Assembly: GCA_030016635.1 (NCBI GenBank) | Contig: JASEJQ010000002.1 | Span: 1 to 64,000, forward strand | Reading direction: 5' to 3' | DNA: 64,000 nucleotides | DNA from: Thermoanaerobacteraceae bacterium | Lineage (GTDB): Bacteria; Bacillota; Thermoanaerobacteria; Thermoanaerobacterales; UBA4877 | Shown: positions 1-64,000 of the stretch, piece after piece | Numbering within the stretch: position 1 is the stretch's first letter | How the letters are laid out: the number at the start of each line of letters is the position of its first letter | Made by a program: the position numbers and the translations under genes | Notes under the pieces: model-generated | Told to the model about the DNA's origin: nothing | Seen by the model: the letters and a program-made list of their open reading frames with translations, nothing else | Databases searched by the model: none

Positions 1-243
1 TCCTTCTACAACGTGGCTTTTTACTATTTCCTTTATCATATTGGGTTTTACACTGCCGTAGGTTACTACCCTTCCTTCTTCATCTATGATGTCTACTAAT
101 GGTTCTTTATAGCACATGCCTACACAGCCTGTGGGATAGAGCTTTACGTCCATCCCTTCAGTTTCTTTTAGTATTTCGTCATATACGTCTAAGCCTCCTG
201 AGGCTATGCCGCAGCTTCCAAGGCCTACCCTTATTTCATACAT
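1..243 (-). CDS. NuoF-like (HydB-type) NADH-binding subunit, N-terminal part only
   Basis: The first 81 codons of a gene that runs off the left edge. The visible part is the thioredoxin-like [2Fe-2S] domain that precedes the flavin/NADH domain in HydB subunits of electron-bifurcating hydrogenases and related formate dehydrogenases. It shows GLGSCGIASGG near the start and GCVGMC further on, followed by a glycine-rich region and VKPNMIKEIV. The start ATG sits 17 bases after an AGGAGG ribosome binding site and only five bases after the stop of the NuoE-like gene, so the two are co-transcribed. A short stand-alone HndB-type ferredoxin protein cannot be excluded because the rest is missing. Confidence 0.75.
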   Translation of the reverse strand, partial: MYEIRVGLGSCGIASGGLDVYDEILKETEGMDVKLYPTGCVGMCYKEPLVDIIDEEGRVVTYGSVKPNMIKEIVKSHVVEG

Positions 244-248
244 AAGCC

Positions 249-749
249 TTACCTCCTCGCCCTATAATCAGCTATTATCTCTTTTACCCTGTCGAGGGTA
301 AGCTGGCCATAGGCCTGGCCGTTTATCATCATTACCGGTGCCAGACTGCAGCACCCAAGACATGCCACACTCTCCAGGGTAAATAGCTTATCCCTGGTTG
401 TATCTCCCACCCTGATATTCAGTTCATCTTCCAGTGTGGACAAAATATTTTCCGATCCATTGACGTGGCATGCCGTCCCCTGACAGCACATAATGAGATA
501 TTTGCCGATAGGTTTAAACCTGAACTGGGCATAAAAGGTAGCTACCCCATACACCTGGGCTTCAGAAATCTTCATCCTCTCAGCAATATATTTTAATGCC
601 TTTGCCGGCAAATAGTTATATACCGCCTGAGTCTCCTGCAAAACCGTAATGAGTGCTCCCCTGTCCTCTCCATACTCATCAAGTATAGGTTCAATAAGAG
701 AAAGGTCTACTTCCTCTTCAATTTCTTCCAGCTCTTCCATTTCTAACAT
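249..749 (-). CDS. NuoE/HydC-type [2Fe-2S] thioredoxin-like subunit
   Basis: A 166-residue protein of the 24-kDa NuoE family. The four cluster ligands are visible as C89-x4-C94 (in CCQGTACHVNG) and C130-x3-C134 (in ACLGCCSLAP), after the usual helical N-terminal domain (LQETQAVYNYLP). Known members pass electrons between NADH-flavin and FeS subunits of bifurcating [FeFe] hydrogenases or NAD-dependent formate dehydrogenases. A strong AGGAGG lies upstream of the ATG. The NuoF-like gene follows at once. A ModE-type regulator upstream hints that the complex may serve a molybdenum or tungsten enzyme such as formate dehydrogenase; that is inference. Confidence 0.9.
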   Translation of the reverse strand: MLEMEELEEIEEEVDLSLIEPILDEYGEDRGALITVLQETQAVYNYLPAKALKYIAERMKISEAQVYGVATFYAQFRFKPIGKYLIMCCQGTACHVNGSENILSTLEDELNIRVGDTTRDKLFTLESVACLGCCSLAPVMMINGQAYGQLTLDRVKEIIADYRARR

Positions 750-828
750 TTCGCATCCTCCTTTTTACGCATATATTATATGAATACTACATATTTCGTC
801 TTATTCCTCTTTTTTTAACAAAAAAATA

Positions 829-1200
829 TTATCCATACTCCTTCTCAAAAATCTTCTGTATCTCCGCTACAGCCCTTTCTTTCAGTTCGCTGTATTTTTT
901 CAAAATATCCTTTGCTTCTCTTGTGAGGGTTGTACCTCCTCCCCTTTCACCACCAATATGGGTGTCTACAAGTTTTTTACCAAGGTATCCCTCCGACTGC
1001 TTTATCTTACCCCATGCCTGTCTGTAGGACATAGATAGTTTTTCTGCCGCCTTGTTAATAGAACCTACCTTATCTATTGTGGTCAAGAGTTCATATAGCC
1101 CATCACCCATTATATATTTTCCGTCCTCTTCTATCCAGAGCCTGCACCTTACCTCCATAGCGCTGTCGAGTAGACGCTCAACTTCCACCTCACTTTTCAA
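829..1200 (-). CDS. ModE-type winged-helix transcriptional regulator
   Basis: The C-terminal 109 residues match the N-terminal DNA-binding domain of ModE: RLWIEEDGKYIMGDGLYELL, then a helix-turn-helix around SINKAAEKLSMSYRQAWGKI, then GGERGGGTTLT. There is no molybdate-binding domain, as in many clostridial short ModE proteins. The start is uncertain. The internal ATG at 1158 has no ribosome binding site. A group II intron ends just upstream, and removal of the intron would put AGGGGTG six bases before the TTG at 1200, so I chose that start. The open frame can also be extended to 1248, but that extension is intron sequence. Probable target: the NuoE/NuoF operon or molybdate genes. Confidence 0.7.
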   Translation of the reverse strand: MKSEVEVERLLDSAMEVRCRLWIEEDGKYIMGDGLYELLTTIDKVGSINKAAEKLSMSYRQAWGKIKQSEGYLGKKLVDTHIGGERGGGTTLTREAKDILKKYSELKERAVAEIQKIFEKEYG

Positions 1201-1240
1201 TGATTTGTTGAACGTGAGAAGGCCGTCCACGCCCCTCACA

Positions 1241-1273
1241 GAACCCAACGTGCCCTATTAAGGCATTGGGCTC
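1241..1273 (-). ncRNA. Group II intron domain V hairpin
   Basis: Minus-strand 33-base hairpin with GAGCCCAA pairing to TTGGGTTC, a CG bulge, and an upper TGCC/GGCA stem. This is the catalytic-core signature of group II introns and looks intact, so splicing in trans with another maturase remains possible. Confidence 0.8.
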
Positions 1274-1285
1274 TTCATATATACC

Positions 1286-2296
1286 TTACGCAGCTTGCCA
1301 GATGTTCACATATATCCTCGGTTCCGCTATCGGGTGCTTTTCAAGGAGCATCCTGTATCGTCTCCATGTCAGATATGCCCTCTGGCTGCGCCTCGTCAGC
1401 GTCTTGTAGAGTGCAATCCTGACGTAGCAGTAGAATTTCAGGAGTCCCTCGTAATTGCCGGAGATGCCATAGTACCTGTAATGCCCCACCAGTTTCTTGT
1501 TCAGCAGTTCTATTGTATCGGAAGGCTTTCCGTGGATGTTCTCCTCGAGCCATTCTTTTACATTCTGCTTCTTAGCTTCCAGCTTCTTCTTGCTGGTGCG
1601 GTGCAGTACCGTGTATTTCCCCGTCAGCGTTTCTCCGTTGATGTGGGTAAATCCCAGGAAGTCAAAGGTGTCTGTTTTGCCTTCAGCACTGTGCTGCTTC
1701 GCAAATCTGCCGAATCGGATTGTCTTGCTCTTGTCCTTCGACAGCTCCAGATTGAATTTCTTTAGCCTTGCTTCCAGCGCTTCATAAAAGGCATTTGCCT
1801 CGTTCTCATATTGGAACATGCAGATGAAGTCGTCGGCGTATCTGACGATGTACGCCTCGCCTTTGCACTGCTTCTTTACCACCTTGTCAAACCACATATC
1901 CAGCACATAGTGCAGATATACATTTGCGCATACCGGTGAAATCAGCCCGCCCTGGGGCGTGCTCTTGTCGCTCTCGTGGTACTTCATGTCCTCCATGATG
2001 CCCGCTTTCAGAAACCGCTTGATGTACCGCAGAAAGTTCTTGTCCGCTATGTCATGCTCTAAAAATCTCATCAGCCATTCATGGTCTACATTGTCAAAGA
2101 ACCCTTTGATGTCCGCATCAACTCCGAGGTTTTCCCCATAGGCTTCCTTGCCTACACCGTCTATACCCGTGGCTTTGCTTTTCTGCTGTTGATTGTGTTC
2201 TTCAATCAGGTTTTGCTTGTTCACGTAGTGCATCAACGTTTGCAATCTCTCGTGTTTCTCTGCCTGCTGCGCTATTCTTTCGTACGCATTTGCCAT
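1286..2296 (-). pseudogene. ltrA: Group II intron reverse transcriptase/maturase with internal in-frame deletion
   Basis: The reading frame is open for about 336 residues but the protein is short. It begins with the usual N-terminal RT0-like region (NKQNLIEEHNQQQ, ATGIDGV, YGENLG) and then jumps directly to VDADIKGFFDNVDHEWL. In intact relatives roughly 90 residues lie between these points (RT1-RT2, including the fingers), so they appear to be deleted in frame at about 2160. The catalytic YADDF motif, the STPQGGLISP region and a maturase domain (KLVGHYRYYGI) remain. There is no HNH endonuclease domain. A GGAGGTG site precedes the start. Reverse transcription should be lost; the maturase function might survive. 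Confidence 0.8.
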
Positions 2297-2823
2297 CTTC
2301 CCTGCCACCTCCGGTATGGCTGATGTTTTGTCCTAAGAACGGTTTATATGTCCATCCCTTCCCTCCGCCGTCATTACCGGCTTCTTTGGTACTATGAGCG
2401 AATCCGACTCCTTGTATATCGTTTCTTCCACCTTAGATGAAATGCTCTTTGTGTGGAAAATACTCTTTCAAGAATATGCAAGGCCTCCCAGGTACATTGT
2501 GAATAACAATCTCATGCTCGCCATGCTCTCAGACCCCGGTGAAACCCGTTTGTTCTCGCCTCTATCAACCAAACGTTATTGCCTGCTGCCCAGGTGAAGG
2601 CATCGGCTTCCACTTTGTATAATATAATGGGGCTCTATCACTTCACGCTTTCGCATTACGGCTTGTATGGTTTCCTGCCTACGCTTAAACCTCACCTCAC
2701 GGTTTCGGCTCCAAGGCTGGATAACGGCGGCTGGCTTGGCCTTACCGTGCCGGCTTCCCACCAGCTATATTCACAACGCCGAACTGGCGCACCACCCCTG
2801 GAATTATTATATCATAAAAAAAA

Positions 2824-2844
2824 ATAACCCCACCAGGTGGGGTA
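2824..2844 (-). terminator. Rho-independent terminator of the P5C dehydrogenase gene
   Basis: On the minus strand the palindrome ACCCCACCTGGTGGGGT is followed by ATTTTTTTTT. It lies directly at the 3' end of the aldehyde dehydrogenase gene and before the intron insertion. Confidence 0.85.
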
Positions 2845-4392
2845 TTAAAATTTTTCTGATATTACTTTAGGTTGCAAAAAGTATTTCAAATAGTCATGGC
2901 TCCCGCTTTTTGCATCGGTACCGGAGAGCTTAAAACCACCAAAGGGGTGGACTCCAACCATGGCACCGGTACAGACCCTGTTAAAGTATAGATTTCCCAC
3001 ATCAAATTCTCTCCTGGCCCTTTCCAGATGATCCCTATTGCGTGAATAGACCGAGCCAGTAAGCCCATATGCAGTGTTGTTGGCGATATTTAATGCGTCC
3101 TTAAAGTCCCCTGCCCTTATAATAGACAGGACGGGTCCAAAAATCTCTTCCTGCGCTATCTTAGCTTCGAGGTCAACGTCTTTGAAAATCGTCGGCATTA
3201 TAAAATAACCATTTGTATCTATTTTATACCCGCCGTATATCAATTCTCCTTCATCTTTGCCAATTTCAATATAGCCCAATATTTTTTTGCAACCAGAGTC
3301 GTCTATGACGGGTCCCATATCCACAGTGAGTCCTCTGGGGTCACCAACCTCTAACTTTGAGGTAAGATATACTATCCTTTCCACCATTTCGTCATAAATA
3401 TCGTCAATGAGTATAGCTCTTGAACAGGCAGAACACTTCTGTCCCTGAAACCCAAAGGCGGATTCTACAATCCCTCTGGCTGCCAGGTCAAGGTCAGCAG
3501 TGCTGTCAACTATAATGGCGTCCTTGCCACCCATCTCTATGACAGTCTTTTTGAGATGGGCCTGGCCAGGCCTTACCTTTGCGGCCTCCTCATAAATATG
3601 TATCCCCACCTCTTTAGAACCGGTAAAGGCAACAAAATGAATCTTTGGATGAGTAACAAGGTAATCACCTATCTCACTGCCGCTGCCAGGAAGAAAATTG
3701 ATGACACCATCAGGAAAACCTGCCTCCTCCACCATCTCCATAAACTTTGCAGCTATTACTGGTGTGGCGCTGGCCGGCTTCAACACCACGGTATTCCCTG
3801 CAGCAACCGGCCCTATGGTAGTACCGGTCAATATTGAGAGCGAGAAGTTCCATGGTGGTATAGAAACCCCAACACCCAGCGGTCTATATATAATCTCGTT
3901 ATCCTCATCAGGAAGTCTCACCAGGTCCTCTCCTTCATCCAGTCTTTCGGCTTCCCTGGCATAATACTCTATGAAGTCTATAGCCTCGGCAACCTCCCCA
4001 TCAGCCTCCGGCCATGTCTTACCGGCCTCTATCATCATGGTAGCCACCAGTTCTACCCTCCTCCTTTTAAATACAGAGGACAGTGCATACAGGTATCTTG
4101 CCCTCTCACAGCCTGATAAATTTCCCCAATATTTAAAGCTCATTTCTCCGGCCTGGATAGCCCTTTCTGCCATTTCTATGCTGCCTTTAGCTACATAACC
4201 CACCACCTCGTCTATATTTGATGGGTTAACGGATTTAATGTACTCCCCCGAAAGTATATGGTCTCCGGCTATCACAAGAGGATATTTCGTTTCAAAGCTG
4301 TCCTCCACCTCCTTTATAGCCTTCTCCAGTTCATGTCTTTTCTCTGCCTTTGAAAAGTCAATGGTAACCTCATTCTTAAAATCGTCTCTCAT
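2845..4392 (-). CDS. pruA: 1-pyrroline-5-carboxylate (L-glutamate gamma-semialdehyde) dehydrogenase
   Basis: A 515-residue aldehyde dehydrogenase of the length typical for stand-alone P5C dehydrogenases (RocA/PruA). It oxidises glutamate gamma-semialdehyde to glutamate with NAD(P), the last step of proline, ornithine and arginine breakdown. Visible motifs are IPPWNFSLS (cofactor site), FTGSKEVG, the general base E286 in VIEMGGKDA and the nucleophile C320 in FQGQKCSAC. The ATG follows GGAGGGTGGAAT. The gene stands alone between two terminators and no proline dehydrogenase is adjacent. A perfect inverted repeat in its upstream region may be an operator. Confidence 0.92.
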   Translation of the reverse strand: MRDDFKNEVTIDFSKAEKRHELEKAIKEVEDSFETKYPLVIAGDHILSGEYIKSVNPSNIDEVVGYVAKGSIEMAERAIQAGEMSFKYWGNLSGCERARYLYALSSVFKRRRVELVATMMIEAGKTWPEADGEVAEAIDFIEYYAREAERLDEGEDLVRLPDEDNEIIYRPLGVGVSIPPWNFSLSILTGTTIGPVAAGNTVVLKPASATPVIAAKFMEMVEEAGFPDGVINFLPGSGSEIGDYLVTHPKIHFVAFTGSKEVGIHIYEEAAKVRPGQAHLKKTVIEMGGKDAIIVDSTADLDLAARGIVESAFGFQGQKCSACSRAILIDDIYDEMVERIVYLTSKLEVGDPRGLTVDMGPVIDDSGCKKILGYIEIGKDEGELIYGGYKIDTNGYFIMPTIFKDVDLEAKIAQEEIFGPVLSIIRAGDFKDALNIANNTAYGLTGSVYSRNRDHLERARREFDVGNLYFNRVCTGAMVGVHPFGGFKLSGTDAKSGSHDYLKYFLQPKVISEKF

Positions 4393-4436
4393 ATTCCACC
4401 CTCCACTATTAAGTTAACCATAACGACTTTTAAAAT

Positions 4437-4462
4437 TCATTATGTTTTAATATGCATAATGA
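4437..4462. promoter_or_regulatory. Inverted repeat, possible operator upstream of pruA
   Basis: Two perfect 8-base arms (TCATTATG and CATAATGA) are separated by ten A/T-rich bases, about 45 bases upstream of the pruA start. The symmetry suggests a dimeric regulator site; no specific regulator is recognised. Confidence 0.35.
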
Positions 4463-4476
4463 TATTATAGCATAAA

Positions 4477-4508
4477 AAAAGGATTAAGGCACCTTTCGCA
4501 CCTCAATC
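4477..4508 (-). terminator. Terminator of the sugar ABC transporter operon
   Basis: Minus-strand hairpin with arms GGATTGAGG and CCTTAATCC and the loop TGCGAAAGGTG, followed by seven T residues, just after the second permease gene. Confidence 0.85.
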
Positions 4509-4520
4509 CAAATAACATCA

Positions 4521-5357
4521 TTATCCCTTTATCGCACCGGCTGTAAGTCCGGATATTATCCTTCTCTGGAATATGAGCACTATTATTATCAAAGGTATTG
4601 TTACAACCACAGATGCCGCCGCCATATCGCCCCACGGCAGCTCGTGTTCACCAGGGAACATGGCAATAGCAACAGGAACAGTCCTCATCATATCCTTCGT
4701 GTTAAAGACCAGTGCAAAGAGAAACTCATTCCATGCCGAAATAAATGAAAGGATAGCTGTGGTAAATACCCCTGGTGCAGCTAAGGGAAATATAATCCTC
4801 ATAAAGGTCTGCATATATGTGGCACCATCTACCCTTGCCGACTCCTCCAGTTCAAAGGGAATCTCCCTGAAGAATGTGGTCAGATTCCATATTGCTAAGG
4901 GCAATGTAAATGTAGTGTATGGTATGATAAGCCCTATATAGGTGTTTAAAAGATGTACATTCATCATGAAGATGTAGAGCGGGCTTACTATGGCAATGCC
5001 AGGAAACATTGAGACAGCCAGCACCAGTGAGAGTATTATATTTTTGCCTTTAAAGTGCAGCCTTGCTAAAGCATAGGATGCAAAAGAGGCCACAAGAACG
5101 CTGAATACAGTGGTGCTGCTGGCAACAATAAAGCTGTTTTTTATATACGTTAAGAATGGCCTTTTTATAAATACAGAATAATAATAGTCCAGATTTATTT
5201 TCTTAGGTATCCATATAGGCGGTATGCTCCAGAGTTCCCTCTCGCTCTTAATAGATGTAAGTATCTGCCAGATAAATGGAAAGAGGATAATGAGCATTAC
5301 AGCTATTACCAGAATATAAAATAGTATGCCTGATATATTCACCCTGTTTTTTTTCAC
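4521..5357 (-). CDS. Sugar ABC transporter permease, MalG type
   Basis: A 278-residue inner-membrane protein with about six transmembrane segments and the cytoplasmic EAA loop (EESARVDGATYMQTFMRIIFP) that docks onto the ATPase. It is the second permease of a carbohydrate uptake (CUT1) system. It follows the MalF-type permease by 27 bases in the order binding protein, MalF, MalG. No ATPase gene is present here, as is common in Firmicutes where a shared MsmX-type ATPase serves several importers. The neighbouring GH65 phosphorylase suggests an alpha-linked disaccharide substrate. Confidence 0.92.
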   Translation of the reverse strand: MKKNRVNISGILFYILVIAVMLIILFPFIWQILTSIKSERELWSIPPIWIPKKINLDYYYSVFIKRPFLTYIKNSFIVASSTTVFSVLVASFASYALARLHFKGKNIILSLVLAVSMFPGIAIVSPLYIFMMNVHLLNTYIGLIIPYTTFTLPLAIWNLTTFFREIPFELEESARVDGATYMQTFMRIIFPLAAPGVFTTAILSFISAWNEFLFALVFNTKDMMRTVPVAIAMFPGEHELPWGDMAAASVVVTIPLIIIVLIFQRRIISGLTAGAIKG

Positions 5358-5384
5358 ACTAACATCACATTCCTTTCATTACGC

Positions 5385-6293
5385 TTACTCTGCACTGCTA
5401 CCAGAGCTCAGTATCCTGATGTATATCAGGCTTATTATAAAGATAAAGACAAATATGATAACAGACAGCGCTGAGCCCATGCCAAAATCCATATTTCTAA
5501 AGAGTGTCTTATACGCATATACACTCAGGGTTTCGGTGGAATTGCCCGGTCCTCCACCTGTGAGCACATATACCAGGTCAAATACCCTGAAAGCATCCAG
5601 TGTCCTGAATATAAGGGCCACTAATATGGTTGGCCTCAAAAGAGGGAGGGTGATTGTTATGAACTGCCTCCATGCCGACGCCCCATCCACAGTCGCTGCT
5701 TCGTAAAGTTCCCTGGGTATGACCTGAAGACCTGCCAGGAGTAATAGGGCCATAAAAGGTGTCGTTTTCCATACATCCGCTACGATAGCAGCGCCCATGG
5801 CTGTAACCTCACTGCCAAGCCATGCCTTGTATTCAGGTATGATATGCAACCTCACCAATATATCATTTAACACGCCCAATTGGTCATTGTATATAAACTT
5901 CCACATCATGGCTGATACAGTTGTTGGTATTGCCCATGGCACAAGGGCAGCCGCTCTCATCAGGCCCCTTCCCTTATATTCCTTATTCATGAGCATGGCT
6001 ATACATAAGCCAAAGACCAGTTCTAATGCTACGGAAACGATGGTAAACTCTACGGTGTTTATGGTGGCATTTATGAATCTATCATCGCCAAAGATGGTGA
6101 TATAGTTTTGAAGCCCTACGAATTTTGTCATGTCCGGGAACTGGAGTCTTAGTCTGTGAAGGCTGAGCCAGAATGTCTGTACTACCGGATACAGTGCTAT
6201 GAGACCTATGCAGAGAAGTGCAGGGAATACCATGAGATAACCAAACTGTGATTCGCTCAAGCCTTGCCTGCGGGTTCTCTTAACAGCATTCAT
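5385..6293 (-). CDS. Sugar ABC transporter permease, MalF type
   Basis: A 302-residue permease with a cytoplasmic, basic N-terminus (NAVKRTRRQGL), about six transmembrane segments, and the EAA loop (YEAATVDGASAWRQFITITLP). I place the start at 6293 because AAGGGATGA lies eight bases upstream; the frame is open further but the extra N-terminus has no ribosome binding site. It pairs with the MalG-type permease and the binding protein in one CUT1 operon. Confidence 0.92.
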   Translation of the reverse strand: MNAVKRTRRQGLSESQFGYLMVFPALLCIGLIALYPVVQTFWLSLHRLRLQFPDMTKFVGLQNYITIFGDDRFINATINTVEFTIVSVALELVFGLCIAMLMNKEYKGRGLMRAAALVPWAIPTTVSAMMWKFIYNDQLGVLNDILVRLHIIPEYKAWLGSEVTAMGAAIVADVWKTTPFMALLLLAGLQVIPRELYEAATVDGASAWRQFITITLPLLRPTILVALIFRTLDAFRVFDLVYVLTGGGPGNSTETLSVYAYKTLFRNMDFGMGSALSVIIFVFIFIISLIYIRILSSGSSAE

Positions 6294-6380
6294 AAATATT
6301 ATCATCCCTTTCGCTATAACCAGACACAAAAAAATTAAGATAGCACAAAGTATAATCACGATTTCAAGCTATTTAAGCAG

Positions 6381-6405
6381 GGACTCCGGCGTTATGCCGG
6401 AGTCC
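6381..6405. promoter_or_regulatory. Intra-operon stem-loop between binding-protein and permease genes
   Basis: A perfect 10-base-pair hairpin (GGACTCCGGC with GCCGGAGTCC) directly after the binding-protein stop. The T-run is on the plus strand, so for the minus-strand operon it is more likely an mRNA-stabilising or processing hairpin that raises binding-protein levels relative to the permeases. Confidence 0.6.
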
Positions 6406-6411
6406 TATTTT

Positions 6412-7719
6412 TTATTTACCCATAATAGATTTTATGTCCTTCTCCACATTGGCTATGGCTTCCTCGGCTGTAATATTACCTGTAAGCGCCTTGTGGAAGT
6501 TTATCTGCATTGAGTCGGATATTTGAGGATAAAATGGTGATACAGGACGTGGCCTGGCCGATATAAAGGCATTGAACAGGTCCTTATAGAATGGGTTCTT
6601 GGCCAAGACCTCCGGATCATTATAGATAGCCTTACGGGTTGGGAGGTTTCCACCCACAAGAGCTGTGGTCTTCTGTCCAGCATCACTGCACATAAACTCT
6701 ATAAACTTATACGCCTCATCAGGGTGTTTGGAGTACTTGCTCACAGCCAAGTTCCATCCGCCCAATGTTGGTGCACCGGCCTTGCCGTTTGGACCGTGTG
6801 GTAACGGTGCAATACCGACCTTGCCCTTTACCGGTGAATCATCTCCGTTGACCACTGCCCAGGCGTATGGCCAGTTTCTCATGAATAGAGCATCTCCCTG
6901 CTGGAATACATTCCTCGCATCCTCTTCCATGTATGTAGTCACACCCTCAGGAGCTATCTTTTCCTCAACCAGACTGACCATTTCCTTCAAGCCTTCCACT
7001 GATTGCGGAGAATTCAGCACTACATTGCCATTGCTGTCTAAGACATCTCCGCCGTTGCCGTGTATAAACTCGAGGGCATCACAAACCAGCCCCTCATATT
7101 GATTTCCCTGAAAAACTATCCCATACCTAATACCGTTTTTGCCTATGTTTTCCTTAGACATCTCCATAAGTTCCTCCCATGTTTGTGGAGGGGTAGATAT
7201 TATGTCCTTCCTGTAATATAACACGCCAGCATCAGTATACTCAGGAAGAGCATAAATCTCGCCATTGTATGTCACGGCCTCTAATGGTCCGGACAGGAAC
7301 TTATCCCTTTCGCTCTGAGGGAATTTGTCGCCCAGTGGCAAAAGCCATCCCGCACTGGCAAATTCAGCAGTCCATATGACGTCCATAGCTACAACATCTA
7401 TGCTCGAATCCTGCGCCTGCAGTGCTGTTACATAGGCATTATGCTGGTCATCCGTGGACCATGGCATCTCCTGAAAATCCACCTTTATATTAGGATTTTC
7501 TTCTTCAAACTGCTTGATAAGCATCTGGGTCCTTTCAGATGTGTCCTTGCCTGCTCGATAGGTAATAGTAACAGGTTCCGGGTTCTGCTGTGGCTGAGCA
7601 TTTTGTTCCTGCTGTGTGTTGGTATTGTTGCTTTGCTGTCCTCCGCCTCCACAGCCGGCCGTAAGTCCTACTACAAGTATGGCAACAAGTAAGAGCGATA
7701 GCATTTTAAACCTTTTCAT
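6412..7719 (-). CDS. Sugar-binding lipoprotein of ABC transporter
   Basis: A 435-residue extracellular solute-binding protein of the MalE-like family. The N-terminus is a lipoprotein signal (hydrophobic stretch ending LTAGC) with a lipid-anchor cysteine near residue 23, followed by a long Q/N/P-rich linker typical of Gram-positive binding proteins. The body shows the family features EENPNIKVDFQEMPW and WTAEFASAGWLLPL, plus a C-terminal IANVEKDIKSIM. AAAGGGGG precedes the start. It is first in the transporter operon and lies directly after the YesN-type regulator. The ligand is probably an alpha-glucosidic disaccharide, judged from the neighbouring phosphorylase. Confidence 0.92.
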   Translation of the reverse strand: MKRFKMLSLLLVAILVVGLTAGCGGGGQQSNNTNTQQEQNAQPQQNPEPVTITYRAGKDTSERTQMLIKQFEEENPNIKVDFQEMPWSTDDQHNAYVTALQAQDSSIDVVAMDVIWTAEFASAGWLLPLGDKFPQSERDKFLSGPLEAVTYNGEIYALPEYTDAGVLYYRKDIISTPPQTWEELMEMSKENIGKNGIRYGIVFQGNQYEGLVCDALEFIHGNGGDVLDSNGNVVLNSPQSVEGLKEMVSLVEEKIAPEGVTTYMEEDARNVFQQGDALFMRNWPYAWAVVNGDDSPVKGKVGIAPLPHGPNGKAGAPTLGGWNLAVSKYSKHPDEAYKFIEFMCSDAGQKTTALVGGNLPTRKAIYNDPEVLAKNPFYKDLFNAFISARPRPVSPFYPQISDSMQINFHKALTGNITAEEAIANVEKDIKSIMGK

Positions 7720-7806
7720 GATTATCCCCCTTTCGGTTATTTACCTTCAGTTTATCATCTATCACGGCGTAATTAAATGCGAAGATACCACGATAAGGTG
7801 CAAATT

Positions 7807-9402
7807 TTATCTCTGTATGATCTCCCTGAATTCAGCCGGGGTATAGCCGGTTATCTTCTTAAATATCTTGCTAAAGTACTTCGGGTCAGCATAACCTACC
7901 TCCAGGGAAACCGTATATATCTTGGTGTTCCTGTCCGTTAGAAGTTTTTTGGCCTTCTCCACCCTGTATTTTGTCAAAAAATCTGTGAAATTTTCACCTG
8001 TAACCTGTTTAAAAACAAAACTGATATAATTGGGTGTATAATGAAGAGTATCGGCTATTGTGCTTAGATTGAGGCTCTGGTCAGCAAACTTGTCCTCTAT
8101 AATCTTATATATCTTATCCACTATGCCCTTATTTCTCGAGCTTTTCCTTAGCTCTATATACTCTATGGTGGTTACTATCAGATCATCCAGCCATTCTTTT
8201 AGTTCTTCAATAGTATCCTTGCTGTTTATCTCACGCCAGGGGTCGGATTTCTGGAAGAGCATGTCGGGGTTCTCGTTTAGCTCGTAAATTGAACGGGAAA
8301 GAATCATAACTATTTCAAATATCCATCTCTTTGCAGTAGAAATTGGAACCATAGATTCACCTATGCGTTTAAACACAGTGTCAATTTCCTTATTAACCTT
8401 CTCCTTTTCCCCCATTTTAATAAAAGGCAGCAGGGATTCTATGGTCTCATATATGTCCTGATAGACATCATCTCTAGGCGGTTCCATGTCCCTGAGATAT
8501 ATGGTTGAACATCTACCCATATAAAACCTGTAGCCTGTAGCATTTATCGCCTGCTCACCTGATTTATGTATCCTTGATATGGTATCAACTATGTTGCCTA
8601 CACCAACAGTCACTTTAAACCCTTTAGATGTGAGATAATCATACAGCTCATTTCCTATTTTCTCCCACAATCCAGTTGTACGTTCCCTATCCTCATACCC
8701 ATTTAATATGAGCATCTGAACACACCCCGGCTGTTCTGTCACATACCCTTTAAGACTTAAATCATCTATATAATCCTCTATAGACCGTCTAAGCTTGAAT
8801 ACCTCTATCTGTGTCTCTTCCTCACTCATGTCATCAATATTTTCAGGCAGCGCAGCGATGCAGAAGCTATATATATCATCTATATGAATGTTAAGGTATT
8901 CAGCCCTTTTTATCATATGCTGTCCCCATTCTCCCTTCAGGAGTGAGTTAAAGAACCTTTCCTGTAGTTCAGGCATAGAGTCCTTTAAAATTTCTCTTAT
9001 CCGGTCATTCTCGTCCTTTTCATTAAGCTCCCTCTCTCTGGCATCTCTTGCCTTTAAAACGGTTTCCATCAGGAGATTGGAGTCAACCGGTTTCAATAAA
9101 TAGTCAAAGGCCCCAAGGTTTACAGCCTCCCTGGCGTAGTTAAAATCATCATAGGCTGTGAGAATTACCACCTTTATACCATCATCCAGTTCCCTTACTT
9201 TCTTTATGAGCTCAAGCCCGTCCATGCCTGGCATCCTGATATCAGCAATCAATACATCAATCTTTAGTTCTTTGGTCTTTTCGTAAGCGACAAGCCCATC
9301 CTCTGCCGTGTAGACTTCGGTAAATCCCTTTGACCTCCATTGAATGCTGTTAGCTATCCCATTCCTTACTATGGGTTCATCATCCGCTATCAATAGTTTC
9401 AT
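7807..9402 (-). CDS. YesN-type response regulator with AraC helix-turn-helix output
   Basis: About 531 residues. The N-terminal receiver domain (LIADDEPIVRNGI, phospho-acceptor Asp in LIADIRMPGMDG, LTAYDDFNYA, YLLKPV) is followed by a long middle region and a C-terminal AraC-type double helix-turn-helix (LHYTPNYISFVFKQ and VGYADPKYFSKIFKKITG). The ATG at 9402 has GAGGGGTG at good spacing; the GTG nine bases earlier does not. It lies 30 bases after its histidine kinase. The pair presumably senses extracellular sugar and activates the transporter operon just downstream. Confidence 0.93.
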   Translation of the reverse strand: MKLLIADDEPIVRNGIANSIQWRSKGFTEVYTAEDGLVAYEKTKELKIDVLIADIRMPGMDGLELIKKVRELDDGIKVVILTAYDDFNYAREAVNLGAFDYLLKPVDSNLLMETVLKARDARERELNEKDENDRIREILKDSMPELQERFFNSLLKGEWGQHMIKRAEYLNIHIDDIYSFCIAALPENIDDMSEEETQIEVFKLRRSIEDYIDDLSLKGYVTEQPGCVQMLILNGYEDRERTTGLWEKIGNELYDYLTSKGFKVTVGVGNIVDTISRIHKSGEQAINATGYRFYMGRCSTIYLRDMEPPRDDVYQDIYETIESLLPFIKMGEKEKVNKEIDTVFKRIGESMVPISTAKRWIFEIVMILSRSIYELNENPDMLFQKSDPWREINSKDTIEELKEWLDDLIVTTIEYIELRKSSRNKGIVDKIYKIIEDKFADQSLNLSTIADTLHYTPNYISFVFKQVTGENFTDFLTKYRVEKAKKLLTDRNTKIYTVSLEVGYADPKYFSKIFKKITGYTPAEFREIIQR

Positions 9403-9432
9403 TATCATCACCCCTCAGAACAGAACTGATAT

Positions 9433-11151
9433 TTAAAGTTGTGCTCCAGGAAGCAACACTGTAACCCTTGTACCCTTTCCTGGCATGCTATCGAAGAACA
9501 GCCCATAAGAGTCACCATATTTTAACCTTATCCTCTCCTGTACATTGGATATGCCGATGTGGCCATCTCTTATTTCTGCTATATCCATGCCGACGCCATC
9601 ATCTTCTATTATTATCTTTGTAAATTCACCGTCATCTTCACCACTTATAGTTATACGGCCAGGCCCACTTTTCGGCTCTATGCCATGGATTATAGCATTT
9701 TCAACCAGAGGCTGCAGTACAAACTTAGGTACCTTTCTCTCCATTATTTCATCCTGAAACTCCAGAGAGTAGCTGAACGTGTCCGCATACCTTATCTTCT
9801 GTATCTTAAGATAGCTCTCAATACACTGCACTTCTTCCTTTAAGAGGACATCTTCTGCCCCGCTCAAAGAATATCGCATAACCTTTGCCAGAGATGTGAC
9901 CATAAGGCTTATATCCCCTGCCCCGTAGCTCATGGCCATCCAGTTTATAGAGTCCAAAACATTATATAAAAAATGAGGATTTATCTGCGCCTGAAGGGCC
10001 TTTAATTCAGCCTCTTTTCTCCGGTAACTCATTTCATAAACCTCTTTTATCAGGGAATTTATCCTCTCAATCATGGAGTTAAACCCATGCCCCAGTGTGC
10101 TTATCTCGTCATTGGACTTCAGATTCACCCTTACATCCATGTTGCCGCTCTCCACCTGTTTCATGGCACCAGTCAACACATTCATAGGCCTTGTAACCCC
10201 TGTTGATATTAGATATGCAAATATAGCAGCCAGCAGAATACATAATAAACCAACAAATACAGTATAATTACGTATAACCTGTGCTCTGCCGCCCACCTCG
10301 CTATAGGGCACAATACCTATTATCTTCCATCCTGTAGACTCAACTGTATTAAACAACACCATGTTTGGAACCTCACCCTCTGTTATGATGAAGTTGCCAT
10401 TATCAGCACTGAAAACCTTTTCTGCATAGTCATAGCCCTTTACATTTTTATATAGCATGTTAGGGTCGTTGTGAAACAAAATATTACCGTTTTCATCAAT
10501 CAGGAATACATATCCTGTCTTGCCGAGCACGATATCGCCAAAAATACTATCTAAGGTTGATATACCTATGTCAACAGAGGCAACGGCTATCGGCTTTTTA
10601 TAATTTTTCACCGACTTTATCAGCTTGACCGCTGAAATTACAGGCTCATACACATAAGAATCCCTATGAGGTCCCCTCCAGTAAATACCACCGTCCTGTT
10701 TTATAGCCTCATTATACCACTGGCTGTCTTTCACCGAACTATTATTGAATATGTAGCCCCCACCACTGATGTCTGGATAAAAGCTCTTATTGATAGCATA
10801 TATCTCAAAACTCCTGTACCTCATATTAAGTCCCCCGGGATAGCTTATAGACCTGTTAATATCTACAGCCTCCTGTGCCTGCTCCAGCTCTGTAGCGGCC
10901 AAACTGCTGTCCAGACTCTGCTGCAGTTTTCTATTTATGGAGATAGAGAAAAGCATATCATTTACCTCATTAATAATGCTGGTCATATTCTTATTGGCCT
11001 GATCCAGTGTCTGTGTTATGGCATTTATAGATCCTTCATCTATTATTCTTGAGACCAACCATGCTGATAAAAAACCAACGGCCGTTAAGGATGGAACAAT
11101 CAGCACAAGAAAATATATAAACACCTTGCGTGCAAGTCTGGAGCCCTTCAT
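9433..11151 (-). CDS. YesM-type sensor histidine kinase
   Basis: A 572-residue membrane kinase of the LytS/YesM class. A transmembrane helix near residues 10-32 and another near 290-315 flank an extracellular dCACHE sensor domain. A HAMP segment (TRPMNVLTGAMKQVESG) follows, then the class-specific phospho-acceptor box INPHFLYNVLDSINW and an ATPase domain with the N-box (PLVENAIIHGI) and GIGISNVQERI. It is cognate to the YesN-like regulator immediately downstream. The extracytoplasmic domain suggests it detects a sugar or a binding-protein complex. Confidence 0.93.
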   Translation of the reverse strand: MKGSRLARKVFIYFLVLIVPSLTAVGFLSAWLVSRIIDEGSINAITQTLDQANKNMTSIINEVNDMLFSISINRKLQQSLDSSLAATELEQAQEAVDINRSISYPGGLNMRYRSFEIYAINKSFYPDISGGGYIFNNSSVKDSQWYNEAIKQDGGIYWRGPHRDSYVYEPVISAVKLIKSVKNYKKPIAVASVDIGISTLDSIFGDIVLGKTGYVFLIDENGNILFHNDPNMLYKNVKGYDYAEKVFSADNGNFIITEGEVPNMVLFNTVESTGWKIIGIVPYSEVGGRAQVIRNYTVFVGLLCILLAAIFAYLISTGVTRPMNVLTGAMKQVESGNMDVRVNLKSNDEISTLGHGFNSMIERINSLIKEVYEMSYRRKEAELKALQAQINPHFLYNVLDSINWMAMSYGAGDISLMVTSLAKVMRYSLSGAEDVLLKEEVQCIESYLKIQKIRYADTFSYSLEFQDEIMERKVPKFVLQPLVENAIIHGIEPKSGPGRITISGEDDGEFTKIIIEDDGVGMDIAEIRDGHIGISNVQERIRLKYGDSYGLFFDSMPGKGTRVTVLLPGAQL

Positions 11152-11238
11152 TATATCCCCCCTGCCATAATTGATTTTAGGTTTTACTAAATTAGAATCA
11201 AATGCATCTTTATACCATATATTAATTTTAATATATAT

Positions 11239-11272
11239 AACAAAAATTTGCTGCCTATCGCAGCAAAAGTGA
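11239..11272 (-). terminator. Terminator overlapping the 3' end of pgmB
   Basis: Minus-strand hairpin TTTGCTGC-GATA-GGCAGCAAA followed by TTTTTGTT. It separates the GH65-pgmB unit from the YesM/YesN unit and begins inside the last codons of pgmB. Confidence 0.75.
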
Positions 11273-11908
11273 AATTATCCTATCTGTATCTGTCAAATCC
11301 TTTAAAACCAAATCTGCCTTGCAAAGTACAGCAGGGGCACCAATGCCGATGGCATACATCCCCGCCCTTTTAATGGCCTCGATACCAGCTTCGGAATCCT
11401 CCACGCCTATGCACCTCTCTGGAGGAATCCAAAGGTTTTGTGAGGCATTGAGGAATATTTCAGGATCTGGCTTCCCATTTTTTATTGCAGAGGCATCTAC
11501 TATATAGTCAAAGCGGTCTATAATTCCCAGTCTCTTGAGTACTGTGGCAGCATTCCTGCTGGCTGATGCCACGGCTTTCTTTACCCCAAGCTCTTTTAAT
11601 TTTTGTATGAGTTCAAATGCTCCTGGCATAAGGTCATCTGGTGTAATCCTTGATATCATTTCCTGATAGTATCTGTTCTTTCTCTCAGTTAAAATCAGTT
11701 TTTCCTCATCTGTCAGATCGCTTTTATTCTCACTGAGGATAATATTCAGGGAGTCCATCCTGCCGATTCCTTTGAGCCTCTCATTTAATGTCTGGTCAAA
11801 TCGCATCCCCATCTCATCACATAGTCTCTTCCATGCCATATAATGAAACCTTGCTGTATCGGTCAATACACCATCTAAGTCAAATATCATACCTTCATAT
11901 TTTAGCAT
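11255..11908 (-). CDS. pgmB: Beta-phosphoglucomutase
   Basis: A 217-residue HAD-superfamily enzyme that converts beta-glucose 1-phosphate to glucose 6-phosphate. The nucleophile motif is FDLDGVLTDTARFHYMAW, whose residues after the aspartates are characteristic of beta-PGM. The cap loop has the ERLKGIGR-type substrate motif, the second motif is AVASASRNA, and the acidic motif IGVEDSEAGI is present. The start overlaps the end of the GH65 gene by seven bases. A phosphorylase that releases beta-glucose 1-phosphate directly upstream makes the assignment firm. Confidence 0.95.
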   Translation of the reverse strand: MLKYEGMIFDLDGVLTDTARFHYMAWKRLCDEMGMRFDQTLNERLKGIGRMDSLNIILSENKSDLTDEEKLILTERKNRYYQEMISRITPDDLMPGAFELIQKLKELGVKKAVASASRNAATVLKRLGIIDRFDYIVDASAIKNGKPDPEIFLNASQNLWIPPERCIGVEDSEAGIEAIKRAGMYAIGIGAPAVLCKADLVLKDLTDTDRIISLLLR

Positions 11909-14235
11909 CCAAATCCCTTCTTTATCACATCGATGTCCAGATCCAGCATGAATTTTTCTCCATGATGATAGACCTCCAGAGGCATACCCTCTACAAGTGT
12001 ATATTTCGTGCAGTCCCGGTATACATCGACCATTATCAACCTTCCACGATATCTGACCTTGAAGCAGAGCCTGTGCCAGTCTTTATACATGACCGGTGCA
12101 AAATGAGGCCCATCATTGTATATCCTTAAACCACCGGCACCCATTACCAGAGCCATCCATGCACCACCCATGTTGGCGGCATGGATGCCATCCTTTGTGT
12201 TTCCGTTGACGTCATCAAGGTCCATCCTTACTGAATACTTGAGAAAATCATAGGCTTCATCCATATATCCAGACTCCTTAGCCATAATGCTGAATATAGA
12301 GGGTGAAAGCGAGGAATCATGGGTTGTTATCGGCGCATAATAATCATAGTTCTTCCTTACCTCTGATTCTGTAAAGTATTCATTCAGCATGAACATCATC
12401 AAAAGCACATCAGGTTGTTTGCAAAGCTGATATCTGTAGATATCCAGATAATGCCTGTGAAGGAGAAGAGGGAGTTCATTTTTTATCTCATCTGCTTCAA
12501 TCCTCTTTTTATATAAAAAGCTATCATCCTGCGGTATAATGCCTGACTCATCAGATGGCAGATACATCTCCTCTGCCGCTTTTTGCCACAGGTCAACCTC
12601 TTCCTCCTTGAGTCCTATCTTACCTTTCAAAGCCTTATATTCGTCGGGTCTCTCCTCTCTCATCCATGCAGCTGCAGATACAGCATATGCGAGGTTCATC
12701 CTTGCCATATAGTTGGTATAGGCATTATTATCGACCAGCGCTGTATACTCATCAGGGCCGGTAACGCAGTTTATGCAAAACTTGTTTCCCTTAGTCGGGA
12801 TAAAATCTCCAAGGCTTACCCAGAATCTGGCTGTCTCAAAGATAATTTCAGCCCCCATATCACAGAGGAACTGCTTGTCATCAGTGGCATCTACATAGGA
12901 TTTAACCGTATAGGCTACATCTGCGTCGATGTGATACTGAGCAGTCCCTGCAGGGAAATATGCTGAACACTCCGGTCCATTAATTGTACGCCATGGATAC
13001 AGCGCACCCTTATGGCCAAGATCTGCAGCCCTTTCCCTTGCTGCGTCAAGAAGGTTGTATCTGAATTTTAAAAAGAGCTTTGCTTGAGCGGGATTGGTGT
13101 AAAGGAAAAACGGAAAGATGTAAATATCTGAATCCCAGAAATAATGGCCTCCATATCCCTCGCCGGTAAGTCCCTTGGCAGCTATATTTGTCCTGTCATC
13201 CCTGCCGGCGGACTGTAGAAGGGAAAACATGCTGAATCTTATGCCCTGCTGTATGGCTTCATCGCCTTCTATTATAATATCTGCACTATACCAGAATTCA
13301 TCGAGTAACTCCTTCTGTTCCCTTTCTATAACGGATAAACCATCCTCCATGGCCTGTCTTAATTCTGATTCGGCCAGGCCCTTTAAACTATCCCTCTTTT
13401 CATCCAGTGAGGTGTAGTATGTGATGTATTTTGTAAGCATATATCCCTTACCTTTTTCAGTCCTGATAGAGACCCTGTTCTCCAGGATATCTTCGTAAAA
13501 GCATCCCTCCATATCTGCCTCAAAGTTCATATCGTTCCTCACTGCGCATAGAAGTGAAAGGCTGCTGTTTAAGGTCCTTTGTTCTATCCAGCCGCCATCT
13601 TTCCATATGCCATAGCGCACAGTACTCATAGTCCGCCCCTTGAGCCCTGAGCCCACCCTCATATCATCTGCTGTACTGGTATTCTGCACTGCCCCATTTA
13701 TCCTGACTATAAACTCCAAATCCACATCATTGTTTAAAGGCGTTACCGTACACGCCACTACTGCAATATGGGGCCTTTTGAATGATACCAGCCTCTTTAT
13801 ATGTATTTCTACCAGATCGCCTATCGGGGACTCCCACAAAACCCTTCTCTCAAGAAACCCACCCCGCATATCCAGAAGCCTTTCATATGATTGAATTCTC
13901 CCGGCAAACATGCTAAACTCATAACCATTTATGACAGGTATTATTATCTTTGCGTCAGGCACATTCAACATGGCCTGGCCTACTCTGGCAAATCCGTAGC
14001 CATCCTCCGGATATGATATCTTATACTCATCATAGAATCCATTTATATATGTAGCATTGAAAGAGCTGTCATCAGGGCCAAAATACCCTTCCTCAAAGCT
14101 TCCCCTCATACCCATGTAGCCATTCCCTGTAGAAAATATTGTCTCATCTTGAAAGTTTTTGGATACATCATAGCTGTTCTCCCTGACCTTCCAACTGTCG
14201 TATGGATAAACGGCATCTTTATAAGTAAAATTCAT
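11902..14235 (-). CDS. Glycoside hydrolase family 65 disaccharide phosphorylase
   Basis: A 777-residue GH65 enzyme that splits an alpha-glucosidic disaccharide with phosphate to give beta-glucose 1-phosphate. The N-terminal beta-sandwich (TGNGYMGMRGSFEE) and the (alpha/alpha)6 barrel are visible, with GHYFWDSDIY and the catalytic glutamate in CVTGPDEYTALVDNNAYTN at about residue 496. The start at 14235 has GAGGTG six bases upstream; a GTG nine bases earlier lacks spacing. The substrate could be trehalose, maltose, kojibiose or nigerose; sequence reading alone does not decide. It begins an operon with pgmB. Confidence 0.93.
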   Translation of the reverse strand: MNFTYKDAVYPYDSWKVRENSYDVSKNFQDETIFSTGNGYMGMRGSFEEGYFGPDDSSFNATYINGFYDEYKISYPEDGYGFARVGQAMLNVPDAKIIIPVINGYEFSMFAGRIQSYERLLDMRGGFLERRVLWESPIGDLVEIHIKRLVSFKRPHIAVVACTVTPLNNDVDLEFIVRINGAVQNTSTADDMRVGSGLKGRTMSTVRYGIWKDGGWIEQRTLNSSLSLLCAVRNDMNFEADMEGCFYEDILENRVSIRTEKGKGYMLTKYITYYTSLDEKRDSLKGLAESELRQAMEDGLSVIEREQKELLDEFWYSADIIIEGDEAIQQGIRFSMFSLLQSAGRDDRTNIAAKGLTGEGYGGHYFWDSDIYIFPFFLYTNPAQAKLFLKFRYNLLDAARERAADLGHKGALYPWRTINGPECSAYFPAGTAQYHIDADVAYTVKSYVDATDDKQFLCDMGAEIIFETARFWVSLGDFIPTKGNKFCINCVTGPDEYTALVDNNAYTNYMARMNLAYAVSAAAWMREERPDEYKALKGKIGLKEEEVDLWQKAAEEMYLPSDESGIIPQDDSFLYKKRIEADEIKNELPLLLHRHYLDIYRYQLCKQPDVLLMMFMLNEYFTESEVRKNYDYYAPITTHDSSLSPSIFSIMAKESGYMDEAYDFLKYSVRMDLDDVNGNTKDGIHAANMGGAWMALVMGAGGLRIYNDGPHFAPVMYKDWHRLCFKVRYRGRLIMVDVYRDCTKYTLVEGMPLEVYHHGEKFMLDLDIDVIKKGFGC

Positions 14236-14308
14236 TCCCTTCACCTCAAAATATTTTAATTAATTCCAATGCAACTATCCCTAATACATGGCAATAACAT
14301 CCGTATTT

Positions 14309-14337
14309 ATTATATCCCTGCATTTAAATTATCACAA
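14309..14337 (-). promoter_or_regulatory. Sigma-A-type promoter of the GH65-pgmB unit
   Basis: On the minus strand, TTGTGA (14337-14332) and TATAAT (14314-14309) are separated by 17 bases, upstream of the GH65 gene. Confidence 0.7.
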
Positions 14338-14371
14338 TGAGACAAAACTAATATAAGGTGTTATTTTTATC

Positions 14372-14404
14372 AAAAAAGCTGCTGAAATATAATCTCAGCA
14401 GCTC
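14372..14404 (-). terminator. Terminator of lysS
   Basis: Minus-strand hairpin GAGCTGCTGA...TCAGCAGC followed by six T residues, beginning just after the lysS stop codon. Confidence 0.85.
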
Positions 14405-14412
14405 ATACATAC

Positions 14413-16391
<1,979 letters not shown>

Positions 16392-16448
16392 ATGCTCTCC
16401 CCTCTTCATATAATGCAATACTTAATTATATTCATATGCAGTAGATTA

Positions 16449-16483
16449 ACACACAAGCACTGCCTCATGCAGTGCTTGTGTGT
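16449..16483. terminator. Perfect 15-bp inverted repeat between greA and the AAR-like gene
   Basis: ACACACAAGCACTGC and its exact complement flank a 5-base loop. The following T-rich tract (TTCTTTT) is on the plus strand, while both adjacent genes are on the minus strand. It probably ends transcription of the AAR-like gene inefficiently, or acts as an antisense terminator. Confidence 0.5.
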
Positions 16484-16524
16484 TTCTTTTAATGTGTTTA
16501 TTATAAAACAGGGGACTTGACATG

Positions 16525-17610
16525 TCAAGCGTGATAATTCTTTATTTTTTTAACCGCATTTTCCTTTATTCTCTCTATCTGTTCCTGTGTAACCTCTTTT
16601 TCAAAACTTCTAAATCCTGCTAATTTAAAACCATGTTTTTTACATATCTCATAAATTTCTCTTACCTTATCTGCAGAGAGCTCTCTGCCCATAGAGAAAT
16701 TCTCTATTCTGCCCTCCATCGCTAAGGCCATGGTCTCAGCCATACATGCATAGGAGGTTTTGGGCGGGAATCCGAAGTTAAAGTTGAAGTTCACATCTCC
16801 AGGTACCTCAACAACTCCGCCTTCTATGACCAGGACATCGTCCCTTACCTCAACCACCTCTTTGGAAACATCCCTCGGCCTGGCCACATCGCAGACCACT
16901 GCACCGGGTTTTAAATCCATGGGTTCTATCACAGTATCCACGGCACTGGTAACAGTAATTACCACATCAGCATCCCTTAAGGCCTCATGGACGTCATTGG
17001 TCAGTGCCGCTCTTACTCCCGTCTTTTCATAGAGATCCCCTGCGAAATCCTTTAGCTTTTCTATGCTTCTGGATACAAGTGTGAGGCTATTCACCTGATT
17101 TGCCATCAGCTCTGCACACACCCTACCTATAGATCCTGTAGCACCTATTACCACCGCATTGCATTCCCTCAGGTCTTTACCCATGATTTCTGCAGCTTTT
17201 TTAGTGCCCTCCATGGCTGTGGCTACTGTATAGCTGTTTCCAGTGGTCACGGCAATATTTAAATTGTTGGCTATAGTATAACCAGCGTCTCCCACTACAG
17301 AGGTCATAGCCCCAAGCCCGACTATTTCCGCACCCAGCTCTTCAGCAATCTTTCCCGCTTTGATTATCTTCCTTGTAACAAGGTCAGCTGGAAGTGACAG
17401 CATCTGGTCTGATACCAGTGGAACAGCCACAAACCAACCCTCAGTCTCTCCATATGGACTTTTTACTCCAGTTATTTTCGATACCTTTTGAGGGGGCATT
17501 ATCTTAGTTATCTGCTTTATTATACCCTCGGGAATCACATCCATAAAACCATACTTTTTGGTGACATCCCTCGTTTCTATAGGATGAATTATAAAAGCAA
17601 ATCTATGCAT
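16525..17610 (-). CDS. Acyl-ACP-reductase-like / predicted dehydrogenase (COG5322 type)
   Basis: About 361 residues. The protein resembles cyanobacterial long-chain acyl-ACP reductase: an N-terminal half with FAFIIHPIETRDVTKKYGF and GAMTSVVGDAG, the TTGNSYTVATA stretch, a Rossmann nucleotide site VVIGATGSIGRVCAEL, a conserved GGVVEVPGDV, and a C-terminal YACMAETMALAMEGR. The family reduces acyl thioesters to aldehydes with NADPH; whether this clostridial branch does so is unknown. It is often labelled shikimate dehydrogenase-like because of the Rossmann fold. The start at 17610 has GAAGGGA nine bases before it. It forms an operon with the two genes upstream. Confidence 0.7.
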   Translation of the reverse strand: MHRFAFIIHPIETRDVTKKYGFMDVIPEGIIKQITKIMPPQKVSKITGVKSPYGETEGWFVAVPLVSDQMLSLPADLVTRKIIKAGKIAEELGAEIVGLGAMTSVVGDAGYTIANNLNIAVTTGNSYTVATAMEGTKKAAEIMGKDLRECNAVVIGATGSIGRVCAELMANQVNSLTLVSRSIEKLKDFAGDLYEKTGVRAALTNDVHEALRDADVVITVTSAVDTVIEPMDLKPGAVVCDVARPRDVSKEVVEVRDDVLVIEGGVVEVPGDVNFNFNFGFPPKTSYACMAETMALAMEGRIENFSMGRELSADKVREIYEICKKHGFKLAGFRSFEKEVTQEQIERIKENAVKKIKNYHA

Positions 17611-17626
17611 GTTAATCATTCCCTTC

Positions 17627-18535
17627 TTATACAGTCTTTATCAGTTCAACCCTTGGAACAAAACCAATCTTATCTAGAAGGTCCATATAGTCCTCCGGTT
17701 TCATTTCCTCAGGCTTTTTACCAGCCAGTGTTATAAGTACACCCTCCATTACATTGGTGCCAAAAGACCTTCCATTGAGCTCTGGAGTAGTGGTCACCAG
17801 CATCTTTATGCCTCTTTTTTTCAGTTCCTCCACATCTTTCGCCGTGACGGTGTTAGTAATGATCACCTTGTCATTTAGATTTTCAGGCATATATCTCTTT
17901 ATAAACAGAAAGTCGCCAGCTATTACATCCGCCCAGTCATAATACCTTTTGTGTTTAGATTTTGATGACTCCTGTTTTTCACCAGTAGGATACAATACCT
18001 CGAAAGGCATCCTGGTAAGTATTGGCATCAGTATTGAGGCAAGGAAATAAAGCATTCTCAAAGACCTTACAGGAAGTGGTATGCCCAGGGCAAATATGGC
18101 ATCACCCAAAATGAGATCACACCCCAGTTTTTCAAAGGTCTGTGCCATTCCAAATCTATCCAGCCCGCTGACTAAGAGCACCTTCCTACCTTTAAGTGGC
18201 ATTACCTCTCTGTCTACGTATTCCACAACCCTTCTCTCAAGGGTATCCTTAAGTCCTGAACCATCTACTATAGGTGTTATCTTAGCCGCATTTTTCAGCG
18301 GAAGAGCATCCCTTATTATGTACTTTTTTTCACCTGCTTTCAGGTAAATGTCTATCCCGCCCATACCAAAGGCATCAACCTTACCATCCAGTTCTTTTAT
18401 CATCTCTACCGCTTTTTTTATATCCCCATCAGTACCAATACGTTCTATCTCAAACCTTTGTCCAAGAAACTCTGTCTCTACCTTATGGTTTCTTGTAGAT
18501 GAACCAATGCTGATACTTACGACCCTCTTCAACAT
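17627..18535 (-). CDS. Conserved protein of the 'quinate 5-dehydrogenase' annotation family
   Basis: A 302-residue protein usually annotated in Firmicutes as quinate 5-dehydrogenase, a label with little visible support: I see no classic glycine-rich NAD motif. It begins KRVVSISIGSSTRNHKVETEF, has a glycine-rich AFGMGGIDIYL, a hydrophobic segment around LRMLYFLASILMPILT, and VTTTPELNGRSFGTNVMEG near the end. It sits eight bases downstream of the HTH gene and 16 bases upstream of the AAR-like gene, so the three are translated together. I would call it unknown function, tied to the AAR-like protein. Confidence 0.6.
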   Translation of the reverse strand: MLKRVVSISIGSSTRNHKVETEFLGQRFEIERIGTDGDIKKAVEMIKELDGKVDAFGMGGIDIYLKAGEKKYIIRDALPLKNAAKITPIVDGSGLKDTLERRVVEYVDREVMPLKGRKVLLVSGLDRFGMAQTFEKLGCDLILGDAIFALGIPLPVRSLRMLYFLASILMPILTRMPFEVLYPTGEKQESSKSKHKRYYDWADVIAGDFLFIKRYMPENLNDKVIITNTVTAKDVEELKKRGIKMLVTTTPELNGRSFGTNVMEGVLITLAGKKPEEMKPEDYMDLLDKIGFVPRVELIKTV

Positions 18536-18543
18536 AACGCCTC

Positions 18544-19068
18544 CTATCCTTTTAGTGTCTTAATCACCGATGTGAACATGCCTGAGTCTACATATACATC
18601 ATGTGTAATAGGAGACTCACCAATATCAATGGTGATCACTTCATTGCCCAGTATTGCCTCCACAAGTTTTGTACGCTTGTCTGACCCAAGAAAAATAACC
18701 TTGTCGAAATTTCTTAATTGGGCTATAATATCCAATACCCGGTTAAAGAGCTGTACGCCATCCATACTGGTTACAAAATCCCATCTTTCTTTTTCTGAAA
18801 GAAGGAATATGAATTCTACTCCGTTTTCCTTTGCTATTGACTCCAGCTCTTCCTTATTCTTTACGGGAAAACCAATAAGGGCCAGACTGCCGCCTTTTTT
18901 AATCTCTCCAAGATTTTCCAGGCGGGATATGAAAGTCCTGTCAATGCGGAAGTGCTCTGCAACCTCCTGCTGTGAAAGACCCCTCACCCTCATGTCCAGC
19001 ATCTCGTCAATAAGCCTGTGTACCTTATCGGCATCAATGGTTTTATCACCAATATGAACCGGCCTCAT
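18544..19068 (-). CDS. Helix-turn-helix regulator of the AAR-like trio
   Basis: A 174-residue protein whose N-terminus has a clear helix-turn-helix (LSQQEVAEHFRIDRTFISRLE). The C-terminal part is a conserved domain of unknown ligand (SLALIGFPVKNKEELESIA, KVIFLGSDKRTKL). I chose 19068 as start because AAGGTGG lies six bases upstream; the frame is open for 11 more codons without a site. Its position as first gene of the trio suggests it autoregulates the operon. Confidence 0.75.
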   Translation of the reverse strand: MRPVHIGDKTIDADKVHRLIDEMLDMRVRGLSQQEVAEHFRIDRTFISRLENLGEIKKGGSLALIGFPVKNKEELESIAKENGVEFIFLLSEKERWDFVTSMDGVQLFNRVLDIIAQLRNFDKVIFLGSDKRTKLVEAILGNEVITIDIGESPITHDVYVDSGMFTSVIKTLKG

Positions 19069-19138
19069 AGAAACCACCTTCTGTGCACATTTTGTGCTCA
19101 TTATACTTGCATGGATATATTTTAAATCTTTCTTCGTA

Positions 19139-19465
19139 GAAAATCAAGGATAATTTAGGTGCCTTACTACACTTAACTCAAGGGGGATTTTAGTGTACAA
19201 AGTAGTATTCTACGAATGATAGCAACATCCATGCACCTGATCGCTCGTCTTGATACTCTAATAATTCGCGGCTGCGTTCCGCCGGGTGCACCTCCATTCG
19301 GCGTCACAGCCTTCCCGTCGGCTCATCTGGCGTCCATGCCAGATGCCCCGGCTGCACTTGCCACTTATCAAGAGTATCACAGACTCGCTTTAAGGTTGCA
19401 TTTGATGTTACATATCATTCTCAACATGGTTCTTACAGTGAAATCAAGGGTGATTTAGGTGTTAG
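19139..19465. repeat. About 325-bp GC-rich dispersed element with imperfect flanking direct repeats
   Basis: The stretch is more GC-rich than its surroundings and is flanked by imperfect direct copies of AAATCAAGGATAATTTAGGTG (19140-19160, 19442-19462). Inside are a GATACTCT/AGAGTATC inverted pair and a strong hairpin CATCTGGC/GCCAGATG at about 19325-19346. The last 70 bases recur, diverged, near 34280-34345. A plus-strand 80-codon frame crosses it but has no ribosome binding site and no domain. It looks like a small non-autonomous mobile element or structured repeat rather than a gene. Confidence 0.6.
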
Positions 19466-20444
19466 ACAATATCTCTGCTTTATAATCTGATAGTCTCTCC
19501 ATTATCTCATCCATGGACTCAATCCTGTTTATCTCATCCCTCATCATTCTCGCCCCATTTAGCCCTTTAATGTATTCGCTTATTATTTTACGCATTTCCC
19601 TTACAGCTCTTTTCTCCCCTTTGAGGGATACCTCTATCTCGAGGTGGTGGATAGCCATGTCTATTCTCGCTTCAGGCGTGGGTGGAGGAGAAATCACCCC
19701 TGTCTTTAAAAATGTATTTACCCTTTTGAAAATCCATGGATTCCCTATAGCACCTCTTCCAATCATCACAGCATCGCATCCTGTGTATTCCATCATCCTC
19801 AAAGCATCTTCCGGTTCATATATATCTCCATTTCCTATCACAGGGATTTTTACAGCCTCTTTGACTCTCTTTATTATTTCCCAGTCAGCTTTCCCTGAAT
19901 AGAACTGGTCCCTTGTCCTGCCGTGGACAGTCACAGCTTTTACACCATATTCCTCGGCAATGCATGATATCTCTTCTGCATTTGCGTGTTCTTCATCCCA
20001 TCCCTTTCTTATCTTGATTGTCACAGGCTTTTTAGATGCCTCTACAACCGCATGAAGTATTTCCTTAATCAGCAGCGGGTCCTTCATTAATGCCGAGCCA
20101 TCCCCATTGCCAGCTATCTTTTTAACAGGACATCCCATATTAATATCTATTATGCAGAATGGATAATCATTGAGGATTTCGACACTCCTGGCCATTATTT
20201 CCGGCTCATGGCCAAATATCTGTACCGCCACCATGCCCTCATTTATGTTATAGTCAAGTAGATTTTTTGTGTTCTGGTGGCCATGTGTGAGTGCTTTGGA
20301 TGAGACCATCTCTGTATATTTAAGGGCACAGCCCATCTGATTTACTATTATTCTATAGGCCTGGTCGGTCACACCAGCCATGGGTGCAAGAAAAACCCTT
20401 CCCTTCAGTTTAACATCTCCTATTGTCAATCCGTCATCATGCAT
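19455..20444 (-). CDS. dusB: tRNA-dihydrouridine synthase B
   Basis: A 329-residue FMN enzyme of the Dus family that reduces uridines in tRNA D-loops using NADPH. The N-terminal TIM barrel shows LAPMAGVTDQAYR, the substrate-site INMGCPVKKIAGNGDGSAL with the catalytic cysteine, and TVHGRTRDQFYSGKADW; the C-terminus is the helical RNA-binding domain. The start overlaps the end of birA by eight bases. The 3' end abuts the direct repeat of the dispersed element. Confidence 0.95.
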   Translation of the reverse strand: MHDDGLTIGDVKLKGRVFLAPMAGVTDQAYRIIVNQMGCALKYTEMVSSKALTHGHQNTKNLLDYNINEGMVAVQIFGHEPEIMARSVEILNDYPFCIIDINMGCPVKKIAGNGDGSALMKDPLLIKEILHAVVEASKKPVTIKIRKGWDEEHANAEEISCIAEEYGVKAVTVHGRTRDQFYSGKADWEIIKRVKEAVKIPVIGNGDIYEPEDALRMMEYTGCDAVMIGRGAIGNPWIFKRVNTFLKTGVISPPPTPEARIDMAIHHLEIEVSLKGEKRAVREMRKIISEYIKGLNGARMMRDEINRIESMDEIMERLSDYKAEILSNT

Positions 20445-21411
20445 ATCCCATAACTCCTCTTACACTGACATCTCCTGCCTGTATCTCTGTAAGTTCCCCA
20501 TCGTCCTGCTTCACCAGCAGTGCTCCCGATGGCAGTATATCCAGTGCTGTGCCAGTATATTCCTGGTTATTTTTTATTATTCTTACCCTTTTTCCCAGTG
20601 TTGCAGATATCCCTTTTACTTCCTCAATAAATCCGCTGTATTCCCCACTTATGTATATATTGTATCCTGTCTCTATTTCCTTCAAGATAGATGCCAGAAG
20701 CTCAGTCCTATTGAACTTTTTCCCGCTCTCCAAATATAAAGATGTAGCTATATTGCCTAACTCTTCGGGAAAATGCTGGTTATTAACATTTATGCCAAAG
20801 CCGGCCACCACATGGTGAATGGCATCCATCTCTGCGGCCATTTCGGTAAGTATGCCGCATATCTTTTTACCGTTTATCACTATATCATTGGGCCATTTTA
20901 TGAGGGGATTTAAACCTTCTTTTTGTAAAGCCCTTGCTATGCCAAGTCCAATAAGCTGGGTGAGTTTTGATGCCTCACTTATAGGTACAGCCGGTTTTAA
21001 AATTATACTACAGTATATTCCATCTGCCCTCGGCGAATACCATCCCCTGGATATCCTTCCCTTACCAGACACCTGCTCTTCAGACACCACTATGGTCCCT
21101 TCCTCGCAGTTATCCATGGCCAGGCCCTTGGCCACCTCATTGGTAGAACCTATGGAGTCATAATATATAATCTTTCTTCCAATAAAATCTGTAGAAAGAC
21201 GATATTCTATCAAATCGGGCAGCAATAGGTCCGGTACTTCTACCAGCATATAGCCTTTTTTTGTCTCTGCCTTTATATCAAAACCCATATCTCTAAGGGC
21301 TTTTATACGCTTCCATATAGCTGTTCTGCTTATCCCAATTATTGAGCTCAGTTCTTCACCGGAAATATATTTCCCCTGCTTTCTCATAAGAAACTCAAAA
21401 ACCTTATCCAT
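20437..21411 (-). CDS. birA: Bifunctional biotin--protein ligase / biotin operon repressor
   Basis: About 324 residues. An N-terminal winged helix (KYISGEELSSIIGISRTAIWKRIKAL) binds DNA. The central ligase domain has the biotin/ATP motif SGKGRISRGWYSP and KWPNDIVINGKKICGILTE, and a small C-terminal domain follows. It attaches biotin to carrier proteins; the biotin carrier subunit MmdC encoded about 1.2 kb upstream in the same direction is an obvious client. GAAGGTGATGCA supports the start at 21411. Confidence 0.95.
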   Translation of the reverse strand: MDKVFEFLMRKQGKYISGEELSSIIGISRTAIWKRIKALRDMGFDIKAETKKGYMLVEVPDLLLPDLIEYRLSTDFIGRKIIYYDSIGSTNEVAKGLAMDNCEEGTIVVSEEQVSGKGRISRGWYSPRADGIYCSIILKPAVPISEASKLTQLIGLGIARALQKEGLNPLIKWPNDIVINGKKICGILTEMAAEMDAIHHVVAGFGINVNNQHFPEELGNIATSLYLESGKKFNRTELLASILKEIETGYNIYISGEYSGFIEEVKGISATLGKRVRIIKNNQEYTGTALDILPSGALLVKQDDGELTEIQAGDVSVRGVMGYA

Positions 21412-21429
21412 TGCATCACCTTCAAACAC

Positions 21430-21463
21430 AATAATAGGGTATCCCTCCGGATACCCTATTATT
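21430..21463. terminator. Perfect 15-bp inverted repeat after the decarboxylase operon
   Basis: AATAATAGGGTATCC and its exact complement flank a CTCC loop, directly downstream of mmdB. The T-run is short on the minus strand, but the position fits a terminator of the propionate operon, possibly working both ways. Confidence 0.65.
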
Positions 21464-21468
21464 ATATA

Positions 21469-22641
21469 TTAACCTCCATATATTGACAAGAACACCCCTG
21501 CTGCCACTGCTGTCCCAATAACACCGGCAACATTGGGCCCCATGGCGTGCATGAGTATGAAGTTGCCCGGCATTTCCTGCTGAGCCACTACCTGTGATAC
21601 CCTGGCTGCCATAGGCACTGCAGAAACCCCTGCTGAGCCTATCAGCGGATTAATCTTGCCTCCTGAAATATAGTTCATAATTTTGCCCAGTATAACACCA
21701 CCGGCGGTTGCTACCCCGAAAGCGACCAAACCCAGAACCACAATATACAGTGTCTGCGCGTTTAAGAATGTATGGGCATTGGTTGTAGCTCCTACAGATG
21801 TGCCAAGGAATATTACTATAATATTGTTAAGTTCGTTTTGTGCAGTTTTGGATAGTCTCTCTACAACTCCGCTCTCTCTAAAGAGGTTTCCAAGCATGAG
21901 CATTCCTATCAGCGGAGCAGCAGGAGGAAGAATCAATGAAACAACTATTGTCACTACAATAGGGAAAATTATCCTTTCTGTCTTCGAAACGGGCCTGAGC
22001 TGTTCCATCATTATCTGTCTTTCCTTTTTGGTTGTAAGTGCTCGCATGATGGGCGGCTGAATAATAGGCACCAGTGCCATATATGAATATGCAGCAACCG
22101 CCACTGTTCCAAGAAGTTCGGGAGCCAGTTTGGTGGCTAAGTAAATGGTTGTAGGTCCATCAGCACCACCTATTATGCCAATTACGGCTGCCTGTTTTGG
22201 AGTGAAACCCAAAAGGCCCGCAGCAACATTATAGGTTATAAAAACACCCAGCTGGGCAGCAGCTCCCATCAAGACCGAGAGAGGATTGGCTATCATGGGT
22301 CCAAAGTCAGTCATGGCCCCCACGCCTAAAAATATAAGCGGAGGGAATATCCCCAGAGCATCTCCCTGATAAAGGTAATAAAGGAGTCCACCCGGCTGCG
22401 TCATAACCTGTGTACCATTAGCAGCAGTTTCATATACAGGAGGGCTCATCAGTCCTGCCAGAGGTAGATTGGCAAGCAGCATACCAAAAGCTATTGGTAA
22501 TAGCAGTAATGGTTCATATTTTTTGACTACTGCAAGATATATCAGCAGACATGCTATTCCAATCATTATTATCTCCCCGGATGTCAGTGCCTTGAAGCCC
22601 GTGCTTTCATACAGGTCTGAGAAAATTTGAGCTAATGACAT
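21469..22641 (-). CDS. mmdB: Na+-pumping decarboxylase beta subunit (methylmalonyl-CoA decarboxylase type)
   Basis: About 390 residues, a polytopic membrane protein of the OadB/GcdB/MmdB family. It decarboxylates carboxybiotin and pumps Na+ outward. The conserved core [20 protein letters not shown] holds the key aspartate of the ion pathway; [12 protein letters not shown] and a C-terminal [17 protein letters not shown] are also typical. GGAGGG precedes the start at 22641. Substrate specificity comes from the carboxyltransferase in the same operon, which sits with methylmalonyl-CoA genes. Confidence 0.93.
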
Positions 22642-22653
22642 ATGCAATCCCTC

Positions 22654-23061
22654 CTACGAGAGCTCAACGAGCGGATCACCGGTATTAACTGAAGCTCCCT
22701 TTTGGACATATATAGTTTTGACTCTTCCATCTGATGGAGCCATAATCTCATTTTCCATCTTCATGGCTTCCAGTATCATCAGCACCTGTCCCTTCTTTAC
22801 CTCATCCCCTTCTTTAACCTTTACATCCAATATTGTACCAGGCATTGGAGATGTTACTGCTCCTGGTGCTTCTGCGGGTTTTGCTGCCTGTGACTTGGGT
22901 TGAGGTGCGGTTGTCGCAGGTCTTGGAGCGGTAGGTGCTGACGGCGTTGCTAACGGCTGCGGGGTTGGGGCATAGGATGGTCTCTCTACCTCGCCTGTCA
23001 GTTCTTCAACCTCCACTTCATAGGTATTTCCATTAACAGTTATTCTGTATTTTTTCATCAT
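22654..23061 (-). CDS. mmdC: Biotin carboxyl carrier subunit of the decarboxylase
   Basis: A 135-residue protein: a short N-terminal domain, a flexible Pro/Ala-rich linker (about residues 28-65) and a biotinyl domain with the lysine in ILEAMKMENEI. It carries CO2 on biotin from the carboxyltransferase to the membrane beta subunit. It overlaps its ribosome binding site with the stop of the preceding gene, so translation is coupled. Confidence 0.94.
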   Translation of the reverse strand: MMKKYRITVNGNTYEVEVEELTGEVERPSYAPTPQPLATPSAPTAPRPATTAPQPKSQAAKPAEAPGAVTSPMPGTILDVKVKEGDEVKKGQVLMILEAMKMENEIMAPSDGRVKTIYVQKGASVNTGDPLVELS

Positions 23062-23063
23062 TA

Positions 23064-23408
23064 TTACCTCCCTGACAATCTATTAATCTGCTCTTGTCTT
23101 GCTATCCTTCCCCATGCAGGAGAAGTATCAGGTATCCTTACTATATTTCTAACTACAAACCTCATGTCTGGATTTGCACTGGCTATTGCTGCTGCAATAA
23201 CCGCAACCAGTTCTTCATCATTCATTTTCTTGGCTTCGCCTTTATTTACTTCTGGCACTTCCTGTGCTTCCTTCACCGTCTCTTTTTCAGGTTCCTTATA
23301 AAATACATATTTAAACCCTGATATTATCAGTGCAAGAAGAATTAATACAGCAAAGACCACACCCATACCTACGATAGTAACCATTATCAGCTCTGATGTG
23401 TTGGCCAT
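23064..23408 (-). CDS. mmdD: Small membrane-anchor (OadG/MmdD type) subunit
   Basis: A 114-residue protein with one N-terminal membrane helix (VTIVGMGVVFAVLILLALI) and a soluble tail with NDEELVAVIAAAIA and PAWGRIARQEQ. This is the usual form of delta/gamma subunits that tether the carboxyltransferase to the beta subunit. It lies between mmdA and mmdC in the standard order. Confidence 0.88.
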   Translation of the reverse strand: MANTSELIMVTIVGMGVVFAVLILLALIISGFKYVFYKEPEKETVKEAQEVPEVNKGEAKKMNDEELVAVIAAAIASANPDMRFVVRNIVRIPDTSPAWGRIARQEQINRLSGR

Positions 23409-23420
23409 AATATCACTCCT

Positions 23421-24971
23421 TTACACAGGCATATTGCCGTGCTTTTTGGCTGGCCTTGTCTCTCTTTTGCTCCTTAACATCTCAAGGCTTTGGGCAATAT
23501 ACTGCCTGGTATACCTGGGTTCAATTACGTCGTCTATATATCCTCTGGCTGCAGCCTTATACGGATTTGCAAACTTCTCCCTGTATTCTTCAATCTTCTG
23601 CTGTCTTGTTTCTGCAGGGTTTTCAGACTCCTCTATCTCTTTTTTAAATACTATGTTAGCAGCACCATCCGGTCCCATAACCGCTATTTCGGCGGTTGGC
23701 CAGGCAAATACGGCATCAGCTCCTAAGTGTCTTGAGCACATGGCAATATAGGCTCCTCCATATGCCTTTCTGGTTATCACTGTAATCTTTGGCACAGTCG
23801 CCTCTGAATAGGCATACAGCAGCTTTGCACCATGTCTTTCTATTCCGCCATATTCCTGGTTTGTCCCTGGCAGGTAACCTGGTACATCCACAAAATTGAC
23901 TAAAGGAATATTGAAGGCATCGCATGTCCTTACAAATCTGGCTGCCTTATCTGAGGCATCTATATCAAGGCTTCCGGCAAGAAAGTTTGGCTGATTGGCT
24001 ATTATCCCCACACTCCTGCCGCCTATCCTTGCATAGCAGGTGATTATATTTCTGGCATAACCAGCCATAACCTCCATGAACTCTCCATTATCAACCACTG
24101 CCCTTATTACATCTTTCATATCATATGCCTTATTGGGGTTATCAGGAATTATGCTGTCCAGTTCTGCTGCAATCCTGTTGACATCATCCCCTGTGTCGAT
24201 CAATGGTGCTTCTTCCAGGTTGTTGGAAGGCAGATAGCTCAAAAGCATCCTTATCTGGTCTAAACATTCTTTATCATCAGAGGCCACAAAATGGGCAACT
24301 CCGCTCTTTGAGCTGTGGGTCATGGCACCACCCAGTTCTTCCTGAGTCACATCCTCGCCTGTCACGGCCTTTACCACCTGTGGACCTGTTATGAATATCT
24401 GGCTGGTACCGTTCACCATAAACACAAAATCTGTCAGAGCAGGAGAATATACTGCACCGCCTGCACATGGTCCCATGATGGCAGATATCTGAGGGATTAC
24501 CCCTGAGGCTATTGTATTCCTGTAGAATATACTGCCGTATCCAGAAAGGGCATCCACGCCCTCCTGTATCCTTGCACCGCCTGAGTCGTTTAAACCAATA
24601 AGTGGAGCTCCCATTTTAAGGGCCATATCCATTACCTTGCAGATTTTCTGGGCATGGTATTCTCCCAATGAGCCTCCCATGGCTGTAAAGTCCTGTGCAA
24701 AGACATAAACAAGCCTTCCGTCAACAGTACCGTAACCGGTAACCACACCCTCTCCTGGAACCTCAGTCTTGTCCATATCAAACTCGGTACTCCTGTGTTC
24801 CACAAAAGTATCTGTCTCAACAAAACTATCCTTGTCCAAGAAATACTCTATCCTCTCTCTGGCTGTCATTTTGCCTTTTTTATGCTGGGATTCTATCCTC
24901 TTTGGGCCGCCCCCAAGATGTACCTTTTCTCTCCTTCTCTTGAGGTCATCAATTAACTCACTTACCTTCAT
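23421..24971 (-). CDS. mmdA: Methylmalonyl-CoA decarboxylase carboxyltransferase (alpha) subunit
   Basis: About 516 residues of the acetyl/propionyl-CoA carboxyltransferase family. It has both crotonase-like halves: the N-terminal acyl-CoA site ([36 protein letters not shown]) and the C-terminal biotin site ([29 protein letters not shown]). It moves the carboxyl group of methylmalonyl-CoA to biotin. The start at 24971 has GGAGGT six bases before it. The order with epimerase and mutase genes argues for methylmalonyl-CoA rather than oxaloacetate or glutaconyl-CoA. Confidence 0.93.
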
Positions 24972-24986
24972 CACCATACCTCCAGT

Positions 24987-25388
24987 CTATTTTCTTTCGC
25001 AAAGTTCAAGTAAAACACCATGGGTACTTTTTGGATGCAGGAAGGCTATCCTGGCCCCGCCAGCTCCCATTCGGGGCTTTTCATCAATAAGTCTTATTTC
25101 CTTTCCTTTCATCTCTTCCAATGCGCCTTCAATATCATCAACCCGTAATGCAATATGCTGTATCCCTTCTCCATTTTTCTCTATAAACTTTGCAATCGGG
25201 CCATCCTCTGAGGTTGATTCTAAAAGCTCAATCTCTGAATCTCCCAGTGGAAGAAATGCAGTCTTTACATGCTGTTCATCTACCACTTCTGTACCCTTGC
25301 ATTTTATGCCCAGGGCATCCTCATAAAATCTAAGCACATCATCAAGACTCTTTACTGCTATCCCTATATGGTCGATTTTCTGAATCAT
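24987..25388 (-). CDS. mce: Methylmalonyl-CoA epimerase
   Basis: A 133-residue glyoxalase-fold protein. It interconverts (R)- and (S)-methylmalonyl-CoA. The metal and base residues lie in [12 protein letters not shown], the [20 protein letters not shown] region, [13 protein letters not shown] and VLLELCER. It overlaps the meaB stop by four bases (ATGA) and has GGAGGGATAC upstream. Confidence 0.94.
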
Positions 25389-26329
25389 TTTTGTATCCCT
25401 CCTTTGATTGGTTTTATTATATCAATAGAGGCACTGTAGGGGTCTATTTCTCTCTTTGCCACCTTATCCACAATACCCAAAAGCTCCTCTTTTGATAACC
25501 CGGTCATAATCTCTGACATTATATTTTGTGTGGCAAGCTCCAGGATTTCCTCTTTAATATGCTCTTTCCTTTTGCTCGCAAAAATACCGGAATCTTTGAT
25601 GTATTTCATATGTTCCTCTATCGCATGCAGTACATCATTTATACCCTTGTTATCCTGAGCGACTGTCATGATGACTTTTGGCCTCCATGTGGATTTTTCA
25701 TTAAAATCCAGCATAGTGTCTATTTCTCGTGCTGTTTTTTCTGCGCCTTCCCTATCAGCCTTGTTTACAACAAAAATATCGCCTATTTCCATTATGCCTG
25801 CCTTCATGGCCTGTATATCATCGCCCAGGCCCGGAGCTAAAACCATAATAGTTGTATCAGCCGTATCAGCTATCTCTACTTCAGACTGCCCCACACCTAC
25901 TGTCTCTATGAATATATAGTCCATGCCAAATATATCCATTATTCGTACTGCAACCCTCGTCCCCCTTGAAAGGCCGCCCAGATGCCCCCTTGAGCCCATG
26001 CTGCGTATGAATATGTTGGGGTCTGTGAAGAGCTCCTGCATCCTTATACGGTCTCCCAATATGGCACCGCCAGTATAAGGACTCGTCGGGTCACAGGCTA
26101 TTATCCCAATCTTTTTGCCCAAACCGCTATAGGCTCTGGCCAGTTTTGCTGTCAGTGTACTTTTCCCCACACCTGGTGGACCGGTAATGCCAATTAAATA
26201 AGCATTACCGGTTCTATGGTATAGTTCTTTAATAATATCCATAGCTTCTTTTTTACCATCCTCAGCCATGGTGATGAGCTTAGCCAGTGCTATCCTGTCA
26301 CCATCAATTATACCTTTTTTTATATCCAT
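25385..26329 (-). CDS. meaB: Methylmalonyl-CoA mutase-associated GTPase MeaB
   Basis: A 314-residue G3E-family P-loop GTPase. Walker A is [15 protein letters not shown], followed by [19 protein letters not shown], the switch motif [13 protein letters not shown] and the specificity motif VVNKADREG. It loads and protects adenosylcobalamin on methylmalonyl-CoA mutase. Its start shares a base with the stop of the B12-subunit gene. Confidence 0.95.
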
Positions 26330-26730
26330 TATGCCTCAACCCTGACATGAGATTTTATAAACTCTATGGACTCTGATGTAGGTGTACCAGGGGTGAATAT
26401 CTCCGCTATGCCCTGGGATTTGAGATAGGGTATATCATCGGGTGGTATTACACCCCCACCTACAACCAGTTTATCTCCAGCACCCTTTTCTTTCAAAAGC
26501 TGGACAACTTTCGGGAGAAGGGTGTTATGCGCACCGGAAAGTATGCTCAATGCAACCACATCGACATCCTCCTGAATTGCTGCCTCTACAATCTGCTCCG
26601 GTGTCTGCCTGAGGCCGGTATAAATAACCTCCATGCCTGCATCCCTGAATGCCCTTGCTATGACCTTGGCACCCCTATCATGACCATCCAAGCCTGGCTT
26701 GGCTACCAATACCCTTATGGGTCTATCCAT
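26329..26730 (-). CDS. mcmB: Methylmalonyl-CoA mutase, B12-binding small subunit
   Basis: A 133-residue cobalamin-binding domain. The lower ligand motif DGHDRGAK (DxHxxG) is present, with [14 protein letters not shown] and [11 protein letters not shown] for the nucleotide loop. It forms the mutase with the separately encoded catalytic subunit immediately upstream, the split arrangement common in Clostridia and Archaea. Confidence 0.95.
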
Positions 26731-26743
26731 ATTATTCCCCTCC

Positions 26744-28423
26744 TTATAAAATTACTGATTCCTGGTATACACCAAAAACGCTTCTCAATACATCACATAC
26801 TTCACCCAGTGTGGCATATGCCTTTACTGCTTCTATTATATATGGCATCAGATTTTCCTCACCTTTAGCCGCTTTTTCCACACCTGACAGAGCCTCTTTC
26901 ACCCTATTGTTATCTCTCTCGCTCTTGAGTCTGGCAAGCCTGGCCTTCTGTTTTTCTGCTACGGCCGGGTCAACCTTCAAGAGATTCTTAGGTGGCTCCT
27001 CCTCAATCTGGAACTTATTCATCCCGACAACCACTATTTCGCCTGATTCTACAGCCTTTTGATACTCATAGGCCGCATCCTGTATCTCTTTTTGTATATA
27101 TCCCTTTTCAATGGCCTTAGGTGCTCCACCCAGGTCATCTATCTTCTTTATATACTCCATGGCCCTCTTCTCAATCTCATCAGTGAGCGCCTCTACATAA
27201 TATGAACCTGCCAGCGGGTCAACGGTATCAGCGGCTCCGCTTTCATAGGCTATAATCTGCTGTGTCCTTAAGGCTATCCTCACTGAATCCTCCGTAGGTA
27301 GTGACAACGCCTCATCCCTGGAATTGGTATGCAGCGATTGCGTCCCACCCAGCACCGCTTCCAAAGCCTGCAGTGTCACCCTGACGATATTGTTATCCGG
27401 CTGCTGTGCAGTTAATGTAGAACCTCCTGTCTGTGTATGGAACCTGAGCTGCCAGGACTTTGGATTTTTCGCATTAAATCTCTCTTTCATTATCTTCGCC
27501 CACAGTCTTCTGGCTGCTCTGAACTTAGCCACCTCCTGGAACAGGTTGTTGTGGGCATTGAAGAAGAACGACAGTCTTGGTGCAAACTCATCCACATCCA
27601 GACCTGCTTTTATTGCAGCATCTACATAGGCTATACCATCAGCCAATGTAAAGGCAACCTCCTGGACTGCCGTTGCTCCAGCTTCCCTTATATGATATCC
27701 ACTTATACTTATGGTGTTCCAATTAGGCACATTCTTTGAACAAAACTCAAATATATCCGTTATAAGCCTCATGGATGGTGCTGGTGGAAATATATATGTC
27801 CCTCTTGCTACATACTCCTTTAATATGTCATTCTGTATGGTACCATCCAGTTTGTCCATGGGAACGCCCTGTTTTTCCGCCACAGCAATATACATGGCTA
27901 GCAGTATCGCTGCAGGAGCGTTTATTGTCATAGATGTACTTACCTTATCAAGAGGTATACCATCAAAGAGAACCTCCATATCAGCAAGGGAGGATATGGC
28001 GACCCCCACCTTACCTACTTCTCCTTCTGCCAGGGGGTGGTCTGAGTCATAACCTATCTGGGTTGGCAGATCAAAGGCTATACTGAGGCCAGTCTGGCCC
28101 TGGGAGAGCAAATATTTATACCTGACATTGGATTCCTCTGCATCTCCAAAACCTGCATACTGTCTCATAGTCCAGAATCTGCCTCTGTACATAGTAGGTT
28201 GGACTCCGCGGGTATAGGGGTACTCCCCTGGAAAACCTATGTCATTCAAGTAGTCCTGGCCCTGTAAATCCTCCGGAGTATATACTCTCTTAACTACAAT
28301 ACCAGAATCTGTAGCAAATTTCGGTTTTCTCTCCGGAAAGCGGGATATAGTCTTACTAACAGATTTTTCTTCCCACTCCTCCCGTGCCCTCTTTATTTTA
28401 TCTATCTCGTCCTTACTTAACAT
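26744..28423 (-). CDS. mcmA: Methylmalonyl-CoA mutase, catalytic large subunit
   Basis: About 559 residues, a TIM barrel without the C-terminal B12 domain. It shows the family hallmarks [40 protein letters not shown]-like text, [15 protein letters not shown], and [19 protein letters not shown]. It isomerises succinyl-CoA and (R)-methylmalonyl-CoA. GGGAGGT lies seven bases before the ATG at 28423. Context with a CoA transferase and decarboxylase suggests the fermentative direction towards propionate. Confidence 0.96.
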
Positions 28424-28437
28424 ATACATACCTCCCT

Positions 28438-29940
28438 TTACTTTATTTTCATGGAACCTGTCTCCTGGAGCCTTATATGCCAGGATAGGGCCTCATTTAG
28501 CAACATAGGTGTGTGGACATCTCCACCCTGCTTCAATGCCCTCTCATAATAATCCATAAGCATAGGCCTATAATCATGGTGAGCACAATTATTTATAATT
28601 ACTTTAGCCCTTTCTCTTGGGCTTAAGTTTCGGAGGTCTGCCACTCCAAACTCTGTAATTATCACCATAACATCATGTTCTGTATGGTCCACATGGGATA
28701 CATAGGGCACTATGCAGGAAATATCTCCATTTTTCGCCACAGAAGGAGTGGTATAGATTGATAGATAGGCATTACGGGTAAAATCCCCCGATCCCCCTAT
28801 ACCATTCATCATTCTTCTGCCTGATATATTTGTGGAGTTTACATTGCCTGTTATGTCTACCTCAATAGCTGTATTCATAGCTATTGAGCCAAGCCTTCTG
28901 GCCACTTCCGGATTATTGGAAATCTCCTGCGGCCTTAAGACAATATATTTTCTATATTCATCCAGATTTTTGTAGAACCTCTTAAGCCCCTCTTCCGATG
29001 GAGTTATTGATGTACCTGATACTCTCGTCATCTTTCCTGCATCAATCAAATCAAATACAGAATCCTGAATAACCTCAGAATAAAAACTTAAGTTTTCAAA
29101 TGGCGATTCCACCAGCCCGCCCAGTACAGCATTGGCCACACTGCCTACACCTGACTGAAGAGGCAAAAGGTTTTCGGGAAGCCTGCCCTGTTTAACTTCA
29201 TTGGATAAAAAGTCTATTAGGTTTTGAGAAATCTTTCTGCTGATATCATCTATTGGTGCTAAGGGTCTTACATTGTCCTTTATGTCCGTTATCACAATGG
29301 CAGCTACCTTATCCGGGTCGCATTCAATATAGGGTGTGCCAATTCTGTCATCGACACTGACCAGTGGTATGGGTTTTCTGTATGGAGGGTCCTCGGGTAT
29401 ATACACATCATGCATTCCCTCCAGAGAGAGAGGCTGACTTAAATTAACCTCTATCATAACCCTTTCAGCAGCCTTTACAAAGGTTGGAGAGTTGCCCAAT
29501 GATGTGGAAGGGACTATATTACCTTCCTCTGTTATAGCCACTGCTTCTATTATAGCAAAATCCATCTTACCAAGAAAGCCATATCTTAACATTTGTGGTA
29601 CATGACTTAAATGTACGTCAATATATTCCACTTCTCCTGAGTTAATCGCTTTCCTCATACTTTCATTAGTCTGATATGGAAGTCTCCTGGATACGGCATG
29701 AGCTCTGGCCAGTGCCCCATCCAGTTCATCCCCTACTGATGCCCCGGTATACAGGGAAATCTTTATCTTTTCCCCTTCCGCCACCCTTTTAGCTAACGCC
29801 AGTGGAATGGCCTTCGGATATCCTGAAGGCGTAAATCCACTTGTACCTATAATCATTCCATCCTTAATCATTGCTGCAGCCTCTTCTGCACTCATGATTT
29901 TACCCATCAGGTCTTTTCGCCTTATCCTATCTTCATACAT
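28438..29940 (-). CDS. Acetyl-CoA hydrolase/transferase family; succinyl-CoA:acetate (propionyl-CoA) CoA transferase
   Basis: About 500 residues, Cat1 type. Features are [17 protein letters not shown], an N-terminal [24 protein letters not shown], the likely glutamate region [16 protein letters not shown], and [12 protein letters not shown]. It would activate succinate using a CoA from acetyl- or propionyl-CoA, feeding the mutase. I place the start at 29940 because AGGAGGATAATAAT precedes it; 25 further codons are open upstream but overlap an attenuator. It is the first gene of the propionate operon. Confidence 0.9.
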
Positions 29941-29962
29941 ATTATTATCCTCCTTTCTAAAA

Positions 29963-30003
29963 TAAAAAAACGGCTTATCCAGGGTCCCCCCTAAGAAAGC
30001 CGT
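29963..30003 (-). terminator. Attenuator-type terminator in the propionate operon leader
   Basis: On the minus strand ACGGCTT and AAGCCGT enclose a G-rich loop and are followed by seven T residues, and all of this lies before the ribosome binding site of the CoA transferase. A terminator in this position implies conditional read-through. Confidence 0.75.
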
Positions 30004-30056
30004 ATATTTATCCACTCCATGGGATAAAAGGACGTTTTATCCCAGCAGATAAATGG
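30004..30056 (-). ncRNA. Structured leader upstream of the attenuator, class not recognised
   Basis: Nested hairpins: outer arms ATTTATC (30054-30048) and GATAAAT (30012-30006), and an inner perfect hairpin GGGATAAAA/TTTTATCCC (30043-30035, 30029-30021). The 3' arm abuts the terminator hairpin. It does not match the riboswitch consensus sequences I know (cobalamin, c-di-GMP, THF, preQ1, guanidine, fluoride). Confidence 0.5.
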
Positions 30057-30286
30057 CAAAAGCATATTTTCCATTATGACATATATTCGACAATCTCATA
30101 AAAATTCCTTCTTTATTTTTTCATTCGTAATAAAAAAAGAAAACATACCTAATATATTTTTACATCCTTGACCACATTTTTATTATCTCCGAAATCAAGA
30201 ACAATACACAGACTGTTATTATTTTTTACAATGGATTCTATATGATCTGTTTTAAATCTGTACCATTATTATGCTGCCCTTTGCCA
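30057..30286. other. A/T-rich intergenic region
   Basis: About 230 bases between the propionate leader and the histidine kinase gene. It must hold the propionate operon promoter. I see no convincing consensus boxes, gene or repeat. Confidence 0.5.
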
Positions 30287-31294
30287 TCAGCCTGTTATCC
30301 CCTCCTGTGCTACAGGTAAAAGTATGGTAAATATACTACCTTTGCCTATCCTGCTTGTCATGCGAATTTGTGAATCATATTTTTTGAGCATGGCAAGTGT
30401 TATGGCCAGGCCGTACCCGGTGCCATCCTTTTTTGTAGTAAAGTTAGATAAGAATATTTTATCTTTTATTTCATCTGGAATTCCACATCCATTATCTGCA
30501 ATCCTTATTCGTATCATCCCATTCCTCAGCCTATCTGTATAAATATATACTATTCCACTTTTATCCATAGCCTCTATAGCATTTTGAATGAGATTCAAAC
30601 AGACCTGTTCCAGAGCCTTAGTAGTAATTCTGGCTTGAGGCATATCCTCAAAATGGGTTTTTATAATATGTTTGCCTCTGAGCACAATGCTCATTTTTTT
30701 AATAAGGTCCTTGAGTACATCGTTTACAACTGTAGCATCCAAATCACTTTCGGATAACATATTCATGTGCATAAGACCAACAACTAAGTCATTAGCTCTT
30801 TCCACTTCATCAAGCATTAGATTAAAAAAATCGATATCCTCCGTATACCTGGACTTGAGAAGTTGAAGAAAGCCTTTGATTACTGTAAGAGAGTTCTTAA
30901 TCTCATGAGCAGCAGTACGCGCATGTGTACCTACAATGTTTAACTCCTCAAACTCCTGCATCTTTTCCAGAGACAGGTCAATGAAATCTGGACTTATAAA
31001 AATAAATAGATATACTCCTCCACTTGAGTTGTTAAGCGTTACACGAGTTATAATAAATTTTTTATCATTATATACCTTGTATTTGAAATAAAAATTATCT
31101 TTAAGCAAGTCAGCATCTGATAATAAAAGTTCTATAACCCTGTTCTTCGAATCCCTTTCAATAGGGCATAAGTCCAGCAGACCGTATGTATTATATGATA
31201 AATATACACATTTATTATCCGGATTATATATAACATACCCTATATTATTGTAAAATTGAGATACATACATAAGGTCCTCTATATTTTTGTCCAA
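30287..31294 (-). CDS. Cytoplasmic sensor histidine kinase, sporulation-kinase type
   Basis: A 335-residue soluble kinase. A PAS-like N-terminal domain (VIYNPDNKCVYLSYNTYGLLDL) is followed by the phospho-acceptor box TAAHEIKNSLTVIKGFLQL and an ATPase domain (VCLNLIQNAIEAMDKSG, IADNGCGIPDEI, KDGTGYGLAI). The H-box type is that of KinA-E and NtrB kinases, and no partner response regulator is adjacent. The start is TTG at 31294 with GGTGGTG upstream. A role in the phosphorelay is likely but inferred. Confidence 0.85.
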   Translation of the reverse strand: MDKNIEDLMYVSQFYNNIGYVIYNPDNKCVYLSYNTYGLLDLCPIERDSKNRVIELLLSDADLLKDNFYFKYKVYNDKKFIITRVTLNNSSGGVYLFIFISPDFIDLSLEKMQEFEELNIVGTHARTAAHEIKNSLTVIKGFLQLLKSRYTEDIDFFNLMLDEVERANDLVVGLMHMNMLSESDLDATVVNDVLKDLIKKMSIVLRGKHIIKTHFEDMPQARITTKALEQVCLNLIQNAIEAMDKSGIVYIYTDRLRNGMIRIRIADNGCGIPDEIKDKIFLSNFTTKKDGTGYGLAITLAMLKKYDSQIRMTSRIGKGSIFTILLPVAQEGITG

Positions 31295-31319
31295 AGCTAC
31301 ACCACCATTCTAATAGATG

Positions 31320-31718
31320 CTATAACAATTTAGACTCGCACTTCTCCAGAAATGGTTTCAATTCAACTATATAACGCTCATGGTACCCTTTTGCAATCAG
31401 CTCTCTTTCATCATAGGCTTCAACCTTAAATACAAGTCTTCGGCCATCAATCTGTTCCAGTATGGCATTTATCCTGACCTTCATGCCTATAGGTGTAGCC
31501 TTCAGGTGTTCAATATTCACCCTGGTGCCCACCGTAACGTACCCGACAGGAAGATGCATGTCCACGGCAGCCATAGCTGACTTTTCCATAAGAGCAACAA
31601 CATGGGGCGTAGCAAGGACCTTTACAGACCCGCTTCCGTAGTTGTCTGCTGTATCCTTGTCTGTAACCAAAGTTTCAATTGTACCTTCAAGACCGGTTTT
31701 TAGATTATTTATCTCCAT
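31320..31718 (-). CDS. Hotdog-fold thioesterase (fluoroacetyl-CoA thioesterase-like)
   Basis: A 132-residue hotdog protein. The conserved parts are GSGSVKVLATPHVVALMEKSAMAAVD with the putative catalytic Glu, and VGYVTVGTRVNIEHLKATPIG. The family hydrolyses small acyl-CoA esters; the true substrate here is unknown. AGGAGG precedes the start. Confidence 0.85.
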   Translation of the reverse strand: MEINNLKTGLEGTIETLVTDKDTADNYGSGSVKVLATPHVVALMEKSAMAAVDMHLPVGYVTVGTRVNIEHLKATPIGMKVRINAILEQIDGRRLVFKVEAYDERELIAKGYHERYIVELKPFLEKCESKLL

Positions 31719-31797
31719 TTTATACCTCCTCGCATACTTATATTATATAACAAAATTTATTAGCAGTATATACAAATATTGTAGAATCATATATTAA

Positions 31798-31823
31798 GAA
31801 AAAACAGGGTATAAAACCCTGTT
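31798..31823 (-). terminator. Terminator of ftsH
   Basis: Minus-strand hairpin AACAGGG/CCCTGTT followed by TTTTT, at the end of ftsH. Confidence 0.8.
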
Positions 31824-33621
31824 ATACGCTGGCGAATACCTGTTCAAACTCATCCTTGCTGAGCTTTTCCTTCTCTATCAAAGCTCTTGCTACGGAATGG
31901 AGCCTATTTATATTTTCCTTTAGAAGCATTTCTGCTTTTTTATAGCATTCCTCTATTATTCTTCTCATTTCCTTATCTATAGATGCTGCAACCTCTTCGC
32001 TGTAGTTGCGCTGCCTGCCAAAGTCCTTGCCTATAAATACCTCTTCCTTCTCTGAACCGTACACCATTGGACCTAAGTTTTCACTCATCCCATATTCGGT
32101 GACCATTTTCCTTACAAGGCTGGTAGCCCTCTCCAAGTCATTCTCTGCCCCTGTGGAAATATCATGGAGGACTATATTCTCGGCAACCCTGCCGCCCAGA
32201 AGGTGTATCACCTCGTCTACCATCTCGGACCTAGGCATGAAGTACTTATCCTCCTCAGGGAGTATCATGGTATATCCGCCTGCCCTACCCCTTGGTATAA
32301 TTGATACCTCATGCACGGGAGCTGTATTGGGAAGCAGTTTTGCAAGGACAGCATGACCGGCTTCATGATATGCCACCAGTCTCTTGTCTTTTTCACTCAT
32401 TACCCTGCTCTTCTTCTCCGGCCCGGCAATGACCCTGGTCATAGCCTCTTCCAGCTCATCCATGCCGATGACCTTCTTACCGCGCCTGGCCGCCAGCAGT
32501 GCACCTTCATTCATCATATTCTCCAGGTCAGCACCGGTAAATCCTGGTGTCATCCTGGCCAGTGTACCAAAGTCCACCTCAGGGGAGAGTGGTTTGCCTC
32601 TCGAATGTACCTTCAGTATCTGCTCTCTACCCTTTATATCAGGCAGTCCCACAACAATCTGCCTGTCAAAACGGCCTGGCCTCAAAAGTGCCGGATCGAG
32701 TATATCCGGCCTATTGGTAGCCGCTATAACAATAATCCCCTCATTGGTTGTAAAACCGTCCATCTCCACCAGTAACTGGTTTAATGTCTGTTCTCTCTCA
32801 TCATGGCCGCCGCCCAAGCCGGCACCCCTGTGTCTACCGACAGCATCTATTTCATCTATAAAGACTATGCATGGGGAATTCTTTTTAGCCTGGTCAAAGA
32901 GGTCTCTTACCCTCGCCGCACCAACACCTACAAACATCTCTACAAAATCCGAACCACTAATGCTGAAGAACGGCACTCCGGCTTCACCGGCAACAGCCTT
33001 AGCCAGTAATGTCTTACCGGTACCTGGAGGGCCTACAAGCAGGACACCCTTAGGTATTCTGGCACCAAGTTCCATAAATCGGCGCGGCTGTTTTAAAAAC
33101 TCTACAACCTCTTGCAGCTCAGTCTTTTCCTCATCTGCACCGGCCACATCATCAAAGGTAACCTTCTTCGACTGGTCGTTCTGCATCCTAGCCCTGCTCT
33201 TGCCGAAGGACATCACCCTGCTGCCGCCGCCTTGTGACTGCTGCATGATCAGGAACCAGAATACTATGAATATGACAATCATGAAAATAGTAGGCAGCAT
33301 CTGAAGCCACCAGGGTGGATTGGTATTTTTAGGTTCTACATATTTTATCTGACCGTTTATTATATACGGCTGTATAAACGCGTCAAAGCTCTCTTCATTT
33401 ATTATACTTGCCTGAAAGGCAGTACCATTTTTGAGCTCGCCGCTAACTACATTGCCAGCTATGGTAATGCTGCTGACATTGTTGCTGTTTATCTCCCTTA
33501 TGAGTCTCGCATAGTCAAAACTCTGCATCTCTGTTGTTTGCATACCATACATGGTAACTATGGCATATATGGCAATAATAATTAATATATAAAAGCTTGC
33601 ATTTCTCAATACCTTATTCAA
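31822..33621 (-). CDS. ftsH: ATP-dependent zinc metalloprotease FtsH
   Basis: About 599 residues. Two N-terminal membrane helices flank an external domain. Then come the AAA module with Walker A GPPGTGKT, Walker [12 protein letters not shown] and the second region of homology ([20 protein letters not shown]), and the zinc protease site HEAGH. It degrades membrane and regulatory proteins and is needed for sporulation. The start is a TTG at 33621 with AAAGGAGG seven bases upstream; the longer open frame lacks a site. It closes the conserved spoIIE-yabS-yabT-tilS-hpt-ftsH block. Confidence 0.97.
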
Positions 33622-33663
33622 AACCAGGCCTCCTTTAACCACAAACTTATCGCACAATAATTA

Positions 33664-33692
33664 ATTTTAACATATCCAATGATAAAATACAA
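33664..33692 (-). promoter_or_regulatory. Sigma-A-type promoter of ftsH
   Basis: TTGTAT (33692-33687) and TAAAAT (33669-33664) are 17 bases apart on the minus strand, between hpt and ftsH. Confidence 0.6.
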
Positions 33693-33697
33693 TAAAG

Positions 33698-34237
33698 CTA
33701 AAATTTATAGATTTCAGGTTTCAGTATACCGATATAGGGTAAATTCCTGTATTTTTCAGCAAAGTCCAGGCCATAGCCAACCACAAAGAGGTCATCTATA
33801 ACAAAACCGGTATAATCTATAGGCACCTCTACCCTACGCTTTTTAGGCTTATCCAGCAGGCTGCATATCGCCAGACTGGCCGGATTCCTGTCGATAAGGA
33901 CTTTCCGCAAATAGCTCAAGGTAAGGCCGCTATCAACAACATCCTCAACAATCAATATATCTTTTCCCTCTATGCTGTAGTCAAGGTCCTTGATTATCCT
34001 GACTACACCTGATGACGTGGTAGACAGTCCGTAGCTCGAAACTGCCATAAAGTCGATGGAAAGCGGGATATCTATAGCTCTGGAAAGATCAGCAAGGAAC
34101 ATCATTGCACCCTTTAAGATACATAGCAGCATAAGGTTTTTATCCTTATAATCCTCTGTGATCTTTTGTCCCAGTTCTTTTACCTTTGCCTTTATTTCTT
34201 CTTCTGTTACAAGTATGGTTTCAATATCCCCATGCAT
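33698..34237 (-). CDS. hpt: Hypoxanthine phosphoribosyltransferase
   Basis: A 179-residue type I phosphoribosyltransferase. The PRPP-binding loop is ILIVEDVVDSGLTLSYL; LLCILKGAMMFLADL and FVVGYGLDFAEKYRNLPYIG are the purine and closing-loop motifs. It salvages hypoxanthine/guanine to IMP/GMP. It stands between tilS and ftsH as in Bacillus subtilis. Confidence 0.97.
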   Translation of the reverse strand: MHGDIETILVTEEEIKAKVKELGQKITEDYKDKNLMLLCILKGAMMFLADLSRAIDIPLSIDFMAVSSYGLSTTSSGVVRIIKDLDYSIEGKDILIVEDVVDSGLTLSYLRKVLIDRNPASLAICSLLDKPKKRRVEVPIDYTGFVIDDLFVVGYGLDFAEKYRNLPYIGILKPEIYKF

Positions 34238-34261
34238 TCAGTCTCACACCTTTCTTAAATA

Positions 34262-34345
34262 CGATTTGTAAGAGTATTTTGGACTTGCTTTAAGGTTGCA
34301 TTTGATGTTGCATGTTATGCTCCATTAGTTCTTGCACTGGAATAG
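34262..34345. repeat. Diverged partial copy of the 19-kb dispersed element
   Basis: The run CTTTAAGGTTGCATTTGATGTT (34290-34311) is identical to bases near 19389-19410, and similarity extends on both sides, including GTTCTT followed by ACAGTG or GCACTG. It covers the hpt-tilS gap and the last few tilS codons. Confidence 0.65.
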
Positions 34346-35709
34346 AATACTATCCGGAGAACATTTTTTGTATACCTATCCACCTTATACCTTTCACTGA
34401 GTCTTACACCTACCACCCATACCACCTCATCTCCATCAACGATAATTGGTATAGAGTCTCTCTTTTCCCTGGGTATTTTCTCATCGATGAACAACTCTTT
34501 TAATTTTTTTGTCCCACTCATACCCAGAGGGGCTATTCTATCGCCTGGTCTTCTGTTGCGTACAGCCAGGCCATTTTTAACCTTATCGAAGTCAATATAA
34601 GCGGTGAGACGGTTATGTTCAAACTCAATCTCGTCCCTTACCAGAAGCTCAGTCATGACTGTTGCACCAACCTCCGGGATTAACACCTCATGTCCTGGCT
34701 CTATCTCGTAATAAAAAATTCCTACTTTTTCTGCTTCATTATTTCTAAATATTATTCTACCATAGCTTACCTCAACAACCAAGCCATCCGGAAGGTTTAT
34801 TCGACTGCCTGTCTGACCTTTAGAGGCTAACTCTACCACATCTTCAATGTTTTTAAGCTCTATATTTAGATAATCACCTTTTGCCAGTTTAACAGCATGT
34901 CGGATGACCCTATTCCTCACCGAAGGCTGCATTCTCAATAAACTCTGCATTTCCACTGATACCCTGCCATCTTCAGAAGAGATGCAATCGCCTGAAAGCT
35001 TAAGAACTATATCCTCAAAAAAGTCCTCATCCTCACGGAGAAGGGCTGCTGTCCTTGCTATGGAATCCACAACCCCGGGGTTCAATTCCTCCATATACGG
35101 CAAGATCTTGAGCCTCACCCTGTTCCTATCATATATCTCCTCATAGTTTGTAGCATCTATTCTTGGCTCTATATTGTTGGCTTTAAGATATTCTTCAATT
35201 TCCCTCCTGCTCACTTCAATAAGCGGCCTTATAATCCTGCCGTTTACCGGCCTTATCCCTACAAGCCCGGTAGGACCACTCCCCCTTATGAGGTGTAAAA
35301 GAAATGTCTCGGCGAGGTCGTTTTTGTTATGAGCCACAGCGATCCTGCGTGCTCCCTCTTTAAGAGCTATCTCGTTAAAAAACTCATATCTTATATTCCT
35401 TCCCACCAGTTCCGAAGAAAGACCAGTATTTTTTACAATCTCGGGCACATTAACCACCAGGATGAAAAACGGCAGACCAAGGATGCTGGCAGTTTTTTCC
35501 ACAAACCTTGCATCCTCATCTGCCTCATTACCCCTTATACCGTGATTTACATGGGCAACATAAAGATTTAAGTCAAACGTTTCCCTGAGATTATAAAGGA
35601 CATATAACAGACACAGGGAATCCGGGCCTCCAGATACACCCACCACTACACCGTCGCCCTTATTCAGCATGTTATATTTTTTAACTGTAGCAATAACCTT
35701 ATCATCCAT
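34315..35709 (-). CDS. tilS: tRNA(Ile)-lysidine synthase
   Basis: About 464 residues. The N-terminal PP-loop ATPase has VGVSGGPDSLCLLYVL, then VNHGIRGNEADEDARF and VAHNKNDLAETFLLHLIRGSG. The C-terminal TilS domain has RRPGDRIAPLGMSGTKKLKELFIDEKIP. It converts the CAU anticodon of a minor tRNA-Ile to lysidine so that it reads AUA. The start at 35709 follows GAGGGTT. The last eight residues (SSARTNGA) are encoded within a dispersed repeat, so the native end may have been replaced. Confidence 0.95.
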   Translation of the reverse strand: MDDKVIATVKKYNMLNKGDGVVVGVSGGPDSLCLLYVLYNLRETFDLNLYVAHVNHGIRGNEADEDARFVEKTASILGLPFFILVVNVPEIVKNTGLSSELVGRNIRYEFFNEIALKEGARRIAVAHNKNDLAETFLLHLIRGSGPTGLVGIRPVNGRIIRPLIEVSRREIEEYLKANNIEPRIDATNYEEIYDRNRVRLKILPYMEELNPGVVDSIARTAALLREDEDFFEDIVLKLSGDCISSEDGRVSVEMQSLLRMQPSVRNRVIRHAVKLAKGDYLNIELKNIEDVVELASKGQTGSRINLPDGLVVEVSYGRIIFRNNEAEKVGIFYYEIEPGHEVLIPEVGATVMTELLVRDEIEFEHNRLTAYIDFDKVKNGLAVRNRRPGDRIAPLGMSGTKKLKELFIDEKIPREKRDSIPIIVDGDEVVWVVGVRLSERYKVDRYTKNVLRIVFYSSARTNGA

Positions 35710-35719
35710 AAAACAACCC

Positions 35720-36586
35720 TCATAATCCATATATAATAACACTTATGAGGAAAATTATACTCATGATTAGAGAAACATTAATGCAGAAATCAATTTTACC
35801 TGCATATGGAATATATTGAAACCTGTGAATACTTATGAGTCCGTCTCGAATATCAGAAAGGTCGGCCTGGCCTTTAAAAGCCCTCTCCATTAGGCCATAA
35901 AGCCCTTGAGACGTACATCCTGAAAGCCTCTTTAAAAGAATCTCTACATCCTGTTTATATAATATATCAGAATCAATGGAAGTAAGAAGATTTGCTGTAA
36001 ACATCATAATTTCAAATGCAGCATATCCCTCATCGGCCCTTCTCAAACCGCAGTTCCAGAATGCCCTATCATATACCGGCGTATATTCCCTTACCATACC
36101 GCCAATCTTTACAAGGCTTCCCAGGTCTATAAGCCGCAGAGCGCTATTCTTAAGGTCCAGCATGAGGTTTTCAGGCTTCAGGTCGGTATAGATATACCCC
36201 ATTTTAAAAAACTCTATGAATATCTCTGTTACAAGCAGTACAATACTTATTGCCGTATTTAAGTCCACCGGCCTGGCCTTTATTACTTCAGATAGATTCT
36301 TTCCCTCTATATATTCTAATATTATATAGTGTTTACTCTTATTATTCAATACAAAATCATCGATTTCATACACTTCAGGTAAAAAAAATTTGCCTTTGCT
36401 CTTTATAAACCTGTATTCCCAGGTGAGACTTATCATATCGTCGCTGACCTTTAAACAGTATAGCCTATCATCCTTTGAGACAAGATAGGCAGCACCCACA
36501 CCGCCTTGACCCAACTGCCTTATCACGGTATATGTGCTGCCGCTCCATAACCCTTTTACTCTTTGACCTGGCAAAATAACTTCCAT
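35720..36586 (-). CDS. yabT: Serine/threonine protein kinase, YabT type
   Basis: A 288-residue minimal Hanks-type kinase with a C-terminal membrane helix (about residues 266-287). The glycine loop is GQGGVGAAY, the lysine is in CLKVS, the catalytic loop is YTDLKPENLML (HRD replaced by YTD, with Asp kept), and the metal motif is LIDLGS. Its place between yabS and tilS matches B. subtilis yabT, a sporulation kinase active during spore development. Ribosome binding is weak (GGTGTAG), suggesting coupling to yabS. Confidence 0.88.
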   Translation of the reverse strand: MEVILPGQRVKGLWSGSTYTVIRQLGQGGVGAAYLVSKDDRLYCLKVSDDMISLTWEYRFIKSKGKFFLPEVYEIDDFVLNNKSKHYIILEYIEGKNLSEVIKARPVDLNTAISIVLLVTEIFIEFFKMGYIYTDLKPENLMLDLKNSALRLIDLGSLVKIGGMVREYTPVYDRAFWNCGLRRADEGYAAFEIMMFTANLLTSIDSDILYKQDVEILLKRLSGCTSQGLYGLMERAFKGQADLSDIRDGLISIHRFQYIPYAGKIDFCINVSLIMSIIFLISVIIYGL

Positions 36587-36592
36587 AGTTAT

Positions 36593-37294
36593 CTACACCA
36601 TATATTCATAGGCCAGCGGCTTTTCCTCCAGAAGCCTTGCTGCAAACTCAATCGCCGCAGCAGTCGGTGTGCCTCCGCCCGGTGCAATCTTTACTATAAG
36701 TCTCTCCAGCTCATCAATGTCGCTGGTAAAGTCCCTTAAAAGATATGGCTCGTTTCTTTCTGACGGATAGCATACCAAAGCTATGTTGCTGTCCCCTTTC
36801 CTCCCCTTTAATGACTTTAAAAGTTCTATAACGCCTCGCTTAGCCTCGTTCATCTTATTGGCCATGCTTCCGCTGGCGTCGATTACCACGACAACCCTCA
36901 GGTTCACCTCGTCCGTGAGCTTCTCTATAAAATCCACAACCTGAAAGCGCAGTTCAGGGTGTATACCATCCAGTCCCTTTCTCAATACCTCTCTTAGTTC
37001 TTTGTCTACCACCTCGGTCAGGGTGTTCGCCACGGATCCCATGGTAGCAGATGTAAGGGTTTTCCCGAGTTCATTCATTTTCACTATATCGGATACACCT
37101 CCACCTGACCTGGCTATCCCTTCTATCTCGTTCACTGCCTTATCCTTATACCCATTGCCGTCTAAAATTCCGATGGCATTGACTATGATGCCGTCCTTGT
37201 GCACCCTGCCTGCTGCAGTGCATGGGTCAAGCCCTATGTTGGAGCACCCATCGGTTACTACATTTATTAACCTCATTGTAATATCTGCAGACAT
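36593..37294 (-). CDS. yabS: von Willebrand factor A domain protein, YabS type
   Basis: A 233-residue protein with a VWA domain from about residue 130. The metal site is VVVIDASGSMANKM (DxSxS), with GGGTPTAAAIEFAARLL as the later Thr/Asp region. The N-terminal part has CTAAGRVHKDGIIVNAIGIL. It is found directly after spoIIE in many spore formers; its role is not established. AAGGAGGAG precedes the start. Confidence 0.88.
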   Translation of the reverse strand: MSADITMRLINVVTDGCSNIGLDPCTAAGRVHKDGIIVNAIGILDGNGYKDKAVNEIEGIARSGGGVSDIVKMNELGKTLTSATMGSVANTLTEVVDKELREVLRKGLDGIHPELRFQVVDFIEKLTDEVNLRVVVVIDASGSMANKMNEAKRGVIELLKSLKGRKGDSNIALVCYPSERNEPYLLRDFTSDIDELERLIVKIAPGGGTPTAAAIEFAARLLEEKPLAYEYMV

Positions 37295-37355
37295 AAAAAC
37301 TCCTCCTTATCTGGATTTTATATAAATTATTGCCAGAATAAGGAGGTTATATTCA

Positions 37356-39686
37356 TTAATCCCATATTTTGGAAACAACTATGGTCATATCATCCTTCTG
37401 CCTGCCTTTTTTTAATACCTCTTTCATCATTTTTTCTGCCATCTCCTGGGGATTATTGGTATCTATAGACCTTATGATGTCCTGTATCACGGTATCCCTA
37501 TTTTCGCTCTCTATGCTGTCAACCACACCATCCGTTATCATTATTAACATGTCGCCATCCCCAGCACTTTTTCTTACTGACAGTACAGAGATGTCTTCTA
37601 AGGCACCTGCAGGGAGGTTTTCCTTTTTCACAATATCTACAGAATTTTTCCTTTTTATATAGCTTGACGGTGCAACCATTTTAAACGCCTCTATCGTACC
37701 TGTATACCTGTCAATTATTGATATATCCATGGTTGTAAACATGTCATCCTGCAATTTTAGGTTAAGTATAGAGTTTATGGACCTTATCGTAATATCCTCG
37801 GTAAAACCAGAATTCATAAATTTTTCTAAGAGCCCCACTGCAGTACTGCTTATGATGCCTGCCTCTTTTCCTGTGCCCATACCATCGCTTATAGCCACCA
37901 GATACCTGCCTCCCGAAAGTTCCGAAAAGATAAAGTTATCTCCACTGCCACTGTGTTCCATAGCTATATGGGAAACACCTGTGGTCACATTATATATTTC
38001 TTTTTCCACCAGTGTAATCATGCAGGAGTTTTCCCTGCCATCCAGTCTGCATACGTCTTCTTTTCTCCTGTACTCTTTTTCCATGACCTTTGATACTATG
38101 GGTTCTATTTTTTTAGAACATTCCGCTTTGCCAAAACAGGCCTCTCTTTTTATAAAAATCTCATGTTTCCCTTCTTCGGTTTCCAGCACTATAACCTCAT
38201 CGGGAGTTATGCTGTTTTTATCCAGTTCAACAAATATCTGTTCCTCTATGTCTTCGCAGAAATGGTCTTTCGATTTTATTGTCTCAGCAAGGTCGCTTAC
38301 TATTCTGCTCAGACCCTTCAGCTGGTCTGATACAATCCTCTGGCTCTCGTCAAGGCGCTTTTGCCACATGGAGTTTAGCATATAAAAATCATAAAGGTTA
38401 TTAATTTCCTTTATCATAGTATTCAAGTTTATGCACCTATTCCTGGGTACATTGTCTTGAGTGACCTCCCCCTTTAGCTCCAGCAGGGTTATCATATCAA
38501 ATATGAACTGGTAAGTATAATAAAAATCCTTTCCCCAGCACTGGTCGCGTTTGATGCAGTTGCTGCATACCTCTTCAGCAGTCCTTTCAATAACTTTTGA
38601 AACGTCATGCCTTACCATTATTGAATTTTTAGCCCCATCAAACACTGTTGCCAGTTCACTCATAACCCCTGACATATCCTTAAGTCTGGTAAAAATTATC
38701 TCTTTTGTATTATACATAAATTTCCTGCTGGATTTAAATCTCTCCAGATTTCTGCTGATATAAAAGCTTAATGCCTTTATAATGCTGGAGGGTATCAAAA
38801 AGCATATAAGGCTGGAAAGCAACAGTTCCTTAATATATGCAGACATAGTGTACCCTGCTAATCTATCCAGTACAAAATAGGAAATAAATGACCCGCTGAC
38901 AGATCCTATCATCCCAAGACTGCTGAAGGCCCCTGCCAGAAGTCCGGTAAGGGAAAACATCAGACCCGTTGATGAGGTAACAGAACCGGTAAACTGGGTA
39001 ACCACAGCCAGAAGTACACCCATCGCTGCACCAGCCCCCAGGCCGCCAGCATAGGCCGCTATGATAAGCCCTGATATTGCAGCAATCATCCAGAGAGAAA
39101 GTCCATATATCTCTATATCCTTAAGGCTGGCTATCACCAGGCCGTAAGTTATTCCAATGGATATAATCTCCTCTTTACCAAGGTAACGGCGTGATGTAGA
39201 ACCCTTCATAACATCCAGGGTATAGTCAAAAACAAAGACCATGGAAAAAACTATGACTGACTCCAAGACAACAAGTATAAGGTCATAAAGTATGCGTCCG
39301 GTTAAAAGATAAAATGCCATACCCACAATGAGGATCACGCCCGCTGTTAAAAAGGCTCGTCCGCTCGTTTTTGTCATGGACTTTAATGAATAAAATGCAC
39401 CTGACAGCATAGCATATGTAACCAGATACCTCATGGTATTTGGATAGCTGCCTGCACTTAAAAGGCCCAGGATACAGAATAAAGAAAGTATGACATTCCT
39501 CCTGTTCTTTCCTGCCACACTGCCTATATAGGCCAGGCCAAATGGAAAACTGCCATAAAATACACCTGCTCTACCCACGAAAAACCCCATGACGACAAAC
39601 AGTACAAATCCATCAAAGAAGTCTTTCAATTTAAATGCACTCTTTACGGGGCCTGTAGTTTGTCTTTCAACATTACCAGCGTACAT
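37356..39686 (-). CDS. spoIIE: Stage II sporulation protein E, PP2C-type phosphatase
   Basis: A 776-residue membrane phosphatase. The N-terminal third has about ten membrane helices (residues 25-310). A central region with paired cysteines (CSNCIKRDQCWG) and a long helical stretch mediates oligomerisation with FtsZ. The C-terminal PP2C domain has SGDNFIFSELSGGRYLVAISDGMGTGKEA and MLIMITDGVVD. It dephosphorylates SpoIIAA to activate sigma-F in the forespore and helps build the asymmetric septum. The promoter spacing fits Spo0A control. Confidence 0.96.
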   Translation of the reverse strand: MYAGNVERQTTGPVKSAFKLKDFFDGFVLFVVMGFFVGRAGVFYGSFPFGLAYIGSVAGKNRRNVILSLFCILGLLSAGSYPNTMRYLVTYAMLSGAFYSLKSMTKTSGRAFLTAGVILIVGMAFYLLTGRILYDLILVVLESVIVFSMVFVFDYTLDVMKGSTSRRYLGKEEIISIGITYGLVIASLKDIEIYGLSLWMIAAISGLIIAAYAGGLGAGAAMGVLLAVVTQFTGSVTSSTGLMFSLTGLLAGAFSSLGMIGSVSGSFISYFVLDRLAGYTMSAYIKELLLSSLICFLIPSSIIKALSFYISRNLERFKSSRKFMYNTKEIIFTRLKDMSGVMSELATVFDGAKNSIMVRHDVSKVIERTAEEVCSNCIKRDQCWGKDFYYTYQFIFDMITLLELKGEVTQDNVPRNRCINLNTMIKEINNLYDFYMLNSMWQKRLDESQRIVSDQLKGLSRIVSDLAETIKSKDHFCEDIEEQIFVELDKNSITPDEVIVLETEEGKHEIFIKREACFGKAECSKKIEPIVSKVMEKEYRRKEDVCRLDGRENSCMITLVEKEIYNVTTGVSHIAMEHSGSGDNFIFSELSGGRYLVAISDGMGTGKEAGIISSTAVGLLEKFMNSGFTEDITIRSINSILNLKLQDDMFTTMDISIIDRYTGTIEAFKMVAPSSYIKRKNSVDIVKKENLPAGALEDISVLSVRKSAGDGDMLIMITDGVVDSIESENRDTVIQDIIRSIDTNNPQEMAEKMMKEVLKKGRQKDDMTIVVSKIWD

Positions 39687-39706
39687 ATCAATCCCTCCAC
39701 AGGAAA

Positions 39707-39739
39707 ATTATACCAGTATATGGAGGGATAATTTGTAAA
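39707..39739 (-). promoter_or_regulatory. spoIIE promoter with long (21-base) spacer
   Basis: TTTACA (39739-39734) and TATAAT (39712-39707) are 21 bases apart on the minus strand, 20 bases before the spoIIE start. In B. subtilis the Spo0A-dependent spoIIE and spoIIG promoters also have 21-22 base spacers. I do not see a clear 0A box. Confidence 0.55.
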
Positions 39740-39771
39740 TATTTGGTATTCATAACCATATAATTTATGAC

Positions 39772-39801
39772 AAAAAAAGACACACCATTTTGGTGTGTCT
39801 A
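39772..39801 (-). terminator. Terminator of the B12/opine dehydrogenase operon
   Basis: Minus-strand hairpin AGACACACC-AAAAT-GGTGTGTCT followed by seven T residues. Confidence 0.9.
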
Positions 39802-41445
39802 TACAGCAGAGGCAAAGCTTATTATCCTGCCAAGCCTCTCTTTTTCCGTGAGTATCTTTCCTTTTTCCTCATCATATGCATACAAGGCCCCGTTTATTAG
39901 TCTGGTGGTAAGTGTACCCTTTGCCAGTTTATTGCCCTTCAGATGGGGTGCATCAAGGATTCCCATCTTTATGGCCTTAGCAATCACTGCCGGGTCAGAA
40001 AGCGGGTCATCTGAATTTCTGCCTATGGCTTTTATGGCATCCAGTATGGTCTGCGCCTCGGATATCAGTTCATCCTTGCGTCTCATAATGTCGCTGTCAT
40101 AGGTTACATTGGGTGCTCCCTGGAGGAAGTTCTTTATTACTCCCCTTGCAATCCTTGCACTCTCTATTACATCTTCCGGGGTTGCGGCATGGTGGGCTTC
40201 ACAGAATCCTACCACGTGATAAATATGCGGCCTGATAGCCATTGCTGTATAGCAGGATGCAGCAAGCTGGCCTTTAGCCATAGCCAGGTCGGTGGGGAAG
40301 CTGGCCAGGCCGGCCCTTGCCTGCCTGTAGCTTGTGAAATTCTCATCATGCAGAGACTCTACCAGTTCAATAGCCGCCAGCATCTTGGCTATATCCATCC
40401 CAGGTGATTCATTGGGTGGCAGGTTGAACATATACTGAGCCACGTATTGTTTCACACCCATTTTTTTCGCATTATATGCCGCCAGATAGGAGGCTGTTAC
40501 ATATATGGCGTCGTGGGCATCCCTCAATCCCCAGTGGTGTGCCTCATTTGCCTCTACAGGAATGCCTCTCTCTCCATGCCATTTCATAAGCTGCTGATTT
40601 TCCTTTATTGATGTTATAAGGTCTCTCGGACCTCTCCCGTCCAGCCGATTATACCAGCAAAGCGGTATAGCAGCCCAGGCATTGTGTATGGTATTTAAAA
40701 GCATCTCTGCCATCTCAAAGACATCATTGGTGCCGCTGTAGCAGCGTAGAAGCGGATAATTGCCTGTCCTTGAATTCTCATAGAGAGCCTTAAAATCATC
40801 TTCAGTGCGCAGCGGTGCTCCTCCTGCACCATCCAGAGCATGGTCCATCTTTTCCGGCTCAAAAAAGTGCTCCTGAGCATTCTGGTCCGGGGCAATAGAT
40901 ATGACATCCACTGTCTTCGACTCAGCTATCCTTCGTACCCCTTCTATGGTTGCCGCAAGGTCCGGAAGCCCAAAATGATGCCTTATTATTGGGAACGGAT
41001 ACTTACTTTCTATCCTCTCTATAAGATTTTGAGGATAAATATCATCACCATGTTTATTCCCTGTAATACCCTTAAGATACATTATTGTATCATCCATGTC
41101 CTCCGAACCATCAAATACCCTGTCAAAAGTGTCATAACTCCTGGCAATATCTGCTGTGGGTTCTGTACCTCCAAAGACCCATTTAATTCCTTTGAGCCTA
41201 TATCTTTCTATACCCGAATGGATTTTATCCAGTAGCGGTTTTAAGGCGGAAGGCGTGAGCCTGTAGCTTATACCTACCATATAGGGACTGTGCTCAATAG
41301 CTGCCTCAATTATCCTCTCCGGCGCCACAGCCGGCCCCATGAATAGGGTGTCGTAGCCCTGATCCTCCGCCAGCTTCAGGAAGTTCATAATTCCTGCCAC
41401 ATGGACGTCATTTCCAAGAGCAGCTGCTATTATAAGTTTTTTCAT
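39799..41445 (-). CDS. Fused B12-binding / glutamate-mutase-E-like protein
   Basis: A 548-residue two-domain protein. Residues 1-130 form a cobalamin-binding domain with D13-V-H15-V-A-G (DxHxxG, His15 the likely cobalt ligand), GISYRLTPSAL and a KWVFGGTEP nucleotide loop. From about 150 onward it resembles the E (barrel) subunit of methylaspartate/glutamate mutase: LLRCYSGTNDVFEMAE, EANEAHHWGLRDAHDA and a close match to the E-subunit tail in the ILDAPHLKGNKLAKG region. So it looks like a single-chain carbon-skeleton mutase with unknown substrate. It overlaps the upstream dehydrogenase gene by four bases. No PLP or radical-SAM motif is seen. Confidence 0.75.
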   Translation of the reverse strand: MKKLIIAAALGNDVHVAGIMNFLKLAEDQGYDTLFMGPAVAPERIIEAAIEHSPYMVGISYRLTPSALKPLLDKIHSGIERYRLKGIKWVFGGTEPTADIARSYDTFDRVFDGSEDMDDTIMYLKGITGNKHGDDIYPQNLIERIESKYPFPIIRHHFGLPDLAATIEGVRRIAESKTVDVISIAPDQNAQEHFFEPEKMDHALDGAGGAPLRTEDDFKALYENSRTGNYPLLRCYSGTNDVFEMAEMLLNTIHNAWAAIPLCWYNRLDGRGPRDLITSIKENQQLMKWHGERGIPVEANEAHHWGLRDAHDAIYVTASYLAAYNAKKMGVKQYVAQYMFNLPPNESPGMDIAKMLAAIELVESLHDENFTSYRQARAGLASFPTDLAMAKGQLAASCYTAMAIRPHIYHVVGFCEAHHAATPEDVIESARIARGVIKNFLQGAPNVTYDSDIMRRKDELISEAQTILDAIKAIGRNSDDPLSDPAVIAKAIKMGILDAPHLKGNKLAKGTLTTRLINGALYAYDEEKGKILTEKERLGRIISFASAV

Positions 41446-42542
41446 AACAGAGCCCTCCTTTCTTCGACAAAGCTGCCTTCAGCATATGCCAGGATTTCAT
41501 CCTTAGTAAGCCCATCCAGCCCCAATCTTCTGGCATTTCTTCCATTATCCCAGTAATCTATCCCGTGCATGCAGGAAGCCAGCTGTATCACTGACTTTAT
41601 AGTAGGTGTATCTACACCTACCTCCTCACCCAGCGAGGCAATGGGTACCAGGCTGTTTGGTACATCCTCGAATATATACCTTGTGTTTAAGGTGGTCGGT
41701 GCTTTTATACCTTTATATCCCTTTGCATTCTGAATGGCCTCATACAGGTTTTTACCCTTTGCTCCGTATGTCTCTTCCATCCATTTCTTCGCTGACGGCA
41801 CCTTTATGCCAAACGCCCTGGCCACACGCAGCCTCTCCATGTCTATCCTCTCCAAGACAGTCGCTACTGAAGGGGATATACCCTCAAGATAATATTCAAA
41901 ACCATCATCATCGGTCTCTATCCTTCCTGCATTAAGCAGGGTTGGAGTCGGATGAAATACCGCGCCTATATTGTTAAGACTCGTCTCCAGCACGTTTTTC
42001 GCAGCCACAAACTGCGGATATGCCTTATTGATCATTTTCACTGTAGACCAGACCATAAACGATGGAATAGTTGCAAAAAATACTACGTTTTTCACACTGT
42101 TTATCTTTACAACACCCGGCTCTTTCTCCCTGCAGGCATATATGAGCGTCTCTGCCTCTCCTATCACGACATCTCTTGTTATGTCAAGCTGTCTGAATAT
42201 ATTGTTAAACTCCAGTGCTCCTCCGGTCCTGCCCGGGTTTAAGACAATCACCTGTCCGTCCTCCAGATAGGGGGCTATGGCAAAGGCAATGTCCCTGTGG
42301 CCTGAAGCAGGCACCGTAACCATTATGATGTCTGCTCCACTTACCGCCTCTTTTATACTGGTGGTAAGGTTCGGTGTGCCAAAACCCTCTACCTCTCCTT
42401 CTAAGGTTATACCGCCTTTTTGCCTTATCTTCTCTATCTTTTCCGGTGACCTGTTATATAGGATCACATCGAAACCCATGATAGAGAGATGGGCAGCCAT
42501 GGCCTGGCCGCCGTTTCCAGCACCAATTACCGCAAACTTCAT
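41442..42542 (-). CDS. NAD/NADP octopine/nopaline (opine) dehydrogenase family protein
   Basis: A 366-residue protein with an N-terminal Rossmann site VIGAGNGGQAMAAHLSIMGFDVILYNR, a central VVLNPGRTGGAL-like segment, and the opine-dehydrogenase C-terminal domain (GAVFHPTPTLLNAGRIE with the probable catalytic His, TRYIFEDVPNSLVPIASLG). The family reductively couples a 2-oxo acid with an amino acid, or the reverse. It is translated from AAAGGGGAG just below a c-di-AMP riboswitch and is coupled to the B12 protein. The substrate is unknown. Confidence 0.85.
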   Translation of the reverse strand: MKFAVIGAGNGGQAMAAHLSIMGFDVILYNRSPEKIEKIRQKGGITLEGEVEGFGTPNLTTSIKEAVSGADIIMVTVPASGHRDIAFAIAPYLEDGQVIVLNPGRTGGALEFNNIFRQLDITRDVVIGEAETLIYACREKEPGVVKINSVKNVVFFATIPSFMVWSTVKMINKAYPQFVAAKNVLETSLNNIGAVFHPTPTLLNAGRIETDDDGFEYYLEGISPSVATVLERIDMERLRVARAFGIKVPSAKKWMEETYGAKGKNLYEAIQNAKGYKGIKAPTTLNTRYIFEDVPNSLVPIASLGEEVGVDTPTIKSVIQLASCMHGIDYWDNGRNARRLGLDGLTKDEILAYAEGSFVEERRALL

Positions 42543-42561
42543 AAAACAACTCCCCTTTCTA

Positions 42562-42664
42562 CGCTTACGAGGTTAGCTGACGGGTTAGGGCTGAAAGAGA
42601 TGGCCCCTCCTTACGGATTCACCCCTGACAATTGGTTCCCCCGCTCCTTTTAAAGGATTCAGCG
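42562..42664 (-). promoter_or_regulatory. c-di-AMP (ydaO/yuaA) riboswitch, gene-proximal copy
   Basis: On the minus strand the element opens CGCTGAATCC, contains GGAGCGGGGGAACCAA, GGGGTGAATCC and TTTCAGCCC, and closes with CCGTCAGCTAACCTCGT then AAGCG. These are the conserved segments of the ydaO aptamer in the right order. No terminator follows; the ribosome binding site of the opine-dehydrogenase gene begins about five bases after the closing stem, so control may be at translation. Confidence 0.93.
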
Positions 42665-42772
42665 TTATAATATTATATTATTTAATTTATATTTTGGGCA
42701 ATGTTATATTATTACATTTGACTAAAAAAATAACTTAATCTGATAAATTTACATATTCTGGATAAAACCTGG

Positions 42773-42804
42773 TAAAATAAAAGCTATGGAGAAACCATAG
42801 CTTT
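42773..42804 (-). terminator. Terminator of the distal c-di-AMP riboswitch
   Basis: Minus-strand hairpin AAAGCTATGG/CCATAGCTTT followed by TATTTTA, 24 bases after the distal aptamer. It is the likely expression platform of that riboswitch. Confidence 0.8.
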
Positions 42805-42827
42805 AAATAGCCACTCTCCTCTTTCAA

Positions 42828-42927
42828 TGCTTACGAGGTTAGCTGACGGGTTAGGGCTGAAAGAGTTGCCCTTCCTTGCGGATTCACCCCTGATACATGG
42901 TTCCCCCGTTCCTTAATGGATTCAGCA
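42828..42927 (-). promoter_or_regulatory. c-di-AMP (ydaO/yuaA) riboswitch, promoter-proximal copy
   Basis: A second aptamer, nearly identical in its conserved segments to the copy 165 bases downstream (TGCTGAATCC, ACGGGGGAACCA, GGGGTGAATCC, TTTCAGCCC, CCGTCAGCTAACCTCGT, AAGCA). It is followed by a remnant GAGGAGAG ribosome-binding-like site and an intrinsic terminator. Family knowledge: c-di-AMP binding turns expression off. Confidence 0.93.
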
Positions 42928-42951
42928 ACAACATATTGAATTATTGTTTAT

Positions 42952-42980
42952 ATTTTAATATAATGGTTTTGATTTGTCAA
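42952..42980 (-). promoter_or_regulatory. Sigma-A-type promoter of the tandem riboswitch leader
   Basis: TTGACA (42980-42975) and TAAAAT (42957-42952) are 17 bases apart on the minus strand, 25 bases before the distal aptamer. Confidence 0.75.
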
Positions 42981-43066
42981 TAACATTATAACTATATTTG
43001 TTAAATTATGGAATAAATATAGCCCAATCCATATGAAGTTACTTTAATTACCGAGGAGGAAAATAA

Positions 43067-44485
43067 ATGGATTTTGAAGATTACTCTAAACTACTCAAGG
43101 ATGCAAAAAAAGACCGTGAAAAAATAAAAAATATCTTTGAGAGAATATCTGATGAAGCAATCTCAAATAATTACAAACTGACTGCAGATATATCTGTCAT
43201 GGGGATGCTTTCCTTTTTTAAATCTGTACGGTACAAAAGATTTATAAAGGTCTATCCATCGGAGTTTACCTCATCGCTGGTAGATGCACTTCACTTTATT
43301 AAGGAAAATTTGCACAGCTGCAGTGAGATTCCTGAGGATGAGGTAAAAACCTTCACCCCTACAATGGAAAGCCTGTCAAAAATGCTGGATGCGGTCAGTC
43401 ATGCCAGTGATGACCTCAGAGACCTCCTTTCCCTATACGAGCAGGAGATGATAATAAGAAATTCCACTGAGCTCCGTCCTCTTTATCCTTCTGATCATGA
43501 GTTTGTCGAGGATATAGTTGATTATCTTTATAATATCATCGAGCAAAATAAAGATAATGCTGAGGTTAATAAAAAAATAAAAAGCCTTATAATGCTCCTG
43601 CCCATGGGCTTTGTCAAGAACGAATTCCTTGCATACACTGAAAGCACCCTTAGAGAGGCAATGGCAGATATGTCATCCTCCAGCATAAAACAGATATATA
43701 AAAACCTATCTGACCTTATTTATCATACATCCAACACCTACTATATGGAGCTTTCTGAAAATGCTTCAAGGTTTGGATTGGATAAAAAACCTGGAAGCCT
43801 CACAGACCATGAAATTCAGAGAGGAATCCGCAGGATAGATTTCTTCATGAATTTGATGAATTTCTTAAACATGATTTTAACCTCCAGCCTTATGCTCTGT
43901 AATCTCATAACGGACAGCGAGACTAAAAACTACGTAGATATCAATAAATATTTATATGCCACTGAAATGATTGATTCATATTTTAATGGCCATACTATTA
44001 AGTTAAACTCTGAAGACATTGCTGACCCCGGCATGGTAACACGGCAGATGAATATTCTATCCCTTTTAACAGACAAAAACAGTACATTCATTGAGGCCGG
44101 TGTTGAACAGTCTGTCCTGATCAAGACCATATACAGGGGTATGGGCTTTACCATATACGACATCAGAAAGGATAACCTGTTTTCAGAGCTATTCAATCTT
44201 TTTGAATACAATATGGACGATGAGCCTTCAGAAGAAGAATTAACGGATAAGGTTATAAAGGATATACTCGCAATGGTGGAGGATGAATTAAACCATTTTC
44301 CTGCCTTCTTCCGCAGGGAGAAGATGAAGTATATCATGAACCTGCTGCCTGTGGGTTTTAACGACATTGACCAGGTACATGAATATATACATATGAGCAT
44401 AGACTCCATTCGAAACGAAAGACTTCTAAACTATATTGAGGCACTGATAGCTTCAATGATGAGCGAAAAAGAGGAACAGGGTTAA
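43067..44485 (+). CDS. Hypothetical protein with an internal duplication
   Basis: A 472-residue, largely helical, charged protein that I do not recognise. There is no signal peptide or membrane segment. Two stretches resemble one another: KIKSLIMLLPMGFVKNEF (about residue 175) and KMKYIMNLLPVGFNDIDQ (about residue 420), each followed by a similar helix, which points to a duplicated module. AGGAGG precedes the ATG. It is divergent from the c-di-AMP-controlled operon and ends by overlapping the tail of the capA-like gene by four bases. Confidence 0.8.
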   Translation: MDFEDYSKLLKDAKKDREKIKNIFERISDEAISNNYKLTADISVMGMLSFFKSVRYKRFIKVYPSEFTSSLVDALHFIKENLHSCSEIPEDEVKTFTPTMESLSKMLDAVSHASDDLRDLLSLYEQEMIIRNSTELRPLYPSDHEFVEDIVDYLYNIIEQNKDNAEVNKKIKSLIMLLPMGFVKNEFLAYTESTLREAMADMSSSSIKQIYKNLSDLIYHTSNTYYMELSENASRFGLDKKPGSLTDHEIQRGIRRIDFFMNLMNFLNMILTSSLMLCNLITDSETKNYVDINKYLYATEMIDSYFNGHTIKLNSEDIADPGMVTRQMNILSLLTDKNSTFIEAGVEQSVLIKTIYRGMGFTIYDIRKDNLFSELFNLFEYNMDDEPSEEELTDKVIKDILAMVEDELNHFPAFFRREKMKYIMNLLPVGFNDIDQVHEYIHMSIDSIRNERLLNYIEALIASMMSEKEEQG

Positions 44486-45594
44486 TCCTGCTCCTCCACC
44501 CTTATATATCCTGTGTCTCCGTCTATTTCGATAAACGTACCCATGTCTTCTGAGAGGGACTTTAATCTGTCAAGGATTGCTTCAGCCCTTTCCCCTGAAA
44601 CAGGGGCCGGTCTTACCTTATCCTCAATGACAAAAGGTATAATGACAGCATCACTTATTCTCCCATCAGTAAACTTAAGCCGGAGTATGATGCTTTCCTT
44701 ATTTTCGCTGTCATTCTGGTCAAACACGAAGTTCCCCAGACTGTAGGCTATGAGGCTGCCGTTATACACCTCAATCCCCTGCAGTATGTGTGGATGGCTG
44801 CCTATGACCGCACTGGCTCCGGCATCTATCATATCATAGGCCATCTGTCTCTGGTCTTCCGGCACGACGGTACTCTCCTCTATACCCCAGTGAGGCATCA
44901 CTATAACTATATCTGCAATCTCTTTTGCCCTCTTTATATCCTCTTTTATAATTTCTATATCTAAAGGGGCTGTACCGCACCTATCTTCTAAAGCCTCCAT
45001 AGTCCTGCCATTTCTGCTCCACTTAACATTGTAAAACTGATTGTAAGCCAAGACAGCGGCTTTTATCCCATCAACATCTTTAATATATGGTGTCCTGGCC
45101 TCCATTATGTTGTTTCCAGCACCCACAGGCAATATGTCATTACTATGCAGTATGTCAATGGTATCCTTGAAAGCATCTTCACCGTAGTCCATGATGTGGT
45201 TGTTGGCCAGGGATAGTACATCAAACCCTAAGTATTTTAATGATTCCACCGCTTCCGGCCTGGCCCTGAGGTATATGCCCTTCCCCTCCATTTTTTCACC
45301 TCTGTCAGATATAACACATTCCAGGTTTCCAAGGGCAATATCTGACTGGATATACGGCTTTATGCGGCTGAATGGTTCTGTGTACTCCTGATTTTTAAGT
45401 CTGGTGCCAACGCCCCTGCCAAGCATGATGTCTCCAACTGCAGTTATCTCGGCATGGTGTACCGCTACTGCAAGTTCTTCAGTTTCACCCTCATCATCTG
45501 TTTCGTTAGCTATAGTATTTTCTACTGCTGTCGTACTACAGCCGGATAAAAGGACTGCTATTATTATCAAAAATATTAGTAAATATTTCTTCAT
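44482..45594 (-). CDS. CapA-family metallophosphatase-like lipoprotein
   Basis: A 370-residue protein with a lipoprotein signal (LLSGC near residue 19) and a PGA_cap/CapA domain: TAVGDIMLGRGVG, LGNLECVIS, LSLANNHIMDYG, VMPHWGIEES and VIGSHPHILQGIEVYNG. The fold is a calcineurin-like metallophosphatase; relatives take part in poly-gamma-glutamate capsule anchoring or synthesis. No capB/capC is adjacent. There is no ribosome binding site, and a TATAAT box lies only six bases before the ATG. Confidence 0.9.
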   Translation of the reverse strand: MKKYLLIFLIIIAVLLSGCSTTAVENTIANETDDEGETEELAVAVHHAEITAVGDIMLGRGVGTRLKNQEYTEPFSRIKPYIQSDIALGNLECVISDRGEKMEGKGIYLRARPEAVESLKYLGFDVLSLANNHIMDYGEDAFKDTIDILHSNDILPVGAGNNIMEARTPYIKDVDGIKAAVLAYNQFYNVKWSRNGRTMEALEDRCGTAPLDIEIIKEDIKRAKEIADIVIVMPHWGIEESTVVPEDQRQMAYDMIDAGASAVIGSHPHILQGIEVYNGSLIAYSLGNFVFDQNDSENKESIILRLKFTDGRISDAVIIPFVIEDKVRPAPVSGERAEAILDRLKSLSEDMGTFIEIDGDTGYIRVEEQD

Positions 45595-45600
45595 AACTTT

Positions 45601-45628
45601 ATTATATCATTTATACACTTTACAGCAA
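45601..45628 (-). promoter_or_regulatory. Promoter placing capA on a leaderless or near-leaderless mRNA
   Basis: TTGCTG and TATAAT (45606-45601) are 16 bases apart on the minus strand. The normal initiation point would fall at or next to the ATG at 45594. Confidence 0.5.
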
Positions 45629-45667
45629 TAAAATTTTGAATTAAACTAAATACAGGGAGGGATGTAA

Positions 45668-46195
45668 ATGGATATCATGGAAATTGTAGCTGGTCTCATG
45701 GAACTTTCTGCGAGGACAGCCCCCAAAGCTTCTGGCCAAGATTACATAGAGTCAAAAATACTCACTGGCGATATATTAAACCAACTGGCCGATGAAATGA
45801 CAAAATACGGCCAGGAAGCAAAAAAGGTCAATTTTGACAGAGATGGCAACAACGTCAGAAACTCTGCCGCTGTGCTTTTGCTGTCATTAAAAGAGCCAAA
45901 GGATGCAGGCTTGAATTGTGGTGCATGTGGATATGAGGACTGTGCCCACTATCGTGATGCCGGCAAAAAAGAAGGCCCTGAGTTCAAAGGGCCAATATGC
46001 GCATGGAGGCTCTTAGACCTGGGTATAGCCCTGGGTTCTGCCGTAAAGACAGCCAGCATACTGAATGCAGATAACCGCATTATGTATCGTGTAGGGGTTG
46101 TTGCAAGGAAGATGGGACTCATCGAAGGAGATATTGTGGTAGGCATACCTATCTCTGCCACAGGTAAAAGCATATATTTTGACAGGAGAAGTTAA
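45668..46195 (+). CDS. Ferredoxin-domain protein (DUF2148 type)
   Basis: A 175-residue protein with the four-cysteine cluster motif CGACGYEDCAHY then GPICAWRLLDLGIALGSA, typical of DUF2148 ferredoxin-domain proteins. It probably binds an iron-sulfur cluster; its partner is unknown. AGGGAGGG precedes the ATG. A TTTACA/TAAACT pair with 17-base spacing upstream is a candidate promoter. A bidirectional hairpin follows the stop. Confidence 0.85.
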   Translation: MDIMEIVAGLMELSARTAPKASGQDYIESKILTGDILNQLADEMTKYGQEAKKVNFDRDGNNVRNSAAVLLLSLKEPKDAGLNCGACGYEDCAHYRDAGKKEGPEFKGPICAWRLLDLGIALGSAVKTASILNADNRIMYRVGVVARKMGLIEGDIVVGIPISATGKSIYFDRRS

Positions 46196-46215
46196 GCTGC
46201 TCTTTGAGCAGCTTA
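46193..46215. terminator. Bidirectional terminator hairpin
   Basis: TAAGCTGCTC-TTT-GAGCAGCTTA lies between convergent genes and can serve both. Confidence 0.7.
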
Positions 46216-47640
46216 ATATATTATCACCTCATGTTTTCCTCCTGCATTGGTAAAGAATGCAGCCATATGGGTTACATCATAGGTGCCGTCCTCATTCTTT
46301 TCTATTTCCTTTGCATCAAAGGCATATGGATAATCGCTAAATGTATCTATATAATACACTGCACCTCCAATGGTCCTTTCAGGGTACTGGGTCTCCACCT
46401 CACCCAATATTTCTTCCATCCATACTGTTATATCCTTTTTCTTGCCATCAATCAAGACAGAAAGCCAATCGCTGTAGCTGCTCTCTGCCCCCTTAAAGGC
46501 AGCCAGGACAATGATATCTCCATCATCAGATTCGGATACGGAGAACCAGTCAAGCCAGATATCCAGATTATTGACATTTGCATGTGAGTAATTGTCGGCA
46601 AGATACTGAGCAAAATCCTCATTGCTCATCTGCCTCTTAAGGTCTATAAACGTTGTATCTCCGGCCTGGCCTTTCATCAGATCTTTAACCTCATTGATAG
46701 GTATGGCAAGGTTAAGATTTTGGCCGGACATATATGTGGCAAATGTTATGCCGATGACCTCTCCCCTGTCATTAAACAACGCCCCACCGCTGCTCCCTGG
46801 AGAAATTGGTGCAGTAAACTGCACCTCTCCATCCCTGACAGCACTTATTATACCCTCCGATACAATGTTATTAAATCCAAGGGGGCTGCCTATGGCTACC
46901 ACCTTTTCGCCAACCTCTACACTGCTTGAATCACCCAATGTCACAAAGGGAAAATTATCACCTTCCGCATTTAAAACAGCAATATCCCTTTCGGAGTCAT
47001 AATACCTTATACCACCTATCCGGTACTTCTTTTCTCCCAGTACAAACTCTGCAGAATCAATTCCGTTTATAACATGGTAGTTAGTCACCACGGAACCTGA
47101 CGAATCTATCAAAAAACCACTCCCCTGAGATATCTCCTCGCCATTTTTATTATATCCAAGGATACTTCCTACAGCCTTCTGGTTTCTTGCTATCTCCACA
47201 GTGGATATATTTTCAGGTCTGGTCTCTTTATAATTGATTGTGATTGTAGAGGTTTTATCGTTATAGTTGACAATGCCGTCTAAAGCCTCCCCCACAAACC
47301 TCAGCGGGATAAAGGTGTGGCCGTCAATAATCTTTGCTGCCGCAGAAAGCGGCCTGGCCTGGCCGTCCACATACCCCTTACGGCTGCCTATGGTAAGCTG
47401 AACAACCCTATCACCTTTTACCCCGGTCACTGTCCTTGTCTCATCATTCCAGTACACCTTTGCCCCCATGGCCTCAAAAAATGCACGCATGGGCACAAGA
47501 GTACTGCCGTCCTCTATAATAGGGGCGGGGTCAAATGAATAGCTCTTACCATTTATATAAACGCCGACCTCTGCTGCATAGGCTGGCAAAGCAGTCAAAA
47601 GCACGAAAATTATAATGATAAAAGATATAATCCTCTTCAT
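46213..47640 (-). CDS. Secreted trypsin-like serine protease with N-terminal copper-amine-oxidase-type stalk domain
   Basis: About 475 residues. A signal peptide (KRIISFIIIIFVLLTALPAYA) leads to a copper amine oxidase N-terminal-like domain in two halves (INGKSYSF...TLVPMRAFFEAMGAKVYW and GHTFIPLRFVGEALDG), a common cell-surface module in Clostridia. An HtrA-like protease domain follows with the catalytic triad in VTNYHVI (His), ERDIAVLNAEG (Asp) and GSSGGALFND (Ser). No PDZ domain is evident; the C-terminal 130 residues are unassigned. I chose the start at 47640 for its AGAGAGGTGA site and signal peptide. Confidence 0.9.
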   Translation of the reverse strand: MKRIISFIIIIFVLLTALPAYAAEVGVYINGKSYSFDPAPIIEDGSTLVPMRAFFEAMGAKVYWNDETRTVTGVKGDRVVQLTIGSRKGYVDGQARPLSAAAKIIDGHTFIPLRFVGEALDGIVNYNDKTSTITINYKETRPENISTVEIARNQKAVGSILGYNKNGEEISQGSGFLIDSSGSVVTNYHVINGIDSAEFVLGEKKYRIGGIRYYDSERDIAVLNAEGDNFPFVTLGDSSSVEVGEKVVAIGSPLGFNNIVSEGIISAVRDGEVQFTAPISPGSSGGALFNDRGEVIGITFATYMSGQNLNLAIPINEVKDLMKGQAGDTTFIDLKRQMSNEDFAQYLADNYSHANVNNLDIWLDWFSVSESDDGDIIVLAAFKGAESSYSDWLSVLIDGKKKDITVWMEEILGEVETQYPERTIGGAVYYIDTFSDYPYAFDAKEIEKNEDGTYDVTHMAAFFTNAGGKHEVIIY

Positions 47641-47740
47641 TTTTATCACCTCTCTTACCATTATATCACATTTATTATAGAAAACTCTTCCTAACAAATA
47701 GCTTTATTGTATAATTGAGGTATAAAAAGGGGGAGGTACC

Positions 47741-47785
47741 ATGTTAAAAAATAGAGACTATATAAGTATTATCTCAACTACATGA
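47741..47785 (+). CDS. Candidate 14-residue micro-ORF
   Basis: A short frame (MLKNRDYISIISTT, then TGA) preceded by GGGGGAGG at seven bases and by a TATAAT box at 47709-47714. No similarity is recognised. It may be a decayed gene start, a leader peptide without a downstream gene, or noise. Confidence 0.25.
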   Translation: MLKNRDYISIISTT

Positions 47786-47804
47786 CTATTCAAATGGCGC
47801 AAGA

Positions 47805-48713
47805 TTATATAATGCCCTCAAGGTCAAAGTCAGGCACATATTCGTCAGAAGCTGAATCCATCTCCTGGATATAACCGTTTTCAAGGCCAATGTTAAAGAA
47901 ATAGTCTATTATAGAGTCATACTCCTTCTCTGTAACCCTCTTATTTAACTCAGGAATGTCCTTTGCCCTGTAGAGAGGCACGTATTGTGACATTATGCTC
48001 ACGTATGCCCCTGCTGGCAGATTACCCCTTATCCAGTCCAGTACCCGTTTGGAGTCCTCCAGTTGCCCCGGTATCATTAAATGCCTTATAATGAGGCCCT
48101 TTTTGATGATGCCCTCATCATCCAAGGCCACTTCGCCAACCTGATGATACATCTCTAAGATAGCCTTAGTGGCTACATCAAAGTAGTGCGGAGCCGACGA
48201 GAGGCGGAAAGCCAACATATCGTCATTATACTTCAGGTCTGGAAGATATACATCCACCAGTCCGGTTAACATCTTTAATGCCTCGACATTTTCATAAGCA
48301 TTGGTGTTATAGACCACCGGTATGGCCAGGCCGCTTTCCTTTGCCAGTCTTATAGCCTCTGCTACCTGAGGTATATATATAGTAGGAGTCACAAGGTTTA
48401 TGTTGTGGGCGCCTTTATCCTGCAGCCTTAAAAACACAGTGGCAAGTTCCCTGATGCCCACCTCTTCGCCGAAATCCTCCTGGCTTATCCTGTAATTCTG
48501 ACAGAACTTACACCTCAAGTTGCAGCCAGAAAAGAACACTGTACCGGAGCCTTTTGTCCCGCTTATACAGGGCTCCTCCCACTGGTGAAGGTATGCCTTG
48601 GCAACTCTTATCTTATCATCTGCCCTGCAAACGCCTATCTCTCCCTTTGTCCTATCCACCCTGCAGTCCCATGGACACAGCCTGCACTCTTTCAGCAAAT
48701 CCATATATGTCAT
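47805..48713 (-). CDS. Radical SAM protein, PflX type (COG1313)
   Basis: A 302-residue radical SAM enzyme related to pyruvate formate-lyase activases. The cluster motif is SGCNLRCKFCQNYR (CxxxCxxC). An N-terminal cysteine set CRLCPWDCRVDR may bind another cluster. GTVFFSGC, NLVTPTIYIPQ and VYLPDLKYND are family-typical. The target protein is unknown. It overlaps the acetyltransferase stop by four bases and has AGGAGAGG upstream. Confidence 0.9.
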   Translation of the reverse strand: MTYMDLLKECRLCPWDCRVDRTKGEIGVCRADDKIRVAKAYLHQWEEPCISGTKGSGTVFFSGCNLRCKFCQNYRISQEDFGEEVGIRELATVFLRLQDKGAHNINLVTPTIYIPQVAEAIRLAKESGLAIPVVYNTNAYENVEALKMLTGLVDVYLPDLKYNDDMLAFRLSSAPHYFDVATKAILEMYHQVGEVALDDEGIIKKGLIIRHLMIPGQLEDSKRVLDWIRGNLPAGAYVSIMSQYVPLYRAKDIPELNKRVTEKEYDSIIDYFFNIGLENGYIQEMDSASDEYVPDFDLEGII

Positions 48714-49246
48714 CCTCTCCTGAACTCTTCCTCCAGAATACCCATAATATATTCATTTACATATTTACCGTGCTTATATACGGCCTCTCTTATAAGCCCT
48801 TCCTTTTTAAAGCCACACTTCTCATAACACCTTACAGCCCTCTCATTGAAGTCATACACATGTAGATACACCCTGTGCATGTTTATCTCATTGAAAAGAA
48901 AATCAAGCAAGAGTCTTATGGCTTCTGTCCCGAGCCCGCGGTTTCTATTCTCTTCTCCGTCTATACCTATACCAATCTCACAGTTCCTGTTTTTCCAGTC
49001 CACATCATGATAGGAAATATTGCCAATATACTCTCTGCTTTCATTGAGTATGATTGCAAACTCACCTGACTGTTTCCTGTCCTTATCCCTTTGAGCCCTT
49101 TCCCTTACAGATTCAACAGTAACCGGATATGGTACTCCCGGTATCTTATAATCCCTGGCATCCTCACTGTTCCTTATCTCTACAAACTTCTCATAGTATT
49201 CCTCAGTAAAAGGTACAAGCTCTACCCTCTCACCCTTAAACATCAT
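48710..49246 (-). CDS. GNAT-family acetyltransferase, RimJ/RimL type
   Basis: About 178 residues. N-terminal GERVELVPFTEEYYEKFVEIRN, the acetyl-CoA loop GIDGEENRNRGLGTEAIRLLL and a C-terminal RCYEKCGFKKEGLIREAVYKHG are characteristic of ribosomal-protein or small-molecule N-acetyltransferases. The start at 49246 has GGGAGGTGG at proper distance. It is co-translated with the radical SAM gene. Confidence 0.9.
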   Translation of the reverse strand: MMFKGERVELVPFTEEYYEKFVEIRNSEDARDYKIPGVPYPVTVESVRERAQRDKDRKQSGEFAIILNESREYIGNISYHDVDWKNRNCEIGIGIDGEENRNRGLGTEAIRLLLDFLFNEINMHRVYLHVYDFNERAVRCYEKCGFKKEGLIREAVYKHGKYVNEYIMGILEEEFRRG

Positions 49247-49328
49247 ACCACCTCCCGGGATATTATATAGAATTATACCATGGCAGAAATGTTGATACAA
49301 TGTTAAAATGATATGGAGGTGTATATAT

Positions 49329-50003
49329 ATGGTTTTGCCAGAACATGCAGTTGTAAAGCTAAAAGATGGCAGAGAAGGAACAATAGTTTATGTATATGGC
49401 CTACTTTCGAAACCGAAAGCATATGAAATAGAGATAGAGGACGGCATTTTCGTCACTGCAAAAGAGGATGAGATTGCTGACATCATCTGGATGCCTCCGA
49501 AAGAGGATCAGATATGCACTGTTGGGTATAAGATCTGTATAACAAAGGTATTTATTACGGATAGAGAACCTATGAGATGGTTGGGAAATCTCATATACAG
49601 AGATAAAAAAACCATAGCCGTCCAGACCACATGGGTAGACGATTATGACCTCGGCTTGTTTAAAGTCCAGAAGAAAGATGAGGGATTAGAGATATACTTT
49701 AAAGATAGGATGTTTAACCTTTTCAGAATCATGCGGAATGGTTCGGTGGTTGGGTACTATATAAACATGTCCAGCCCAGTCCGTGAATACCTGGGTGAAC
49801 TGGAGTTTACTGACTATGCCATAGACATATGCATATCACCCGACGGCAGATATGAAATCCTTGATATGGACGAGTATGAGGAATTCAAGGATAGGATAAA
49901 TGAGGATCAAAACGAAAAGATGCTAAGAGAGTTTGAGGATATAAAAAAATCCCTTGAAAGTAGAGGGGTTGAATATATAAATGAAATATTGGTTGTACCT
50001 TAA
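49329..50003 (+). CDS. Hypothetical protein with DUF4926-like N-terminus
   Basis: About 224 residues. The first 45 residues (PEHAVVKLKDGREGTIVYVYG, YEIEIEDG) resemble the small beta-barrel DUF4926. The rest, acidic and ending in a coiled-coil-like tail, is not recognised; it has a D-x-Y-E-E pattern near residue 195. GGAGGTG lies before the ATG at 49329. It stands alone on the plus strand. Confidence 0.7.
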   Translation: MVLPEHAVVKLKDGREGTIVYVYGLLSKPKAYEIEIEDGIFVTAKEDEIADIIWMPPKEDQICTVGYKICITKVFITDREPMRWLGNLIYRDKKTIAVQTTWVDDYDLGLFKVQKKDEGLEIYFKDRMFNLFRIMRNGSVVGYYINMSSPVREYLGELEFTDYAIDICISPDGRYEILDMDEYEEFKDRINEDQNEKMLREFEDIKKSLESRGVEYINEILVVP

Positions 50004-50038
50004 AATAATTGAGCGTGTCATAATAATATACGCAACCC

Positions 50039-50152
50039 TTAAAAACCTATGGCAATCTTTATAAATGTCAGGGGGATGAAGGCAGCCGGCATGCACACAA
50101 GATAAGCCCATAGGATTTTGGATTCATCGTGGCATACCTCGCTTAATAACAC
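50039..50152 (-). pseudogene. Possible remnant of a membrane-protein gene
   Basis: A 37-codon frame ending WAYLVCMPAAFIPLTFIKIAIGF looks like the C-terminal membrane helix of a larger protein. A stop lies immediately upstream and there is no ribosome binding site. It could be the tail of a decayed gene. Confidence 0.3.
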
Positions 50153-50235
50153 TTAACATCAAGGCAATTATTATGTTGTGGAAGTCATCAAAAAATTGTT
50201 TTAAATTTTTTGAACCAATGTTCCAGTAATCCAAA

Positions 50236-50838
50236 TCAAATTACCTGCACCAGTATCCCCTCAACCAATCCAATGACAAGCCCAAGGATACCGCCTATTA
50301 TCTCTATCCCTCTAAGCTCCTTGCCTGCAGCATAGAGAGCCAGCTCCTCCACCTTGGAAAGCTCAAATCCGTTTATCTTATCCTCTACAATCTTCTTTAT
50401 ATTTACCCTCTCCGTAAGCTGCTCTATCACCCGTCCAGAGTCATTTTCTATAAAGTTGGTGACCTCCTCCATGACAGCCTTTTTTACATAGTCTGCTATC
50501 ATTCCTTTGAACATAGCCGGTATGTATGAGGGAATCTTTTTCTTTACTATAAGATCAAGCCTATCCTCCACTGAAGATAGTATCTTTTCCCTATCGGCAT
50601 CACCAATAAGGTTGTTTATGATATCATTTATAGAAATAAGCTCTCTCTCCACTATCTCACCAAGGCTACCTGCAATATCCCCACGCCTTTTGGGAATCAA
50701 ACCCTGTATCTCAATATTAAGCACAGGTATCATTATTGGATTGTACGGCCTGAAAAGCATCATTATAGCGAGATAGTTGGTAAACCATCCTATTACAAAG
50801 CCTACTGCCGATGAAATTATTATGCTTAAAATGTTCAA
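50236..50838 (-). CDS. DUF445 family membrane protein
   Basis: A 200-residue protein with membrane helices at both ends and a coiled/helical middle. The N-terminus SSAVGFVIGWFTNYLAIMMLFRPY and the repeat-like GLIPKRRGDIAGSLGEIVERELI are diagnostic of DUF445 (YheB-like). The C-terminal GGILGLVIGLVEGILVQ mirrors this. Function is unknown. Confidence 0.9.
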   Translation of the reverse strand: MNILSIIISSAVGFVIGWFTNYLAIMMLFRPYNPIMIPVLNIEIQGLIPKRRGDIAGSLGEIVERELISINDIINNLIGDADREKILSSVEDRLDLIVKKKIPSYIPAMFKGMIADYVKKAVMEEVTNFIENDSGRVIEQLTERVNIKKIVEDKINGFELSKVEELALYAAGKELRGIEIIGGILGLVIGLVEGILVQVI

Positions 50839-50878
50839 TTGTTACACCTCATGATAAAGTATATCATGATATGAGATA

Positions 50879-51808
50879 CTATTCCATGGAAAGATTATAC
50901 ACCAGTGATGCAGCGCCTACTATCCCTATGTCCTCACCCAGTTTAGCCCTTACAACTTGAACAACCTCATAGTTGGTCGGGAGTGCCCTTTCCTTAATCA
51001 CCTGCATCATCTTCTCATAGTACATGTCCCATGCCTTTGAGACACCCCCGCCTATGGCTATCATCCCTGGATTAAATGAATTTATTACATTTGTAAGCCC
51101 AACGCCAAGGTATAATGCCTCATCATCCACCAGTTTTACAGCAAGTGCATCGCCCATTTTAGCAGCCTCAAACACATCCTCAGCCCTGATTCTCTCATAT
51201 CCTGCAAGAATTGAATCCCTGCGTTCCTTTATTGCCTCCCTTGCAAACCTCGCCAGTGCTGTCCCGGAGGCCATAGCCTCAAAGCAACCATAGTTTCCAC
51301 ACCCACATCTTGGCCCTTTATAGTCTATAGTGGCATGTCCAACCTCCAGTGCATTGGCGTTTTCACCTTCATAGAACCTTCCGTTTAATACAGCACCTCC
51401 ACCTATCCCGGTGCTCACTGTAATGTATATAAAGTTTTGAACCCCTCTCCCTGCCCCAAAGAGCCACTCCCCTAGTGCCGCTACATTGGCATCATTATTC
51501 AGCATGACCTTTACTTTATACTTGTGACTTAATATATCAGCGAGAGGTATATTCCTCCATTCGGGAAGATTGGGAGGGCATACCACTATACCCTTTTTAG
51601 AGTCTATGGGACCTGGCGAACCTATGCCTATACCCTCTATTATGCCCACCTTCTCTATCATCCTGTCTATAGATTTCCCCATTTCTTCTATGGTCTTTTC
51701 CGGACCCTCGGTTGCAAACATTTCCCTGGAAATTATCTCTCCATTTTCATTTACCAATCCAATGGCAGTCTTTGTACCACCAAGGTCTATGCCTATAGCG
51801 CAGTTCAT
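50879..51808 (-). CDS. glcK: ROK-family glucokinase
   Basis: A 309-residue ROK kinase. The phosphate-binding loop is IGIDLGGTKTAIGLV, the catalytic aspartate is in LNNDANVAALGEW, GTGIGGG follows, and the zinc site CGCGNYGCFEAMASG is present. It phosphorylates glucose to glucose 6-phosphate, useful for the glucose released by the GH65 phosphorylase. GAGGTGATATATTA precedes the start. It is divergent from the GAPDH-like gene. Confidence 0.93.
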   Translation of the reverse strand: MNCAIGIDLGGTKTAIGLVNENGEIISREMFATEGPEKTIEEMGKSIDRMIEKVGIIEGIGIGSPGPIDSKKGIVVCPPNLPEWRNIPLADILSHKYKVKVMLNNDANVAALGEWLFGAGRGVQNFIYITVSTGIGGGAVLNGRFYEGENANALEVGHATIDYKGPRCGCGNYGCFEAMASGTALARFAREAIKERRDSILAGYERIRAEDVFEAAKMGDALAVKLVDDEALYLGVGLTNVINSFNPGMIAIGGGVSKAWDMYYEKMMQVIKERALPTNYEVVQVVRAKLGEDIGIVGAASLVYNLSME

Positions 51809-52096
51809 TAATATATCACCTCTACAAGAAATATCTTCATAAAAATCAAAATATCTATGTTTATCTTACATTCAATGTTACATGAAAGATTATAGATTGT
51901 CAATTTCAACAATATGAGTATGTCATTTATAAAATATATGAGTTAATTTTTCTTCTCTTAGAGGAATTTTTGATTTTATATTGAATATATATATTGTGTA
52001 ATTCAGGTATTAAGCTTTATTTATGATATACTAATATCATATTTTATTCAATAGTATATCTAATTGCTGTAATTAAATAGAATTGGAGGGATAAAA
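51809..52096. other. Divergent A/T-rich promoter region between glcK and the GAPDH-like gene
   Basis: Very A/T-rich (288 bases). It must hold promoters in both directions, but several overlapping candidates exist and I cannot choose one. No RNA structure or repeat is evident. Confidence 0.5.
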
Positions 52097-53113
52097 TTGA
52101 CTGTAAAGATTGCTATAAATGGTATGGGCAGCATAGGAATAGGTATTTTACGTAGTGTCATTAAAGATAATGAGTATATAGAGATAACAGCAGTAAACAG
52201 CGATGTAAGTCCGGAGGTGTGTGCACATCAGATAAAATATGATTCTGTCTATGGCGTATATGAGGGTGAGGTTAGCTATACTGATAAGTCCATAGTAGTA
52301 GATGGCAAGGAGATCCACTATTTTCAGGAAAAGGATTTAATAAACCTTCCCTGGATGGATCTGGGTATAGATATTGTGGTTGATTCATCAAAGATGGGAG
52401 GACCATACAGGCACATAGAGGCAGGTACAAAGCATGTCATTTTAACATATCCGTCGAATGATGCTTATACTGCAATAGTTATGGGAGTCAATGAGATGAT
52501 GTACAACCCTGAAAAACATAAAATAATATCTACATTGCCCAGTACAGTTAATTGCGTGGCCCCCATACTTAAAGCTGTCCATAAGAGATTCCATATTATG
52601 AAGGCTAATATCACGGATATACATTCAAACAGTGAAACACCTGATAAGTTGGGCAATGATTTAACCATGCTGAATGATAACAGCATATCCATAATATATG
52701 ATGCTACAAGCACTGCAAAGTCTATTGGTATGATACTTCCTGAGCTTCAGGGTAAATTAAATGTAAGTTCTTTGAAGGTACCTACACCCGCAGTCTCGCT
52801 TGTGGAACTAAATGTAATTGTATGCAAACAGACCAATGTGGTGGAGATAAATGAATACCTGAAGGAAATGGCCAATAACACCCTAAAGGGGATTTTATCC
52901 TACTCTCTAAAGCCATCAGTATCTATAGATTTTAAGGGTGACTCACATTCTGCAATAATTGACTCCCTCTCTACTATAGTAACCGACGGGAATATGGTGA
53001 AGATACTGGCATGGTATGATAATGAGTATGGATACGTAAACAGGATAATTGATTTAATCAAATATATTGAATTTACTGCTAACAACTTACCAGGCATGGC
53101 ATATAAGATCTAA
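52097..53113 (+). CDS. GAPDH paralogue lacking the catalytic cysteine
   Basis: A 338-residue protein with the whole glyceraldehyde 3-phosphate dehydrogenase layout: IAINGMGSIGIGIL (NAD site), GAPDH-type TPAVSLVELNV and WYDNEYGYVNRIIDL. At the position of the nucleophile Cys149 (SCTTNC in active enzymes) it has P-S149-TVNC, codon AGT. His176 is kept (DIHSNS). The phosphate-site residues are also altered: FRVPTP becomes LKVPTP. It is therefore unlikely to be a phosphorylating GAPDH and may be a regulatory or repurposed enzyme. Start is TTG with GGAGGG eight bases upstream. Confidence 0.85.
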   Translation: MTVKIAINGMGSIGIGILRSVIKDNEYIEITAVNSDVSPEVCAHQIKYDSVYGVYEGEVSYTDKSIVVDGKEIHYFQEKDLINLPWMDLGIDIVVDSSKMGGPYRHIEAGTKHVILTYPSNDAYTAIVMGVNEMMYNPEKHKIISTLPSTVNCVAPILKAVHKRFHIMKANITDIHSNSETPDKLGNDLTMLNDNSISIIYDATSTAKSIGMILPELQGKLNVSSLKVPTPAVSLVELNVIVCKQTNVVEINEYLKEMANNTLKGILSYSLKPSVSIDFKGDSHSAIIDSLSTIVTDGNMVKILAWYDNEYGYVNRIIDLIKYIEFTANNLPGMAYKI

Positions 53114-53190
53114 AGAAGCTTTTGTCAGATACCGGAAGGTCATTGACTTGCATTATGGATTAGTGCAGTCAAATCCGTCGTAGATATTAA

Positions 53191-53225
53191 AAAGAGCAGG
53201 GTTAAAGTCTGCTCTTTTGCTTTAT
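53191..53225 (+). terminator. Terminator of the GAPDH-like gene
   Basis: AAAAGAGCAG-GGTTAAAGT-CTGCTCTTTT followed by a T-rich run on the plus strand. Confidence 0.85.
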
Positions 53226-53272
53226 TTGTATAAGGAATAAAGAGGTGTTAAATTGGTCACCATCGAAAAATC

Positions 53273-53342
53273 AATGCAAAAATAAAAAATCGTCTTACCA
53301 GTAGAGTTGAAGCCAACTTTAAACTCATGGTAGACGATATCA
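53273..53342 (-). terminator. Terminator region of the tRNA operon
   Basis: On the minus strand, ATCGTCTACC pairs with GGTAAGACGAT around an inner GTTG/CAAC hairpin, followed by TTTTTTATTTTT. Confidence 0.6.
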
Positions 53343-53354
53343 TTTACATATCTA

Positions 53355-53431
53355 TGGTAGCGGCGAGTGGATTCGAACCACTGACACTTCGGGTATGAAC
53401 CGAATGCTCTGGCCACCTGAGCTACGCCGCC
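53355..53431 (-). tRNA. tRNA-Met (CAT), elongator
   Basis: A 77-base cloverleaf ending in encoded CCA. Acceptor GGCGGCG/CGCCGCT, anticodon arm TTCGG-TTCATAC-CCGAA with anticodon CAT, and T arm with GTTCGAATC. The acceptor begins with G and pairs normally, unlike the initiator tRNA next to it. Confidence 0.95.
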
Positions 53432-53436
53432 ATAAT

Positions 53437-53512
53437 TGGTTGCGGGGGTAGGATTTGAACCTACGACCTCCGGGTTATGAGCCCGACGAGCTGCCAGCTG
53501 CTCCACCCCGCG
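53437..53512 (-). tRNA. tRNA-fMet (CAT), initiator
   Basis: Anticodon CAT with three G-C pairs closing the anticodon stem (GGG/CCC) and the C1-A72 mismatch in CGCGGGG/CCCCGCA: the two hallmarks of the initiator. CCA is encoded. Confidence 0.95.
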
Positions 53513-53532
53513 ATATTTATTCAGCTACGCCG

Positions 53533-53622
53533 TGGTGCCGGAGACCGGAATCGAACCGGTACGGGCTTTGAAGGCCCCCGGGATTTTAAGTCCCGTGCGT
53601 CTGCCAGTTCCGCCACTCCGGC
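53533..53622 (-). tRNA. tRNA-Leu (TAA)
   Basis: A 90-base class II tRNA with a long variable arm, anticodon loop CTTAAAA (anticodon TAA), acceptor GCCGGAG/CTCCGGC and encoded CCA. It is the first of three tRNAs behind a consensus promoter. Confidence 0.95.
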
Positions 53623-53636
53623 AACTGACAAATTCT

Positions 53637-53665
53637 ATTATATTGCCTGGATGCTGTTTTGTCAA
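53637..53665 (-). promoter_or_regulatory. Consensus sigma-A promoter of the tRNA operon
   Basis: TTGACA (53665-53660) and TATAAT (53642-53637) are exactly 17 bases apart, 15 bases upstream of tRNA-Leu. Confidence 0.92.
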
Positions 53666-53681
53666 TACCTTATATTAAATT

Positions 53682-53939
53682 TTATAATGTTATCTTGAAC
53701 CAGGCCAGGCCATCCATCATGAATTTTACCTCACCCTGGCCTATATCTATATCCTTAGAGATATAAACCTCAACATCATCCATCTGATATTTTATGTAGT
53801 TTTCTATATCTTCCGGCTTGCCCATCCATCCAGATGGGGCTCTCTTGATGCTTCATCAGGTTGAAAATTCTTCAATCCTTATGGTCAAAATCCCACCGTG
53901 GTTTCTTATGTATCTCACAGCCCACCTGTCTAAATACAA
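53682..53939 (-). CDS. Candidate tandem-selenocysteine protein, CC/Se motif family
   Basis: An 85-residue frame that contains two adjacent in-frame TGA codons (53858-53856 and 53855-53853, residues 28-29). Reading both as selenocysteine gives GGILTIRIEEFST-UU-SIKRAPSGWMGKPED, then VYISKDIDIGQGEVKF and a TAA stop after FKITL. This layout matches the CC/Se motif family, where the pair is CC or contains Sec. Start is TTG directly after the ppx stop, with GGGAGGAG seven bases upstream. A hairpin (GCCCCATC/GATGGGC, loop TGGATG) begins 12 bases after the second TGA, a fitting SECIS. Without Sec insertion it would be a pseudogene. Confidence 0.78.
53820..53845 (-). promoter_or_regulatory. Candidate bacterial SECIS hairpin
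   Basis: Minus-strand stem GCCCCATC with GATGGGC (one bulged C) closes a loop TGGATG containing the GG seen in SelB-binding loops. It lies about 20 bases after the double TGA. Confidence 0.5.
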
Positions 53940-54815
53940 TCATTTCTCCTCCCTTAAGAGGTATCCCTCAAGATTGTCCCAGTCACTTACATATATACCG
54001 TCAGCTTTTAATAGGTCCAGGCACTTTTCAAGGATAGCAGTGCCGGCCAGTATTATATCCTCCCTTCCTCTCTGAAGACCTTTCACTCTCCGCATCTCAT
54101 CCGGAGACATCTCATAAAACTTATGCCTTATCTTTTTTATATCGACTGTTTTTAAATAATAGCCCTGTACCTTAGATTCATCATATTCATCCAGTTCCAT
54201 GCTGACTGCGGCCAGGCTGGTGATAGTGCCGCCTATGCCTATAATCCTTACTGCATCCTTAATGTCACCCAGATGGGGTTTTAAGAGATTTTCCACTTCT
54301 TTATAGAGCCCATACATATTGTCATTTATAATAAATCTCTCGGTAAACCTGACAGAACCCATACCCAGGCTGAACTTATTCAGTATATCTCCTCTGCCCT
54401 TTATGAATTCTGTACTGCCACCGCCTATATCCACTACCAGCTTTATTTCATCCTGAGGAAACAAGGCTGAGGCACCGATAAAACCCAGCTCGGCCTCTGT
54501 ATCACCATCTATAACGTCTATCCCTACCCCTGTTGCGTCCTTTACCAGCCTCAAAAATTCTTCTTTATTTTTTGCATCCCTGACCGCGCTGGTGCCAAAA
54601 GCCCTCGGGTCGCATCCATATCCTTTCGCCTCATCTGCATATTCTTTTATTACTTTCAGTGTCCTTTCCATGGCCTCATCCTTTAAAAAACCCCTGTCCA
54701 CACCTTCTCCAATCCTTGTTATGGCCACCCTCTTTAATATTCTTTTTCTACTAACAGTATCCATAATAAGGAGTCTTGTAGAGTTGGTTCCTATATCTAT
54801 AGCTGCCTTTATCAT
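53940..54815 (-). CDS. ppx: Exopolyphosphatase / guanosine pentaphosphate phosphohydrolase family
   Basis: About 291 residues of the Ppx/GppA actin-like ATPase fold: IDIGTNSTRLLIMD (phosphate 1), AFGTSAVRDAKN, VDIGGGSTEFIKG (phosphate 2) and GIGGTITSLAAV. It hydrolyses polyphosphate or pppGpp. It is the short, single-module form found in Firmicutes. The start at 54815 has AGGTGGA upstream. Its TGA stop is followed without gap by the candidate selenoprotein start. Confidence 0.92.
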   Translation of the reverse strand: MIKAAIDIGTNSTRLLIMDTVSRKRILKRVAITRIGEGVDRGFLKDEAMERTLKVIKEYADEAKGYGCDPRAFGTSAVRDAKNKEEFLRLVKDATGVGIDVIDGDTEAELGFIGASALFPQDEIKLVVDIGGGSTEFIKGRGDILNKFSLGMGSVRFTERFIINDNMYGLYKEVENLLKPHLGDIKDAVRIIGIGGTITSLAAVSMELDEYDESKVQGYYLKTVDIKKIRHKFYEMSPDEMRRVKGLQRGREDIILAGTAILEKCLDLLKADGIYVSDWDNLEGYLLREEK

Positions 54816-54867
54816 ATTCCACCTCATTAAAAAGGCATCTCACTACCAGTGAAATGCCCTGTATCTC

Positions 54868-55281
54868 TCAGTATTCAAAAGTCTTAACTCTTGAATTTCC
54901 TCTACCGCCCCTGGCCTCGTGGTGTTTTTTAAGCTGCTGCTGTTTCTCCTCGCTGTCTTTAAGAAATTTTGCAAGCCTATCCTCAAAGGATTGAACGTTT
55001 TCCTGCCTTCTCCCCCTGTCATACTCCATAGGCCCACTCTTCCTTTTTTCTACAGCCTTTTTAATTGACAGGCTTATTTTGCCGCCTTTATCAACTGACA
55101 ATACTTTTACCTTGACCCTATCATTTTCTTTCAGGTGCTCATGTATATCCTTTACATAGATGTCTGCCACCTCTGATATGTGTACTAATCCTGTTTTCCC
55201 ATCCGGGAGTTGGACAAAGGCACCAAAGTTTGTAATGTTTTTAACTGTGCCTTCAATAACAGCTCCAACCTCAATTGGCAT
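54868..55281 (-). CDS. yabR: S1-domain RNA-binding protein, YabR type
   Basis: A 137-residue protein with one N-terminal S1 domain (VGAVIEGTVKNITNFGAFVQLPDGKTGLVHISEVAD...DKGGKISLSIK) and a basic, disordered C-terminal half. It matches YabR in the yabP-yabQ-divIC-yabR order. GGAGGAATTG precedes the ATG. Confidence 0.93.
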   Translation of the reverse strand: MPIEVGAVIEGTVKNITNFGAFVQLPDGKTGLVHISEVADIYVKDIHEHLKENDRVKVKVLSVDKGGKISLSIKKAVEKRKSGPMEYDRGRRQENVQSFEDRLAKFLKDSEEKQQQLKKHHEARGGRGNSRVKTFEY

Positions 55282-55357
55282 AAAAATTACAATTCCTCCT
55301 TTAAATTTTTCAATATGAATATAATATACTATAGATAAAAATAAAATTCAATATCTT

Positions 55358-55654
55358 CTACTTTCCAGCCCCCTTTGATGGGTCCCCAGACTTACCCACA
55401 TCCACGTAGATGATGTCCCCGTCTTTGACAAGGCCAAGCTTCTCTCTTGCAATCTGTTCTATATAGGCGTCAGATGAAGCATTCTTCAGCTTTTCATTAA
55501 GCCTTTTGGTTTCATCCTTAGCCTCCTGTATCTGGTCATTGAGCTCAGCCTTTTTTGCTTCCATATGCATTATAGTTAACTGTTGATTTATTAGTGTAAT
55601 AGATGCATAGATAACAATAGCAATAATAAGGACTTTTTTAAATAATTTCTTCAT
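55358..55654 (-). CDS. divIC: Septum formation initiator DivIC/FtsB family
   Basis: About 98 residues: short cytoplasmic start, one membrane helix (VLIIAIVIYASITLI), a coiled coil (EAKKAELNDQIQEAKDETKRL) and the conserved EQIAREKLGLVKDGDIIY. It joins the divisome with FtsL. The start at 55654 has AAAGGAGATG; the longer frame does not. Confidence 0.92.
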   Translation of the reverse strand: MKKLFKKVLIIAIVIYASITLINQQLTIMHMEAKKAELNDQIQEAKDETKRLNEKLKNASSDAYIEQIAREKLGLVKDGDIIYVDVGKSGDPSKGAGK

Positions 55655-55695
55655 GTGGACATCTCCTTTGGTTATATATATTCGACAAATGTTAA

Positions 55696-56115
55696 TCAAT
55701 TCCTTTTATTCCTGTGAAAAAATTTTATAGAAATAACTCTTTTCACTGCTACATTTATAATATGCAGTATTTTTCTGCGTGTTATTGATATAATGCTGAA
55801 TACCTTTATAATGGTTTTAAATATTATATCCAGTATTTTTACCACCAGGGAGCTGAGGGTATAGTAATAGGCAGCGCCGCCGGCAATCACTCCCAGTGTA
55901 GAGAACATCCTGATTTCTCCATAATTGCTCCAGTAGAGAAATAAAAAAAGCACACCTGCCTGTACAATCCAAAACAGTATATCCTCTATGGCATCAAGAA
56001 CTGGCCTTTTTTTGAAGTAATGTTTCTTTTCCCTGTATATATCGAATAAAATCCCCATTATCAGACCGCAGTATACCATGGTAAGGAAAGCATATACCTC
56101 TGCTTTAATATCCAT
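55696..56115 (-). CDS. yabQ: Spore cortex protein YabQ
   Basis: About 139 residues with several membrane helices and the YabQ hallmark YREKKHYFKKRPVLDAIEDILFWI. Known role: spore coat/cortex formation in the mother cell membrane. GGGGTG precedes the start at 56115. Confidence 0.92.
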   Translation of the reverse strand: MDIKAEVYAFLTMVYCGLIMGILFDIYREKKHYFKKRPVLDAIEDILFWIVQAGVLFLFLYWSNYGEIRMFSTLGVIAGGAAYYYTLSSLVVKILDIIFKTIIKVFSIISITRRKILHIINVAVKRVISIKFFHRNKRN

Positions 56116-56154
56116 ATATACACCCCTATACATAAAAATAGGCCACAGCGTAGC

Positions 56155-56439
56155 CTATTTAAATATCCTCTTTATAACTCCACCATCCTTTTCCTTTGGT
56201 CTCTGCCCCTGGGAATATGTGAGGCTGTCTATCTCACCGTCAATTGTCAATTTCCCGTCCTCCAGACTGTACCTGGTTATATGCATATTCTTACCTTTTA
56301 TCACAAGGGTACCCATTGTAGTCGAAAGGGTGATGCTGTCATCGCTGAAATTTTGTACATCCTGTACTCCTGTGGCTGATATCTTTTTCCTATCCTCCAG
56401 TGTTATGTTCTGTCCTACGCCCGCCTTCTTTTCATCCAT
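56155..56439 (-). CDS. yabP: Sporulation protein YabP
   Basis: About 94 residues. ITLEDRKKISATGVQDVQNFSDDSI and TTMGTLVIKGKNMHI are typical of the YabP/YqfC beta-domain. It heads the yabP-yabQ-divIC-yabR run. GGAGGGGGTG precedes the ATG at 56439. Confidence 0.93.
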   Translation of the reverse strand: MDEKKAGVGQNITLEDRKKISATGVQDVQNFSDDSITLSTTMGTLVIKGKNMHITRYSLEDGKLTIDGEIDSLTYSQGQRPKEKDGGVIKRIFK

Positions 56440-56492
56440 AAAAAACACCCCCTCCATATAGTATTTTATGAGGTTGGGGTGTAAAATTATAC

Positions 56493-57383
56493 CTATCTTT
56501 TATAGGGTATTCTTCTATACGGTTCAAAGGGGCTTTTACCTTCTTTCAATATGTCTGCATAGACCCCTGTATTTCTATCCTCTATGTGGTCAAATATCAT
56601 GGGCGACTTAGAACCATAGGTGACATATTTTATTGGGTCGGGGTTCAGTTTTGCAGCTATGATTTCCTCTGCCCCCCTGGCCTGGCCGAGCTTGTTTGCG
56701 ATAGGGTCAACTATCATAGAACCGCCAAAGTAATAATTCTCTTTGGCATCAGGGCCTACTGCGTTTACTGCCACAACATACACATGATTGTCGTAAGCTC
56801 TGGCCCTGTTGGTAAGGTCCCACAGCTCAAAGCTCCTCAAAAACGCCGATGGCCTGGTGATAACTTCAGCCCCTTTTAGCGCATTGCAGCGGGCAAGCTC
56901 AGGAAAATCCCCGTCATAGCATATTATCATGCCTATGGCGGCAAGCTTTGTCTCTACTACTACCACCCTGTCTCCAGGTGTGGTCCAGCCTCCGCCCTCC
57001 AGCCTTTCTGTTGGAAAAGGGTGGGTCTTCCTGTATATGCCCAGTATTTGACCCTCATCATCAATCAGGACTGAAGAGTTATATATTACTCCCATTTCTT
57101 GCCCCTTTTCATATACAGGGAAAATCACGTGAACTCCCAGGTCTTTTGCTAATTTACATATCTCATCGGTTTCCGGCCCTGGTATGGGACTTAAAAACTC
57201 GTAAAATTCCTCCGGAGGTACATCCGGGGTAAATCCGGTGGTAACACTCTCCGGCAGGACAATAAGCTCTGCCTCGTATTCTCTCACGGCACTTTTTATA
57301 TAAGCTATAACCTTATTCAGGTTATAGCTTATGTCCATAGGTCGGGATGCTATCTGCACCCCGGCTGCAATAAATTCCCTCAT
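56493..57383 (-). CDS. Carbon-nitrogen hydrolase (nitrilase superfamily)
   Basis: A 296-residue amidohydrolase. The Glu-Lys-Cys triad is visible in ELIVLPESVTTGF, GIYRKTHPFPTE and MIICYDGDFPELA. Members cleave N-carbamoyl amino acids, amides or nitriles. It starts two bases after the stop of the cyclase gene and is last in the FdrA-type operon, so N-carbamoyl or amide breakdown is likely. Confidence 0.9.
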   Translation of the reverse strand: MREFIAAGVQIASRPMDISYNLNKVIAYIKSAVREYEAELIVLPESVTTGFTPDVPPEEFYEFLSPIPGPETDEICKLAKDLGVHVIFPVYEKGQEMGVIYNSSVLIDDEGQILGIYRKTHPFPTERLEGGGWTTPGDRVVVVETKLAAIGMIICYDGDFPELARCNALKGAEVITRPSAFLRSFELWDLTNRARAYDNHVYVVAVNAVGPDAKENYYFGGSMIVDPIANKLGQARGAEEIIAAKLNPDPIKYVTYGSKSPMIFDHIEDRNTGVYADILKEGKSPFEPYRRIPYKR

Positions 57384-57385
57384 GC

Positions 57386-58168
57386 CTATTCCTCATCAAA
57401 GGCCACTATACGGCAGATGCAGGACTCACCCTCGACAAACCTCCACGGGAAGCAGCCTACTGTAGTCCTCTTGTTTAATAGTTTGTCTATATCTCCGCCC
57501 ACATTCTCCGCATGGATAATGTCCAATGGGAAAAGCTGTGTATGCATCAGCTGATAGTGCGGTGCAGGGAATATCTCATCCAGGCCCTTGCCGTATTTGC
57601 TCTTTAAGAACTCATCGGCCTCTTTGGCCTGTACCGGACACCACTCCCTTATCTTGGTGTTCATGGGGTGGTCGGCAGAGCCGCAGTCCACACCTATCCA
57701 TTTGAACTTCATCTTCTTGCACCAGTCCGCAAATTCCATGGTAGGGCCGGGATGCTTGACCATATATCTCACCTCATCGGCCTCGGGCTGGTCGTATGCA
57801 TAGCGGTGATATCCGGTATTGATGATGAGTATATCGCCCTCCCTTATGTCAGCCCTATCCATCAGGTCCTTAGAGGTATATATGCCGTAGTCCTCTGCGA
57901 TGTCGCTTATGTCTACTATTACTGCTGGCCCGACAAGGTCAGTCAGCGGTATGCTGGCTATATCCCTGCCGTGAGTGCAGAAGTGCAGGGAGCCATCTAA
58001 GTGTGTGCCCACATGATTGGAATGGGTGAGGAGCTGGCCGTTGGCGCCATTTGACGAGAGCCTCTTGAAGAATTTTATCTGGAGCGGTTCATATGTGGGC
58101 CAGGGTGGTGTGAGTACCCCTATGGGCTGGGTAAGGTCATACATCTTTACATGCTCAAACCAGGACAT
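57386..58168 (-). CDS. Cyclase family protein (kynurenine formamidase fold)
   Basis: A 260-residue metal-dependent hydrolase with the diagnostic HxGTHxD stretch SNHVGTHLDGSLHFCTHG and GVDCGSADHPMNT. Known members open cyclic or N-formyl amides (kynurenine formamidase, isatin hydrolase). The operon suggests a ring-opening step for a cyclic ureide or similar compound. GGGGGTT precedes the start. Confidence 0.88.
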   Translation of the reverse strand: MSWFEHVKMYDLTQPIGVLTPPWPTYEPLQIKFFKRLSSNGANGQLLTHSNHVGTHLDGSLHFCTHGRDIASIPLTDLVGPAVIVDISDIAEDYGIYTSKDLMDRADIREGDILIINTGYHRYAYDQPEADEVRYMVKHPGPTMEFADWCKKMKFKWIGVDCGSADHPMNTKIREWCPVQAKEADEFLKSKYGKGLDEIFPAPHYQLMHTQLFPLDIIHAENVGGDIDKLLNKRTTVGCFPWRFVEGESCICRIVAFDEE

Positions 58169-58196
58169 CTTTAAAACCCCCTTAAAATATAATAAT

Positions 58197-59465
58197 TTAT
58201 TTTTCTATCAGTCCCTCTTCTACAAGAGAGTTCACAAATGCCTCTAAGGCATCCTCATAGCACTTCATTGGCGGCCTGACTATACCCGCTCCCACCTGAC
58301 CTATTCCAGGTTTCTTGTGTGCTATGCCGGTATTTATCACAGGTGGTATACCTGTCTCCACCACCTTGCGTATGTCTATCCCCGTAGGCGTCCCCTTGAA
58401 GTCTAAGAACGGTATCCTGTATGTGCTGCTTTCTGCCAGGGTAATCTCATACATAGTCTGAGTAAAGTTGATTGCATCCTTCGGTGTACCACCCACAAAC
58501 TGGACTATGGCAGGTGCCGCAGCCATGGCAAACCCTCCAAGGCCGGTGGTTTCAGTTATGCAGCTGTCACCTATATCCGGGTTGGCATCATCTATGGAAA
58601 ATCCTGGGAAATACAGCCCATCTATTATGGCTGCCGGTCCCGTAAACCATCTATCTCCCAGGCCGCTTACCCTTATACCAAACTCCACACCATTCCTGGC
58701 CTGGGTTACGACCAGTGTGGAATACTTTATGCCCGCTGCTGCATCCATGGTGCATTTGCAGGCCGGCATGGAGAGGTTTAAAAAGAAGTGGTCATTCTCA
58801 TTTAAAAACTCCAGTGCGGATATCTTATCCTCATTGGAAAATGAGGTCTTCAATATGGATGTTGCCATCTCCCGTATAAACAGAGATGTACCGGCTTTGT
58901 TCCTGTTATGGCACTCGTCGCCCATCTGGACAGCCTGGGCAATCATCGTCTTCATGTCAACAGGACCATGGATTTCCATCGCCTCCTTTAAAACCGGTGC
59001 CAGAATTTTCTCCATCCATTTAAGCCTGCCTATTACCTCACTGCTGTATGCACCGTACCTTAAAACCTTCCCAAGTCCCTCATTCAACGTGCAGTAGGCC
59101 CTATTGCCATAGGATTTGTTCTCCATTATCCAAACAGGCATTGAAGAGGATATTATCCCGGCCATTGGGCCCACGCTGGCGTGATGGTGGGCCGGCTCAA
59201 AGCGGATTTCCCCTGAGGAAGCCAGTACCGCTGCTTCATCCTCATCCCTGGCCCTTCCCTCGTATATGAGAGCACCGATAACGGCTCCTTTCATCGGACC
59301 GCACATATCTTCCCATCTCACTGGAGGGCCAGCATGCAGTATCAGGTTTTCATCCATGTCTGGTATAACATCGCAGGCAATACCAATGCCTACTAATGTG
59401 GGCTGGGAGTTTTGTACCCTCTCTATAGCCTCTCTGTTGGCATTTTCTATAAGTTCTTCTATCAT
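58197..59465 (-). CDS. DUF1116 protein (YlbE/AllG type)
   Basis: A 422-residue DUF1116 protein: CDVIPDMDENLILHAGPPVRWEDMCGPMKGAVIGALIYEG, HHHASVGPMAGIISSSMPV and TGLGGFAMAAAPAIVQFVGG. Its E. coli relative YlbE works with FdrA and YlbF, reported as a three-part oxamate carbamoyltransferase. It follows the small FdrA-like gene by 13 bases. Confidence 0.9.
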   Translation of the reverse strand: MIEELIENANREAIERVQNSQPTLVGIGIACDVIPDMDENLILHAGPPVRWEDMCGPMKGAVIGALIYEGRARDEDEAAVLASSGEIRFEPAHHHASVGPMAGIISSSMPVWIMENKSYGNRAYCTLNEGLGKVLRYGAYSSEVIGRLKWMEKILAPVLKEAMEIHGPVDMKTMIAQAVQMGDECHNRNKAGTSLFIREMATSILKTSFSNEDKISALEFLNENDHFFLNLSMPACKCTMDAAAGIKYSTLVVTQARNGVEFGIRVSGLGDRWFTGPAAIIDGLYFPGFSIDDANPDIGDSCITETTGLGGFAMAAAPAIVQFVGGTPKDAINFTQTMYEITLAESSTYRIPFLDFKGTPTGIDIRKVVETGIPPVINTGIAHKKPGIGQVGAGIVRPPMKCYEDALEAFVNSLVEEGLIEK

Positions 59466-59478
59466 CTTTCCACTCCCT

Positions 59479-59652
59479 TCATTTTAATTTCTTAAGGAGG
59501 TCTGCCATACGCTTGCTGCCGCCAGCCGGCGGCCTCCAGTCTACGTCTATCACATCCACGTCCAGGGATTTCAGGTCATCGGCAAAACCATGAAGGCCTA
59601 TATTTATCACCTTTAGTTTGGAGTCAAAAAGCTCATTTAACCTGTTCATCAT
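59479..59652 (-). CDS. 57-residue FdrA-like small protein
   Basis: A short frame with GGAGGAAAT before the ATG pair, overlapping the fdrA stop by 20 bases. It reads NRLNELFDSKLKVINIGL then FADDLKSLDVDVIDVDWRPP and AGGSKRMADLLKKLK. The VINIGLHGFADDL and VIDVDWRPPAGG parts recur in the N-terminal region of some FdrA or DUF1116 proteins. It is likely a real, co-translated subunit. Confidence 0.75.
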   Translation of the reverse strand: MMNRLNELFDSKLKVINIGLHGFADDLKSLDVDVIDVDWRPPAGGSKRMADLLKKLK

Positions 59653-61195
59653 ATTTCCTCCTCATAATGAGCCCTGCCAGCCTGGCCGCCTGGGCATTGG
59701 TAGGCATTACCACCACACCGGCCTCCCTGAGCTTGTTTATCTGGTTATCCATACCCTGGGGGTCCTCCGGTGTACCGCAGACCGAGGCTATTATGCTCAC
59801 ATATCCTCCCCTTTGATTTGCCCTCTCCTTAACAAGTCTTATGGAATCCAGCATTTCTCCCACAGGGTCCATGTTGCTTCCATGGCCGAGGACAAAATCC
59901 AGGAGGACTACCGCTATCGACTCATCCTCTGATTCCCTGGCAAGTCTTTCTGCCCTCATAGATGGATCTATCATGGGGTGAGCCCTACCTGCAGTAAAGA
60001 TATCATCACCAAAGTCTATGGCAGTATTCCCCAGGCTTGCATTGGGGTCATTCAGGGCATAGGAGGCATCAAGCGGTACATTTGAGTACAATGGCCCTAT
60101 ATACTCCTGCAGTATGTGGATGGCCTCGTCGCAGAGCGTACCCCCTGTATAGAATGCCTTGATGTGCCGCTGGGATGGCAGCATCTTTTCTGCCTCACCG
60201 GCTGCCAGCTTATCTATCTCCCCGGAAGGCATTGTGAATTGAGGAGCATCGCATATCTTTTCACCACAGGAGAGCAGCACAGCCTTATATGCAGCATCTT
60301 CTAAGGATTTTGCCGGTGTAAAGCCATAATCCTCTATAATTTTCGGGTCTCCTCCTATGAAGTCAACGACAGCAGGTTTGCCTGCATCCTTTAGCGCAGA
60401 CAGGACCTTTCCCACCACATCACCTGACGGTGGTTTGGATATAAGGACTATGACCCGGGTATCGGGGTCTGCGGCCAGGCCATCTATCCCCTGTATCATC
60501 ATAAGACCTCCCACCTCACTCTTAAGGTCACGCCCCCCTGTACCTATCACCTGTGAGAGCCCACCCCCCAGCCTGCTGATTATGCTGGTGACCTCCTGGG
60601 TCCCTGTACCCGAGGCTCCAACGACCCCTATATCCCCGCGGCATACCTTATTGGCAAAGGCCAGAGGTATCCCGTTTATAATAGCTGTACCGCAGTCCGG
60701 CCCCATCATCAAGAGACCCTTTTCTACAGCCATCCTCTTTAGCTCAACCTCATCTTTTATAGACACGTTATCGGAAAAAAGCATGACGTGAAGATTGTTT
60801 TCCATGGCTTTCCTTGCCTCGTCAGCAGCATATGCACCTGGGACAGATATCAGGGCGAGATTGGCCTCAGGCATCATTTTTAAGGCCGAATCCAGGGTAT
60901 GGGGTTTAAAGTCTGATGATACGGCCTCCTTTTTCTTTGTCAGCAAATCCTCCACAGAGTTTTCTACTATAGCCGGGTCGCCATCAGTGTCAACGGCGAT
61001 AAAGAGGTCGTTGGGTGTAAGGGTGTCCATTTCCTCTGTATAAAGTCCGATATTCCTTGCCAGGCCCTTGTTTAGCTCTGTGGCCATTCCCACCAGGACC
61101 TCTTTTACACCCTCTATCTTCTTAGCCTCCTTTGAAACAGTCATGAGTGTCACAGAATCATAATAGGTATTCTTTTTAACTATTACCTTCTTCAT
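59633..61195 (-). CDS. fdrA: FdrA family acyl-CoA synthetase-like protein (AllF type)
   Basis: A 520-residue protein of succinyl-CoA-synthetase-alpha architecture. The CoA-binding part has MMGPDCGTAIINGIPLAFAN and GVVGASGTGTQEVTSIISRLGGGLSQVIGTGGRDL; the C-terminal part has AVVLLDFVLGHGSNMDPVG and SIIASVCGTPEDPQG. E. coli FdrA forms a carbamoyltransferase with YlbE and YlbF. The start overlaps the DUF2877 gene by 20 bases and has GGAGG. A thiokinase using carbamoyl or acyl phosphate chemistry is a fair inference. Confidence 0.9.
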   Translation of the reverse strand: MKKVIVKKNTYYDSVTLMTVSKEAKKIEGVKEVLVGMATELNKGLARNIGLYTEEMDTLTPNDLFIAVDTDGDPAIVENSVEDLLTKKKEAVSSDFKPHTLDSALKMMPEANLALISVPGAYAADEARKAMENNLHVMLFSDNVSIKDEVELKRMAVEKGLLMMGPDCGTAIINGIPLAFANKVCRGDIGVVGASGTGTQEVTSIISRLGGGLSQVIGTGGRDLKSEVGGLMMIQGIDGLAADPDTRVIVLISKPPSGDVVGKVLSALKDAGKPAVVDFIGGDPKIIEDYGFTPAKSLEDAAYKAVLLSCGEKICDAPQFTMPSGEIDKLAAGEAEKMLPSQRHIKAFYTGGTLCDEAIHILQEYIGPLYSNVPLDASYALNDPNASLGNTAIDFGDDIFTAGRAHPMIDPSMRAERLARESEDESIAVVLLDFVLGHGSNMDPVGEMLDSIRLVKERANQRGGYVSIIASVCGTPEDPQGMDNQINKLREAGVVVMPTNAQAARLAGLIMRRKYDEQVK

Positions 61196-62069
61196 CCAAT
61201 ACCTCCTTTATAAAGAATTCAAGCCCGGAGATAAGGCCCGCTGCTGTATCTGCCCCGGAGGTTGCCCCGGTATTGAGTTCCCTTTCGAGAAGTTCCGAGA
61301 GGCATTCCCTGTCTCCATTTGAGGCCAGGCCTATCATCAGGTCTTTCAAAAACTCTGGGAACTCTCCCTCAGCAGCGGATGCAAGCATTATTGAGCTTAT
61401 CCTTGTAGTCCTCTTAATGTTGTGCATTACAGCGCTTTTCAGCAGGTCAAGATATTTCTCGCTGGAAAGCAGGTGAATGGCGCCAATAAACCCGGTAAGA
61501 AAATCATCGGCAGATGGGGTAAGGCCAGGCCCGAATCCCACCATTTCGCCAAGGACATCTTTAAGACCATATTCGTCAAGGGCTTTCAGCCTGCAAAGAA
61601 ATGTATTGAGCCTCGGCCTCATATAGGCAACATAAAGGTTGTCTGAAGCCCCGGCAGGAAATGGAATGGAGGCCAGGCCGTATGCTGCATATTCCTTTAA
61701 ACCATCTTTTAAAACGGCTGTATTTTTTTGTATAAAGCCTGTCTCTATATTCATAGCCCCAGTCTTTAAGCTGCCGTCCCAGAGGGCAGCACTGCCGGTG
61801 TCTATCTCCTCTGGTACCCCTGCAATGCTAATCCTCAAGTCAGAATACCATACCCTCTGTCCCGGATATAGGCCAAGTCCAAGCAATGAAAAATCCCTTG
61901 GTACGTCCAGGACTATCCCATAGGGATTGTTTCCAATTACAGGGTTAAGCAGGGATATCATCATTTCACCAAAATCTATATTGGCGGCCCTTTCAAATAC
62001 AGAATGAATCGTACCCGTGAGGTCCCTATCTCTTGCAATTCTTACTGATATACTTGATGATCTAATCAA
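61176..62069 (-). CDS. DUF2877 protein (YlbF/AllH type)
   Basis: A 297-residue DUF2877 protein with LGEMVGFGPGLTPSADDFLTGFIGA, the best conserved motif of the family, and LNTGATSGADTAAGLISGLEFF near the C-terminus. It completes the FdrA/DUF1116/DUF2877 set. Start is a TTG with AGGTGA six bases upstream. Confidence 0.9.
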   Translation of the reverse strand: MIRSSSISVRIARDRDLTGTIHSVFERAANIDFGEMMISLLNPVIGNNPYGIVLDVPRDFSLLGLGLYPGQRVWYSDLRISIAGVPEEIDTGSAALWDGSLKTGAMNIETGFIQKNTAVLKDGLKEYAAYGLASIPFPAGASDNLYVAYMRPRLNTFLCRLKALDEYGLKDVLGEMVGFGPGLTPSADDFLTGFIGAIHLLSSEKYLDLLKSAVMHNIKRTTRISSIMLASAAEGEFPEFLKDLMIGLASNGDRECLSELLERELNTGATSGADTAAGLISGLEFFIKEVLDEEGNS

Positions 62070-62134
62070 GATTTTTCACCTATCCTCAATTATCCTATTC
62101 TATTTTGAGGACGGATTCCCTTTGTAGAATTACT

Positions 62135-63781
62135 CTAAAAATCATTCTCCAAAAGCTCCATAATCTTTAAGGCTATGCTCATGTTCATCCTGTCTACGGG
62201 GTCTTCCAGGTCTCTGCCCGATATCTCTTTTATCCTCTGCAGCCTGTAAAGTACAGTATTATAGTGGGTATAAAGAATATCGGACATCTTTTTAAGATTG
62301 CCGTTGGCCTCAAAAAAAGCCTGCAGGGTCTTTATAAGTTCTGTATCGTGTTTGCTGTCATAATCTTTTATGGGCTTTATGGTCTCGTTATAAAACCTGT
62401 TCAGCTCATCCCTATCGTTAGAGGCAAGGAGCCTGTATATACCAAGGTCTTCGTAAAAAATAACCTTCTTATCCTTAAAGACCCTGGCTATAGACAGTAC
62501 TACTGTGGCGTCCATGTAGCTTCTCCATAACTCATTAATGCCGCTGTATACCCTGCCTGCAGTTATGACCAAATCCACACAGGGCAGAGCCGCCTTTACT
62601 GCCCTGTAGACGGCATCCACCGTTTCTGCAGGATTTTCTCTCTCTTCCATCAAGACAGCCACATTTCCTCCCCTGGTGCCAATGAAAAAGCTGAGCTTTC
62701 TTACGGAGAGCTCCCTGGAAATAATGGCCATAATACGCCCGAATATGTCCTGTATATAGCTGTAGTTGTTATATGTCTTATTCATTGCATCCGTTTCCTG
62801 CAGATGGACTATATATGCCCTGTATACCCTGTTTACATCAAATCCGAAAGATTCCGCCCTTTCCAGAGCCATCCTCCTCAATACCTCATCGCTGGACAGG
62901 AGGTCATCTAAAAACTCGTTTTTGTAGCGTTTAATTACCCCCGATACGGCACTCTCACGGGTAAACTCAAATGCGGCTACAGTGGACGATATCTCCGCAG
63001 CCCGTATATCCAGAGGACTTATCCCTCTGTCTTTTTCAAGCACATAAAGAAAGCCAAAGAACTGGTCTCCTGCCCTCACAGGTACCGTAAGCCTCTTAAA
63101 TTCCCTTTTCCCTATTTTTATGGTACCGTATTCATATTGCCGCATCCCACGGTCTATAATGTTGTTTTCCTCCAGTCCCTTTATATATCCTGCAGTTAAT
63201 TTCAACTCCTCTTCATCAAGGCCAGCGGAAAATGTCCTGCTGTAGACCATATCCCTCAGGAGGACTGGTTTGCCTGTCATTTCATAAAGCCTTGTCACAA
63301 TATCCTTCAGCCCGCCGCCGTTTAAGACAAGTTGCATAAGATTTTCATGTATAACGTCCTGCTTTTCCAGTATCATGGCCTGTCTGTTGACTATTTCAGA
63401 GAGTATGGAGCCTATGACATCGCTGAAGGATACCTCATAAGAAATTTCGATGATGGGGAAATTCAGCCTATCAGCCATAGCCAGCATCTCTGCATCAATG
63501 GATTCCAAGTATCTCCTTGGTTTTATACCTATGGCGGCCAGGCCCTTATCATCAAGGTGTGGTATGAGCTCCCTCTGCGCCTGTATATTATCCCTGAGGG
63601 AATAGAAGGCCGTCACCAAAAACTCCCCCGGTTTTACCCAGTCTATGATATCCGGTACCTCCATCACATTGACGCTGGTTATAACCCTGTCAAGCCCCTT
63701 TTCTCCGGCTACCACCCTGCTGCTCTTAAAAACATCCAGCTCAAGGGCCTCTTTAACTGTTATTCCTCTCTCCCTCAGCAT
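62135..63781 (-). CDS. PucR-family transcriptional regulator
   Basis: A 548-residue regulator. The N-terminal PucR domain (ITVKEALELDVFKSSRVVAGEKGLDRVITSVNVMEVPD and PGEFLVTAFYSLRDN) is followed by a GGDEF-like middle and the C-terminal PucR helix-turn-helix (TLQAFFEANGNLKKMSDILYTHYNTVLYRLQRIKEI). Relatives activate purine and ureide breakdown genes in response to the substrate. The position directly before the FdrA module supports control of it. It overlaps the XdhC-like gene by 29 bases. Confidence 0.93.
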   Translation of the reverse strand: MLRERGITVKEALELDVFKSSRVVAGEKGLDRVITSVNVMEVPDIIDWVKPGEFLVTAFYSLRDNIQAQRELIPHLDDKGLAAIGIKPRRYLESIDAEMLAMADRLNFPIIEISYEVSFSDVIGSILSEIVNRQAMILEKQDVIHENLMQLVLNGGGLKDIVTRLYEMTGKPVLLRDMVYSRTFSAGLDEEELKLTAGYIKGLEENNIIDRGMRQYEYGTIKIGKREFKRLTVPVRAGDQFFGFLYVLEKDRGISPLDIRAAEISSTVAAFEFTRESAVSGVIKRYKNEFLDDLLSSDEVLRRMALERAESFGFDVNRVYRAYIVHLQETDAMNKTYNNYSYIQDIFGRIMAIISRELSVRKLSFFIGTRGGNVAVLMEERENPAETVDAVYRAVKAALPCVDLVITAGRVYSGINELWRSYMDATVVLSIARVFKDKKVIFYEDLGIYRLLASNDRDELNRFYNETIKPIKDYDSKHDTELIKTLQAFFEANGNLKKMSDILYTHYNTVLYRLQRIKEISGRDLEDPVDRMNMSIALKIMELLENDF

Positions 63782-64000
63782 ATGACCACCCCATTATTTC
63801 TTTTAGTGGCCTGGCTGTTGCCCCCTTATACGCCGCCATCATTTCCGACACAATGCTCACTGCTATCTCCTCCGGCGTCTCTGCTCCCAGGTCCAGCCCC
63901 ACCGGTGCACTTACCCTTTTGAGTTTTTCAATATCATAGCCTGCCTCCAGTAAAGAGTTCATGGTGTTCCTCACCTTTCTCCTGCTTCCTATCATGCCTA
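63753..64000 (-). CDS. XdhC-family protein, C-terminal part
   Basis: Runs off the right edge; 82 codons are visible. GMIGSRRKVRNTMNSLLEAG, PVGLDLGAETPEEIAVSIVSEMMA is the typical C-terminal NAD-like domain of XdhC/CoxI, which matures and inserts molybdenum cofactor (including sulfurated forms) into xanthine dehydrogenase-type enzymes. It begins the ureide-region operon seen here and suggests purine metabolism beyond the window. Confidence 0.9.
   Translation of the reverse strand, partial: GMIGSRRKVRNTMNSLLEAGYDIEKLKRVSAPVGLDLGAETPEEIAVSIVSEMMAAYKGATARPLKEIMGWSYAEGERNNS

Follow-up and report, generated by a model that had tools for sequence, protein, structure and literature searches.

Tandem c-di-AMP aptamers with different predicted expression platforms precede an opine-dehydrogenase/B12 operon in two genera of one family

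The window analyzed here, a 64,000-nt stretch of a contig from a Thermoanaerobacteraceae bacterium, contains on its minus strand an operon whose first gene encodes a protein of the octopine/nopaline dehydrogenase family. The second gene overlaps the first (41445 versus 41442) and encodes a MutE-like protein that contains a B12-binding domain and matches PF06368 (methylaspartate mutase E) weakly, below the cut-off; this gene was located 3' of the dehydrogenase gene in 29 of the 30 loci of relatives. A dehydrogenase/B12 operon has been reported in thermophilic anaerobes, with its role unknown (PMC2626281), and an octopine dehydrogenase was up-regulated in Thermoanaerobacter under ethanol stress (PMC3751872). 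Divergent from the operon, at 43067–44485 on the plus strand, lies a gene whose 472-aa product has no match in Pfam or NCBIfam, and group II intron RNA matches occur near the start of the window (2524–2757 and 1165–1275, both on the minus strand). The features of the leader and the operon are as follows.

42980–42952, minus strand: leader promoter 5' of copy 1, TTGACA-17 nt-TAAAAT (11 of 12 consensus matches)
42937–42814, minus strand: copy 1, c-di-AMP (ydaO) aptamer (RF00379, 103.7 bits, E-value 1.4e-23)
42865–42859, minus strand: loop strand of the copy 1 pseudoknot, CUCUUUC, complementary to the tail GAAAGAG
42825–42814, minus strand: copy 1 tail, GAAAGAGGAGAG, strand of the pseudoknot and of the predicted antiterminator, common to single-aptamer relatives
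42804–42780, minus strand: intrinsic terminator AAAGCTATGG-TTTCT-CCATAGCTTT, followed by TATTTT (hairpin of 10 bp, loop of 5)
42701–42672, minus strand: TTGCCC-18-TATAAT (10 of 12 consensus matches), suggested as an internal promoter but probably inactive
42674–42548, minus strand: copy 2, c-di-AMP (ydaO) aptamer (RF00379, 100.2 bits, E-value 1.3e-22)
42599–42593, minus strand: loop strand of the copy 2 pseudoknot, CUCUUUC, candidate anti-Shine-Dalgarno strand, pairing with the tail GAAAGGG
42559–42550, minus strand: copy 2 tail, GAAAGGGGAG, apparent Shine-Dalgarno sequence, 7 nt 5' of the ATG at 42542
42542–41442, minus strand: octopine/nopaline dehydrogenase family gene, first of the operon (PF02317, helical domain, E-value 1.5e-51)
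41445–39799, minus strand: gene for the B12-binding, MutE-like protein, second of the operon (PF02310, E-value 4.3e-12)

When the window was searched with cmscan, RF00379 (c-di-AMP, ydaO/yuaA) matched at exactly two sites, each on the minus strand and each over the full length of the model (positions 1–134). Because both scores are far above the gathering score of the family (38 bits), chance matches are excluded. The initial annotation, made from the sequence letters, had described two full ydaO aptamers 165 bases apart and had suggested a covariance search with the ydaO model as a check; both copies passed that search (103.7 and 100.2 bits), and the spacing was corrected to 139 nt by the Rfam bounds, a difference that reflects the choice of boundary. 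Two complete aptamers of the same class are therefore arranged in series, and one conserved promoter precedes both, predicting a single transcript. The boxes and spacing of this promoter were identical in the sister genus (G001), where the flanking sequence had diverged. The TTGCCC/TATAAT pair between the copies, which had been suggested to give copy 2 a promoter of its own, does exist and matches the consensus at 10 of 12 positions, so that a second, short mRNA carrying copy 2 alone, and acting by itself, might be imagined. We regard two transcripts as very unlikely, because such sites are no commoner in the stretch searched than in shuffled sequences (6 versus 4.2 ± 2.1 expected), the -35 box has no counterpart in the leader alignment with the sister genus, though the promoter of copy 1 is kept there exactly, and transcription would start inside or at the edge of the P1 stem of copy 2. 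The internal promoter is thus unsupported, and a single transcript carrying both aptamers is considered below.

The hairpin at 42804–42780 is the sole terminator-like site on the minus strand within positions 41800–43500, which agrees with the earlier placement of an intrinsic terminator after the first aptamer, and the same hairpin occurs at the matching place in the sister genus. No terminator-like hairpin was found after copy 2 within the same interval, so the pair lacks the terminator after each aptamer that defines a pseudo-cooperative arrangement. The tail of copy 1 is predicted to pair with the arm and loop of the terminator as an antiterminator, and the predicted energies of the two structures are nearly equal (antiterminator, −12.3 kcal/mol; terminator, −13.1 kcal/mol). 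In several relatives, AGAGGAGG likewise pairs with the loop and arm of the terminator as a predicted antiterminator. The initial annotation had read GAGGAGAG after copy 1 as the remnant of a ribosome-binding site; this reading was rejected, because nearly all of the aptamers examined carry such a purine tail, including single ones located approximately 100 nt from the gene start, and because the tail has two pairing roles. In single-aptamer members of the same order, the tail 3' of P1 is GAAAGAGGAGGA or near it, and in most of the 48 distinct aptamers compared the tail forms a duplex of −10 kcal/mol or better with a generic 16S rRNA 3' end, whether or not a gene follows. On these predicted pairings, GAGGAGAG is a switching strand, shared between the pseudoknot and the putative antiterminator, and copy 1 would fit the established OFF scheme of ydaO riboswitches. 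This also bears on the idea of a single cooperative unit, in which the pair of aptamers would take up four c-di-AMP molecules and act on a shared platform. Cooperativity is raised for c-di-AMP doublets without an internal terminator in PMC9481103; here, the conserved terminator and antiterminator between the copies indicate that copy 1 has a platform of its own, and the remainder of the spacer shows no conservation, which makes a cooperative unit extremely unlikely.

The loop and the 3' tail that form the pseudoknot are complementary in both copies, as they are in the printed sequence of the solved ydaO aptamer (loop, CUCCUUCG; complementary tail, CGAAGGAG; PMC5393176). Across the 48 aptamers, loop and tail covary, with a cognate pairing score of 17.3 compared with 15.7 ± 0.37 for shuffled partners (reached in 0 of 2000 shuffles). 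Kinship among sequences can inflate this test; thinning the set to 21 rows differing in loop as well as in tail, which reduces the inflation, left a cognate score of 15.5 compared with 13.6 ± 0.5 (0 of 5000 shuffles).

The predicted expression platforms of the two copies differ, as had been proposed: a terminator lies 3' of copy 1 only, and copy 2 runs into a Shine-Dalgarno sequence. The related proposal that the second aptamer leads straight into the ribosome-binding site also held, as GAAAGGGGAG ends copy 2 and is followed 7 nt later by the ATG. Between copy 1 and copy 2, the loop CUCUUUC is unchanged and the tail is altered from GAAAGAG to GAAAGGG, so that the pairing in copy 2 consists of six standard pairs and one G-U pair. 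The duplex of the tail with the 16S rRNA 3' end was predicted at −14.9 kcal/mol for copy 2 versus −13.2 kcal/mol for copy 1, and at −15.8 and −9.9 kcal/mol, respectively, in the sister genus, where the copy 2 tail is conserved; the anti-Shine-Dalgarno sequence in these calculations is the generic Bacillota 16S rRNA 3' end, which was assumed, the 3' end of the 16S rRNA gene having been found in neither assembly (own genome or sister genus). From these sequences, copy 2 appears to have co-opted the 3' tail of the aptamer as its Shine-Dalgarno sequence. The predicted energy of the pseudoknot is −5.8 kcal/mol in copy 2, −6.7 kcal/mol in copy 1, and −11.5 kcal/mol in the solved aptamer; the ViennaRNA ensemble cannot represent the pseudoknot. 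The change of the tail to GAAAGGG costs the pseudoknot a little and may suit ribosome binding, and because the copy 2 pseudoknot is the weakest of the three, occlusion of the Shine-Dalgarno sequence may be partial.

Among the 30 loci examined, RF00379 was detected upstream of the dehydrogenase gene in 26 and was doubled in only two, those of this genome and of the sister genus. The same tandem pair precedes the same gene in the only other genome of the family examined, which belongs to a different genus and whose dehydrogenase is 87% identical. When the leaders of the two genera were aligned, the conserved blocks were the promoter, the first aptamer together with the terminator, and the second together with the ribosome site; the remainder of the spacer between the copies diverges. 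Identity between the genera was 86.2% for the copy 1 pair and 92.7% for the copy 2 pair, and copy 1 and copy 2 were 83.9 and 87.8% identical within the two genomes. In a phylogenetic tree of the aptamers, in which many inner branches are weak, the four tandem copies clustered together (89/88), as did the two copy 1 sequences (95/90). A single local duplication before the split of the two genera would explain both the tree and the identities, and the grouping of the four copies upholds the origin by duplication that had been suspected at the outset. The suggested order of events, with a terminator taking the place of an old gene start, is reversed, since members of the order that carry the dehydrogenase gene have a single aptamer followed by a hairpin terminator resembling that of copy 1, with the ribosome site lying apart, approximately 100 nt downstream. 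Judging from these leaders, an aptamer with a terminator and a distant ribosome-binding site is most likely the ancestral state, and the tight linkage between copy 2 and the start codon is most likely derived.

An ancestral state with one aptamer and a terminator would also agree with a simpler arrangement, in which only copy 1 regulates and copy 2 binds the ligand weakly or not at all, its tail being a constitutive ribosome site; the G-U pair in the pseudoknot of copy 2, which that of copy 1 lacks, points the same way. However, the aptamer of copy 2 is still full length and scores 100 bits, and between the genera it is better conserved than that of copy 1 (92.7% versus 86.2%), whereas a dead copy should decay faster. 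Regulation by copy 1 alone is therefore unlikely, and we favor two functional switches.

The genome has three matches to RF00379 in total. The third lies before an NlpC/P60 peptidase gene (L034, 5708–5840, minus strand), with its tail just before the ATG; a counterpart with the same layout occurs in the sister genus (L035, 5277–5412, minus strand), and the NlpC/P60 riboswitch is located approximately 30 nt downstream of a tRNA gene. This riboswitch was rejected as the source of copy 2, because it shares only 60–61% identity with the tandem copies in the same genome and falls outside their group. In the leaders of one genus of the order (L055, L056, L047, L058, L059, and L061–L064), the tail of the single aptamer is GAGGAGG and is followed 7 nt later by an ATG; the short frame of 10–11 codons that begins there, M(D/N)(I/R)FG...FY*, is conserved with an in-frame length change. 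It may encode a leader peptide or may simply result from the hairpin at that place. Among the matches listed, another tandem c-di-AMP pair occurs in a different family (L114, 1117–1259 and 1308–1458, plus strand), with the aptamers 48 nt apart, and is a candidate for a pair without an internal terminator. The same matches include two divergent c-di-AMP riboswitches approximately 420 nt apart in one genome (L116, 1727–1891, minus strand, and 2311–2500, plus strand).

Taken together, the sequence features make it likely that the leader is a bi-mechanism riboswitch of the tandem type, in which two c-di-AMP-responsive OFF switches, derived from one local duplication, act one after the other on a single transcript. 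The OFF direction of both copies is taken by analogy from known ydaO riboswitches. At high c-di-AMP, copy 1 would fold, with the ligand stabilizing P1 and the pseudoknot; the pseudoknot would take the tail otherwise used for the antiterminator, and transcription would stop at 42804–42780. Transcripts that escape would carry copy 2, whose tail would serve as the Shine-Dalgarno sequence, and the ligand-stabilized P1 and pseudoknot of copy 2 would pair with or occlude this sequence and block translation of the dehydrogenase. At low c-di-AMP, both switches would be open and the operon expressed. In evolutionary terms, an ancestral aptamer-terminator leader would have been duplicated locally, after which copy 2 would have used its Shine-Dalgarno-like purine tail as a ribosome site.

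By calculation, a series of two OFF switches would narrow the 10–90% response range from 81-fold to 40-fold at a Hill coefficient of 1, provided that each copy acts independently of the other. With two aptamers of the same class on one leader, the locus offers a natural setting for comparing transcriptional with translational output. Because the pseudoknot strand is already similar to a ribosome site, the locus further points to a simple way in which c-di-AMP riboswitches may become translational. Furthermore, it ties c-di-AMP, a signal for potassium and osmotic stress, to the dehydrogenase/B12 operon; from this link, an osmolyte role for the operon might be guessed. More broadly, and tentatively, it is possible that the Shine-Dalgarno-like purine tail readies most ydaO aptamers for translational switching, and that in this lineage the step has been caught, with the pseudoknot strand of a duplicated aptamer having become a Shine-Dalgarno sequence and produced a c-di-AMP bi-mechanism switch on an opine-dehydrogenase/B12-mutase operon, possibly for an osmolyte.

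Tandem c-di-AMP riboswitches are known. The survey PMC9481103 reports 77 doublets, most with a terminator between the aptamers, and files them as pseudo-cooperative, with the platforms not comprehensively evaluated. Like the present pair, they consist of two RF00379 aptamers placed one after the other upstream of a single gene, with an intrinsic terminator in between; a terminator followed by a ribosome-site platform is not described for them in the passages of the survey consulted. The main text of a later survey (PMC12452182) does not mention c-di-AMP, ydaO, or cyclic di-AMP, and no description of a c-di-AMP pair with a terminator followed by a ribosome site was found in the literature searched, most subscription papers lying outside it. 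Copy 1 resembles the single ydaO riboswitches with a terminator of Bacillus subtilis ydaO/kimA and Bacillus thuringiensis kdpFABC (PMC6488665), which have neither a second aptamer nor a tail used as a ribosome site. Copy 2 resembles the nlpC riboswitch of Corynebacterium glutamicum, a c-di-AMP aptamer without a terminator that exerts translational OFF control and in which a CUCC stretch is proposed to form a pseudoknot with the GGAG of the ribosome-binding site (PMC9960051); in contrast to the present case, that riboswitch is a single aptamer before another gene in an actinobacterium, and its regulation was measured. The combination proposed here, in which one ligand controls the end of transcription and then ribosome access, has parallels in the SAM-II/SAM-V bi-mechanism tandem and the SAM-II/SAM-II tandems with mixed platforms, as given in PMC9481103; those tandems involve another ligand and aptamer class, whereas both aptamers here are of the c-di-AMP class. 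The tandem arrangement in this leader is real and conserved, and it belongs to a known kind of arrangement rather than to a new kind of system.

Follow-up and report, generated by a model that had tools for sequence, protein, structure and literature searches.

A CC/Se-family gene with two adjacent in-frame UGA codons: a candidate for tandem selenocysteine decoding

How does one signal recode two successive codons? The question is raised by a small gene in a 64,000-nucleotide stretch of DNA from a Thermoanaerobacteraceae bacterium (contig JASEJQ010000002.1), called the window here. The frame of this gene contains two consecutive UGA codons, and it belongs to a subfamily in which this doublet (UU, where U stands for selenocysteine, Sec) recurs. 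We consider it very probable that it is a real selenoprotein gene with tandem Sec decoding, a judgement that concerns the decoding and is separate from the role of the product.

The reading frame and its family

The gene lies on the minus strand at 53939-53682 and comprises 85 codons for 85 amino acids, beginning with a TTG at 53939 and closed by a TAA at 53684-53682. Its in-frame UGA codons occupy 53858-53856 and 53855-53853 and correspond to residues 28 and 29. A plus-strand reading of 53682-53939 was ruled out, its frame being closed by unrelated stops. Among the 89 TGATGA hexamers on both strands of the window, that of the UU gene alone is preceded in frame by 27 or more sense codons and followed by 56 or more. 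Directly upstream, a Ppx/GppA-like gene (53940-54827, minus strand; the ppx name comes from sequence reading) ends in a TGA that abuts the TTG in the same frame, and a Shine-Dalgarno site, GGGAGGAG, is located 6 nt before the TTG within the end of the ppx-like gene (53946-53953, minus strand). The description given in the first-pass annotation, of a TTG right after the ppx stop with its own ribosome-binding site and of a frame passing through TGATGA to a TAA, was thereby confirmed. A sequence scan found no promoter-like site directly before the UU gene, and a common transcript with the ppx-like gene is presumed. Readthrough at the ppx TGA would fuse the two products, and an out-of-frame ATG overlaps the same stop (both at 53937-53942, minus strand). 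On the downstream side lies a tRNA-Leu (TAA) gene (53533-53622, minus strand) with its own promoter-like site, a perfect consensus TTGACA-17-TATAAT at 53665-53637 ahead of a tRNA-Leu/tRNA-Met cluster.

With Cys written for U, the window protein scores 54 bits against the NCBIfam model NF041239, "CC/Se motif family (seleno)protein", whose curated cut-off is 40 bits, and 42.7 bits in a six-frame search; the family call made from the letters alone was therefore correct. The protein has no Pfam match above cut-off, the family profile found 0 matches in a PDB sequence search, and an Rfam scan returned tRNA and chance matches only. Residues U28 and U29 (53853-53858, minus strand) sit at the two family columns that hold C or U and align with the CC, CU, UC and UA of relatives; homologues with C or U at both positions, which the first-pass annotation had proposed to look for, are found in the family alignment. 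Cys homologues at the Sec sites are provided by the CC members of the wider family. One of these is a paralogue in the source genome itself, where a CC and a CU gene stand as a tandem pair on contig C17; the CU protein is 31% identical to the window protein. The CC paralogue (L020, G000:C17) and its near flanks are almost identical to L021 (G014:C1) from a genome of another family in the order. L020 is closer to L021 than to the copy of G001, a genome of its own family, which suggests recent transfer or cross-contamination. The Sec machinery, also named for checking, is complete: selD, selA and selB stand side by side in the source genome (selB and selD identified from the open reading frames next to selA), and selC, a tRNA-Sec with anticodon TCA, lies just beyond them on the same contig.

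A subfamily with two adjacent UGA codons

Counting the window gene, 22 UU genes were found; the 21 others come from Bacillota and Chloroflexota and have the adjacent doublet at the same two columns. In 399 genomes of the phylum, 10 further genes with exactly two TGA codons came to light, and in all 10 the two are adjacent at the CC columns. A scan across the GTDB species genomes, which cover 84,980 species, used the peptide pattern PSG[LQ][MTV]GKPE, which is blind to the UGAs; of its 15 loci, some of them repeats of genes from the phylum search, 15 have UU. The carriers include Thermosediminibacter, Fervidicola, Thermovorax, Tepidanaerobacteraceae, Alkaliphilus, Anaerosolibacter and other Clostridia, as well as Anaerolineae and others in Chloroflexota; cultured carriers include Alkaliphilus peptidifermentans and Thermosediminibacter litoriperuensis. 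No relatives were found among viral contigs and plasmids.

The UU genes share adjacent UGAUGA codons, a W near the N-terminus, a PSGxxGKPE tail and a 7-bp hairpin, all of which are present in the window gene. No member of the subfamily with Cys at either site (0 or 1 UGA) was found, even by the UGA-blind scan. All matches of at least 85 bits to a UU profile have two TGA codons, and all others score at most 42.5 bits and have at most one; since the profile was built with the window gene and its UU relatives, it is the score gap that counts and not the absolute score. Across the 91 rows of the wider family, the motif is UA in 22, UU in 22, UC in 15 and CC in 8, the remainder having other states; rows scored CI and CV are really CC shifted by one column. 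Two CC/Se stretches, L081 and L082 (G407:C13), have a TAA or TAG inside the match and are possibly decayed copies or given a wrong start.

With the UU columns removed from the alignment, the UU genes group in a single clade (94/90; recovered in 95% of bootstrap trees), within which the window gene is an early branch. Its protein is 39-40% identical to its nearest relative and 40% to the UU homologue L077 (E 4e-20), and its TTG start leaves it two residues shorter than its relatives. SelB was found in all 21 tested genomes holding UU relatives, over the cut-off in 20; in the remaining one, the match is broken into two parts within a single open frame. Judged on sequence evidence, UU is a fixed state of a subfamily, which goes beyond the earlier claim for a single gene.

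The shared hairpin and the decoding of both codons

The stem-loop with a GG loop that had been noticed at SECIS distance was borne out. In the window gene, the hairpin CCCATCT-GGAT-GGATGGG (53838-53821, minus strand) has seven pairs, and its loop, which starts with GG, lies 21 nt after the second UGA. Its quality exceeds chance expectation, since shuffles of the gene's own downstream codons matched it in 57 of 5000 cases. Single-sequence RNA folding of the stretch is unexceptional by itself (z -0.76); the support comes from comparison between genes. A 7-bp hairpin is common to 22 of 22 UU genes, with a loop that mostly begins with GG. For 19 of them, a simple scan puts this loop at 21 nt from the second UGA (the exceptions being 20, 24 and 26 nt). 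RNAalifold predicts the same helix unprompted. Covariance, which had also been put forward as a check, proved positive: 97% of cells in the hairpin alignment are paired, four of the seven pairs have changed on both sides in a compensatory manner, none of 500 shuffles equals the alignment, and slid controls collapse. The shuffles ignore relatedness and the hairpin bases also encode a conserved peptide, so that part of the base conservation is protein-driven. The strongest covariation point is for this reason the pair of columns 27 and 38, where synonymous Pro CCA/CCG changes accompany Met/Val to Thr/Ala changes.

Comparison with single-Sec relatives bears on how one hairpin might serve two codons. 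Nearly every UA, UC and UG member has the hairpin 23 nt after its first-position UGA; in the three CU members with a second-position UGA, including the paralogue in the source genome, it follows after 16, 20 and 21 nt. The corresponding distances to the loop in UU genes are 24 nt for the first UGA and 21 nt for the second. Both spacings are thus used separately, within a nucleotide, in single-Sec relatives, and on this ground a single SECIS plausibly serves both codons. The CU copy of the tandem CC/CU pair (L032, G000:C17, 1913-2185, minus strand) has a stem, CCCATCA/TGATGGG, almost the same as that of the UU genes. In the mechanism that we propose, SelB would bring Sec-tRNA(Sec) to two successive UGA codons, and one hairpin just downstream would direct both insertions. 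Sec decoding at both UGAs, the sharing of the hairpin and the biochemical role are what we infer; the frame, family, UU state, covariation, machinery, selection and clade are computed.

It could instead be that only one UGA is decoded as Sec, the other being read as another residue or being slippery, in a subfamily that is nonetheless real. The single hairpin for two codons would suit this, and in relatives Sec occurs at either position by itself, so either could suffice. We regard it as improbable, since UGA stands at both positions in 22 of 22 genes although a Cys codon is one base away, to which an unused UGA should have drifted; both spacings, moreover, occur singly in sister genes. More improbable again is that the UGAs are a real stop, the functional product being a 27-residue N-terminal peptide and Se-dependent readthrough being regulatory or minor. 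Tandem stops should terminate strongly, and in the system of one report (PMC4513850) a single UGA was recoded in vivo at only 30-40%, so reading two in succession ought to carry a cost. However, both halves of the protein are used in the predicted fold, and purifying selection on the codons downstream of the UGAs is roughly as strong as on those upstream: in the Anaerolineae group, pN/pS is 0.23 upstream and 0.15-0.22 downstream, and in the Thermosediminibacter group it is 0.35 upstream and 0.15-0.40 downstream.

Finally, the window copy might be a decaying CC/Se pseudogene whose UGAs are mutations. It is divergent, has a short N-terminus and a TTG start, and stands without conserved neighbours. 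We give this reading next to no credence, since the identical UGAUGA occurs in 21 relatives, the Shine-Dalgarno site, start, hairpin and stop are intact, and the tail differs from that of L077 by 5.5 nonsynonymous changes per 29.7 sites against 5.5 synonymous changes per 6.3. Tandem Sec decoding is, in our assessment, by far the best account of the UU genes. They would let one ask, in a natural setting, whether SelB and one bacterial SECIS can work in two elongation cycles running, and sister genes that have one UGA at a matching distance offer a ready comparison series for this.

Possible role and relation to known systems

In an AlphaFold2 model of the window protein (pLDDT 94), the UGA residues fall between the strands 17-26 and 31-39. 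SufA and DsrR rank first among the Foldseek matches of this model, and IscA, SufA and other HesB-like proteins fill most of the top eleven for the L077 model; the top PDB matches to SufA/IscA have probabilities of 0.84-0.96 but weak E values of 0.012-0.062, and they agree with one another. In hhalign, the family-wide alignment matched IscA/HesB (probability 85, E 6.7e-6), with CC on the first A-type cysteine, and the UU-only alignment gave no support for HesB. The predicted fold appears similar to that of IscA/SufA/HesB, UU falling in the loop of the first cysteine, and the product would be a small protein of this fold with a Sec-Sec pair in the loop of the A-type first metal-binding cysteine.

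The genes around UU loci suggest soft-metal/cofactor or thiol-redox chemistry. Aldehyde:ferredoxin-oxidoreductase-like genes occur at nine loci (one BLASTP cluster) and a [FeFe]-hydrogenase-like gene at six, both below the NCBIfam cut-off; a tungsten-cofactor radical SAM maturase lies near L087 and L089, over the cut-off, and near L097, below it; ArsR, ArsA and ArsP genes are also found. The window copy has only the ppx-like gene upstream and the tRNA-Leu downstream and lacks the neighbours seen at other UU loci. Near single-Sec relatives, a thioredoxin-family cluster occurs at 18 of 69 loci (five members HMM-checked), which is a functional lead for the whole CC/Se family. Single-Sec genes near thioredoxin genes include L003, L046, L050-L054, L056, L058 and L059, among others, and L006 and L070 lie near a fusion of thioredoxin and pyridine-nucleotide-disulphide oxidoreductase.

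Inferred from these neighbours and the modelled fold, the role that we favour, at somewhat less than even confidence, is a selenol/diselenide pair for redox-controlled binding and release of a soft metal, metalloid or metal cofactor. Our second choice, possible but rated below this, is a pure thiol/selenol redox relay, in which a diselenide would be reduced by the thioredoxin system and no metal would be involved. The thioredoxin genes near single-Sec members speak for such a relay; against it, the UU genes lie instead near aldehyde:ferredoxin-oxidoreductase-like, tungsten-maturase and ArsR/ArsA/ArsP genes, and the predicted fold resembles that of metal or Fe-S carriers. Fold and neighbours are compatible with the diselenide or metal site suggested in the first-pass annotation. 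Redox-controlled metal or cofactor binding also enters the wider picture that we put forward tentatively, of a widespread subfamily in which one SECIS may specify two adjacent Sec residues that form an obligate vicinal diselenide/diselenol on a HesB-like fold handling a soft metal, metalloid or tungsten/Fe-S cofactor.

In the literature searched, we found no bacterial protein with adjacent, tandem or consecutive Sec; an earlier notice in curator (Haft) work on new families is possible. The case for an adjacent-UU subfamily within the known CC/Se family is strong as sequence evidence. Adjacent Sec conserved across two phyla would constitute a natural vicinal diselenide. Ordinary gene finders would miss the UU gene, and because such small genes are easily split or dropped in annotation, the list of prokaryotic selenoproteins known so far probably has gaps here.

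Among known systems, the A-type carriers IscA/SufA/HesB (PF01521) are the best fold matches, and their first-cysteine loop (GGC-G) aligns with CC/UU. Their C-terminal CxC pair is absent from the window protein, whose translation shows neither Cys nor Sec beyond residue 29, so we do not class it as an A-type carrier. The HesB-like selenoprotein genes encountered have one UGA each, against two in the UU genes; L108, L109, L111 and L115, HesB-like genes in relatives of the source genome, carry a single in-frame UGA at the position of the first A-type cysteine. Bacterial multi-Sec proteins, such as the UxxU peroxiredoxin-like proteins and MbdU, share with the UU gene more than one Sec per protein; in the available text of a 2026 review of prokaryotic selenoproteins (PMC13188914), the motifs are UxxU, CU and UxxxxU, adjacent UU is not given among them, and Table 1 enters the CC/Se family with one Sec. 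The closest comparison is with NF041239 itself (Moorella selenoprotein-related). The UU subfamily shares with it a family score over the cut-off, the length, the position of the two-residue motif and a hairpin after the motif. The other members sampled have UC, UA, UG, CU or CC, with at most one Sec, whereas the UU subfamily has UU invariably and a PSGxxGKPE signature of its own.
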